This document shows, one piece after another, positions 1-34,735 of a stretch of DNA of 34,735 bases. Position 1 is the first letter of the stretch. Each line of letters begins with the position of its first letter. A model generated the notes under the pieces. It saw only the letters and a list, made by a program, of their open reading frames with translations, had not been told where the DNA came from and did not search any database. This DNA is from a virus. Both the position numbers and the translations under genes were made by a program. Location of the stretch: the IMG/VR virus record IMGVR_UViG_3300043470_001091, positions 1 through 34,735 of that record; one strand, written 5' to 3'.

Positions 1-4
1 CGAT

Positions 5-418
5 ATGATTAAGGATCGTATGTTTATATCTAAGTTAGAAAAGTATGGCAACCCCGTTTTTGTAAATCATGAAAAGTCAAAATTGACAAAACTGGAGAAA
101 TATGGCAGTCCTACCTATAATAATACCGAAAAGTCAAAGAAAACAAAATTAGAAAAGTATGGTAACTCTTCGTATGTAAACAAGGAAAAAGCAGAAAAAA
201 CTAACATAGAAAAATATGGAGCAGATAATCCATTTAAATCGCCTGAGATAATAGAAAAAATTTCAGATCACAGAAATAAAATGCTTTTAAGAAAGAACGT
301 TGAAGAACTGAAAACATTGTCCAAAAAATACAAAATCAGTCTTGGCAGAAATTGGAATAGAAGAAATGATGAATGGATAGACAATAAAATAGAATCAATA
401 AAGAATGAATATGAATAG
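5..418 (+). CDS. Repeat protein of homing-endonuclease type (DUF723-like), probably 5'-truncated
   Basis: About 137 residues are visible. The N-terminal half holds four tandem repeats of roughly 19 residues built on K-L-E-K-Y-G followed by a short linker and N-x-E-K-x-K-x-T. This pattern is typical of the DUF723-type modules attached to phage homing endonucleases and is thought to bind DNA. The C-terminal part is basic (RNWNRRNDEW) with no recognisable nuclease motif. The frame stays open to the left edge, so the first ATG may be internal and the catalytic domain may lie outside the window. It is plus strand while the next 10 kb of genes are minus strand, which suits an inserted selfish gene. 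Family assignment is from the repeat pattern only. Confidence 0.55.
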   Translation: MIKDRMFISKLEKYGNPVFVNHEKSKLTKLEKYGSPTYNNTEKSKKTKLEKYGNSSYVNKEKAEKTNIEKYGADNPFKSPEIIEKISDHRNKMLLRKNVEELKTLSKKYKISLGRNWNRRNDEWIDNKIESIKNEYE

Positions 419-451
419 ATTTCATTGCATTGTGTGCATAGTGAACCCGAT

Positions 452-472
452 TCGACGTAAATACACCGTCGA
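452..472. terminator. Small inverted repeat between convergent genes
   Basis: TCGACG and CGTCGA form a 6-bp stem around a 9-base loop, in the short gap where the plus-strand repeat protein and the minus-strand gene at 485-697 converge. There is no clear T-tract on either side, so terminator function is only a possibility. Confidence 0.25.
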
Positions 473-484
473 TGTCAAGAAAGA

Positions 485-697
485 TTAGATATTTCCGTTG
501 CATTGCATATACTCTCTAATTTCTTTACGATGTTCTTTTGTTTGAATATCTTCACGCATATCAATACAGATACAGCACCAGCAATTATCGGACTTGCTTT
601 TCTTACCTTTCATATTAATATTTGCAGCAGCTGCGTGAAAAGGGCCTTTATTATGTTTGCGATTACGACCTCTGCCGTAAACCGGTGATTTTGCCAT
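485..697 (-). CDS. Small Cys-rich basic hypothetical protein
   Basis: A 70-residue protein with a very basic N-terminal half (GRGRNRKHNKG) and a cysteine cluster CWCCIC near residues 39-44, which could bind a metal ion. I do not recognise the family. The start is well supported by an AGGAGG ribosome-binding site 6 bases before ATG. That site is partly buried in a small hairpin (707-721) whose other arm contains the stop codon of an 11-codon upstream frame. It is the last gene of the operon running from the promoter at about 1.6 kb. Confidence 0.65.
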   Translation of the reverse strand: MAKSPVYGRGRNRKHNKGPFHAAAANINMKGKKSKSDNCWCCICIDMREDIQTKEHRKEIREYMQCNGNI

Positions 698-706
698 TTA
701 TTCCTC

Positions 707-721
707 CTAGGTTAAGCCTAG
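707..721 (-). promoter_or_regulatory. Hairpin partly covering the ribosome-binding site of the 485-697 gene
   Basis: On the minus strand CTAGG, a 5-base loop and CCTAG form a 5-bp stem that runs into the AGGAGG site. The upstream arm contains the TAG stop of the 11-residue frame at 718-753, so ribosomes ending there could open the hairpin. This is an inference from position. Confidence 0.35.
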
Positions 722-753
722 AAGTCTTCATAAAACTTTCTGTAACGGATCAT
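718..753 (-). CDS. Possible 11-residue leader peptide
   Basis: ATG follows an AAAGGAAC ribosome-binding site and encodes MIRYRKFYEDF, ending at TAG inside the hairpin at 707-721. It lies between the DUF551-like gene and the 70-residue gene. It is too short to judge by coding statistics; its value is the position of its stop relative to the downstream ribosome-binding site. Confidence 0.3.
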   Translation of the reverse strand: MIRYRKFYEDF

Positions 754-767
754 GTAAGTTCCTTTGT

Positions 768-983
768 TCATAGTTCTGGATTTTTCATCCAATGTGTAAA
801 CGGTCCGATAACTGCTTTCGTGTTTGGACATGTCCAGTATCCGCCATCTTGATTATACTTGCCGGGTTTTGTATCGACCCATTTTGTAGTTCTAGACAAA
901 ACCGTATCATTTATCTTAACTATACCAAGAATATAAGTTCCATCCTTTGGTGCAGTCTCAATTGGTTGAATATTATATTGCAT
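768..983 (-). CDS. DUF551-like phage protein
   Basis: A 71-residue protein with the motif I-E-T-A-P-K-D-G-T-Y-I-L-G near its N-terminus and a C-terminal Y-W-T-C-P region. This resembles the small DUF551-type proteins common in phage and prophage accessory regions (typically x-x-T-A-P-x-D-G-x-x-I-L). Function is unknown for the family. It starts 9 bases after the stop of the SleB-like gene and probably shares its transcript. Confidence 0.6.
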   Translation of the reverse strand: MQYNIQPIETAPKDGTYILGIVKINDTVLSRTTKWVDTKPGKYNQDGGYWTCPNTKAVIGPFTHWMKNPEL

Positions 984-992
984 TTTATTTCC

Positions 993-1550
993 TCAATTAT
1001 AAAAGATGTGCGAGTCAATTCGCGCAGTTTCAGTATAGCTGGAAACCCAGAATGGTTCCACGTAGTTGGCATGATACATGATCGCGCCATTGGTAGGATC
1101 AATCTCATCCCCGTATGCGGCAAAAACCTCTTCCGCGATCTTTGCGGAAACATTCCATGCTGCCTGATCTGTAATATCATCAGACTTCCCGTCACAGAAC
1201 CAGCTAAACTGGCACTTGTTCTTCAACGGGATACCGTTATCATTCAATTCTGCCTGATAAACTACATCACAGATAGTGTCAGGATATTTTTCACTTTTGG
1301 TGCGATTCATTGTTGCCCAAGCAACGGCACGTTGACCTGTCATACCGTCATTACGAGCTTCGTGGTAGATATTTTTTGCAAGACAATCAACTTGTTTTGC
1401 ATTTCTAAGATGCATAGAAACTTCAGCTATAATTAACTGAGTTTGATTAGCGCTAAATATGTCTTCGGAAACTTTTGTGTAATACATAGAACTCGCAGTT
1501 GCAATAGCTGCAATATTAACACCGATCATGATCTTCGTGATGATTTTCAT
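993..1550 (-). CDS. SleB-type cell wall hydrolase with N-terminal membrane anchor
   Basis: A 185-residue protein. Residues 5-24 are hydrophobic (IMIGVNIAAIATASS), a signal peptide or signal anchor. From about residue 55 the sequence matches the Hydrolase_2 (SleB/CwlJ) fold: CLAKNIYHEARND carries the catalytic glutamate, followed by GQRAVAWATMNR and CQFSWFCDGKSD. SleB-type enzymes cleave peptidoglycan, so this is a candidate endolysin or an exported wall hydrolase. It is the first gene after the promoter at 1571-1608, which is of the early type; no TATAAATA late promoter stands before it, which is odd if it is the main lysis enzyme. No holin was recognised nearby. Confidence 0.85.
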   Translation of the reverse strand: MKIITKIMIGVNIAAIATASSMYYTKVSEDIFSANQTQLIIAEVSMHLRNAKQVDCLAKNIYHEARNDGMTGQRAVAWATMNRTKSEKYPDTICDVVYQAELNDNGIPLKNKCQFSWFCDGKSDDITDQAAWNVSAKIAEEVFAAYGDEIDPTNGAIMYHANYVEPFWVSSYTETARIDSHIFYN

Positions 1551-1570
1551 TTCTGCTCTCTTGTTTACCT

Positions 1571-1608
1571 TATAGAATCAGTATAAACTAACTGCAAGTA
1601 AATGTCAA
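1571..1608 (-). promoter_or_regulatory. Early sigma70-like promoter, type A
   Basis: Read on the minus strand: TTGACA (1608-1603), 17 bases, TATACT (1585-1580), then GATTCTATAAGG. The TATACTGATTCT block is shared with promoters at 5447, 8518, 17137, 19290 and 21221. It drives the SleB-like gene and downstream small genes. Confidence 0.8.
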
Positions 1609-1618
1609 CAATTTTCTT

Positions 1619-2122
1619 TTATTTTAGTATTTTAATATCACTTTTTGATATTCGGGTACCTTTAGAGACTAACACTTCTTTTTCTTTCGATGCACTGTCT
1701 AAGTTTGTTTCATCATACCCAAGCATCATCATTTGTTGTATTCCCATGAAAAGAACAAATGAATCTATATCTATAATTTGGCTTGATTGTGCTATGACTT
1801 TACCTATCAAGATCTTTTTCTTTTCTATATTTGTTCTTCCAAGAGAAAAACTTTCATCTGTAACAAATTTAGTTGCTATCTTTTCATCTTTAGACCAAGA
1901 TGTGTGCTTATCTAGTAACATAGAACCAGATTTTTCTATCTTTTCTAGTGCTACATCGTCAATATACATACCTCTGTATAGTTTTTGTCTGTATGATCTA
2001 AATGGGGCTGGAATCTTATTTCTGTTTATAAAGAGAAAATTTGCATTCGATTGATCATTTTTAAATAACCAATCATCTAAATTCTTTCTAAAATTTTCCG
2101 TTCCAATTACGTAATCAACCAT
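1619..2122 (-). CDS. ADP-ribosyltransferase, R-S-E type
   Basis: A 167-residue protein with the three signatures of arginine-type mono-ADP-ribosyltransferases (VIP2/ExoS/T4 ModA fold): an arginine strand (KLYRGMYI, R near residue 50), an S-T-S-like strand (HTSWS near residue 73) and a C-terminal E-x-E loop (KEKEVLVSKGTRI near residue 147). Such enzymes transfer ADP-ribose from NAD to proteins; T4 uses Alt, ModA and ModB on host RNA polymerase and ribosomal proteins. The gene ends an operon that also carries a macro-domain protein 414 bases upstream, and its ATG overlaps the end of the preceding 48-residue gene. The target cannot be read from sequence. The remaining fold is too divergent to name a subfamily. 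Confidence 0.75.
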   Translation of the reverse strand: MVDYVIGTENFRKNLDDWLFKNDQSNANFLFINRNKIPAPFRSYRQKLYRGMYIDDVALEKIEKSGSMLLDKHTSWSKDEKIATKFVTDESFSLGRTNIEKKKILIGKVIAQSSQIIDIDSFVLFMGIQQMMMLGYDETNLDSASKEKEVLVSKGTRISKSDIKILK

Positions 2123-2261
2123 TCATTTTCAACCAATTTAAAGTTCTTTTTGCCCATGCACTGGTTTTATAACCTTGGCCCCATGCACGTGTACAATCAG
2201 GCCACGTGATATACCAAAGACCATTTGTATCTTGTTCAATGTAGCACACACTATACATCAT
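2115..2261 (-). CDS. Small Trp-rich hypothetical protein between ADP-ribosyltransferase and macro-domain gene
   Basis: A 48-residue frame starting at ATGATG, overlapping the end of the gene at 2251-2532 and the start of the ADP-ribosyltransferase (8 bases). Overlaps on both sides and an upstream AAAAATG context fit a genuine coupled gene. It contains five tryptophans (GLWYITWPDC, SAWAKRTLNWLK) and is basic at the C-terminus. No family recognised. It resembles the short single-domain proteins that fill early regions of large phages. Confidence 0.55.
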   Translation of the reverse strand: MMYSVCYIEQDTNGLWYITWPDCTRAWGQGYKTSAWAKRTLNWLKMNG

Positions 2262-2532
2262 TTTTCATTAACCTCGTGTAGGGGTGATCTTTGTAACTTT
2301 CAGTCAATTTATGTCTTGCAAGATCACGTTTCCATTCATCTAGTTCTACCCATTCCAAAATTCTATTCATTGTAAAATAAACAATCTCTTTTGCCATATA
2401 TTGAAATGTACGATTCTTAAGTATTACATAAGCTTCATTTTTTCTATATGCAATTACATCTGCTTCTGCCTGACCATCAAAAGGTGCATTATCATAAATT
2501 TCTTTTGAGCCGTAAATAAGAACTTTGACCAT
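2251..2532 (-). CDS. Hypothetical protein
   Basis: A 93-residue protein beginning MVKVLIYGSKE, with a predicted strand-rich N-terminal half (DVIAYRKNEAYVILKN) and a charged helical C-terminus (EWVELDEWKRDLARHKL). I do not recognise it. It starts 3 bases after the macro-domain gene stop and overlaps the next gene by 11 bases, so the set from macro domain to ADP-ribosyltransferase is translated as one tightly coupled block. Confidence 0.6.
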   Translation of the reverse strand: MVKVLIYGSKEIYDNAPFDGQAEADVIAYRKNEAYVILKNRTFQYMAKEIVYFTMNRILEWVELDEWKRDLARHKLTESYKDHPYTRLMKNDV

Positions 2533-2535
2533 TTT

Positions 2536-2976
2536 TTACTCTAGTACATAGACAAAAGGTTTGGTATCAATAAGAGTATTCTCAATGATAGCGGAAATAA
2601 CATTCCAATCTCCGTTGGCAAGACCTGCACCGATTTTTGGCATTGCAATCTCTTTAATACCCCATTGATTAATTTTACGGAATACTTCTGCAATTGCCCA
2701 ATATGAAACATAAACACGTGATGGATCACGTCCATAATCTTTCTGGGTAATTGCATTGTGAATTACATTTCCATCTTCCTGAACAGATACGACGATTGCA
2801 CCAAGTTCAAGACCATAACTATTATACGAGTCATTGTAGTCTTGAAATGCAGATGGATATTTATCTCGAAGTACATAAGCAACACCAGACCTCATCACAC
2901 CATGACTATTACAACCATGAATAATATGCTTGATATTTGTTTCAAGCAGGTCACCTTTTATATATTCAATCTGCAT
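2536..2976 (-). CDS. Macro-domain protein (ADP-ribose binding or hydrolysing)
   Basis: A single macro domain filling all 146 residues. It shows the opening I-x-G-D-L-L, the ligand loop HGCNSHGVMRSGVA (residues 20-33) and the second phosphate loop PKIGAGLANGDW (around residues 113-124). The small size and the GDLL / C-N-x-x-G pattern resemble the ALC1/TARG1/Poa1p branch, which removes ADP-ribose from acidic residues or nucleic acid or dephosphorylates ADP-ribose 1''-phosphate. The branch containing the DarG antitoxin is related. It lies in the same operon as a predicted ADP-ribosyltransferase, directly after the GT4 gene (stop and start adjacent). Whether it undoes the phage enzyme or host toxins of DarT type is not visible. 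Confidence 0.85.
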   Translation of the reverse strand: MQIEYIKGDLLETNIKHIIHGCNSHGVMRSGVAYVLRDKYPSAFQDYNDSYNSYGLELGAIVVSVQEDGNVIHNAITQKDYGRDPSRVYVSYWAIAEVFRKINQWGIKEIAMPKIGAGLANGDWNVISAIIENTLIDTKPFVYVLE

Positions 2977-3987
2977 TTATCTCGCTTTCAATAATATATC
3001 TGAGAATTGCTTATAACAATTCTCCCACGTCCATTTCTTAGAACTAATATAAACCGATTCTCTATTTAAGTCAAGGCATTTTTGTACCGCTTCAGATAAA
3101 TCATCTGATAAGTAACCATTCACACCCTCTTCTATGATATCTTTAGGGCCTGTAACTGGATATGCAGCAACAGGAGTACCGCAGGCAAGTGCTTCAATAT
3201 TTACAACTCCGAATGTGTCAGTTTTTGAAGGAAACACAAACACGGTCGCTTTTCGATAATAGTCACCAAGTTCTTTCCCGGTCTTTTTACCAGCACAAAG
3301 AACATCTGGATACTTCTTTTTCAGTGTTTGTAGATAAGGACCATCACCTACTAGTATTTTCTGAGCATTTGGTATTTTTATAGAACAAAAATCATCAAGA
3401 CCTTTTTCTGGACTTACTCGACTGACACACAGCAATGTAATATTTCTATTTTTATCTTGTTCTTCTGGATAAAAAATTGATCGGTCAACACCACGAGTCC
3501 ATGACTGAATATCTTGAGTAAAACCTTTATCTTTTAGCTCTTGAACCATACTATCTGTAGTTGTCAAAATAGTTGTTGTCCCATTATATACATGCTTCAT
3601 CCATTTCCAACCAAGTTCTACTGAAATGAAGTTCCATTTTGCATTAATAAATTCTGGAAATTTTGTATGACACGATGTGGAGAATGGTATTTTTAATCTA
3701 CGGCAAGTTCGTGAAAATGCAATACCAAGAGTACCTTCTGGTGTTGCAATATGTATGTGATCCCACTTTTGTTTCTTTAATAATTTTCTGATTTGAAACG
3801 GATTTGGAATTCCAATTTCAATCTCTGGATAAAACCAAAGTGAAAATCTAATCTTGCATCTTTTTGGGTGATATACATAAACAATATCTCCATGCTCCCG
3901 AGCTTGTTTAACTAGATTAGAAAGTGTAGTCACAACACCATTTACTTGTGGATGCCAAGCATCAGTAATCAGAAGTATCTTCGACAT
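2977..3987 (-). CDS. GT4 glycosyltransferase, Agt-like (glycolipid synthesis)
   Basis: A complete 336-residue GT-B glycosyltransferase of family GT4. The N-terminal half has the WHPQVNGVVTTL acceptor-side motif and THxP-like HIATPEGTLG and SCHTKFPEF blocks; the C-terminal half has VSRVSPEKG, VGDGPY and the nucleotide-sugar E-x7-E region TDTFGVVNIEALACGTPV. This exact architecture is typical of the alphaproteobacterial GT4 enzymes sitting beside PlcP, such as Agrobacterium Agt, which makes glucosyl- and glucuronosyl-diacylglycerol under phosphate limitation. Databases often label them GDP-mannose-dependent mannosyltransferases. Its start overlaps the PlcP-like gene by 26 bases, so the two are translationally coupled. 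Sugar and acceptor are inferred from this neighbour, not from sequence. Confidence 0.8.
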   Translation of the reverse strand: MSKILLITDAWHPQVNGVVTTLSNLVKQAREHGDIVYVYHPKRCKIRFSLWFYPEIEIGIPNPFQIRKLLKKQKWDHIHIATPEGTLGIAFSRTCRRLKIPFSTSCHTKFPEFINAKWNFISVELGWKWMKHVYNGTTTILTTTDSMVQELKDKGFTQDIQSWTRGVDRSIFYPEEQDKNRNITLLCVSRVSPEKGLDDFCSIKIPNAQKILVGDGPYLQTLKKKYPDVLCAGKKTGKELGDYYRKATVFVFPSKTDTFGVVNIEALACGTPVAAYPVTGPKDIIEEGVNGYLSDDLSEAVQKCLDLNRESVYISSKKWTWENCYKQFSDILLKAR

Positions 3988-4726
3988 TTTTATTATACCT
4001 ATATTCTATTATTTCAAACCTGCCATCCATGTGTTCTACCAAGGCAGTTCCGGATTCAACCCAATCACCGCAATTCATATATTGAATTTCATCAATAGTT
4101 TTAATCTTTGCTACGTGAATATGCCCACATATAACACCATCATAACCTTCTTCTTTGCAATACTGAGATACACGATTTTCAAAATTGTTAATAAAATTTA
4201 ATGCTTCTTTGGTGTTTTGTTTTAGCCATTTACTTAAGCTCCAATATTCTAGGTTCAATAAATTTCGTATTTTATTGAAATGTATGTTAAACCAGATCAT
4301 AAAGTTATATGCAACATCTCCAATATGCATTAACCATTTGTGATTTACCATTAATGTATCAAAGAAGTCTCCGTGTATTACAAGATATCTTTTGCCATTA
4401 ATCCCAGTATAATCTATTCTATCTAGAAGCTTGATATTACCTACTTCAATATCAAATTGTAAAAACTTTCGAAGAGCTTCATCGTGGTTTCCTAGAATAT
4501 AATAGACATTTGTTCCACGTTTTGCAGCAGTTAAAATTCGTCTTATCACATTAGCATGACTTTGAGGAAAATACCATCGTTTTTGAAGTTGCCAACCATC
4601 TATAACATCACCAACAAGATATAAATTTTTACATGTATTAGTTTTCAAAAAAGAGCAGAGAGCATCTGCTTGACACCCTCTGCTCCCTAAATGTATATCA
4701 GATATAAAAATACTCTTATAATGCAT
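3962..4726 (-). CDS. PlcP-like / LpxH-like calcineurin-type metallophosphoesterase
   Basis: A 254-residue metallophosphoesterase with all metal motifs: D10-I-H12 (SDIHLGSRG), GDVIDGW with D40, GNHD at 79-82, a VIHGD block and the C-terminal GHIH. Residues DIHLGSRGCQAD, QSHANV and NCGDWVES are hallmarks of the alphaproteobacterial family annotated as UDP-2,3-diacylglucosamine diphosphatase, whose characterised members include PlcP, a phospholipase C acting on phosphatidylglycerol and phosphatidylethanolamine during phosphate starvation. PlcP is normally next to a GT4 transferase, as here. The alternative, an LpxH-type lipid A enzyme, is less likely because of the neighbour. AAAGG lies 7 bases before ATG. 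No signal peptide is seen, consistent with action at the inner face of the membrane. Confidence 0.8.
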   Translation of the reverse strand: MHYKSIFISDIHLGSRGCQADALCSFLKTNTCKNLYLVGDVIDGWQLQKRWYFPQSHANVIRRILTAAKRGTNVYYILGNHDEALRKFLQFDIEVGNIKLLDRIDYTGINGKRYLVIHGDFFDTLMVNHKWLMHIGDVAYNFMIWFNIHFNKIRNLLNLEYWSLSKWLKQNTKEALNFINNFENRVSQYCKEEGYDGVICGHIHVAKIKTIDEIQYMNCGDWVESGTALVEHMDGRFEIIEYRYNKNVEDTSDY

Positions 4727-4747
4727 GATAGAACCTTTGTAATGTAC

Positions 4748-5191
4748 TCACGGACTATTTATCGAGACCGTTTCTACAAAGACTCCATCTTTTATTTTCA
4801 GTGTTTTCCGAGTAAACGAATCTCGATCAATAAATGCTACTCTGAAATAGTCCCGACCACCGTCAATAGAAACACCATTACCGACACCACGAAAATCGTG
4901 TCTGTGTTGACTATAATGAAGTTCATCATTTACTTCGACCATGTCAAAGTTAAGATCTTCAATTCGGTCTGCATTGGTAATCATAAGTCTACCCTGCGAA
5001 TCATTATACAATCCAAAATACCGATTGCCGAACTCTGGGTGTGGTGTCTCACGGAAAAAGATATCTGCGGCCGAAGCACCATAGTTTGAAGTAGAAGATG
5101 TACAAACATACTTGACTTCAACACCATCCTTTTCGGAATATAGTTGAGCAGCTTTTTGTACATCAAGATATGGGTTGTGTTTAATGTTCAT
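4748..5191 (-). CDS. Hypothetical protein
   Basis: A 147-residue acidic protein, second gene of the operon from the promoter at 5447-5484. It contains a central segment YGASAADIFFRETPHPEFG and a HYSQHRHDFRG histidine-rich stretch. The pattern suggests a compact beta-rich fold, but I recognise no family. No membrane segments. It abuts the 77-residue gene (stop and start directly adjacent) and precedes the PlcP-like gene by 21 bases. Confidence 0.65.
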   Translation of the reverse strand: MNIKHNPYLDVQKAAQLYSEKDGVEVKYVCTSSTSNYGASAADIFFRETPHPEFGNRYFGLYNDSQGRLMITNADRIEDLNFDMVEVNDELHYSQHRHDFRGVGNGVSIDGGRDYFRVAFIDRDSFTRKTLKIKDGVFVETVSINSP

Positions 5192-5425
5192 TTAATTCAC
5201 CTGAGGGATTACAAGACCACGAATAGTTGCTTCTCTGAGCAAAACACAAAGAACAATAGCAACATTTGCGGCAAAATGATTGATTTCATGATTCTTCATA
5301 AAATCGCGAAGCATATCATCGTCACCTTCAAAGCGACGGTCAAGTGGAAGTCCTTGTCTGTCAAATGCGGTAACAAGAGCAATAATGTCTTGATCTGCAA
5401 GTTCTTTGGTATTGATAGGTCTCAT
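5192..5425 (-). CDS. Hypothetical protein, first gene of the lipid/ADP-ribose operon
   Basis: A 77-residue protein whose second half is hydrophobic and alanine-rich (AANVAIVLCVLLREATIRGLVIP), possibly one membrane helix or a buried core. The N-terminal half is charged (KELADQDIIALVTAFDRQG). Not recognised. It starts about 20 bases after the early promoter at 5447-5484, making it the first gene of an operon of eight genes down to the ADP-ribosyltransferase. Confidence 0.65.
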   Translation of the reverse strand: MRPINTKELADQDIIALVTAFDRQGLPLDRRFEGDDDMLRDFMKNHEINHFAANVAIVLCVLLREATIRGLVIPQVN

Positions 5426-5446
5426 TTGTGGGATCCTTTTCTACTT

Positions 5447-5484
5447 TATAGAATCAGTATATACTATAAGAAGGAAAATGTCAA
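5447..5484 (-). promoter_or_regulatory. Early sigma70-like promoter, type A
   Basis: Minus strand: TTGACA (5484-5479), 17 bases, TATACT (5461-5456), then GATTCTATAA. The TGA inside TTGACA is the stop codon of the 56-residue gene at 5481-5651. It drives the operon from the 77-residue protein through PlcP-like, Agt-like, macro and ADP-ribosyltransferase genes. Confidence 0.85.
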
Positions 5485-5651
5485 CCCATTTCGTACCAAT
5501 AACCAACCATGTTCCAAGTTGAAGCAGTATTTGCTGTCATTTGAACATGTGCTTTGTCTTCAGTTTGCTCTATAATATAGGGGTTTATTCCTTCTTCATG
5601 GCAAAGTGCTTTATAAGAGTCGAGATTTTTGAGAAGTATCCAACATATCAT
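5481..5651 (-). CDS. Small hypothetical protein
   Basis: A 56-residue frame that starts at a TAATG junction with the stop of the 112-residue gene and ends in the TTGACA box of the next promoter. It begins MICWILLKNLDS and ends VGYWYEMG. Not recognised. The coupled start and the fit between flanking elements support it as a real gene. Confidence 0.5.
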   Translation of the reverse strand: MICWILLKNLDSYKALCHEEGINPYIIEQTEDKAHVQMTANTASTWNMVGYWYEMG

Positions 5652-5989
5652 TAGTTTACCAATGTCCTTTTTGTTTTTCCAGTATGTGGTGGATTGTGTT
5701 TCCGGTTTGAATCGCCAAAGTCTACAACTTCATAGTTACCATTTTTGATGGATTCGTTCATTTTTAAAAGTTCATTGACAATATCAATGATCGGTGTGTC
5801 TATAAATGACTCGCCAGGAGAGAATTGAAAATTGGTTAAACCCGAACCTTCGTGCTTCATCTTTTCCATGTAAACATATCGAACAAGCTCATACTTAGCA
5901 TTACGTGCACGCAAGTATTTGTTTTCGTCCTCGGTGAGTTGTTCACCACTAAATGCTTTCATAATCAATTCAAATGCTTTATCTATCAT
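5651..5989 (-). CDS. Hypothetical protein downstream of the tRNA array
   Basis: A 112-residue protein. The frame is open further upstream through the tRNA-Cys gene, but an AAAAGG site 6 bases before the ATG at 5989 marks the real start (MIDKAFELIMKAF). A helical N-terminus (EDENKYLRARNAKYELVRYVYMEK is one continuous predicted helix in register 20-45) is followed by a less ordered, basic C-terminus. Not recognised. It follows the last tRNA by 18 bases and may be read from the same transcript. Confidence 0.6.
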   Translation of the reverse strand: MIDKAFELIMKAFSGEQLTEDENKYLRARNAKYELVRYVYMEKMKHEGSGLTNFQFSPGESFIDTPIIDIVNELLKMNESIKNGNYEVVDFGDSNRKHNPPHTGKTKRTLVN

Positions 5990-6006
5990 GATATACCTTT
6001 TAATTT

Positions 6007-6088
6007 TGGAGGCGCCTCTCGGAGTCGAACCGAGTACTTTCGTGCTTCGGATTTGCAATCCGACCCATTACCGTCCTGGCCAGGCGCC
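6007..6088 (-). tRNA. tRNA-Cys (GCA), variable region unusually long
   Basis: Acceptor GGCGCCT pairs with AGGCGCC, discriminator U, CCA encoded. Anticodon loop TTGCAAA on a TCGGA/TCCGA stem gives GCA. T arm CTCGG/CCGAG with TTCGACT. The acceptor end and the anticodon arm closely resemble E. coli tRNA-Cys. The variable region is 12 bases (AGCACGAAAGTA) where about 5 are expected, and can form a short arm closed by GAAA. Confidence 0.9.
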
Positions 6089-6107
6089 ATTATTTACTAT
6101 TTATTAA

Positions 6108-6284
6108 TCATTGAAATCTAAACGTAGTGTATAGATCTTTCTTTTCCTTTGATAACCACCAGTAGTCGCAAGAACACAGTTCTCTGGTATTTCCGCCGTC
6201 TTCTCTTACAAGAACATATGAACATCCAGCTGGCATGTATTCTATTGGTTGCCATTCCCATGAAGAAAAATATTTAATATCCAA
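6108..6284 (-). CDS. Small protein inside the tRNA array (TTG start)
   Basis: A 58-codon frame in the 212-base space between two tRNA genes. It starts at TTG after an AAAGGCG site and ends at TGA 19 bases before tRNA-Cys. Residues include SSWEWQPIEYMPAG, VLVREDGG and CDYWWLSKEKKDLY; the W-x-x-I-E-x-x-P-A-G opening and a Y-W pair faintly recall DUF551-like proteins. The only in-frame ATG (codon 17) would remove the domain start, so TTG is preferred. Confidence 0.5.
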   Translation of the reverse strand: MDIKYFSSWEWQPIEYMPAGCSYVLVREDGGNTRELCSCDYWWLSKEKKDLYTTFRFQ

Positions 6285-6300
6285 TTTTCGCCTTTATAGT

Positions 6301-6372
6301 TGGTAGCGTCTGTCGGAGTTGAACCGACCCTAGATCCTTATGAGAGACCCGTCTAAACCACTTAGAGACGCC
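6301..6372 (-). tRNA. tRNA with CAU anticodon (Ile2 if modified, otherwise Met)
   Basis: Acceptor GGCGTCT/AGACGCT (G1-U72 wobble), discriminator A, CCA encoded. Anticodon loop CTCATAA gives CAU. T arm GTCGG/CCGAC with TTCAACT, variable loop 4 bases. The D arm is compressed (72 bases in total). CAU with a TilS-like gene in the same genome suggests tRNA-Ile2 read as AUA after lysidine formation; elongator Met is the alternative. Positions 4-5 are G and U, not the C4/C5 favoured by E. coli TilS. Confidence 0.8.
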
Positions 6373-6377
6373 ATGAT

Positions 6378-6483
6378 CATTAACTTAATGCTGCACTAGG
6401 GTTCTTATTGAGAACATTCCAGCGCAAGGTTTTATCGTTTTCGGGAGCAACCCCTATACGCCTAGTGCATCATAAAGTTAATG
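6378..6483 (-). ncRNA. Long-hairpin structured RNA element 1 in tRNA array
   Basis: The gap between tRNA-CAU and tRNA-Lys(UUU) is filled by a 23-bp inverted repeat (6378-6400 with 6461-6483, two mismatches) closing a 60-base interior. The interior holds hairpin GTTCT-CAATA-AGAAC and a block GCGTAT...GTTG...TCCCGA...CGATAA that recurs in element 2. No cloverleaf fits on either strand. T4 also has non-tRNA stable RNAs (C and D) in its tRNA cluster; a Ro60-like protein is encoded 5 kb away. Confidence 0.55.
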
Positions 6484-6569
6484 GAGATCCAGAAGGGAAT
6501 TGAACCCTTATAACCTTTCGGTAGTGACTTAAAAGGACACCGCTCTTGACCAATGAGAGCACCTGGACC
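6482..6569 (-). tRNA. tRNA-Lys (UUU) with long variable arm
   Basis: Acceptor GGTCCAG/CTGGATC, discriminator U, CCA encoded. D arm GCTC/GAGC. Anticodon loop CTTTTAA, the usual Lys-UUU loop; its stem GTGTC/GTCAC has one U-U mismatch. T arm AAGGG/CCCTT with TTCAATT. The variable region is 14 bases with an ACC-GAAA-GGT arm, a class II feature not expected for Lys. Position 8 is G, not U. Confidence 0.75.
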
Positions 6570-6577
6570 GTATAGTT

Positions 6578-6663
6578 TGGTGAACCGCCTGGGAATTGAA
6601 CCCAGATAGCTTTCGCGACAGGTTAAGAGCCTGTTCCTATTGACCAATGATAGGACGCGGTCC
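6578..6663 (-). tRNA. tRNA-Lys (CUU) with long variable region
   Basis: Acceptor GGACCGC/GCGGTTC, discriminator A, CCA encoded. D arm CCTA/TAGG with an 11-base loop like the neighbouring Lys-UUU. Anticodon stem ACAGG/CCTGT, loop CTCTTAA giving CUU. T arm CTGGG/CCCAG. Variable region CGCGAAAGCTAT is 12 bases and can form GC-GAAA-GC. It shares its D loop with the UUU tRNA, so the two probably arose by duplication. Confidence 0.8.
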
Positions 6664-6671
6664 GTAAATTT

Positions 6672-6748
6672 TGGTAGCGCATACGGGTTTCGAACCCGTT
6701 TCTCCGCCTTGAAAGGGCGGCGACCTTCGCCAAGAAGTCCAATGCGCC
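6672..6748 (-). tRNA. tRNA-Glu (UUC)
   Basis: Acceptor GGCGCAT/ATGCGCT (G1-U72), discriminator A, CCA encoded. Anticodon stem CCGCC/GGCGG with loop CTTTCAA giving UUC. T arm ACGGG/CCCGT with TTCGAAA. D stem GACT/GGTC, variable loop of 4. Class I cloverleaf with no oddities apart from the first pair. Confidence 0.93.
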
Positions 6749-6856
6749 ATTATTCAGAAGATACACTGTTCCTTACCCCTATGAAGTTATCGTCGGACAA
6801 CAGATACGCATACCTACTTTTCTATGATGGATTAACCAGTGTATCATCAGAATAAT
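6749..6856 (-). ncRNA. Long-hairpin structured RNA element 2 in tRNA array
   Basis: Exactly fills the space between tRNA-Glu and tRNA-Phe: a 20-bp inverted repeat (6749-6768 with 6837-6856, two mismatches) closing 68 bases. Inside, on the minus strand, two adjacent hairpins are seen, AGGTA-TGCG-TATCT and GTTGTC-CGAC-GATAAC; each uses a G-U pair that would be A-C on the other strand, so the RNA is probably read on the tRNA strand. The block GCGTAT..GTTG.TCCGA.CGATAA is shared with element 1. Confidence 0.55.
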
Positions 6857-6931
6857 GGTGCAGCCCCGCGGGATCGAACCGCATCCTCTAGTTTTTCAGA
6901 CTAGCGTACACACCAGTTATACCAGGGCTAC
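6856..6931 (-). tRNA. tRNA-Phe (GAA)
   Basis: Acceptor GTAGCCC/GGGCTGC, discriminator A, CCA encoded. Anticodon stem CTAGT/ACTAG with loop CTGAAAA giving GAA. T arm TGCGG/CCGCG with TTCGATC. Standard class I form, 76 bases; its CCA end abuts element 2. Confidence 0.93.
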
Positions 6932-6935
6932 ATTT

Positions 6936-7019
6936 TGGTGGGTCGGGCAGGAATCGAACCTGCCGTGGGTTTCCCCGACGGATTTACAATCCGCTGCCAC
7001 ACCTTGTGGCATCCGACCC
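6936..7019 (-). tRNA. tRNA-Tyr (GUA)
   Basis: Acceptor GGGTCGG/CCGACCC, discriminator A, CCA encoded. D arm GCCA/TGGC. Anticodon stem GCGGA/TCCGT with loop TTGTAAA giving GUA. A 14-base variable arm (GGGG-AAA-CCCA region) as expected for bacterial tRNA-Tyr. T arm GCAGG/CCTGC. Position 8 is A, which is unusual. Confidence 0.93.
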
Positions 7020-7024
7020 ATATT

Positions 7025-7098
7025 TGGTGTTCCTACGAGGTAACGATCCTCGGTCTCTCGCTTATCAGGCGAATGCTCTACCATTGAGCTATAGGAAC
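7025..7098 (-). tRNA. tRNA-Ile (GAU)
   Basis: Acceptor GTTCCTA/TAGGAAC, discriminator A, CCA encoded. D arm GCTC/GAGC. Anticodon stem TTCGC/GCGAG with loop CTGATAA giving GAU. T arm CGAGG/CCTCG, with loop ATCGTTA departing from the usual TTCRA start. First tRNA of the array in transcription order. Confidence 0.92.
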
Positions 7099-7114
7099 CT
7101 AAATTGTCAAAGAG

Positions 7115-7151
7115 CAATAAAAAACCCTCCGAGGATTTTTCCAGGAGGGTT
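7115..7151 (-). terminator. Intrinsic terminator upstream of the tRNA array
   Basis: On the minus strand AACCCTCC (7151-7144) pairs with GGAGGGTT (7130-7123), followed by TTTTATT. An inner GGA-TCC pairing strengthens it. It lies between the two promoters at about 7.33 kb and the first tRNA, so it may act as an attenuator for the array. Confidence 0.75.
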
Positions 7152-7181
7152 CTAAAACTATATACTTATTTGCATAAGATA

Positions 7182-7241
7182 TCAGTCTCGGGAACCCTCC
7201 CAAGTCATATATTCCTCAAATTTGCAAATAAAGTAAGTCAT
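7182..7241 (-). CDS. Possible 19-residue leader peptide before the tRNA array
   Basis: ATG 5 bases after a GAGGA site; encodes MTYFICKFEEYMTWEGSRD, then TGA. It sits in the roughly 180-base leader between the 7.33-kb promoters and the terminator at 7115-7151. Too short for coding statistics. The GGGAGGGTTCCC stretch at its end (about 7185-7198) could pair with the terminator arms, allowing translation to influence folding. Confidence 0.35.
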   Translation of the reverse strand: MTYFICKFEEYMTWEGSRD

Positions 7242-7328
7242 TTTAGTCCTCTGTTTTGTTTTAATCTGGATGAGCTTGGTTTTGTATATCAAACAATTTT
7301 AGTTGCTGTATTCATCCATTATTTGGTT

Positions 7329-7336
7329 TATTTATA
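7329..7336 (-). promoter_or_regulatory. T4-type late promoter upstream of tRNA leader
   Basis: TATAAATA on the minus strand, directly downstream of the early promoter at 7338-7366. It matches the T4 late -10 consensus recognised by gp55, which is encoded in this window. If active, tRNA-array leader transcription occurs both early and late. Confidence 0.5.
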
Positions 7337-7337
7337 T

Positions 7338-7366
7338 AATATATACTGATTCTGTGTGTTTGTCAA
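7338..7366 (-). promoter_or_regulatory. Early promoter, type B
   Basis: Minus strand: TTGACA (7366-7361), 17 bases, TATATT (7343-7338). Here the AGAATCAGTATA block lies in the spacer, in the opposite orientation to type A promoters. It faces the tRNA leader. Confidence 0.7.
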
Positions 7367-7382
7367 CAATTATTTTTAACTT

Positions 7383-7502
7383 TTATTCATAATTTTTAGA
7401 AAGGCGGCGAATAGCCTTGGCACTCATACGTTTTGCATATTTGTTACCGGGGCGACCCCAGCAACCAGCTGCTTTTCGTCCAATTTTTTTATAGAAGTTC
7501 AT
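7383..7502 (-). CDS. 39-residue highly basic small protein
   Basis: ATG follows a CGGAG site and the type B promoter at 7531-7559. The product is rich in Lys and Arg (MNFYKKIGRKAAG, KRMSAKAIRRLSKN), suggesting nucleic-acid or RNA polymerase binding, but no family is recognised. It has its own promoter and is followed directly by the next promoter, an arrangement typical of single early host-takeover genes. Confidence 0.6.
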   Translation of the reverse strand: MNFYKKIGRKAAGCWGRPGNKYAKRMSAKAIRRLSKNYE

Positions 7503-7530
7503 CAGTCAGTCTCCGTTTCGGTATATTTAA

Positions 7531-7559
7531 ATATTATACTGATTCTGTGTGTTTGTCAA
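7531..7559 (-). promoter_or_regulatory. Early promoter, type B
   Basis: Minus strand: TTGACA (7559-7554), 17 bases, TAATAT (7536-7531); alternatively TATAAT at 15 bp. AGAATCAGTATA lies in the spacer. Its sequence over about 27 bases is nearly identical to the promoter at 7338-7366. Confidence 0.75.
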
Positions 7560-7570
7560 CAATTAGTTTG

Positions 7571-7663
7571 TTACCATGGCAGAAAATTTGGAGGGTTCCG
7601 TAAAACTAACCATATACAGATCAATGTTGTGACAATTCCAGTGATAAAACCAAGAATAAACAT
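7571..7663 (-). CDS. 30-residue single-pass membrane peptide
   Basis: Starts in a TGATG overlap with the stop of the 64-residue gene. MFILGFITGIVTTLICIWLV is one hydrophobic helix, then a short polar tail LRNPPNFLPW. Probably an inner-membrane miniprotein; function unknown. Confidence 0.5.
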   Translation of the reverse strand: MFILGFITGIVTTLICIWLVLRNPPNFLPW

Positions 7664-7857
7664 CAAGCGGCCTCCACCCAATCACGTTGGGATTGAATAA
7701 TCATTTCCATCTCAGACCGTTCAGCAACCTCTTCATAATTCTCGGCAATATCAATCATTGCTTCAAGAATCTGTTGACGGTTATAACCAAACGTATCTGC
7801 ACGCCGAGCCAAATTTCGCATATTTTTTGCAAACTCATAGGCGGCTTGAATATCCAT
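7663..7857 (-). CDS. Hypothetical helical protein
   Basis: A 64-residue all-helical, acidic protein (MDIQAAYEFAKNMRNLARRAD...). A longer frame could start at 7875, but the AAAAGGA site lies 8 bases before the ATG at 7857 and inside the longer version, and the upstream ATG would fall almost on the transcription start of the promoter at 7887-7915. I therefore choose 7857. Not recognised; forms a two-gene unit with the membrane peptide. Confidence 0.6.
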   Translation of the reverse strand: MDIQAAYEFAKNMRNLARRADTFGYNRQQILEAMIDIAENYEEVAERSEMEMIIQSQRDWVEAA

Positions 7858-7886
7858 AGCATGATTCCTTTTCATTTCACATAGAC

Positions 7887-7915
7887 ATATTAATATAATC
7901 AGAATCGTTTGTCAA
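7887..7915 (-). promoter_or_regulatory. Early promoter, variant
   Basis: Minus strand: TTGACA (7915-7910), 17 bases, TAATAT (7892-7887). The spacer carries CGATTCTGATTATA, a rearranged form of the conserved block. Confidence 0.7.
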
Positions 7916-7920
7916 CTAAT

Positions 7921-8223
7921 TTAATAGTGATTATGATAAGTAATTGTAGAAACAGAGTAAACATGCCCATCAGGTGTATGAGCAATTTTAACTGTCGCTG
8001 TATTCCGCCCTTCATTCAGTTTTTTTACATACTCCGAACTGCCATACTCATTAAATACTACTCGTTTATATCCTCGGGCCAAAATCATCGTGTGAATTTT
8101 GTCATAATGCTTATTCTTATCACCACGAAATAGAGTCCTAGAAACAGAAGCACTCCCACCATTTTCATAATAGTGAAGACCGAGAGTCGTAAGTTCTGTA
8201 TGTAACGGAACAAGTTTCAGCAT
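7921..8223 (-). CDS. Hypothetical protein
   Basis: A 100-residue protein with a basic middle (SRTLFRGDKNKHYDKIHTMILARGYKRV is one charged stretch, residues 28-55) and a beta-like C-terminus ending HNHY. Not recognised. It starts 2 bases after the stop of the 91-residue gene; the two are the only genes after the promoter at 8518-8555. Confidence 0.6.
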   Translation of the reverse strand: MLKLVPLHTELTTLGLHYYENGGSASVSRTLFRGDKNKHYDKIHTMILARGYKRVVFNEYGSSEYVKKLNEGRNTATVKIAHTPDGHVYSVSTITYHNHY

Positions 8224-8225
8224 GA

Positions 8226-8501
8226 TTAGACCTTTTCACCAAGTTTGTTTATATAGGCCTGCATAAACTGACTCCATTCAACTAAAGGTTCAATTTCACG
8301 GAACATTCGATCCATGGCCCAGTAAGGCCATTCTTGTTCGATTGTAATCTCTACAGCTTTACTGATGCAAGCCTTTGCAAGGTTCCATTCTTGTTGAGAA
8401 CCTGCATGATGATAACTTGCATCATTCAGACACTTTTTGAATTCTTGAAAACCTTCGAGAGGGCATTCAGTTTTTGAGTTCCACGGAGAAACTGCTTTCA
8501 T
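8226..8501 (-). CDS. Hypothetical protein
   Basis: A 91-residue protein rich in tryptophan (positions in SPWNS, EWNLAK, EWPYWAMDR, EWSQF), predicted mostly helical. Not recognised. First gene after the type A promoter at 8518-8555, with GGTTTCC context and a modest AAAGGAAA ribosome-binding site. Confidence 0.6.
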   Translation of the reverse strand: MKAVSPWNSKTECPLEGFQEFKKCLNDASYHHAGSQQEWNLAKACISKAVEITIEQEWPYWAMDRMFREIEPLVEWSQFMQAYINKLGEKV

Positions 8502-8517
8502 TTGGTTTCCTTTACCT

Positions 8518-8555
8518 TATAGAATCAGTATATACTATAAGGGAGGAAATGTCAA
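8518..8555 (-). promoter_or_regulatory. Early promoter, type A
   Basis: Minus strand: TTGACA (8555-8550), 17 bases, TATACT (8532-8527), GATTCTATAAGG. Nearly identical to the promoter at 5447-5484. Confidence 0.85.
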
Positions 8556-8571
8556 CAGTTATTTTCAATAA

Positions 8572-8880
8572 TCATATGCCAAAACTTTCACCACAGCCAC
8601 ATTTTGCTTTTGCGTTAGGATTCAATACTGTCAGATAGTTGCCACTTAGTTTACGAATGTAATCCACAGTACAACCAAATACAAACATCTCAGCCATAGT
8701 ATCCAAGACAAGAATGTCTTGCACTAATGTACCTTTGTCGGTCTCATCAGTAAAGTTCCATTCATATTTGAACCCACTGCATCCACCACCTTTGACGTTA
8801 AGATAAACATATCGTGTGCCGTTATCCTCAGTCATCTTAGTAAGATATTCTTTTGCTGTCGATGTAATATTTAAAAGCAT
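8572..8880 (-). CDS. IscA/ErpA-family iron-sulfur carrier (HesB-like)
   Basis: A 102-residue A-type iron-sulfur carrier with the three invariant cysteines: C34 in GGGCSGFKY, and C94 and C96 in the C-terminal CGCGESF. Length matches IscA/ErpA (about 107). The frame extends further upstream, but that part lies over the nuclease gene and the homologous fold begins at MLLNITSTAKEYL, so ATG at 8880 is chosen; it lies 7 bases after the nuclease stop. These proteins pass 2Fe-2S or 4Fe-4S clusters to target enzymes. The phage may use it to mature a host or phage iron-sulfur enzyme; none is evident in the window. Confidence 0.88.
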   Translation of the reverse strand: MLLNITSTAKEYLTKMTEDNGTRYVYLNVKGGGCSGFKYEWNFTDETDKGTLVQDILVLDTMAEMFVFGCTVDYIRKLSGNYLTVLNPNAKAKCGCGESFGI

Positions 8881-8887
8881 TTGTTTT

Positions 8888-9328
8888 TTACTCGCACCAT
8901 GATTTTTTGGCATCACCATAATATTCTCTGGCATAACCATTCTCGATAAGAAGTTTTGTAAGACTTTTACCATCTATGAGAATATCACCAAGAACACGGC
9001 CGCCGAACTTGTCCCACTCGTAAATTACAATTTCTGTTTTCTTTGCTTCAGCAAGAAGTTTCTTTGTAAATTTACTTGCATCTTCTCCAAGTTTTTTCTC
9101 AGAATCACAATTTGCGCGGAATGATTTTTCAGGTGTATCTACACCCCAGACGCGTAATGATAACTTTTTGTCGAGTGGTGCTGGAAGAAAGTCTGCTTTA
9201 AATTCCACAGTATCACCATCTATCACACGAATAATTTCATATGGATATGGCACACCTTTAGGTATTTTTGGTCCTGCTAACCCAATTGAAGGGATTAACA
9301 GGACCAATAGAAATATGAATAGTCTCAT
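8888..9328 (-). CDS. Staphylococcal-nuclease-like secreted nuclease
   Basis: A 146-residue thermonuclease-family protein. Residues 1-18 form a signal peptide (MRLFIFLLVLLIPSIGLAG). The core has VIDGDTV (calcium-binding Asp), LRVWGVDTPE with the catalytic Arg and Glu, and DKFGGRVLGDI carrying the second catalytic Arg. The family cleaves DNA and RNA with calcium. Secretion suggests action in the periplasm, on incoming DNA of rival phages or on released nucleic acids for nutrient gain. Its ribosome-binding site AGGAG is inside a hairpin (9334-9349) that overlaps the stop of the preceding gene. Confidence 0.88.
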   Translation of the reverse strand: MRLFIFLLVLLIPSIGLAGPKIPKGVPYPYEIIRVIDGDTVEFKADFLPAPLDKKLSLRVWGVDTPEKSFRANCDSEKKLGEDASKFTKKLLAEAKKTEIVIYEWDKFGGRVLGDILIDGKSLTKLLIENGYAREYYGDAKKSWCE

Positions 9329-9333
9329 AAAAT

Positions 9334-9349
9334 AACTCCTTTTGGAGCT
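9334..9349 (-). promoter_or_regulatory. Hairpin hiding the nuclease ribosome-binding site
   Basis: AGCTCC-AAAA-GGAGTT on the minus strand: 6 bp (one G-U) with the GGAG of the nuclease ribosome-binding site in the 3' arm. The 5' arm overlaps the TAG stop of the 49-residue upstream gene, the classic layout for translational coupling. Confidence 0.5.
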
Positions 9350-9497
9350 ATTTATTAGAAATAAGTCCCAGCCAATGATTCAAGTGTTGTTGAATACTTG
9401 TAGTCTTCCGTGAAGAACCAGCATAAAGAACTTCCTCACCTGGCTCGATCTTCTGGTCAAACTCGTTTACATATGATTCTTCAACAAACTCAGTCAT
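9348..9497 (-). CDS. 49-residue hypothetical protein
   Basis: ATG lies 8 bases after GAGGA and overlaps the stop of the 230-residue gene by 8 bases. Acidic first half (MTEFVEESYVNEFDQKIEPG), neutral to basic end. Its stop codon is within the hairpin controlling the nuclease gene. Not recognised. Confidence 0.55.
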   Translation of the reverse strand: MTEFVEESYVNEFDQKIEPGEEVLYAGSSRKTTSIQQHLNHWLGLISNK

Positions 9498-10182
9498 GTT
9501 CATATTCCTCTACTTCAATACCATTAGTTGAAACAACTACTTTGGAGTGGTCACCAAACATAGCGCGCATAAGATCTTCATCAATACCAGAGATCATACT
9601 TTGGATCTCTTTGTAATCCTTTTTTAGATTTGGATAATTTGACACAACTAACTCTGCAGTCTGAAGCTGATCTTGAACACTCTCCTTTGAAACATAATGT
9701 GGTTTCCATTCACTCATAAGATCTTCTTCAGTCTTGTATTCACGTCTATTGTAAGAATACGAACTACTAGTATCAAAAGGATTGCGATTATATCGTTTGA
9801 TATATTCTTCTTTATGCTTTCGAGCTTCTCCCATGGGATCTTTTTCCCATGCTTCCCATTTTGCAATATGTTCTTTCAAGTTATTGATATTATCTTTGTC
9901 GTATATTTCGGAACCTTCGTACTCGCAAGCATCTTCGTCATTCTTCAAAAGAATATGTACGTCATGCACGCTAAATTCACATGCTTCACCATCATTAAAG
10001 TGAGGTGTATACTGTGTCCAGAAAATACTTTCGACAACTTCATCATATTTTTCTAGAAAGCCACGGAATGCTTCCTTCATTAGTTCCTTTGAGTTTTCAC
10101 GCATTTTCTCATTCAGAGCATTAATTTGCTCCTGAAGAGTTTTGTGTTCTTTCTTCAATGTATTAAGCAATTTTTCGTCCAT
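9490..10182 (-). CDS. Hypothetical coiled-coil protein of T4-like phages
   Basis: About 230 residues. The first 35 residues form a charged coiled coil (LKKEHKTLQEQINALNEK); the middle has FWTQYTPHFNDGEACEF and SVHDVHILLKN, a block I associate with hypothetical proteins of large myoviruses; the C-terminal third is helical. GGAGG stands 7 bases before ATG at 10182 (a TTG one codon earlier is possible). Start overlaps the stop of the DUF6915-like gene (TGATG). Function unknown. Confidence 0.65.
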   Translation of the reverse strand: MDEKLLNTLKKEHKTLQEQINALNEKMRENSKELMKEAFRGFLEKYDEVVESIFWTQYTPHFNDGEACEFSVHDVHILLKNDEDACEYEGSEIYDKDNINNLKEHIAKWEAWEKDPMGEARKHKEEYIKRYNRNPFDTSSSYSYNRREYKTEEDLMSEWKPHYVSKESVQDQLQTAELVVSNYPNLKKDYKEIQSMISGIDEDLMRAMFGDHSKVVVSTNGIEVEEYEHD

Positions 10183-10544
10183 CAATCAGCCTCCATACCG
10201 ATGCTTTCAACATATGTTTTCAACCCTTTACCTACCATCCAATTCTTTGGTGGTAGATCACCCAACCATTCATCAATAGTCGGAATTTTACCTTGGCAAT
10301 CCTCTTTAACATGATCTTCTGCAACATCACGGACAGAGATCTTCTTACCATCACTATTTACAATATAGACACCAAACAATTGTTCGGCAAGGAAAATACC
10401 AAACGTGTTGTGTAGAATTGCACGATGGTAAAAATTTGCAGTGGATGCTTTGGTGCTATCAAACCAGTTGTGAATTTGAAGATAATCTTCTTCTACCCCA
10501 CCATACCGTTTTACTGAGTTACGAGCATGAATAAGAGGTTTCAT
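10182..10544 (-). CDS. DUF6915-like phage protein
   Basis: A 120-residue protein matching a small conserved phage family by its opening MKPLIHARNSVKRYGG, then IHNWFDSTKA, HRAILHNTFGIFLAEQ and VRDVAEDHV. I recognise this as the DUF6915-type family; its role is unknown. Overlapping starts and stops place it in the five-gene operon that begins at the promoter at 10968-10996 and ends with the IscA-like gene or beyond. Confidence 0.65.
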   Translation of the reverse strand: MKPLIHARNSVKRYGGVEEDYLQIHNWFDSTKASTANFYHRAILHNTFGIFLAEQLFGVYIVNSDGKKISVRDVAEDHVKEDCQGKIPTIDEWLGDLPPKNWMVGKGLKTYVESIGMEAD

Positions 10545-10804
10545 TTTACTTCTTCACCATGTAGAATACGAAGAATCTTTGACGCAAGCTCGTATTCACC
10601 AGCTTGAGAACCGTATTGGAAACCGTCAGAATATACATCGTCTGCATTGCCAAAACTAAACGGCATACCGTCGCTATCAAGACCCATATCATAGAATGTT
10701 ACATCTTCGCCTTCAGGTCTCTCTTCTTTTAACTCTGATAGTGTGGCGTTGCCACTTGCCAATACTTTATTGACTAGATCGTAGATAAAATCAAGCTTGT
10801 CCAT
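10541..10804 (-). CDS. Hypothetical acidic protein
   Basis: An 87-residue protein (MDKLDFIYDLVNKVLASG...). Acidic throughout, with a repeated G-[FY]-Q-Y-G-S-Q-A-G-like segment. An upstream extension to 10840 is possible, but no ribosome-binding site precedes it, whereas GGGAAAAAG lies before the ATG at 10804. Overlaps the next gene by 4 bases. Not recognised. Confidence 0.6.
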   Translation of the reverse strand: MDKLDFIYDLVNKVLASGNATLSELKEERPEGEDVTFYDMGLDSDGMPFSFGNADDVYSDGFQYGSQAGEYELASKILRILHGEEVK

Positions 10805-10937
10805 CGTTCTTTTTCCCATAGTATAGATTATCAAAATCACAGTTCAGATGATTTCCATCCTTGAAAAGGATCTCATTATCAGTTGGAACAGGTCCGACCT
10901 TTTGTTTCCATAGTTTACGAAAGCTTTGATAGTTCAT
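10791..10937 (-). CDS. 48-residue protein resembling an HNH endonuclease fragment
   Basis: GGAG 8 bases before the ATG at 10937 sets the start (MNYQSFRKLWKQ). The C-terminal half, NEILFKDGNHLNCDFDNLYYG, reads like the D-G-N-x-x-N-x-x-x-N-L end of HNH_3-type homing nucleases, but the first metal-binding histidines are missing. It may be a decayed nuclease or a repurposed DNA-binding piece. First gene after the promoter at 10968-10996. Confidence 0.5.
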   Translation of the reverse strand: MNYQSFRKLWKQKVGPVPTDNEILFKDGNHLNCDFDNLYYGKKNDGQA

Positions 10938-10967
10938 TATATAATCTCCATGATATAATTTAATAGT

Positions 10968-10996
10968 AGTATAACATATTTTATGCAAAATGTCAA
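10968..10996 (-). promoter_or_regulatory. Early promoter without the conserved block
   Basis: Minus strand: TTGACA (10996-10991), 17 bases, TATACT (10973-10968). Same boxes and spacing as the family, but the GATTCT element is absent on both sides. Confidence 0.75.
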
Positions 10997-11024
10997 CAAA
11001 TTTGTTATTGAACCGTATATCCTT

Positions 11025-11032
11025 TATAAATA
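11025..11032 (+). promoter_or_regulatory. T4-type late promoter of HNH endonuclease gene
   Basis: TATAAATA followed by ATAAAAATAAAGGAG and a TTG start 22 bases downstream. Consistent with late expression, as for many T4 free-standing homing endonucleases. Confidence 0.7.
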
Positions 11033-11053
11033 ATAAAAATAAAGGAGAATGAA

Positions 11054-11836
11054 TTGTTTATAGAAAATAAATACACCAAAATATACTATTCGATCATATA
11101 TAATGCAAAAGCTAAATCAAGAATAAAAGGTGATATGTATTATGAAAATCATCATATAAAACCAAAATCATTAGGTGGTAATAATGATAAAGATAATCTT
11201 GTTTTATTAACACCGAGAGAACATTTTATATGCCATTTACTACTTGCAAAAATTACCTTAGATTCTGATAGAATAAAAATGATTTATGCTCTTAGAAGAT
11301 TAGCAAATAGTAACATAGTTTTAAACTCTCGGCAGTATGATGTGGTAAGAAATTTGCATATATCTGTATTAAAATCTATCCCTAAATCCGAAGAACATAA
11401 AAAGAAAATATCAGAAGCAAATAAAGGAAGAAAATTAACACGTGAACACAGGGAAAAGTTAAGAAAACCTAAAACTGAAGAGCATAAGGACAAGTTAAGA
11501 AAACCAAAATTAAATTCAGAAAATATGGGCAGATATGAAAGAACAGAAGAAACCAGAAGAAAAATGAGTGAATCTCATATAGGTTTACAGTTTGGTGAAA
11601 AGAATCCAATGTTCGGAAAAAAGCATACCGAAGAAGTTAAATTAGCACATTCCGAAAGAATGAAAGGTAATCAGAATGGGAAGGGTTGGATTCCTTCTGA
11701 AGATGCTCGGGCCAAAATGTTAGCCCGAGCAAAAAATCGTAAAGTAACTGTTTGTCCATACTGTCAAGGTTCTTATGTAGGTTCTAATTACACAAGATGG
11801 CACGGAGACAATTGCAAATTAAAAGTCGTATCGTGA
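11054..11836 (+). CDS. Free-standing HNH homing endonuclease with NUMOD3 repeats
   Basis: A 260-residue protein. Residues 30-60 hold the HNH core (NHHIKPKSLGGNNDKDNLVLLTPREHFICH). From about 115 to 215 there are NUMOD3-type repeats (SEEHKKKISEANKGRK, TEETRRKMSESHIG, GEKNPMFGKKHTEE), DNA-binding modules of mobile nucleases. The C-terminus has a zinc-finger-like CPYCQGSYVG...HGDNC. It starts at TTG 6 bases after GGAG; the nearby ATG is out of frame. It is plus strand within a minus-strand region, and its end overlaps the 3' end of the TROVE gene by 18 bases, the mark of an intergenic insertion. Confidence 0.92.
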   Translation: MFIENKYTKIYYSIIYNAKAKSRIKGDMYYENHHIKPKSLGGNNDKDNLVLLTPREHFICHLLLAKITLDSDRIKMIYALRRLANSNIVLNSRQYDVVRNLHISVLKSIPKSEEHKKKISEANKGRKLTREHREKLRKPKTEEHKDKLRKPKLNSENMGRYERTEETRRKMSESHIGLQFGEKNPMFGKKHTEEVKLAHSERMKGNQNGKGWIPSEDARAKMLARAKNRKVTVCPYCQGSYVGSNYTRWHGDNCKLKVVS

Positions 11837-13282
11837 ATCCATGATTACTTTCATCATCATAGCTTGAGGCGTAAACTCTTCTGGGTTTGCACCTAGAACA
11901 GTTGCCATAATTGATGGGCTAAACCCTGATACAATGACAACCCCCTGATCATTAACCTTTACAGGAGATTGATCTGCACTTGCCCTAGCAGCTAGGTTCC
12001 AGAAGATAATTTTTGGGCAATTATATCCAGCATCACGATATTTTTGGCGAGCCATTTCTAGTGCGGTCGCGTCAGTACCACGGATTGCTGCATCATTAAA
12101 TTGCATATCACTCATGATGGCAATAAATTCTGGCATATTATCTGGTGCAACATTACCACTCTTCGCAGTCTGTAGTAGACTATCGAAAGCCTTGGTAAGG
12201 TTGGTGTCGTAACCAACAGCACCTGACATCTGGCGCATCTTCTGGGAAAGTGTACCCTTCAGAACCTGAATAGTTGCAGAACTGGTGAAAGTAATGAACA
12301 TATCCTTGAAGTCAGATGAAGTCTTGGAAGATAGATACAGACCTAGTGAAAGGGCAATATCCATGGCAGTCATACCACCAGCGAGCATAGTACCCATGGA
12401 ACCTGACACGTCGACCATTGGCATGATCTTGGTGTCACCGACATAGTTTGGCAGAGCATCGAACTGTGCGTTAGCAACAGCCTCGTTACCATGACGAAGT
12501 GACTTGACAACATCGTATGGGTAAACTGCACCAGCATTGATCTTGACCTTTGGATCACGCTCTTCCTGTGGCTTCTGAAGCTCACGGATATAAGCAGAGT
12601 AAGCATCAGCGGCATTCTTACCGAAAGCCTTCTGGTAACGGGCAGAAGCAAGTGATGGAACATGCGAGAAGTTAATCTCGTCCCAGCGCTTGGCACACAT
12701 CAGAGACTCAACAACACGAGTCGAACCAACAAGAATCTGACGATACTCCTTTGGAGAGAGCATCATGAACTTGCGCAGTTCGCTTGCGTTCTTTAGCTTC
12801 TCCATCTTACCTGGAGTAGTTGACTTCTTGCTTGATGCAAGACGTGGAGCCCACTTTGCGGCAAGACCGTCACCATTCATGAGTGCGTCAGCAAACATGC
12901 GGAGTGCATTTTTGCGGTTAGCAGGATCACGATATGCAAAGAGGTCGTCCCAACGGCCAAGTTCTGGAACCTTGTGCATGATGCGACCAGCTAGTGCTGG
13001 GCTCTGTGCTTCGAGTGAACGAAGAAGATTACGGAAGGTCTGGCGCTCACCAGCACCGGAACGGACGTCACGTGCCCATAGAAGAACACGAACAGCTAGG
13101 TTCTCATCTTCTGCAAGTGCAGCGGAGAACGAAGGTGTCAGGTCACGACCACGGCTTGAACCGATCTTACCGAAAAGGTCAAGGACCTTAGAGTCGGAAG
13201 TTGCCCATGCCTTCATACCGTTCTCGGTACGAGATACCTCCGCTGATTTTTGATTTGCAACTGCTTGTGAAAAAGTAGCCAT
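11819..13282 (-). CDS. Ro60-like protein: TROVE-type helical domain plus vWA domain
   Basis: A 487-residue protein. The first 270 residues are helical-repeat-like with LFGKIGSSRGRD, AVRVLLWARDVRSGAGERQTFR and KVPELGRWDDLF, as in TROVE-type Ro60/Rsr relatives. Residues 285-480 form a von Willebrand A domain with an intact MIDAS, D291-x-S293-x-S295 in VDVSGSMG, plus YDTNL and MSDMQF. Ro60 orthologues bind Y RNAs and help RNA quality control with PNPase; relatives occur in some phages. Codon use is strongly biased to CGT, AAC, AAG and TTC, as in highly expressed genes and unlike most neighbours. GGAAGG precedes ATG. The 5' leader holds a perfect hairpin. It is monocistronic. Confidence 0.8.
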   Translation of the reverse strand: MATFSQAVANQKSAEVSRTENGMKAWATSDSKVLDLFGKIGSSRGRDLTPSFSAALAEDENLAVRVLLWARDVRSGAGERQTFRNLLRSLEAQSPALAGRIMHKVPELGRWDDLFAYRDPANRKNALRMFADALMNGDGLAAKWAPRLASSKKSTTPGKMEKLKNASELRKFMMLSPKEYRQILVGSTRVVESLMCAKRWDEINFSHVPSLASARYQKAFGKNAADAYSAYIRELQKPQEERDPKVKINAGAVYPYDVVKSLRHGNEAVANAQFDALPNYVGDTKIMPMVDVSGSMGTMLAGGMTAMDIALSLGLYLSSKTSSDFKDMFITFTSSATIQVLKGTLSQKMRQMSGAVGYDTNLTKAFDSLLQTAKSGNVAPDNMPEFIAIMSDMQFNDAAIRGTDATALEMARQKYRDAGYNCPKIIFWNLAARASADQSPVKVNDQGVVIVSGFSPSIMATVLGANPEEFTPQAMMMKVIMDSRYDF

Positions 13283-13330
13283 AATGTAGTTCCTTCCAGG
13301 TTAGTTTTTGTGTTTTCAATATAAACATTA

Positions 13331-13350
13331 TTAGGTTCTGCGGAACCTAA
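13331..13350 (-). promoter_or_regulatory. Perfect hairpin in the leader of the Ro60-like gene
   Basis: TTAGGTTC-CGCA-GAACCTAA on the minus strand: 8 bp with a 4-base loop, about 20 bases after the predicted transcription start and 49 bases before the ATG. No T-tract follows, so it is not a terminator; RNA stability or an autoregulatory binding site is possible. Confidence 0.6.
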
Positions 13351-13367
13351 CCTTTGGATGTTAGTTT

Positions 13368-13396
13368 AATTTATACCAATTCTTTGGGTTTGTCAA
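13368..13396 (-). promoter_or_regulatory. Early promoter, type B, for the Ro60-like gene
   Basis: Minus strand: TTGACA (13396-13391), 17 bases, TAAATT (13373-13368). The spacer carries AGAATTGGTATA. The promoter is embedded in the last codons of the 59-residue gene, whose TAA stop lies in the -10 region. Confidence 0.7.
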
Positions 13397-13550
13397 CAGA
13401 TTTTTTAGAGTACACTGTAAAATAAAAATTTGTTTCTGCCATATCGTCTTTATATCGCCAGAACATTTCTTTTTTCTTTTGGGGTAGTGTATCGAACCAT
13501 TGCCAGAATTGTTGCTTAAATTCTAGATATTCGGGGTGTTTTCTGTCCAT
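13371..13550 (-). CDS. 59-residue hypothetical protein
   Basis: A charged, aromatic-rich small protein (MDRKHPEYLEFKQQFWQWFD, KKKEMFWRYKDDM). Not recognised. It ends in the promoter of the Ro60-like gene. A TATAAATG sequence about 25 bases upstream (13567-13580) is one base off the late consensus and may drive it together with or after the adhesin gene. Confidence 0.55.
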   Translation of the reverse strand: MDRKHPEYLEFKQQFWQWFDTLPQKKKEMFWRYKDDMAETNFYFTVYSKKSVDKPKELV

Positions 13551-13637
13551 TTACTTCACAGAGTTATGTTTACATTTATATCAGTATTTCTGAAAATGTA
13601 TTATTAAATTTAAATTAAATGTGACTATTAAATGGTA

Positions 13638-14618
13638 TTATATTTCATACACGATTATGACAAGACCATTTCCGCCCTTGCCAGACGTTACGGCGGATTC
13701 AGTTGCTACACCGCCGCTTCCGGCTCCATACGTAGGAGATCCTGAAGCACCGGATCTATTCCCATCAGACGCATCAAAACTCAGAATAGCCGACCCTAAG
13801 AATGGTTGTGACCTATTACTTGCGTAAGTCGCGATTGTAGGATATGCGCTATATCCTGAAACTTTAATACCGACTGTAGTTGCGCCTGTTGTGGAACTTA
13901 CAGCAGTGCCGGCATCAACACTTAAGAATCTTGGAGCTCCGCCACCCGCAGCAGATGTGCGCACATCACTTCCACTTACGCTGTATCCTCCTCCTAATCC
14001 TCCGGTAAGATTTAATGTATTACCACCAGATGCAGATCCACCAGCACCACCGCTTCCAGAAGTTGAGTCTCCACCGCCTGATGTTGCTTGAGAACCCTGC
14101 CCGCCTAGGCCGCCCGACCCGGTCATATTTAAGCCTAGTCCTATAAAACTAGATGCAGTGCCAGCATTTCCACTTATAGCATTTCGTTCTCCACCAACGC
14201 CGACTCCAGTTCCTCCAGCTCCAATAGTAACAGTAGCAGAACCTGAAGTTGTTCCTGGTATAACACTATATGATACACCGCCGGCTCCGCCGCCACCAGC
14301 CCCAGCAACACCGTCGGTATTACCAAAAGTACCTACGTTTCTTGCAGGCCAACCCATTCCGCCAGAACCGCCAGCCCCAATAGTAAAGATATGAATAAAT
14401 CTAGCAAGATTAAGTTTTGGGGTCCATGTCTTTGAAGCCGTAATTGTTTCGACTACAACAAAAGTTTTTTCGTAGGTCGTGGACATAGATATTGGTCCAT
14501 TTGTAGGTAGACCACTTGCCAACCCATAATACTCGGACAAACTAATCGGCGCGACTCCGCCAAACTCAGTTTGTATCTCGGTCATAGTTAATGCACTTCC
14601 GCTGGGTTTAATTGACAC
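13638..14618 (-). CDS. Glycine-rich tail fibre adhesin-like protein
   Basis: A 326-residue protein, start GTG. The N-terminus MSIKPSGSALTMTEIQTEFGG followed by SLSEYYG is a common opening of phage tail and baseplate accessory proteins. From residue 75 the protein is a glycine-rich domain (GAGGSGGMGWPARN, GAGGGGAGGVSY, GAGGTGVGVGGERN and similar), like the polyglycine sandwich of T-even gp38-type adhesins and glycine-rich fibre tips, ending GKGGNGLVIIVYEI. It probably contacts the host surface. A TATAAATA late promoter lies 44 bases upstream, as expected for a structural gene. Its position among early genes is unusual. Confidence 0.8.
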   Translation of the reverse strand: MSIKPSGSALTMTEIQTEFGGVAPISLSEYYGLASGLPTNGPISMSTTYEKTFVVVETITASKTWTPKLNLARFIHIFTIGAGGSGGMGWPARNVGTFGNTDGVAGAGGGGAGGVSYSVIPGTTSGSATVTIGAGGTGVGVGGERNAISGNAGTASSFIGLGLNMTGSGGLGGQGSQATSGGGDSTSGSGGAGGSASGGNTLNLTGGLGGGYSVSGSDVRTSAAGGGAPRFLSVDAGTAVSSTTGATTVGIKVSGYSAYPTIATYASNRSQPFLGSAILSFDASDGNRSGASGSPTYGAGSGGVATESAVTSGKGGNGLVIIVYEI

Positions 14619-14661
14619 GGTTTGTATTCTTTCTAGTTAGTGTGAGATTTCTATATTGATA

Positions 14662-14669
14662 TATTTATA
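14662..14669 (-). promoter_or_regulatory. T4-type late promoter of adhesin gene
   Basis: TATAAATA on the minus strand, overlapping the stop codon of the TilS-like gene and 44 bases before the GTG start of the adhesin. Confidence 0.75.
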
Positions 14670-15282
14670 CTATACAGCAATCTTCCAAAACCTTCTTGCG
14701 AATTACTTTATGAAGGCCTGGGTTAACAACAAGCGCTTTGGGAACAATTTCGTGACGGATGAAGTTGCGCATATATTTTGTATCTTGATTTGAAGAGTCT
14801 TCGATCCAAGGGACATTATTATTTCGGCACCAGTTTGTAAATTCGGATTTTTGATTTAGTCTAAATGGACGAATAACATTCCTATGTGAATATGGAATAA
14901 TTCTACCGTTACCATTTAATGAATTAAAAATCCAAGTTTCGACACAATCATCTAAATGGTGACAGGTAATAATTTGACGTGGATAATATGAATGAAACCA
15001 CACATATCGTCCATTTCTCCAATATTCTTCCCATGAATCTGATTTGGCTTTTGAATTTGTCAAACCGCCAATATCTAGACTCATACGACCAAATTCAATA
15101 CTTTGTAAATACTTATCTTTCAAAAACTCAAGAGCTTCACGAGAAGTCTCAGTTCCATGGTCAAAAAACATAAGGTTGACTTTATGATTCTTCATCAAGA
15201 AGTCAACAACTGCCATAGAGTCTACGCCACCAGAACAGGCAACGTAGACTTCACGATCAAGTTTACCTTGAATTTGGATCAT
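14665..15282 (-). CDS. tilS: Minimal TilS-like tRNA(Ile) lysidine synthase
   Basis: A 205-residue N-type ATP-pyrophosphatase. It has the PP-loop SGGVDSMA at residues 17-24, the TilS signature HHLDDCVET at about 108-116, and the catalytic-domain end IEDSSNQDTKYMRNFIRHEIVP. TilS converts C34 of tRNA-Ile(CAU) to lysidine so that it reads AUA. Bacterial TilS has extra C-terminal domains (E. coli about 430 residues); these are absent, so this is a catalytic-domain-only form. A CAU tRNA is encoded in the array 8 kb away, a natural substrate. Its start overlaps the stop of a 27-residue upstream gene (ATGA). Confidence 0.85.
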   Translation of the reverse strand: MIQIQGKLDREVYVACSGGVDSMAVVDFLMKNHKVNLMFFDHGTETSREALEFLKDKYLQSIEFGRMSLDIGGLTNSKAKSDSWEEYWRNGRYVWFHSYYPRQIITCHHLDDCVETWIFNSLNGNGRIIPYSHRNVIRPFRLNQKSEFTNWCRNNNVPWIEDSSNQDTKYMRNFIRHEIVPKALVVNPGLHKVIRKKVLEDCCIV

Positions 15283-15362
15283 TCAACTTCAAACCCATCT
15301 TCTTCTGCTTGTTCAAGTAGAGTACGAATATAGTCAAGATACTCTTCGATAGTCATATCCAT
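15279..15362 (-). CDS. 27-residue acidic peptide coupled to tilS
   Basis: ATG about 6-8 bases after GGAG, encoding MDMTIEEYLDYIRTLLEQAE and ending in an ATGA overlap with the TilS-like start. Acidic amphipathic helix. First gene after the promoter at 15389-15417. It may be a leader peptide for translational coupling or a true miniprotein. Confidence 0.5.
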   Translation of the reverse strand: MDMTIEEYLDYIRTLLEQAEEDGFEVE

Positions 15363-15388
15363 GTAAGTTCTCCATTCCTTATATTTTC

Positions 15389-15417
15389 ATATTATACCGA
15401 TTCGGGCGTTATGTCAA
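15389..15417 (-). promoter_or_regulatory. Early promoter, type B, for tilS
   Basis: Minus strand: TTGACA (15417-15412), 17 bases, TAATAT (15394-15389); alternatively a perfect TATAAT at 15 bp. The spacer carries CGAATCGGTATA. Confidence 0.75.
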
Positions 15418-15422
15418 CACTT

Positions 15423-15833
15423 TTATGTTTCTATAACTCGTTTTCTCAAGTCACTAGAACTAAACCGATGATCTCTAGTATTGAAGTATAAGCGAATACC
15501 ACGTTGTTTACAGATTTCACGAGCTGTAAAATCTTTATTCTTGTATTCTTCGCCTAAGATACGAACAGTAATTGGAAACATCTGTGTAATATCTTCCAGA
15601 TCTTTCTCTGTTTGATAGCATATAACTTCATCTACATACTTTACAGCAGATAATTGTACATATCGTTCAACCAATGTTTGAATTGGTTTATTCTTTTCTG
15701 GCCTGTCAATAGTTGGGTCAGTTTGCAAGGCAGCAATTAAATAGTCACACTGTGTTTTTGCTTCTCTCAACATCATAATATGACCAGCGTGTAGCAAATC
15801 AAAACACGATGTTACAAGTCCGATTTCTTTCAT
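15423..15833 (-). CDS. Cytidylyltransferase-family nucleotidyltransferase
   Basis: A 136-residue single-domain enzyme of the TagD/RfaE-C/NadD-like superfamily. It has the H-x-G-H motif in CFDLLHAGHIMML, RYVQLSAVKYVDEV, and a C-terminal S-S-S-D-L-R-K-R in place of ISSTxxR. Enzymes of this size join CTP or ATP to glycerol 3-phosphate, heptose 1-phosphate or similar. The substrate cannot be fixed from sequence. It is adjacent (stop to start) to a phosphomannomutase-like gene, so a sugar phosphate is a reasonable guess. Third gene after the promoter at 17137-17174. Confidence 0.8.
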   Translation of the reverse strand: MKEIGLVTSCFDLLHAGHIMMLREAKTQCDYLIAALQTDPTIDRPEKNKPIQTLVERYVQLSAVKYVDEVICYQTEKDLEDITQMFPITVRILGEEYKNKDFTAREICKQRGIRLYFNTRDHRFSSSDLRKRVIET

Positions 15834-16550
15834 TTATTCCTCGCGTATCATCAAGAGTGAATTGTATGTATCTAACCAACTATTAACATTAATAGAGTAA
15901 TCACACAGTATTGCAGCGTCATAATCGTTACCACCAGGGAAGATCTGATCGCCAAAATAATAAATTATATCTGTTTTTTCTGTACGTATTTTACTTATGG
16001 CTTGTGATTTACCAAAACCTTTTTTAAAGATATCTAAACCTGTTTCACCACCGATATATACATCTATATGATCAAATTTATCTTTTATCTTATTGTAAAA
16101 TAGTTTTCGTTCTTGGGTTTTACTGTCCCAATCAACATATTGTTCTCTCTGTTTAAATGAACAATTTCTACCCGGTATCGAGAAATTAACCATACCTTTT
16201 CTAAACTCGATATGATTGCCTGTTTTCTCTGGAAATTGTGATTCATCTAGAAGTATTTCAAGATAATTTACAATTTCTTGATCTGGTTTCCAATTACTTG
16301 AATACACTAGATAATTTTTATTCCATACTTCATTACCTGCACAATTGAATGAAAGCTGCGCAGAATTAAATATAGTTTTACCGATTTGTTCTACAGTTTT
16401 TGGCTTGTCACTTCCTGTAACAAAATATACTAAATTTGTTTCACAGAATGTTTTAAAAAACTTTGCAAAATCTTTTTCTATAACTTTACGAGATTGCGTA
16501 AGAGTACCGTCAACATCAAATACAAATTTTCTAGTCAAGATGTTCAACAT
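15834..16550 (-). CDS. Eukaryotic-type phosphomannomutase-like HAD protein
   Basis: A 238-residue HAD-superfamily protein. It begins with the nucleophile motif FDVDGTLT, then VTGSDKPKTVEQIG, NCAGNEVW, FRKGMVNFSIPGRNCS, IGGETGLDIFKKGFGKSQA and YFGDQIFPGGNDYDAA. These last blocks are diagnostic of the PMM1/PMM2 family, which converts mannose 6-phosphate to mannose 1-phosphate. The family is mostly eukaryotic but occurs in some bacteria and phages. ATG at 16550 is chosen; a GTG two codons earlier is possible. It overlaps the YqiA-like gene by 20 bases. Its product could feed GDP-mannose or another activated sugar. Confidence 0.85.
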   Translation of the reverse strand: MLNILTRKFVFDVDGTLTQSRKVIEKDFAKFFKTFCETNLVYFVTGSDKPKTVEQIGKTIFNSAQLSFNCAGNEVWNKNYLVYSSNWKPDQEIVNYLEILLDESQFPEKTGNHIEFRKGMVNFSIPGRNCSFKQREQYVDWDSKTQERKLFYNKIKDKFDHIDVYIGGETGLDIFKKGFGKSQAISKIRTEKTDIIYYFGDQIFPGGNDYDAAILCDYSINVNSWLDTYNSLLMIREE

Positions 16551-17124
16551 ATCCACAGTGATTTATATAATCATGGATTGTTTCTAGTGATTCTTCCATA
16601 TGATCAAACCTATGGCTCCCACCTTCAAACCGCTTCATCGGGAATTCTTTTAGAACTAATTCTGTTCCACCAGATCCAATAACTTCATCACCCATATCCA
16701 AAAGAACCAAAGGAAGATATTTGTAAGTTTTATCTTGCCCGTAGATATACTTCGAATTGTATGTATCAACAACTTCACTAGTTAAAACATTAGTGATAGC
16801 TGTATGATAGTTTGTTGTTATAACACCTTCATACCTACGAAGCATTGAACTAGGATCATAACAAGGGTTAATAATAACCGAAGGACATCCATAATGCTTT
16901 CCCATTTGCGCCGCCCAGAAACCGCCAAGTGAGGTTCCTACGAAAATAACTTCATCCGACCGATCACTTGGTACTTGAGATGTGATGTATGAGAAAATTT
17001 CATCATATGATACATAAGTATCATATGTGATACCGATTACTTCTCCTAGAGAAGATAGTGTTTTTACTTTACTTGCTTCTGGATCAAAAGCAGAATTAAA
17101 GCCGTGAAGGTAGATATAGATCAT
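16531..17124 (-). CDS. YqiA/YcfP-type alpha/beta hydrolase
   Basis: A 197-residue alpha/beta hydrolase of the UPF0227/YqiA type. It opens YIYLHGFNSAFDPEASKVK (oxyanion-hole H-G-F), has the nucleophile elbow GTSLGGFWA near residue 65, INPCYDPS, an Asp region LLDMGDEVIG, and a catalytic His in FEGGSHRFDHMEES. Such enzymes are esterases or CoA-thioesterases with poorly known substrates. It is first in an operon with the phosphomannomutase-like and nucleotidyltransferase genes; GGAG stands 7 bases before ATG. Confidence 0.8.
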   Translation of the reverse strand: MIYIYLHGFNSAFDPEASKVKTLSSLGEVIGITYDTYVSYDEIFSYITSQVPSDRSDEVIFVGTSLGGFWAAQMGKHYGCPSVIINPCYDPSSMLRRYEGVITTNYHTAITNVLTSEVVDTYNSKYIYGQDKTYKYLPLVLLDMGDEVIGSGGTELVLKEFPMKRFEGGSHRFDHMEESLETIHDYINHCGYVEHLD

Positions 17125-17136
17125 AATATTTCTCCG

Positions 17137-17174
17137 TATAGAATCAGTATATACTATACTTACTTAAATGTCAA
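17137..17174 (-). promoter_or_regulatory. Early promoter, type A
   Basis: Minus strand: TTGACA (17174-17169), 17 bases, TATACT (17151-17146), GATTCTATACGG. The TGA in TTGACA is the stop codon of the late gene at 17171-17785. Confidence 0.85.
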
Positions 17175-17785
17175 CTAAAAATTTTTAAATTCGGAGTTCC
17201 CATAGAAACTTTTAGGTGCATTTCTCCGCCAAGTTCTCTTACATAGAAATACGGTTTTAATTGTGGGAATTTATCATAAGTAAATTTATCTTTGACATCC
17301 AAGTTTTGCACGCCAAACTTTTCGACATGAAGTACTTTCTCTCCAGAGATTTTTTCCAATTGTTCTGGTGTAAACAAAAATCGTTCCAGTGTTTCCCAAG
17401 GAACTGCTTTCATCATAGTTCCAAGTGCAGGGCCAGATTTTTCTCCATATGAAACACCAAGAGATGCTTTGAATATATCACCAACTACTTTTTTACCAAG
17501 ATCAGACCCATCAGTAGCAATAGCAACAGACTTTCGGCCACCTTTGTCTTTGTAAAATACTGCGGCAAGTACTTTATCACCTTTAGTATAAAGTTTCCAA
17601 AATGGAATATTATCAATCATATCTTGCTTTGAGTTAAAACCATTACCTTTAACACCGCCAATTGGAGCATATGATTTTTTCAGAATTTCCCATGTTTGAT
17701 CAGCCCAGAGTTCTCTCTGAGTTATTGATGATGGTCCTATAAAATTCTTGTAATTTTCAGAAAGAAAATCTTTAAAAGAAAGCAT
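17171..17785 (-). CDS. Late protein with prohead-protease-type N-terminus, candidate internal head protein
   Basis: A 204-residue protein of unknown fold. The N-terminus MLSFKDFLSE fits both the capsid-targeting peptide style of T4-like phages and the gp21 protease rule (Leu/Ile, any, Glu before the cut), with L-S-E at residues 8-10. It has a TATAAATA late promoter 25-32 bases upstream and GGAG before ATG. Later segments include WKLYTKGDKVLAAVFYKDKGG and a beta-rich C-terminus LKVSMGTPNLKIFS. A protein packed in the head and injected with DNA would explain these features, but enzymatic activity cannot be recognised. It is flanked by early genes. Confidence 0.6.
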   Translation of the reverse strand: MLSFKDFLSENYKNFIGPSSITQRELWADQTWEILKKSYAPIGGVKGNGFNSKQDMIDNIPFWKLYTKGDKVLAAVFYKDKGGRKSVAIATDGSDLGKKVVGDIFKASLGVSYGEKSGPALGTMMKAVPWETLERFLFTPEQLEKISGEKVLHVEKFGVQNLDVKDKFTYDKFPQLKPYFYVRELGGEMHLKVSMGTPNLKIFS

Positions 17786-17808
17786 GAAAAACTCCAGTTA
17801 TTTTTCAC

Positions 17809-17997
17809 TTATTTATATGAATCGTGTATTTCTTGTGCGCATGCTTTAATAGCATCTAGATCTTGTGTTGGAGAAATTCCAGAGAACGCATCCCAATACA
17901 TAACATCATCATAAAAGATACGAAAGTCACCTGATTTTGCGGCAGGTGACTTTGCTAGATACATTGGTAGTTTATCGTGGTGAACCCATTCAAGCAT
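17809..17997 (-). CDS. 62-residue hypothetical protein
   Basis: Start at 17997 (MLEWVHHDKLPMYLAK) chosen because GGAG lies 6 bases upstream and inside a 4-codon longer version. Aromatic and acidic, with FRIFYDDVMYWDAF. It follows the CCA-adding enzyme by about 20 bases and its last codons contain the late promoter of the next gene. Not recognised. Confidence 0.55.
   Translation of the reverse strand: MLEWVHHDKLPMYLAKSPAAKSGDFRIFYDDVMYWDAFSGISPTQDLDAIKACAQEIHDSYK
17810..17817 (-). promoter_or_regulatory. T4-type late promoter
   Basis: TATAAATA on the minus strand, inside the last codons of the 62-residue gene and 25 bases before the ATG at 17785. Confidence 0.75.
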
Positions 17998-18016
17998 TCT
18001 TATCTCCATAAAAAGT

Positions 18017-19273
18017 TCAGGCAGCTTTCACCGCCCGAACTCGTGCTTTAAACATACCGTCCTTGATCCGTTCTACATTAGTTTCTCCGTCAGGAAAAAC
18101 ATCAGCAAATTTTACAGACTTGACTCTATGCCAAATATCCAGCAGTTTCATCAGATGGACAGTAGACTCATTTTCTGAACCCAGACGACCATTATGATCA
18201 CAAACACCGACAGACCACAGCAGAAAAACAACTTCTGGGTCATTAAATGCACCCATATCCATAAACATATTAACAAATGTCTTTGGATTCAGTGTATCCA
18301 GTTTGTGCATGTGCATGTGGTACCGAGTGGTTTTCATCACTCGATCCCGCATCTTTGAAGGGACGGTCAGGCGGTCACAGAAGTTTTTGGTAACAGGAAC
18401 ACCAGACATTTCGTGACCGTAGTGCTTTGGCAGTTGATCACGTGGTGTCAGACCCTTACCAAAGTCATGTACCAGACATGCCAGTCGAGTCTGCAGATCA
18501 AAACCTTTACGAACGGCTTGAGTCAGAACAATCATGGTGTGTTCGTATGCATCACCTTCTGGGTGCCAACGGCGTGACTCCAGAGCAGTCTTCAGTCGAT
18601 ACACTTCTGGGAACAGAACATGCAGTGCATCGCACTCCAGCAGAGTATCAAAGAACAGGCGAGGAAATTCCTCTTCCATTGCCCGTGACAGTTCCTTCCA
18701 GACACGTTCGGCAGTCAGTTCATTCAGGACACCAGCTTTAGCCATTTTAGCAACCAGAGTTACAGTTTCTGGAGCAACAGTCCATTCCGAACCCAGACGA
18801 GCACGGAATCGGGCCAGCCGCAGAACACGAACAGGATCTTCCTCGAAAGCATTAGAAGTGTGCCGCAGCACTTTGGCATGCAGATCATCTTTGCCGCCGA
18901 AAAAGTCATGAACCAGGAAACTGCCGGGGTTATCTTCCTCGGCTTCAAATGCCATAGAATTGATAGTCAGGTCTCGCCGTCCCAGGTCTTCCTCCAGTGT
19001 CACGTCAGTTCCAAATTCAGAGGTAAAGCCCAGGTAACCAGTCCCAGTCTTTTTCTCCCGCCGAGCCAGTGCATATTCATCACCGGTTTCGGGATGCAGG
19101 AACACAGGAAAATCTGCACCGACCTGAGAAAACCCAGCAGCCAGCATGTCAGAAGGAGATGAACCAACGACAACATAGTCTCGGTCCTTGGGTTCCAGAC
19201 CCATCAGCATGTCACGGACGGCGCCGCCTACTAGGAAAACAGATCTAAATTCTTCAACAGTTGGTGTTTTCAT
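18017..19273 (-). CDS. cca: CCA-adding tRNA nucleotidyltransferase with HD domain
   Basis: A complete 418-residue class II tRNA nucleotidyltransferase close in length to E. coli Cca (412). Head: VGGAVRDMLMG and the metal-binding D-x-D in KDRDYVVVG. Then RRDLTINSMAFE, GGKDDLHAKVLRH and DPVRVLRLARFRA. The C-terminal HD phosphohydrolase domain reads LACLVHDFGKGLTPRDQLP...YGHE. It adds or restores CCA at tRNA 3' ends; the HD domain can open 2',3'-cyclic phosphates. All eight tRNAs here already encode CCA, so repair is the likely use. After the first 15 codons, codon use shifts sharply to CTG, CAG and CGG, unlike neighbours. GAGGAAAC precedes ATG. Confidence 0.95.
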   Translation of the reverse strand: MKTPTVEEFRSVFLVGGAVRDMLMGLEPKDRDYVVVGSSPSDMLAAGFSQVGADFPVFLHPETGDEYALARREKKTGTGYLGFTSEFGTDVTLEEDLGRRDLTINSMAFEAEEDNPGSFLVHDFFGGKDDLHAKVLRHTSNAFEEDPVRVLRLARFRARLGSEWTVAPETVTLVAKMAKAGVLNELTAERVWKELSRAMEEEFPRLFFDTLLECDALHVLFPEVYRLKTALESRRWHPEGDAYEHTMIVLTQAVRKGFDLQTRLACLVHDFGKGLTPRDQLPKHYGHEMSGVPVTKNFCDRLTVPSKMRDRVMKTTRYHMHMHKLDTLNPKTFVNMFMDMGAFNDPEVVFLLWSVGVCDHNGRLGSENESTVHLMKLLDIWHRVKSVKFADVFPDGETNVERIKDGMFKARVRAVKAA

Positions 19274-19289
19274 TTTGTTTCCTCTACCT

Positions 19290-19327
19290 TATAGAATCAG
19301 TATAAACTATTTGATAGCATTTGTCAA
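19290..19327 (-). promoter_or_regulatory. Early promoter, type A, for cca
   Basis: Minus strand: TTGACA (19327-19322), 17 bases, TATACT (19304-19299), GATTCTATAAGG. The TGA of TTGACA is the stop codon of the gene at 19324-19563. Confidence 0.85.
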
Positions 19328-19563
19328 CCCTTATTAGTATATTTTTCTTGTAGTTTCAAAAATTGTACATATTCAGCAGCATCTTTTGCTGCTTGTCTTG
19401 TTTTCTCTTTTTCTTTTCTAGCAAGATCAGCATTTTCCAATTCATTTTCGTAGTTTCGCATAAACTCATCGGAATCAGCAAATTTATCTACATACATATC
19501 ATGTGAGATACTACCGCTACCTCCTTGATATGAATAAGAACCATGCAGTTCAAAAATAACCAT
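19324..19563 (-). CDS. Hypothetical protein with charged helical tail
   Basis: A 79-residue protein. N-terminal half is strand-like (MVIFELHGSYSYQGGSGS), C-terminal half a highly charged helix (ENADLARKEKEKTRQAAKDA). Overlaps the preceding 55-residue gene by 14 bases. Not recognised. Last gene of the operon starting at 21221-21259. Confidence 0.55.
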   Translation of the reverse strand: MVIFELHGSYSYQGGSGSISHDMYVDKFADSDEFMRNYENELENADLARKEKEKTRQAAKDAAEYVQFLKLQEKYTNKG

Positions 19564-19717
19564 TGTCTAACGTAAATCGATCATAATAATACTTTTCACG
19601 ATAACCAGACGAGTATTTTTGTTCCAGTTTTTCGATACGATCAAAGAGTGAACTTGCAGCTTGATCTACGATTGCGTACTCATCAGCAAAGTTTGCAAGT
19701 TGTTCCTTATTCATCAT
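19550..19717 (-). CDS. 55-residue hypothetical protein
   Basis: Starts at ATGATG overlapping the stop of the lipoprotein gene by 4 bases and ends inside the next gene. Helical (NKEQLANFADEYAIVDQAAS) with a tyrosine-rich end (SSGYREKYYYDRF). Overlaps on both sides support it. Not recognised. Confidence 0.5.
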   Translation of the reverse strand: MMNKEQLANFADEYAIVDQAASSLFDRIEKLEQKYSSGYREKYYYDRFTLDNGYF

Positions 19718-20139
19718 TGATTTGACTCACTTTTATTTTGAAGCAATTCACCGGCATCACCACGGAAGTCAATATCGGATAAAATTTCCTGCGGCTTGAA
19801 TGTTACACGGTGATGATAGACACTCACGTTAGCAGTTTCAAGTTGTTCAGCAAAATAGGTCACGTTGTCAGACAAACCGAGGAAGTGCTTTTTGAAAGCA
19901 TCGCGACCGATCTTGCATGTCACTTCCAACTGAGTAGTCTGATCTTCAATAGAGCACCGACCTTCGATTGTCAACATATATGTATCTGTAATACCGTTAT
20001 AGAATACGATACGGCGGTCAATTTCAAAGTTGTCAGCAGCTTTTGAAATATTGTATGATGCCACTTGTGCATCATCTTGGCAGCCAGCAAGAGCAAACAG
20101 TGAAGTTGCAGCAAGAGCAGTAAGAGTTAGTTTATGCAT
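19714..20139 (-). CDS. Phage lipoprotein (beta-sandwich type)
   Basis: A 141-residue lipoprotein. ATG at 20139 follows AAGGAAAC by 6 bases and gives the signal MHKLTLTALAATSLFALAGC, with lipobox L-A-G-C at residues 17-20. The rest (ADNFEIDRRIVFYNGITDTY, MLTIEGRCSIE, CKIGRDAFKKHFLGLSDNV) matches a small beta-sandwich lipoprotein found in many phages. Exported lipoproteins often act in superinfection exclusion or envelope change; no direct evidence here. An upstream in-frame ATG would destroy the signal peptide. Confidence 0.75.
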   Translation of the reverse strand: MHKLTLTALAATSLFALAGCQDDAQVASYNISKAADNFEIDRRIVFYNGITDTYMLTIEGRCSIEDQTTQLEVTCKIGRDAFKKHFLGLSDNVTYFAEQLETANVSVYHHRVTFKPQEILSDIDFRGDAGELLQNKSESNQ

Positions 20140-20521
20140 TATGTCGTTTCCTTTTATACCCGTCAATGATGTTGGTGTATTTCTGTTTTTCTTCTGATGT
20201 CAAAATAAGTTCTGGGTCATAATCGTCATCGTATAAAGATGCGACTTCCATTGGTCTTTTTATTTGATTTTTGTATGATTCCATACTTTTTCTTTTATCT
20301 GAAGAAGATGATTGTGTTCTTTTACACTCGGTGCATTCGTGATGATGAGTTCTGAATTTTACAATTAAGTAGCCATCACTCACCTTTGGAGTCCAAATTT
20401 CTGTTCTAGAGCTTTCTATAAACTTTGTGAAGCAGTCATTGTATGTGCAATCGACCTTACCAGTTTCTGGATTTATGTATTTTACATTTTTATTATTTGG
20501 TAACTTTTTCAGAGCCATCAT
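20132..20521 (-). CDS. Hypothetical protein with possible zinc site
   Basis: A 129-residue basic protein. It has scattered cysteines, DCTYNDC at 24-30 and THHHECTECKRT at 58-69, which could form one zinc site. The C-terminus is charged (EEKQKYTNIIDGYKRKRH). Start at ATGATG overlaps the preceding stop. Not recognised. Confidence 0.55.
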   Translation of the reverse strand: MMALKKLPNNKNVKYINPETGKVDCTYNDCFTKFIESSRTEIWTPKVSDGYLIVKFRTHHHECTECKRTQSSSSDKRKSMESYKNQIKRPMEVASLYDDDYDPELILTSEEKQKYTNIIDGYKRKRHNA

Positions 20522-20724
20522 TCAAACTCACATAAAAGTTCTTCATAAAATAAACAATCATTTACATATTCTGGATCATAGTTATCCAAATTGTAGATTG
20601 ATTCTAGATATTGCTGATGTGCATGAAAATCACGTTCAGCTTCGAGATGAGCAGCAAGTTCTTGATCTGGTGACATACCACAAGCAGACACAAGAATAAC
20701 AGCGACAAAGGCAATGTATTTCAT
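20518..20724 (-). CDS. Small lipoprotein
   Basis: A 68-residue protein. ATG at 20724 after GGGAAAC gives the signal MKYIAFVAVILVSAC with lipobox V-S-A-C at 12-15. The mature part is acidic and helical (PDQELAAHLEAERDFHAHQQ). It is short enough to recall an outer-membrane spanin subunit, but no partner inner-membrane spanin is nearby, so I leave it unnamed. Confidence 0.6.
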   Translation of the reverse strand: MKYIAFVAVILVSACGMSPDQELAAHLEAERDFHAHQQYLESIYNLDNYDPEYVNDCLFYEELLCEFE

Positions 20725-20736
20725 TTTGTTTCCCAT

Positions 20737-20961
20737 TCAAGCAAAAGCAGTGTCAAAGCAGACTTGTCCATATTCACCGAGAGTGAATGCACCTGCTTCA
20801 AATAGACCGGCAATCATTTTAGCATCAGTTTCGTTATTGATGTAGAGTTCGTCAATTTCAACTTCATCTTCAACTAGAGTAACAGTCCAAGACCAATCTT
20901 CGGTTTTGACCCCGTTGCGCCGAACTTCAGCCCATTCTTTTTCAACAGTTGTCATACGCAT
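20737..20961 (-). CDS. Hypothetical protein
   Basis: A 74-residue acidic protein (MRMTTVEKEWAEVRRNG, then VTLVEDEVEIDELYIN). The ATG at 20961 shares a base with the preceding stop (TAATG) and lies 7 bases after GGGGTG, so it is favoured over alternatives two codons away. Not recognised. Confidence 0.55.
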   Translation of the reverse strand: MRMTTVEKEWAEVRRNGVKTEDWSWTVTLVEDEVEIDELYINNETDAKMIAGLFEAGAFTLGEYGQVCFDTAFA

Positions 20962-21200
20962 TAGCATTCACCCCGAAATTGACGAAATCCGACAGACCAT
21001 TCAGCATTCCTACGAGCAGCATCGAAAGAGACAAAAGGTCCTGCACTCGTAAACTTATCATCGAGTCGACCTTCGGGTGTGTAAACCATCCACGTATTAC
21101 GGTCATATTGAGCGGGTGCAACACCTCGGACAATTCGTACTTCTCTGAGAGAATTTGTCGCTACAGCAGTGGTTTCATCAAGAGTTTCGAAGGTCATCAT
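20961..21200 (-). CDS. Hypothetical protein
   Basis: A 79-residue protein, first gene after the promoter at 21221-21259. Contains RIVRGVAPAQYDRNTWMVYTP and SFDAARRNAEWSVGF, probably a small alpha/beta fold. Not recognised. Confidence 0.6.
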   Translation of the reverse strand: MMTFETLDETTAVATNSLREVRIVRGVAPAQYDRNTWMVYTPEGRLDDKFTSAGPFVSFDAARRNAEWSVGFRQFRGEC

Positions 21201-21220
21201 GTTTCGGTTCCTTTATCACC

Positions 21221-21259
21221 TTATAGAATCAGTATAAACTATTTGAAAACATTTGTCAA
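21221..21259 (-). promoter_or_regulatory. Early promoter, type A
   Basis: Minus strand: TTGACA (21259-21254), 17 bases, TATACT (21236-21231), GATTCTATAAGG. Nearly identical to the cca promoter over about 40 bases. Confidence 0.85.
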
Positions 21260-21262
21260 CCG

Positions 21263-21631
21263 TTATGATGAGTGACTGCCAAAATTTGCCAACCATGCTG
21301 CAAATACAGTATCGTGCGTGGATACAGCAAGAAGTTCTTCAACATTCTCGCATTCTGATGCTATTTCACATTGCTTTTTAAATGACGTATTATATACTAT
21401 AGCAAACAATTCAGCTTTAAGTTCAAGATACATAATATTCCGTAGTTCTTCTTCTGCACTAATTCCAAATATTGGTGGACTATCAAGACTTTCGGAAGTA
21501 TATTTTACTCTAAGATGAACTGTTTTACCGTCAACTACTACTGAAAATGTATAGATTTTCAAACCATCAGATAAATTCTCGTGAGATATAATTGGATATT
21601 TGATACCACTTAATTCTATTTCAGTTATCAT
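21263..21631 (-). CDS. Hypothetical protein
   Basis: A 122-residue protein with a strand-rich N-terminal half (GLKIYTFSVVVDGKTVHLRVKY) and a helical second half (EEELRNIMYLELKAELFAI, ECENVEELLAVST). Not recognised. Overlaps the preceding gene by 4 bases (ATGA type). Confidence 0.6.
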   Translation of the reverse strand: MITEIELSGIKYPIISHENLSDGLKIYTFSVVVDGKTVHLRVKYTSESLDSPPIFGISAEEELRNIMYLELKAELFAIVYNTSFKKQCEIASECENVEELLAVSTHDTVFAAWLANFGSHSS

Positions 21632-21897
21632 TGTGGATTTACCTCAAATTTATTTGTAATTTTTTCTTTAACGTCGTTACATGTATCATCAACATCCCAA
21701 TTATTCTCAAGTGCAATTTTGTGTCTCTCAGAAACTACTGAAACACATTCCTTTGCAATCAAACTTGCAAATACTTCGAGGGCATCTGAAAACTCTCGAT
21801 TCTCTTGCCAGATGCGCTCTTTGTTTCCATTTGCCCAAGGTCCTTGGACCATTCCTGCCTCTTTGGCAAGTTTTGTAATTAAATTTTTGTTCATCAT
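21628..21897 (-). CDS. Conserved-type small phage protein
   Basis: An 89-residue helical protein (ITKLAKEAGMVQGPWANG, ALEVFASLIAKECVSVV). The opening x-x-L-A-K-E-A-G-M followed by L-E-x-F-A-x-L-I-x-x-E-C is a pattern I associate with small proteins in many phage genomes; no function is known to me. Its start overlaps the stop of the frameshifted zinc protein. Confidence 0.6.
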   Translation of the reverse strand: MMNKNLITKLAKEAGMVQGPWANGNKERIWQENREFSDALEVFASLIAKECVSVVSERHKIALENNWDVDDTCNDVKEKITNKFEVNPQ

Positions 21898-22201
21898 TCA
21901 CGAATCCTATAAATATCTGAGGTTTTGCGTCCATCTAGTTTAGTAATTACTTCATGACTATGATCTTTATGATCATTTGGCCAATCATATTTAGAATCTG
22001 GTGTCTTAAACTCAATCCTAAAAGAATATTTAGTCTTAATTAAACGACCTTCCCATTACATTGGCCGCAAAATTCATTCCAATAAGTATAATCATCTCGA
22101 TGATAATCAGTTATTTCACTTTTTTCAGATATACCTTTGCCCTGACAATGTGAGCAAACTATTATATCTACAACTGATTCCCATTTAGGTTCTATTTTCA
22201 T
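21894..22201 (-). pseudogene. Frameshifted DnaJ-type zinc protein
   Basis: Start ATG at 22201 is set by GGAG 7 bases upstream. The first frame encodes MKIEPKWESVV, the zinc motif C-S-H-C-Q-G-K-G, then FCGQCNGKVV and a stop at 22040-22042. Re-reading one base back after C-N-G-K continues as G-R-L-I-K-T-K-Y-S-F-R-I-E-F and stays open for about 50 codons, ending in an ATGA overlap with the next gene. The shift restores a second C-x-x-C-x-G-x-G. The downstream frame has no usable start of its own. So either one G is missing (mutation or sequencing error), or the ribosome shifts frame there; the site is not a classic slippery heptamer. Intact length would be about 102 residues. Confidence 0.65.
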
Positions 22202-22382
22202 CTCGTGTCTCCGATTTTGCTGCAATATATGGATATAGAGTCTTACCTTGACGATTCAGGAAAAATTCGGCTGCAGCCAAGGCAGAACCTCCACGTGAGG
22301 ATGAAAACATAGTGTGGTTCGATGACCATTCACGAGTTTCAGTCATAAGTTCTTTAGCTTCTTCGTGCGATACAAGTTTCAT
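22185..22382 (-). CDS. Hypothetical protein
   Basis: A 65-residue protein (MKLVSHEEAKELMTETREWS, SSSRGGSALAAAEFFLNRQG). Helical, with a glycine/serine turn. Overlaps the zinc protein start by 17 bases and follows the cREC gene by 2 bases. Not recognised. Confidence 0.6.
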   Translation of the reverse strand: MKLVSHEEAKELMTETREWSSNHTMFSSSRGGSALAAAEFFLNRQGKTLYPYIAAKSETRDENRT

Positions 22383-22384
22383 TT

Positions 22385-22735
22385 TTATTCTCCGTAGTGT
22401 TTCAGAAAGTTATTCATGTATACCCGAATATTTTCAGCACCGACTGGGTTCTTGGAATGAACCTTGAACTCAAAATCATCTGGTAACTGAAGACCATCCA
22501 TAATCATATCACAAAGTTTTCGTGCAATCTCATAACCAGTCTTTTCGCCGTCACCAAGGTCATGGTCAAAGCTGATCATTTGTGGAAAACCAAATGTGAC
22601 TACAAGTTCAAGAACATCAAGCCAGTTTCGAGCAATAGTCCAGTCACCGTCACGATAAAGTGCTTGATCTTCCCAAGGTCCCCATTTTACATCCATGGGA
22701 ACTCGTTCATCATCAATGAAAAGATTATAGGTCAT
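22385..22735 (-). CDS. Cyclic-phosphate-processing receiver (cREC) domain protein
   Basis: A 116-residue protein with the receiver-like pattern of the cREC family: LFIDDERVP at the N-terminus, ARNWLDVLELV, ISFDHDLGDGEKTGYE in the middle and KVHSKNPVGAENIRVYM near the C-terminus. cREC proteins are a modified receiver fold predicted to process cyclic phosphate ends in RNA repair and are common in phages. The function is a prediction even for the family. Start at 22735 shares a base with the stop of the 45-residue gene (TAATG). It may work with the CCA-adding enzyme in tRNA repair. Confidence 0.75.
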   Translation of the reverse strand: MTYNLFIDDERVPMDVKWGPWEDQALYRDGDWTIARNWLDVLELVVTFGFPQMISFDHDLGDGEKTGYEIARKLCDMIMDGLQLPDDFEFKVHSKNPVGAENIRVYMNNFLKHYGE

Positions 22736-22872
22736 TACAAAATTCTCCATTGATGATATTCAAACGACTGTTGCCACATATACTTTTCTGCTTCTGCATA
22801 ATCAGAAAAGGCTCTGACACCTGTCCAATCGCCATCTGCATACCGAGGTTTGCACTCCACAAGATACATCAT
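22735..22872 (-). CDS. 45-residue hypothetical protein
   Basis: First gene after the promoter at 22903-22931; AAAAGGA precedes ATGATG. Encodes MMYLVECKPRYADGDWTGVR then a helical aromatic end (YAEAEKYMWQQSFEYHQW). TAATG overlap with the cREC gene. Not recognised. Confidence 0.55.
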   Translation of the reverse strand: MMYLVECKPRYADGDWTGVRAFSDYAEAEKYMWQQSFEYHQWRIL

Positions 22873-22893
22873 TAGATGATTCCTTTTCTACCT

Positions 22894-22901
22894 TATAAAT
22901 A
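22894..22901 (+). promoter_or_regulatory. T4-type late promoter of tail-tube-like gene
   Basis: TATAAATA on the plus strand, 40 bases before the ATG at 22942. It abuts the -10 box of the divergent minus-strand early promoter at 22903-22931. Confidence 0.7.
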
Positions 22902-22902
22902 G

Positions 22903-22931
22903 ATAGTATACCGATTCTTCACATATGTCAA
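22903..22931 (-). promoter_or_regulatory. Early promoter, type B
   Basis: Minus strand: TTGACA (22931-22926), 17 bases, TACTAT (22908-22903); alternatively TATACT at 15 bp. The spacer carries AGAATCGGTATA. It drives the cREC operon. Confidence 0.7.
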
Positions 22932-22941
22932 CGGAAATGAA

Positions 22942-23427
22942 ATGATAACTAATTATTTTTCCCCACTAGAATTTATCGTGTCCGTCAAGAGATTACCGAA
23001 CACCGAGTTCTTTACACAGAGAACACAGATACCTGGTGTATCTGCAGCACCAATTGTTAATCCAACACCATTTAACAATATATTTGAAACTCCAGATAAA
23101 TTGACTTATGATAATTTTAACTTTTCATTTATAATAGATGAGAAAATGAATAATTATCTTGAGATTTATAACTGGATTAAAGGTGTTACATTTCCGCAAA
23201 ATTTTGACCAATTTAAAACAATAAATGAAAGCAAAGAAGGTAGATTTTCTGATATTTCAGTATTGGTATTAAACAGCAGTAAAAATCCTTCTATTAATAT
23301 TACATATAGAAATTGCTTTCCAATAAGTCTTTCAGAAATAAATCTTGATACTACATCCTCGGACCTAGTCTATCCAGAGGCAACTGTAACATTTCAATAC
23401 GATTATTATGAAATAGAACAGCTTTAA
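22942..23427 (+). CDS. Tail-tube-like structural protein (gp19-type fold)
   Basis: A 161-residue protein. It has the layout of T4 gp19-type tube proteins and their baseplate paralogues: an N-terminal PLEFIVSVKRLPNTEFFTQ, IPGVSAAP, a central ISVLVLNSSKNPSINITYRN and a C-terminal FPISLSEINLDTTS, EATVTFQYDYYEI. T4 gp19 (163 residues) ends in a similar strand pattern, AL-x-Y-x-Y-W-E. The late promoter supports a virion role. It may be a second tube-like or tube-initiator protein, because it is separated from any other structural gene here. Sequence similarity is weak; the call is by pattern. Confidence 0.65.
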   Translation: MITNYFSPLEFIVSVKRLPNTEFFTQRTQIPGVSAAPIVNPTPFNNIFETPDKLTYDNFNFSFIIDEKMNNYLEIYNWIKGVTFPQNFDQFKTINESKEGRFSDISVLVLNSSKNPSINITYRNCFPISLSEINLDTTSSDLVYPEATVTFQYDYYEIEQL

Positions 23428-23431
23428 GTAG

Positions 23432-23459
23432 TTGACTTTTATTAAAAAGATTATATAAT
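23432..23459 (+). promoter_or_regulatory. Sigma70-like promoter for uvsY-uvsW
   Basis: TTGACT, 16 bases, TATAAT. About 33 bases before the uvsY start codon. Lacks the conserved GATTCT block of the minus-strand family. Confidence 0.65.
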
Positions 23460-23491
23460 ATATAAAATAGATTTATAGTATGGAGACTTCA

Positions 23492-23929
23492 ATGACACTG
23501 GAAGAATTAAATGAAATGTGGGCTAAGGATGCAAAGATTGATGAAGTTGTATTAGGTCATGAAGCTCTTAAAATACCGCAGTTACATAACAAATATTACA
23601 CATTATATAGTAAAGAATCTCTGAGATTCAAAAAATATAGAGCCGATTTAACTCAACTAGAACATGCCAAATATGAATGGTACACCGGAACAATGGCTGA
23701 AGAAGACATGAAAACCCGTGGCTGGCGACCAAATTCTCTCAAAATTTTAAGAGCTGATGTAAATAAATATATTGAGAGTGACCAAGATGTCATTAACTTG
23801 AGTCTCAAGATTGACTATCATTTGCAATTAGCAAATTATCTTGAGGACATTGTCAAACAAATCAACAATAGAAACTTTATGATTAGAGCAGCTATCGACT
23901 GGGCCCGCTTCCAGGCTGGGGGATATTAA
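23492..23929 (+). CDS. uvsY: UvsY recombination mediator
   Basis: A 145-residue protein (T4 UvsY: 137). GGAG 6 bases before ATG at 23492 sets the start, so MTLEELNEMWAKDAKID is the N-terminus, the characteristic UvsY opening. The remainder is helical, ending NNRNFMIRAAIDWARFQAG. UvsY loads the UvsX recombinase on gp32-coated single-stranded DNA. It is followed 6 bases later by the UvsW gene, the same neighbourhood as in T4-like phages. Confidence 0.85.
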   Translation: MTLEELNEMWAKDAKIDEVVLGHEALKIPQLHNKYYTLYSKESLRFKKYRADLTQLEHAKYEWYTGTMAEEDMKTRGWRPNSLKILRADVNKYIESDQDVINLSLKIDYHLQLANYLEDIVKQINNRNFMIRAAIDWARFQAGGY

Positions 23930-23935
23930 TATATT

Positions 23936-25441
23936 ATGGCAGACGTAGTAACTATTGAGTACTTTAACGATGTACATATGAAGGTCATAGGTGATCCTGG
24001 TATTCGTCAAGAACTATCCCAGTATTTCTCATTTAGACCACCTGGTTATCAATTTACGCCAGCATATAAAAACCGAGTTTGGGATGGATTTTTTCGCTTG
24101 TATAATCCAATGCGGCCACTTCTATATGCTGGTCTTGTTGACTACATCAAGAAATTCTGTGAGGATCGTGAATATGAAATAGTTATTCCAGATTCAATGG
24201 AACCTGAAACTGATATTCCAGATAACTATGTTGAAGAACTTGCCGAAGAGATTGGTGCAAAATTAAAGCCGCGTGATTATCAAATTCAATATGTTCTCAA
24301 TGCTCTTCGGAATAGAAGATCACTTTCATTGTCTCCAACATCATCTGGTAAATCATTTATCATTTATCTAATTCAGCAGCACTATTGGAGAGCATTTAAT
24401 CATCGCACATTGATTATTGTTCCGACAATTTCTCTTGTTCACCAAATGGCCGGCGACTTTATTGATTATGGTTGTGACCCAAAGCAGATTTACAAAATTC
24501 AGGGTGGTGTTGATAAGACAACTTCAGCTCCGATAGTAGTTTCAACATGGCAATCACTCATTCGTCAACCAAAAGAATGGTTCGACCAATTCCGTGTTGT
24601 GCTTGGAGACGAAGCACACTTGTTCCAAGCAAAATCATTGACAACAATTATGGAAAAACTAACAGATGCACCTTATCGCCATGGGTTTACAGGTACAATT
24701 TCGTCAGAGTCAAAAGTTCATAGACTGATACTTGAAGGTGTGTTTGGTCCAATCAAACGCTTTGTTACCACGAAACAGCTTATGGATGAAGGTACTGTTG
24801 CGGACTTCAAGGTGAAAGCACTTGTTCTCCAACACGATAAAGAGTCTAAAGATACATTTGTAAGAACTCTCAAAGACATGAAGAAGAAAAATCCTACCAA
24901 AAAGAACATGGTATATGCTTTTGAAAAAGAATATCTTTTTGCAAATGAGAAACGAAACAATTACATACAGAAGTTGGTTCATTCCCTCGACAATCAGAAT
25001 AACCTGATACTTTTTGATTGGGTTGAGAAACATGGTAAAATCTTAGAACCTTTGCTACGCAAAGAAGGACGAATCCTACATTTTATCTATGGTAATACAC
25101 CTGGTGAAGAACGTGAACGAATTCGTCATTTGATTGAGAATGATCCATTGAAGAGACATGACATACTAGCTTCGTACGGAGTTTTCTCTACAGGTGTTTC
25201 TATAAAAAGAATAGACAATGCTGTCTTTGCATCTGCATACAAAGCAGAGATTAAAGTTCTTCAGTCAATTGGTAGAACACTACGCAAAGGTAATGGCTCA
25301 GATAAAGCAATCCTCTATGATATTACAGACGACTTGACAGTAGGTTCATTTACGAATTATACTCTCCAACACTTCCGCCGCCGAATTGAAATCTATGCCG
25401 CGGAACAATTCCCATTCAAGATATATAATATAGATTTATAG
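23936..25441 (+). CDS. uvsW: UvsW ATP-dependent helicase
   Basis: A 501-residue SF2 helicase matching T4 UvsW in length. N-terminal DNA-binding region up to about residue 110, then Walker A SPTSSGKS, D-E-A-H in VLGDEAHLFQ, motif III GFTGTIS, and motif VI QSIGRTLRKGNG. UvsW unwinds R-loops and branched recombination intermediates and switches T4 from origin-dependent to recombination-dependent replication. A perfect minus-strand promoter downstream (25480-25507) points back into its 3' end. Confidence 0.93.
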   Translation: MADVVTIEYFNDVHMKVIGDPGIRQELSQYFSFRPPGYQFTPAYKNRVWDGFFRLYNPMRPLLYAGLVDYIKKFCEDREYEIVIPDSMEPETDIPDNYVEELAEEIGAKLKPRDYQIQYVLNALRNRRSLSLSPTSSGKSFIIYLIQQHYWRAFNHRTLIIVPTISLVHQMAGDFIDYGCDPKQIYKIQGGVDKTTSAPIVVSTWQSLIRQPKEWFDQFRVVLGDEAHLFQAKSLTTIMEKLTDAPYRHGFTGTISSESKVHRLILEGVFGPIKRFVTTKQLMDEGTVADFKVKALVLQHDKESKDTFVRTLKDMKKKNPTKKNMVYAFEKEYLFANEKRNNYIQKLVHSLDNQNNLILFDWVEKHGKILEPLLRKEGRILHFIYGNTPGEERERIRHLIENDPLKRHDILASYGVFSTGVSIKRIDNAVFASAYKAEIKVLQSIGRTLRKGNGSDKAILYDITDDLTVGSFTNYTLQHFRRRIEIYAAEQFPFKIYNIDL

Positions 25442-25479
25442 ATTTAGGTTTCACCTTTATCTTTATGGATGATAATCCA

Positions 25480-25507
25480 ATTATACCATGTGTCGTGAAT
25501 TTGTCAA
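25480..25507 (-). promoter_or_regulatory. Antisense promoter facing the 3' end of uvsW
   Basis: Minus strand: TTGACA (25507-25502), 16 bases, perfect TATAAT (25485-25480). No minus-strand gene follows for kilobases, so the product would be antisense to uvsW or a short RNA. A weak AGGTGAAACCT hairpin lies about 20 bases downstream. Confidence 0.5.
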
Positions 25508-25533
25508 CACAAAAGATGGTTCTTTAATTTTAG

Positions 25534-25561
25534 TTGACAAATGAATAACTTGATATATTAT
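25534..25561 (+). promoter_or_regulatory. Sigma70-like promoter for gp55 operon
   Basis: TTGACA, 16 bases, TATTAT, about 28 bases before the gp55 start. Back-to-back with the antisense promoter at 25480-25507. Confidence 0.65.
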
Positions 25562-25588
25562 AAAATAAAAAACCAGAAGGAATGTATT

Positions 25589-26131
25589 ATGATACAGAAA
25601 AGAGTTAAAAAGAATTATATTAATAACAAGGATCTTTACCAAGCACTCATTCAGTATCAAAAAGATTGTCGTGATGCTGAAGATTCGGGTGATGAGAAAC
25701 CTATGGTTCCTAGATATATCGGCGAATCAATTTTTCAGATTGCAACAAGGTTATCCACAAAACCAAACTTCTCAGGATATTCTTTTAAAGAAGATATGAT
25801 TATGGACGGTATTGAAAATTGTTTGCAATATATGCATAACTTCAATCCCGAAAAGACTGAAAATCCTTTTGCATATTTCACTCAAATTATTTGGTATGCA
25901 TTTCTAAGACGAATTGCTAAAGAGAAGAAACAGATGTACATCAGATATAAATCATCGCAGTCGATGATTTCAATGGGTGAAACATATGAAGGCGGATCGG
26001 AACTTGCACTACATTTAAATACAAGCGCCGATTATATCAATAACTTTATTGAAGATTATGAAATTAAATTAAATAAAGGTAAAAAACAAAAAGAAATAGA
26101 CGAGGCAAAAGATGTTACCGACAATAATTGA
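25589..26131 (+). CDS. 55: gp55 late-transcription sigma factor
   Basis: A 180-residue protein (T4 gp55: 185). AAGGA 7 bases before the ATG at 25589 marks the start; a longer frame exists but lacks a site. It contains the region-2-like block MVPRYIGESIFQIATRLSTKPNFSG..., FKEDMIMDGIENCLQYM and NPFAYFTQIIWYAFLRRIAKEKKQ, the segment that recognises the TATAAATA late promoters seen before several genes here. It works with the gp45 clamp and gp33 in T4; those genes are not in the window. Confidence 0.92.
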   Translation: MIQKRVKKNYINNKDLYQALIQYQKDCRDAEDSGDEKPMVPRYIGESIFQIATRLSTKPNFSGYSFKEDMIMDGIENCLQYMHNFNPEKTENPFAYFTQIIWYAFLRRIAKEKKQMYIRYKSSQSMISMGETYEGGSELALHLNTSADYINNFIEDYEIKLNKGKKQKEIDEAKDVTDNN

Positions 26132-26270
26132 AGATTATATAAAGAATTTAACCAATAAGAATACACATATAGAAAGACGACAATTTTATTATGCCACACT
26201 TCTTAAAATTAGAGACGAAGTCGGAAGTGCAATTGCAAAGTATGAAAAGGAAAAGAGTGGACATAAATGA
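26112..26270 (+). CDS. 52-residue protein between gp55 and gp47
   Basis: Overlaps the end of the gp55 gene by 20 bases and ends in an ATGA overlap with the gp47 gene, strong positional support. Basic, helical (MLPTIIEDYIKNLTNKNTHI, RRQFYYATLLKIRDEV). Not recognised. Translational coupling suggests a role linked to gp47. Confidence 0.65.
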   Translation: MLPTIIEDYIKNLTNKNTHIERRQFYYATLLKIRDEVGSAIAKYEKEKSGHK

Positions 26271-27328
26271 AGATAGCTATATTATGCGATTCACACTTTG
26301 GAATAAGATCTGATAGTAAGATATTTCTAGAACACCAAGCTAAGTTCTTTGGTAATTTGTTTTTTCCGTATTTAAAAGAATATGGTATTGATACTGTATT
26401 ACATCTTGGTGATATTTTTGACCGAAGAAAGTACATTAACTTTTATACTCTCAAGAAATCAAGAGAGTTCTTTTTTGATGAATTAAAGCGCCGCAATATT
26501 GAAATGCACACAATTCTTGGAAATCATGATACATTCTTTACAACAACAAATGAAGTTAATTCAAATGTACTTCTACTAAAAGAATATGATAACATTCATA
26601 TATATGAAGATACTGTGGTTCATCTAGATTTTGGTTCAACAAAATTTGCAATGTGTCCTTGGTTGACCAAAGAGAATACAGAGACTAATATGAAAATCCT
26701 GAAGGAATCAAAGGCACACATTCTTTGCGGTCATCTCGATTTAAAAGGTTTTGAATTGATGAAAGGAATTGTCAGTGACCACGGATTTGACCATAAAGAG
26801 TTTTCGAATTTTGAAGCTGTTTATTCTGGTCACTATCATCACCAGTCTGAATACGGCAACGTCAAGTATCTTGGTGCTCAATATGAAATGAACTGGTCTG
26901 ACTATGGTTGTAAAAAAGGGTTCCATGTCATTGATACTGAAACAAGAGAGTTGACATTTGTCGAAAATGATGATAGAATATATCATAAGTTAGACTATGA
27001 TGATGTTGATCTAGCGATTGATGATATTGCAGCTCTTGATACATCAATACTAAAAAACTGTTATGTCAAAGTTATCGTAAAGAATAGAACAAATCCATAT
27101 CTATATGATTTATTCCTAAATAGATTAAATGAATGTGGTGCTGCTGATATTAAAACAGTAGAAGATGGATTGAATTTATCTGGAATCGGTGTTGCCGAAA
27201 TGTTAGAAGAAGCAAAAGACACGAAGGATATATTACATTCATATATTGACTCAGTTGAAACAAATATCAATAAAGTTAAGATTAAAACCGTTGTTGATCA
27301 ATTATACTTAGAAGCAATGAATATTTGA
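26267..27328 (+). CDS. 47: gp47 recombination nuclease subunit (Mre11/SbcD-like)
   Basis: A 353-residue protein (T4 gp47: 339). All calcineurin-type metal motifs are present: D8-S-H10 (CDSHFG), LHLGDIFDRRKY, LGNHDTFFTT, ILCGHLD and YSGHYHHQ. With gp46 it forms the Mre11-Rad50-type complex that resects DNA ends and host DNA for recombination-dependent replication. It is followed after 63 bases by the gp46 gene; the gap contains an 8-bp hairpin. Confidence 0.95.
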   Translation: MKIAILCDSHFGIRSDSKIFLEHQAKFFGNLFFPYLKEYGIDTVLHLGDIFDRRKYINFYTLKKSREFFFDELKRRNIEMHTILGNHDTFFTTTNEVNSNVLLLKEYDNIHIYEDTVVHLDFGSTKFAMCPWLTKENTETNMKILKESKAHILCGHLDLKGFELMKGIVSDHGFDHKEFSNFEAVYSGHYHHQSEYGNVKYLGAQYEMNWSDYGCKKGFHVIDTETRELTFVENDDRIYHKLDYDDVDLAIDDIAALDTSILKNCYVKVIVKNRTNPYLYDLFLNRLNECGAADIKTVEDGLNLSGIGVAEMLEEAKDTKDILHSYIDSVETNINKVKIKTVVDQLYLEAMNI

Positions 27329-27352
27329 AATTAAAATCAACTATTCATTCTT

Positions 27353-27371
27353 TTTGCATTAATAATGCAAA
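27353..27371 (+). promoter_or_regulatory. Hairpin upstream of gp46
   Basis: TTTGCATT-AAT-AATGCAAA is a perfect 8-bp stem with a 3-base loop, 20 bases before the gp46 ATG and 7 bases before its GTGAGGA ribosome-binding site. No T-tract, so it is more likely an RNA-processing or translational element than a terminator. Confidence 0.4.
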
Positions 27372-27391
27372 TATAGCGCAGTGAGGACTTA

Positions 27392-29104
27392 ATGCACATA
27401 CAATTCAATAAAGTTAGATATAAAAATATTATGTCTGTCGGAAATCAATTCATAGAAATTGATTTGGTTAGATCTAAAACAACTCTCATTAGTGGTGCAA
27501 ATGGAACCTCAAAGTCAACTTTCATCGAAGCTGTTGTTTTTGCCCTCTATGGAAGGCCATTTAGAAAAATTAACAAGCCACAATTAGTCAATAGTATTAA
27601 TCAAAAAGAGTTACTTGTTGAACTTGAATTTTCCATTGCAGCAGATAAGTATCTAATCAGACGCGGAATGAAACCAAATATATTTGAAATTTGGAAAAAT
27701 AATGATCTTGTAAATAAAGATGCAGCAACAAGAGACTATCAAGAATATTTGGAACAGAATATTATCAAGATGAGTTTCAAGTCATTCTCTCAAATTGTTA
27801 TCCTTGGAAGCGCAACATATGTTCCTTTCATGGAACTTCCAGCCGGTCAGAGAAGAGAAATCATCGAGGATCTTTTGGATATCCAGGTATTCAGCACAAT
27901 GAATATTCTATTGAAAGAGAAAATTGCCGATAATAAGACAAATATCATGGACAATAATTATTCTATTGATCTTTTGAAAACCAAAATTGAATCTGCAAAA
28001 GAACATAATGAGGAAATTCAACGGATCAAAGAAACAGAAGTTGAAAAGATCAAAGGTAAAATTGAAGAAAATCTGAATACAATAGAGGTTGAAAAACAAG
28101 TAATTGAAACACTGGAAACTGAAATTACTGAACTATCATTATTGATTACAGATAAAGCAAAACAGAAGAAAACTTTAGAACAAGCTAAAAATCTTCTATA
28201 TGAACTAACATCAAAGTATAAAACACACATTGATGAAATTTCATTTTATTCAAATCACGATAATTGCCCAACTTGTAAACAAGGTATTGAACATCTATTC
28301 AAAGAACATATTGTATCGGAGAAATCAGATAAAAATACAGAGTTACTTGGTGGGATTGACAAACTAAAGACTCGTATAGAAACTGTTGAAACTCGTTTGT
28401 CTGAAATTTCCGATGTTGAAGATAAAATTCAAAAACAACACAATACAGCAAATGGGCATCGGGTTCAAGTAAAGATTATGATCAATCAGTTAAAATCATT
28501 CAAGAAAGAACTTGAAGGTGCTGAACGAGAAGTAGAAGAAATTGACCAAACAAAGATACTTGAGTTTATGAATGACCTGAAAAAGAAACAAGAAGAACAG
28601 ACGGAACTATACGAGAACCGTGAAACTCTCGGTATTGTTGGAACAATGTTAAAAGATGGTGGAATCAAGACGAGTATCATAAAAACATATATTCCTATCA
28701 TGAATAAATTGATTAATCAGTTTCTATCAGAGTTCGAACTTTTTGTTGATTTTAACCTGGATGAAAACTTTAATGAAACTATCAAGTCACGGTTTCGCGA
28801 TGCATTCTCCTTTGCTTCATTCTCCGAAGGTGAAAAAATGCGCATTTCACTCAGCATCATGTTTACATGGAGAGCTATTGCCAAACTAAGAAACTCAGTG
28901 TCAACAAATCTACTTATCATGGATGAAACACTTGATGGCCCATCTGATGCTGATGGTGTTGAATCATTGATTGATATTCTCCACAAGATGAACGGAAATG
29001 ACAACATCTTTATCATCTCACACAGAGGTCAACAATTCTCCGAAAAGTTCGATGATCACATTCGGTTTGAAAAGGTGAAAAACTTCACGCAAATTGCAGC
29101 TTGA
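27392..29104 (+). CDS. 46: gp46 recombination ATPase subunit (Rad50/SbcC-like)
   Basis: A 570-residue SMC-like ATPase (T4 gp46: 560). Walker A at residues 35-43 reads GANGTSKST, where the glycine before the lysine is replaced by serine. A long coiled coil (about 180-440) carries the zinc hook CPTCKQG. The signature FSEGEKMRISLS and Walker B LLIMDETLDGPSD follow, then the H-loop IISHRG. Partner of gp47. Start follows GAGGACTTA. Confidence 0.95.
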   Translation: MHIQFNKVRYKNIMSVGNQFIEIDLVRSKTTLISGANGTSKSTFIEAVVFALYGRPFRKINKPQLVNSINQKELLVELEFSIAADKYLIRRGMKPNIFEIWKNNDLVNKDAATRDYQEYLEQNIIKMSFKSFSQIVILGSATYVPFMELPAGQRREIIEDLLDIQVFSTMNILLKEKIADNKTNIMDNNYSIDLLKTKIESAKEHNEEIQRIKETEVEKIKGKIEENLNTIEVEKQVIETLETEITELSLLITDKAKQKKTLEQAKNLLYELTSKYKTHIDEISFYSNHDNCPTCKQGIEHLFKEHIVSEKSDKNTELLGGIDKLKTRIETVETRLSEISDVEDKIQKQHNTANGHRVQVKIMINQLKSFKKELEGAEREVEEIDQTKILEFMNDLKKKQEEQTELYENRETLGIVGTMLKDGGIKTSIIKTYIPIMNKLINQFLSEFELFVDFNLDENFNETIKSRFRDAFSFASFSEGEKMRISLSIMFTWRAIAKLRNSVSTNLLIMDETLDGPSDADGVESLIDILHKMNGNDNIFIISHRGQQFSEKFDDHIRFEKVKNFTQIAA

Positions 29105-29106
29105 TG

Positions 29107-29135
29107 TTGACAAATTTATCACCTTGTGATAAGAT
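29107..29135 (+). promoter_or_regulatory. Promoter with internal inverted repeat for gp43
   Basis: TTGACA, 17 bases, TAAGAT. The spacer and -10 box contain a perfect inverted repeat TTATCAC-CTT-GTGATAA (29116-29132), placed where a repressor or the polymerase itself could bind DNA. Confidence 0.6.
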
Positions 29136-29166
29136 AAACCAAATACATTATAATTAAGAGGTACTT

Positions 29167-31704
29167 ATGTCTTCATTCTATACATCTGTTGAACGCAGCG
29201 GTAACATGATTTTATGGCGGGGCTATGAAAATAACCGCCGCTTTTCTCGTAAGATTAAATATGAACCATCGTTGTTTATTCCAACTAAAGAGGACACGAA
29301 ATATAAATCTTTGGTCGGAGACCATTCTATAAAACCAAAACAGTTTGATACTATGAATGATGCAAAAGATTATGTTGAACGATATAAAGAGGTATCAAAC
29401 TTTCAGGTTTATGGTAATACAAACTTTGTTCAACAATTCATTCAGGAAAAATATCCGAGTGAAATTGACTTTGACATGAACCAGATCAATATCTTTTCGT
29501 TTGACATAGAAGTTGATATTTCCAAAAAACTTCCAGACATGGAAACTGCTGATAATGAAATCACTTCTATTGCTATTAAATCATCTAAATCAGATACATA
29601 TCATCTTCTTGGCCGTAAAGGCTATGACAAGACCAAGACACTGTCTGGTATTGACCCAGACAATATCCAATTCATGGAATTTGATACCGAAAAGGCTCTA
29701 CTGAACCGCTTCATCCAAATCTGGACAAATGACTTTCCAGATATTGTGACCGGATGGAACGTGGAATACTTCGACATTTATTACATCATCACTCGGATCA
29801 TCCGTTTGTTCGGTGAGGAAAAGGCCAAAGAACTTTCACCCTGGGGCTACATCCGAAAAGTCACAACTGAAATCTTCAATCGTAATCAATCAACATACAA
29901 TATCTCTGGTGTCAATATCATTGACTATATGGATGCATTCAAGAAGTTCGGTTACAAATATGGCACACAAGAGACATACAAACTAGATCATATTGCACAC
30001 GTTGTTCTCGGCAAAAAGAAACTTGATTACTCTCACTATGGTTCATTGACCGAACTATACAATCAAAACCCACAACTTTACCTTGACTATAACCTAATCG
30101 ACACTCAACTTATCCAGTTGATGGAAGACGAAACGGCACTCCTTGCTCTTGTTTTGACTGTTGCATATGGTGGTGGTGTCAACTATTCCGACGCATTCGG
30201 AACCGTTGGTATCTGGGAATCAATCCTTTATCGTAAACTAATGACCAAAAACTTGGTCCCACCCGTTAAATCAGGTCCAGGTGAAAAACTTGGTGAACTT
30301 GTTGGTGGTTATGTAAAGGACCCTGACACTGGTCTGAAAGAATGGATCGTATCTTTCGACCTTAACTCACTGTATCCTCACCTGATGCTCCAATACAACA
30401 TGTCACCTGAAACTTATATTCCGGACCAACGTGAATATATTTCACAGGAAATGGTTCTAAATAATGAATATAGGAATGCAAATCCAGATTATTCGGTCTG
30501 TGCAAATGGTGTATGTTTTACCAATAAGAAACTTGGCATCATTCCAGAAATCATTCAAGAATATTATAGTAATCGTAAAAAGATTAAAACCGAAATGCTT
30601 CGTATTGAACAGCTTGAACAGGATACAAGTGATCCTGTAAAGAAAAAAGAATACAAGAAGCAAATAACACAATTACATAATGCGCAAATGGCTATTAAAA
30701 TTGCTATGAACAGCTTGTATGGTGCAACCGCTAATCGTTACTTCCTATACTATATCTCTGAAATGGCCGAGGCTATCACAACATCTGGTCAACTTTCAAT
30801 TCGGTATTCACAGAAATCTATAAATGATTATTTAAATTCTGTTTTGAAAACTGATAATAAAGATTACGTCTCATATGTTGACACTGACTCTAACTATGTG
30901 AATATGGCCCCACTTGTTGAAAAGATATTTGGAACTACAAAGATTACACGTGAACAAGGTGAAAAGTTCCTTGATGCAGTTTCAAAGGAAAAACTAGAAC
31001 CTGCCATCCAAGAGGGTTATGAAAAACTTGCATGGATGATGGGTGCATACCGTAATGCAATGTCCATGAAACGTGAAAAGATTACGGACAAGACTATCTT
31101 TATTGCCAAGAAGCGCTATATCATGAATGTTTTAAACTCTGAAGGCGTTCACTATGCAAAACCAAAAATTGCAGTTACAGGTGTTGAATCTGTTCGGTCT
31201 TCTACTCCAGAAGTCTGCCGAAATAAAATGGAAGATGCATTCAAAGTGTTCTTGAACGGAACCGAAACTGATGCACAGGATTTTATTGAAGGTTTCCGTC
31301 GTGAATTTTCATCACTTCCCGCCGCAGAAGTTGCTAAGACATCTGGAACCGATGATATCGGCAAATTCATGGACAAGCAAGGTTGGTATACAAAAGGTTG
31401 TCCAATTCACGTCCGAGGCGCGATACTTTACAATAAGTATCTTTCCGATAAAGATCTAAATAACAAATATGAAACAATCAGATCAGGTGATAAAGTAAAA
31501 TTTGTTTATTTGAAACTTCCCAACCCCGTCCGTGAAAATGTGATTGCATTTCCTGGATATCTTCCAACTGAACTCGGTATTGACCGATATGTGGATTATG
31601 ACACACAATTCGATAAGGTATTCTTGAAACCTCTCGAAATCGTGCTGCATGCAATGGGTTGGACTTCCAAAAAAGTTGACACGCTTGAAAGTTTTTTTGG
31701 TTGA
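29167..31704 (+). CDS. 43: gp43 DNA polymerase (family B)
   Basis: An 845-residue family B polymerase (T4 gp43: 898). Exonuclease domain: D-x-E in FSFDIEVD and the second Asp in VTGWNVEYFD. Polymerase domain: SFDLNSLYPHLM (motif A), KIAMNSLYGATANRYF (motif B) and YVDTDSNYV (motif C). It carries both synthesis and 3'-5' proofreading and is uninterrupted, with no intein or intron. The hairpin near the T4 gene 43 start, where gp43 represses its own translation, is not evident; the inverted repeat here is in the promoter instead. Confidence 0.97.
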   Translation: MSSFYTSVERSGNMILWRGYENNRRFSRKIKYEPSLFIPTKEDTKYKSLVGDHSIKPKQFDTMNDAKDYVERYKEVSNFQVYGNTNFVQQFIQEKYPSEIDFDMNQINIFSFDIEVDISKKLPDMETADNEITSIAIKSSKSDTYHLLGRKGYDKTKTLSGIDPDNIQFMEFDTEKALLNRFIQIWTNDFPDIVTGWNVEYFDIYYIITRIIRLFGEEKAKELSPWGYIRKVTTEIFNRNQSTYNISGVNIIDYMDAFKKFGYKYGTQETYKLDHIAHVVLGKKKLDYSHYGSLTELYNQNPQLYLDYNLIDTQLIQLMEDETALLALVLTVAYGGGVNYSDAFGTVGIWESILYRKLMTKNLVPPVKSGPGEKLGELVGGYVKDPDTGLKEWIVSFDLNSLYPHLMLQYNMSPETYIPDQREYISQEMVLNNEYRNANPDYSVCANGVCFTNKKLGIIPEIIQEYYSNRKKIKTEMLRIEQLEQDTSDPVKKKEYKKQITQLHNAQMAIKIAMNSLYGATANRYFLYYISEMAEAITTSGQLSIRYSQKSINDYLNSVLKTDNKDYVSYVDTDSNYVNMAPLVEKIFGTTKITREQGEKFLDAVSKEKLEPAIQEGYEKLAWMMGAYRNAMSMKREKITDKTIFIAKKRYIMNVLNSEGVHYAKPKIAVTGVESVRSSTPEVCRNKMEDAFKVFLNGTETDAQDFIEGFRREFSSLPAAEVAKTSGTDDIGKFMDKQGWYTKGCPIHVRGAILYNKYLSDKDLNNKYETIRSGDKVKFVYLKLPNPVRENVIAFPGYLPTELGIDRYVDYDTQFDKVFLKPLEIVLHAMGWTSKKVDTLESFFG

Positions 31705-31731
31705 CATATGCATAACTTGTGTTAAAGTTAT
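31701..31731 (+). promoter_or_regulatory. Possible promoter with inverted repeat downstream of gp43
   Basis: TTGACA overlaps the end of the polymerase gene. A weak -10 (TAAAGT at 16 bp) lies in a perfect inverted repeat ATAACTT-GTGTTA-AAGTTAT (31712-31731). It precedes the operon of small paralogues, TAGT, epimerase and UDP-glucose dehydrogenase. Confidence 0.4.
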
Positions 31732-31759
31732 CTAAATAGATTTATTTTAGGAGTAAAGT

Positions 31760-32077
31760 ATGAAAGAACAAGTCAGGGATACTTCAAAAGACTATGATGA
31801 TATGGTCGATTATGTAGCCGAAGAAAATATCAATAAAGGATCATTAAATGAGTTTCTTGGTGAAACACCAAAAGAATATAAACCAGAAGTCAAGAAAAAA
31901 GAACGTGATAATGAATTTCCAGAAGATTGGCAGAGACTAATGGTAAACTTTCATTCCGAAAAAGACTATATTGAGTTTATGAACAAAATCGGAAGTAAAC
32001 CTGTTCCGAAATTAAAGGGGTTTATCTATGAAACACCAGGTGAAAAATCAGCATTTTCTGACTTCTTTGGAGATTAA
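31760..32077 (+). CDS. Small paralogous protein A before TAGT
   Basis: A 105-residue acidic protein. The C-terminal half contains W-Q-x-L-x-V-x-F-x-x-x-x-D-x-x-x-F-x-x-x-x-G-x-K (from EDWQRLMVNFHSEKDY), shared with the next gene, followed by GFIYETPGEK. The N-terminal half is charged and probably flexible. AGGAG precedes ATG. Function unknown; position suggests a link to the glycosyltransferase. Confidence 0.65.
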   Translation: MKEQVRDTSKDYDDMVDYVAEENINKGSLNEFLGETPKEYKPEVKKKERDNEFPEDWQRLMVNFHSEKDYIEFMNKIGSKPVPKLKGFIYETPGEKSAFSDFFGD

Positions 32078-32079
32078 AT

Positions 32080-32403
32080 ATGAGCACATTAATTGAAATT
32101 AATACAGTAGAAGAATTACAAAATCACTGGCGCGATCATTATCTTCAATGGTGGGCTGCAGGCATGCCGAGTTTTAGACAACCATCCAAAGACCCGTGGA
32201 AACAAATTGTAATTAAATTTAAGAATAAAGAAGATCGTGAACATTTTGGACAATTATTCGGATACAAATTGACAGATCGAACTGATGTGGTATCATATCC
32301 AGATAGACCGCGCGATCCAAATATGATGAGTCGATATGTTGAAGAAGGATATGAACAAGATAAAATTGAAGGAATTAGTGAAGATGACGACACAGATGAA
32401 TGA
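32080..32403 (+). CDS. Small paralogous protein B before TAGT
   Basis: A 107-residue protein sharing the W-K-Q-I-V-I-K-F-x-x-x-x-D-x-x-x-F-x-x-x-x-G-Y-K core with protein A. It also has a W-W-A-A-G-M-P-S-F segment and an acidic tail EDDDTDE. Starts 2 bases after protein A and overlaps TAGT by 8 bases. The pair probably arose by tandem duplication. Function unknown. Confidence 0.65.
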   Translation: MSTLIEINTVEELQNHWRDHYLQWWAAGMPSFRQPSKDPWKQIVIKFKNKEDREHFGQLFGYKLTDRTDVVSYPDRPRDPNMMSRYVEEGYEQDKIEGISEDDDTDE

Positions 32404-33340
32404 TAATCCTCGATACCCCATCTATGTGATATCGAAAGGCCGCTGGGAATCAAGACACACAGCAAGAACTCTGGACAAGATGGGTGTTCCGTATTATCTT
32501 GCTGTTGAACCACAAGAATATGATAACTATGTAAATGCAGTGGGCAAAGAAAAAGTTTTGGCTCTACCTTTCAGCAACCATGGGCTAGGTTCTGGACCTG
32601 CTAGAAATTGGTGTTGGGAACATTCAAAGGCAACTGGTTTCAAGCGGCATTGGCTTATGGATGATAATATGCTCGACTTCTATCGTCTACATAATAACAA
32701 GCGTTACCGCGTAGATAAAGGTTCCGCAATTTTCCGTGCCGCAGAAGATTTTGTTGATCGGTTTGAAAATATTGCACTTTCAGGTTTTCAATACAAATTC
32801 TTTGCAATTGATGATTGTGCATACCCTCCATATATTTTAAATACACGCATAATGTCTTGTTTCCTTATTGATAATGACTGCCCTGTAATGTGGCGCGGTA
32901 AGTATAATGAAGACGTTGATCTTTCAATTAGAGTTTTGAAAGAAGGTCTTTGCACTATGTTATTCTATTCGTTCCTTTGTGGGAAACTCCGGACTGGTAC
33001 GGTTAAAGGTGGTAATACTACCGAAATCTATAACAACTATCAGGAAGATGCATCATATAATAAGTCCAAGATGCTTTATGAAATGCATCCAGACTGTGTT
33101 GAACTTGTAGAAAAATATGGTAGAGCACACCACCATGTAAACCTTGATAAAATCATAAATAAGTTCGGCCAACCTGCTAGACAAAATGTTCCAATCTTGA
33201 AAAAAGATGTTGACATAGTCAATAAAGTAGATAATTATGGTATGGAATTATACCGTAACTATGGGTCAAATAACACATTTTCAGATCCTACATTCAGTTT
33301 AAATGAATACCCCAAGGGGAGACTTTCTAATCATGCATAA
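32396..33340 (+). CDS. TET-associated-type glycosyltransferase (TAGT)
   Basis: A 314-residue GT-A-like glycosyltransferase. Diagnostic blocks: [48 protein letters not shown] (D-x-D-like), [34 protein letters not shown] and [19 protein letters not shown] recognise this as the TAGT family described next to phage TET/JBP dioxygenases, thought to add sugars to hydroxymethylated bases in phage DNA. No TET gene is in this window, so the acceptor is open. ATG at 32396 is chosen in an ATGAATGA overlap; ATG at 32384 is possible. Sugar-nucleotide genes follow directly. Confidence 0.8.
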
Positions 33341-34190
33341 TATTCTTGTCACAGGTGGTGCTGGTTTTGTCGGCAGCCACCTGTGTGAACGTCTTGTATC
33401 ACTGGGGCATAATGTTACATCACTTGATAATTATTTTACTGGCTCAAGTGATAATCATATTTCGGGTGTAACTTATATTAACGGAAGTACTGAAGATATA
33501 CTGTCTTTACTTTACAGTGAAACTTTTGAATATGTTTATCACCTTGGTGAATATTCACGAGTAGAACAATCATTTGATGATATGGAACTTGTATGGAATT
33601 TTAATAAAGTAGGAACATATGAAGTTCTTAAATATGTAAAACAATGTAATGCAAAATTAATTTATGCTGGTTCATCAACCAAATTTGCAAAAGTTGATGT
33701 TATAAGTCCATATCAATGGTCGAAAGCATCCAATACAGATTTTGTAAATCAATATTGTTCATGGCATTCTATTGACTATGCTATTACGTATTTCTATAAT
33801 GTTTATGGTAAACGTGAAATCAAAGACGGAAAATATGCTACACTTATTGCTAAATACAAGTCATTAATGAAACAAGGCAAAAAACTTCCTATTGTAATGC
33901 CAGGTATCCAACAGAGAAATTTTACACACATTGATGATATTGTCGATGCTTTAATTCTTGTTGGTTTCGGTGGACAAGGCGACGAATACGGTATTGGAAA
34001 TCCAAATTCGTATTCAATTCAAGAAGTTGCCGAAATGTTTGGTGGTGAAATTGAATATTTACCAGAACGAAAAGGTAATCGCCTAAGTGCAGAGGTTAAG
34101 AGTGAAAAAACTATAGAATTGGGGTGGAAACCTCAGAAAGAATTAACTAAATATATCGAATTGTTAAAATATAATGGATGGTGTGACTAA
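33333..34190 (+). CDS. NAD-dependent sugar-nucleotide epimerase/dehydratase
   Basis: A 285-residue extended short-chain dehydrogenase. It starts at the ATG at 33333 so that the Rossmann motif [12 protein letters not shown] sits at the N-terminus. Later blocks: [21 protein letters not shown], catalytic YQWSK (Y-x-x-x-K), and [14 protein letters not shown]. It belongs with UDP-glucose 4-epimerase, dTDP-glucose 4,6-dehydratase and relatives; the exact sugar is not evident. It overlaps TAGT by 8 bases. Confidence 0.85.
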
Positions 34191-34191
34191 T

Positions 34192-34735
34192 ATGAAAAAG
34201 TTAAGAATGGCTATTGTGGGGCACGGGTTTGTCGGTGCAGCAGTAGATTATGGGTTTCCGAATGGTAACTGTAATAAAACAATCATTGATCCGAAATATG
34301 GAACTCAAGTCTCTGATTTAATGGAATCTGATGTTGAAGTGTCATTTGTTTGTGTTCCAACTCCGATGGGGCAAGATGCAAGCATTGATGCTTCAATTCT
34401 AGTTTCTACTGTAACTGATTTGCTTGCATACACGTCTGGTATGATTGTGATTAAATCAACAGTCATTCCGAGTATTGTCGGTGAACTTGCAAAAGATCCA
34501 AGAGTCATTTACAATCCAGAATTTTTGACCGAAAAGTCTGCAAATGAAGATTTTGTCAATCCGATCATGCACGTGTTCGGTGGAGATTCTGAACAAACAG
34601 AAAAACTTGAAAAGATCTACACTAGATATAGTGCATGTAAACCATGTGCTGTTTACCACATGACCGCCGAAGAAGCAAGTTTTGTCAAATATGGTATGAA
34701 TTCATTTTTAATGACAAAGGTATTATTTTTCAACC
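34192..34735 (+). CDS. UDP-glucose/GDP-mannose dehydrogenase family, 3' end outside window
   Basis: The first 181 residues are present with no stop. Rossmann motif VGHGFVG (residues 9-15), CVPTPMGQD, KSTVIPSIV and NPEFLTEKSA, then EEASFVKYGMNSFLMTKV, all typical of UDP-glucose 6-dehydrogenase (UDP-glucose to UDP-glucuronate). The active-site cysteine would lie beyond the edge. Relatives oxidise GDP-mannose or UDP-N-acetyl sugars. Starts 1 base after the epimerase stop, same operon as TAGT. Confidence 0.85.
   Translation, partial: MKKLRMAIVGHGFVGAAVDYGFPNGNCNKTIIDPKYGTQVSDLMESDVEVSFVCVPTPMGQDASIDASILVSTVTDLLAYTSGMIVIKSTVIPSIVGELAKDPRVIYNPEFLTEKSANEDFVNPIMHVFGGDSEQTEKLEKIYTRYSACKPCAVYHMTAEEASFVKYGMNSFLMTKVLFFN

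Follow-up and report, generated by a model that had tools for sequence, protein, structure and literature searches.

In water, a shortage of phosphorus often holds back phage production, and among the main stores of this element in the host is its membrane phospholipid. The DNA analysed here (the window: the whole stretch of 34,735 nucleotides of virus record G000) contains a metallophosphoesterase gene overlapping a family-4 glycosyltransferase (GT4) gene, which raises the question of whether a virus carries the swap of membrane lipids known from phosphate-starved bacteria. In that bacterial system, according to passages of PMC4796936 and PMC8528852, phospholipid is converted by PlcP to diacylglycerol, to which Agt then adds a sugar. 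The answer proposed here, read from the sequences, is that the two genes probably form a phage-borne PlcP-Agt membrane lipid remodelling module.

Genes of the Locus and Their Viral Context

The features needed for the argument are the following (window coordinates):

2536..2976 (-): macro-domain protein gene (domain match), starting at the base next to agt and in the same gene string
2977..3987 (-): agt-like gene for a 336-aa GT4, predicted diacylglycerol glycosyltransferase (ORF, Pfam, tree, residues)
3962..4726 (-): plcP-like gene for a 254-aa metallophosphoesterase, predicted PlcP-family phospholipase C (ORF, Pfam, trees, residues)
4748..5191 (-): 147-aa ORF between promoter and plcP, without a match in the Pfam search
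5192..5425 (-): 77-aa ORF of unknown function, first gene after the promoter
5456..5484 (-): sigma-70-like promoter TTGACA-17-TATACT, 11/12, upstream of the gene string with plcP-agt (a consensus match only)
34174..34734 (+): partial UDP-glucose dehydrogenase gene at the window end, a possible source of UDP-glucuronate (domain match)

Both plcP and agt lie on the (-) strand and overlap by 26 nt. The plcP product matches Metallophos in Pfam (8.5e-15), and that of agt matches Glycos_transf_1 (2.1e-21) and Glyco_transf_4 (1.3e-17), so that the overlapping phosphoesterase and GT4 reading frames reported by the first-pass annotation are borne out by the ORF list, Pfam and the overlap. The two are conserved genes: in each of 9 pairwise comparisons, dN is 0.12-0.33, whereas dS (a rough value here) is saturated or exceeds 1.4. 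The macro-domain protein encoded after agt, whose best NCBIfam match is the DarG antitoxin (67.7 bits versus a cut-off of 250), could counter a host ADP-ribosylation defence. Eight tRNA genes lie upstream of the plcP-agt gene string (6007-7098 (-)), and other predicted products of the window include a DUF7788/DUF2828 protein (11819-13282 (-); phrog_850 RNA-binding protein), a phosphomannomutase-like HAD protein (15834-16556 (-)) and a UPF0227 protein (16531-17124 (-)).

By its gene content the window phage is T4-like. It encodes a T4-type DNA polymerase (best isolated-phage matches to cyanophage among those listed, 43%), SbcCD-like proteins (gp46/47) and a late sigma factor; virion structural genes were not identified within the window. 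An 80-kb sister contig that matches the window at 99.95% identity over 19 kb adds topoisomerase II, a DnaB-like helicase and a PstS-type protein, and searches of it for T4 portal and terminase found neither. Portal was found in 5 of 50 contigs and terminase, above the cut-off, in 10 of 50, including the contigs of L005, L006, L032, L074, L090, L094 and L095, all of which carry the plcP-agt pair; the terminase family also matches 6 of 14 control genomes.

The Phosphoesterase Groups with PlcP

The window phosphoesterase has the fold and the metal-site residues of LpxH. LpxH is at the top of the fold search made with its structural model (mean pLDDT 84.3, which is moderate, and poor around residues 127-135), and a search of solved structures returned LpxH only, as a weak match. 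Seven residues, D10, H12, D40, N80, H118, H202 and H204, which we take to be the metal ligands from LpxH assignments, are kept in 37/37 viral PlcP rows. However, the window protein lacks LpxH residues such as Arg80: at this position, after the Asn, Arg is found in 8/8 LpxH rows, whereas His occupies it in 37/37 viral and 70/71 bacterial PlcP rows. The LpxH families of NCBIfam score only 47 and 62 bits with the window protein, versus cut-offs of 190 and 134.

Bacterial genomes separate the two types as well. Matches to window PlcP at E 1e-20 or better occur in 143 of 385 alphaproteobacterial genomes, and in Gammaproteobacteria (122 of 369 genomes with a match at 1e-8 or better) they fall into two groups, one PlcP-like, with full-length identities of 32-56% and 104-305 bits, and one LpxH-like, with 25-35% and 35-50 bits, two PlcP-like fragments at 58 bits being the exception to this gap in scores. 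In a quick tree of 116 rows (144 rows thinned at 92%: 71 bacterial, 37 viral and 8 LpxH, including E. coli LpxH), where the bacterial rows, as in the Agt trees, are best-scoring matches only, the LpxH rows are set apart from all others by a long branch (support 100%); several long rows of this tree, some of them viral (L003, L055-L057, L090), are unsurely placed. A more careful tree of 68 rows omits LpxH and 12 loci that are long or outlying, and its bacterial rows are reduced to 36. In it, window PlcP falls in a clade (support 100/98) that comprises 30 viral rows and a single alphaproteobacterial one. On this tree the viral label requires at least three changes, so plcP moved between viruses and cells more than once.

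In this analysis the window phosphoesterase shares the LpxH fold and sits on a different branch, and it would hydrolyse PE, PG or PC to diacylglycerol. The PlcP affinity proposed at first pass thus stands, given the fully supported LpxH split and the position of the window protein inside a clade of bacterial PlcP and viral rows. The alphaproteobacterial character ascribed to the phage proteins does not stand, since they show no special tie to that class and SAR86-type rows join the viral Agt clade most closely. An LpxH (lipid A) identity for the phosphoesterase was considered and is rejected on the HMM scores, the tree split and the change of Arg80 to His. Because PlcP has the same fold as LpxH and belongs to another branch, the label 'UDP-2,3-diacylglucosamine diphosphatase' on PlcP homologues is misleading; LpxH serves as the outgroup to PlcP in a passage of PMC9239053.

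Two further observations concern the distribution of plcP. The alphaproteobacterial PlcP inside the viral clade (L120/L195) is 63% identical to that of the window, and its sequence would fit either a donor or a reverse transfer; agt was not found beside this plcP, and the search for prophage signs around it gave nothing decisive (neighbours HNH, DUF2125 and helicase). The L015 contig carries two plcP genes of different clades (L015:1874 and L015:8001).

The GT4 Resembles Bacterial Agt

Residues required for catalysis, donor binding and diacylglycerol binding have been named for GTcp of SAR11 HTCC7211, where replacing Asp257 by Glu cut activity by more than 90% (passages of PMC8231724). When these residues are placed on window Agt only by motif and residue number, 14 of 14 are present, including the catalytic His-Asp dyad and the His, Thr, Arg and Trp of the lipid pocket. 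The motif FPSxTDTFG reads FPSKTDTFG, and the first donor motif, GRVAxEKN, reads SRVSPEKG, with Arg, Glu and Lys kept and the ends differing. All 14 residues occur in 49 of 68 viral Agt rows; among the remaining 19, 17 differ at Thr164 (some elsewhere too), and L035 and L083 have Glu257. Asp257 is found in 66/68 viral and 65/66 bacterial Agt rows, whereas Glu, usual in GT4 enzymes, stands there in 3/3 control phage GT4s. The set is suggestive and not exclusive, since one of these controls (L203, from a record of an Acinetobacter phage) lacks only Thr164 and Asp257 and so has 12 of the 14; the other two, L204 and L205, have 10 and 7. The E. coli LPS or colanic-acid GT4s WaaG, WaaB, WcaC and WcaI have 2-6.

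Window Agt groups with bacterial Agt proteins encoded after plcP in a tree of 86 rows (108 thinned at 90%), in which a single clade (support 82) takes in 32 of 34 viral Agt rows and SAR86-type rows attach to it (92). In a wider GT4 tree it lies inside the Agt rows, the five outside GT4s standing on very long branches that do not fall on one side of a single branch; those of WaaG, WaaB, WcaC and WcaI are 6-10 long, which makes their placement unsure, and the rows of these Agt and GT4 trees include no O-antigen mannosyltransferase. The structural model (mean pLDDT 93.3) is nearest to GT-B enzymes, namely glycogen synthase, BshA and other GT4s, many of its neighbours being GT4. The Agt-like nature proposed for the GT4 is therefore supported by its grouping with bacterial Agt and by the 14 GTcp residues as placed, and the protein would synthesise glycosyl-diacylglycerol. 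The contrast with O-antigen mannosyltransferases named at first pass is drawn only indirectly, through this grouping and the very distant LPS and colanic-acid enzymes of E. coli. On profile, tree and residue evidence, the enzyme families of both proteins are well supported; a search of a viral structure library was uninformative, its best listed match being 17% identical.

Identity as an ordinary phage GT4 was rejected for agt: GT4s of the phage collection are 20.9-33.6% identical to window Agt (80% query coverage being reached by 8 of the 18 records), and the three controls combine Glu at the key position with 12, 10 and 7 of the 14 residues.

The Pair Is Coupled in Many Viruses and Exchanges Partners

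Scanning the viral contigs with PlcP gave 61 loci, and the scan with Agt gave 35. Together, the window, two isolated phages and IMG/VR loci make up 80 viral plcP loci with a match of at least 150 residues, after seven duplicates and L001 had been dropped and with near-copies (e.g., window, L004 and L018) still among them. In this survey for the linked pair, a check suggested at first pass, agt lies downstream of plcP on the same strand in 64 of these 80 loci, within 200 nt in 63 and at 760 nt in one, and many of the pairs overlap. Two of the 16 loci without agt (L024, L096) end at a contig edge, leaving 14 of 78, and six (L014-L017, L019, L025) have a family-2 glycosyltransferase (GT2) after plcP in place of agt. 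Coupling in bacteria is similar (agt downstream of plcP in 49/59 loci). Searches of phage collections for an isolated phage with the plcP-agt pair found none.

After near-copies were collapsed into 37 viral PlcP/Agt pairs, PlcP and Agt identities correlate (Spearman 0.47), although 37 comparisons combine PlcP at 68% or more with Agt below 50%, and 5 combine Agt at 62% or more with PlcP below 50%. Such discordance among coupled pairs shows that adjacency outlives the exchange of either partner. Between the window and contig G003, plcP-agt is the sole blastn match over 200 bases, with 76% DNA identity.

Promoters, Pho Boxes, and Phosphate Genes

An early place for the pair, with no late promoter, had been proposed, and the locus is consistent with it: the sigma-70-like promoter lies upstream, and no late-type TATAAATA occurs in or directly before the plcP-agt gene string. 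TTGACA and TATACT with 17-nt spacing occur four times on the (-) strand in 11 kb, and promoter-like matches in the region number 47, near the chance level of 40.5 in shuffled sequence. Near the window pair no Pho box exceeds chance, so the phage probably makes PlcP and Agt early whatever the phosphate state. The standard Pho box is likewise not enriched in the viral upstream regions as a set (mean best match 8.89 vs. 8.82 shuffled, 53 regions), and upstream of bacterial plcP its mean best match is 9.94 vs. 8.66 shuffled (80 regions).

A relaxed Pho-box pattern, YTGTMAYNNNNYTGTMAY, was composed after sites had been seen, so its counts are post hoc. Exact matches number 9 in 1.07 Mb of viral loci versus 1.2 expected, about five of them distinct sites, given the near-copies L014/L015/L016 and L021/L022/L023; seven stand immediately upstream of plcP and two upstream of a small gene next to it. 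Matches with one mismatch number 27, of which four precede pstS (L010, L011, L017, L019) and 23 precede neither pstS nor plcP, and exact matches precede 2 of 69 bacterial plcP genes. In L015, a Pho-box-like site lies about 25 nt before each of the two plcP genes.

In six loci (L002, which is phage Mosig, L009, L010, L011, L017 and L019), plcP has a PstS-type gene (PBP_like_2) as its neighbour or no more than four genes away; Pfam was applied to L010, L017 and the sister contig. The gene order is plcP-agt-pstS in L010 and pstS-plcP-GT2-UDP-glucose dehydrogenase in L017, where a small ORF separates glycosyltransferase from dehydrogenase, and no tmRNA was called between pstS and plcP in L009.

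The Sugar Donor

The first-pass annotation had suggested that a UDP-glucose dehydrogenase in the window could supply UDP-glucuronate. The gene is there, in partial form, but it adjoins genes for a TET-associated glycosyltransferase (PF20691) and an NAD epimerase, the three standing in a row at 32336-34734 (+), a probable DNA base glycosylation cluster by its domains; because of these neighbours, the dehydrogenase may serve DNA modification. L010 and L012 encode, 3-4 kb ahead of plcP, a UDP-glucose dehydrogenase 52% identical to that of the window; tblastn finds no match to the TET-associated glycosyltransferase there, and the SAR86 locus L099 has the order plcP-agt-UDP-glucose dehydrogenase. 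In L014, L015, L016 and L017, plcP is followed by GT2 and a short UDP-glucose dehydrogenase (243-250 aa) and then, on the opposite strand, by a class-3 lipase gene of a family present in nine loci.

Related Systems and Earlier Descriptions

The pair shares gene families, order, tight coupling and key residues with the bacterial plcP-agt operon (SAR11 HTCC7211, Pseudomonas aeruginosa PA3219-PA3218 and Methylosinus OB3b; plcP also of Phaeobacter MED193), but here it is found in phages, mostly in viral clades of its own, and the window promoter is sigma-70-like without a Pho box. According to a passage of PMC4796936, plcP lies near a gene for non-phosphorus lipids (a glycosyltransferase or btaAB) in about two thirds of strains, and window plcP has such a neighbour in the overlapping agt. 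The auxiliary genes pstS and phoH of phages likewise concern phosphorus supply, and a pstS-type gene is near plcP in some relatives, although the pair would act on internal membrane phospholipid and not on uptake.

The first-pass annotation knew of no described phage version. For the pair this stands within the literature searched, most subscription papers and preprints lying outside its scope. For plcP alone it does not, since the isolated Pelagibacter phage Mosig EXVC030M carries a PlcP (QOI69083.1) 54% identical to that of the window. Mosig plcP and a gene with the annotation phosphate ABC transporter are divergently oriented; unlike in the window, the Agt search gave no match, and its PlcP is annotated as an LpxH-type UDP-2,3-diacylglucosamine hydrolase. 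The Mosig announcement does not mention lipid or hydrolase. In the parts of the sources searched, lpxH appears without comment on PlcP in viral gene lists (PMC9611531, PMC10653327), in one phage gene list (PMC13384950) and in a table, apparently of bacterial genes, in a phage paper (PMC12837969). Passages of a virocell study report changes of lipid synthesis under low phosphate and do not mention plcP (PMC12282109), and the terms searched had no match in the searched text of PMC9599517, PMC9636769 and PMC4796936.

Alternative Explanations

The most serious alternative, possible but clearly less probable than remodelling for phosphorus, keeps the same enzymes and gives them another purpose, namely an envelope change for superinfection exclusion, lysis timing or escape from defence, with phosphorus release being incidental. 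It agrees with the sigma-70-like promoter and the lack of a Pho box at the window pair, and with the macro-domain gene that follows it; moreover, a review makes the case that phage receptors can be altered when lipids change (passage of PMC9804370), and Ruegeria aminolipids have been tied to phage attachment (PMC9938194). Relatives of the window, however, tie plcP to pstS and Pho-box-like sites. Modification of lipid A or LPS, by an LpxH-type UDP-diacylglucosamine hydrolase and a GT4 that decorates LPS or O-antigen and so blocks co-infecting phages, is improbable. Database names do point that way (UDP-2,3-diacylglucosamine diphosphatase or hydrolase, also in 14 of 15 plasmid rows among the matches listed), LpxH structures are the nearest solved relatives of the phosphoesterase, pelagimyophage glycosyltransferases and UDP-glucose dehydrogenases have been interpreted as LPS genes (passage of PMC7029224), and no O-antigen mannosyltransferase stood in the GT4 trees. 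Against these points, the LpxH rows split off at 100% and keep an Arg80 that is absent from every viral row, the LpxH family scores are far below their cut-offs, and the GT4 groups with bacterial Agt, remote from the LPS and colanic-acid enzymes of E. coli.

The cluster at 32336-34734 brings up the idea that phosphoesterase and glycosyltransferase work with its TET-associated glycosyltransferase, epimerase and UDP-glucose dehydrogenase in DNA hypermodification, which is very improbable: the cluster is 28 kb off and on the opposite strand, tblastn with its glycosyltransferase matches none of the other plcP/agt loci, where epimerase matches are weak (L053 and its duplicate L091; L055 and L056 via clustering), and the families of the pair act on lipids. 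Bacterial DNA mis-sorted into virus collections, the least probable explanation and close to negligible, would account for the same operon being found in bacteria, for a terminase family shared with control genomes and for a sister contig lacking T4 portal and terminase, but it is opposed by the T4-type replication genes on the window and sister contig, by the portal and terminase contigs, several of which hold the pair, by plcP in an isolated phage and by the viral rows falling mostly in their own clades.

A Proposed Model for Phage-Driven Lipid Exchange

With lipid remodelling as the preferred reading, we infer that the two proteins are catalytically active, that host lipids change during infection, and that the phosphorus is used to the benefit of the phage. 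Early in infection, PlcP would split host phospholipids by hydrolysis into diacylglycerol and a head group bearing the phosphate; a UDP-sugar would then serve Agt as donor of the glucose, galactose or glucuronate with which it caps the diacylglycerol. The resulting glycolipid would replace the lost phospholipid, so that the membrane stays a bilayer, while the lipid phosphorus released would become available for phage DNA. By our own estimate, a small cell holds about 5 million phospholipids, which contain the phosphorus of about fifteen T4-size genomes.

A broader proposal, whose chances we judge to be even, is that T4-like and other phages carry a mobile, recombining cassette of plcP with GT4 or GT2, in some cases with pstS, UDP-glucose dehydrogenase and a PhoB-type promoter, which would turn host phospholipid into phosphorus for viral DNA with glycolipid taking its place, and that many 'lpxH' genes of viral surveys would be plcP. 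Many environmental viruses carry the pair, which may give them a means of mining host membranes for phosphorus. If so, an enzyme pair able to open the lipid store while leaving the membrane intact would count as a new class of auxiliary metabolic gene, the 'lpxH' entries in viral metagenome tables would need re-reading, and phage infection would be linked to the lipid-remodelling ecology of aquatic bacteria.
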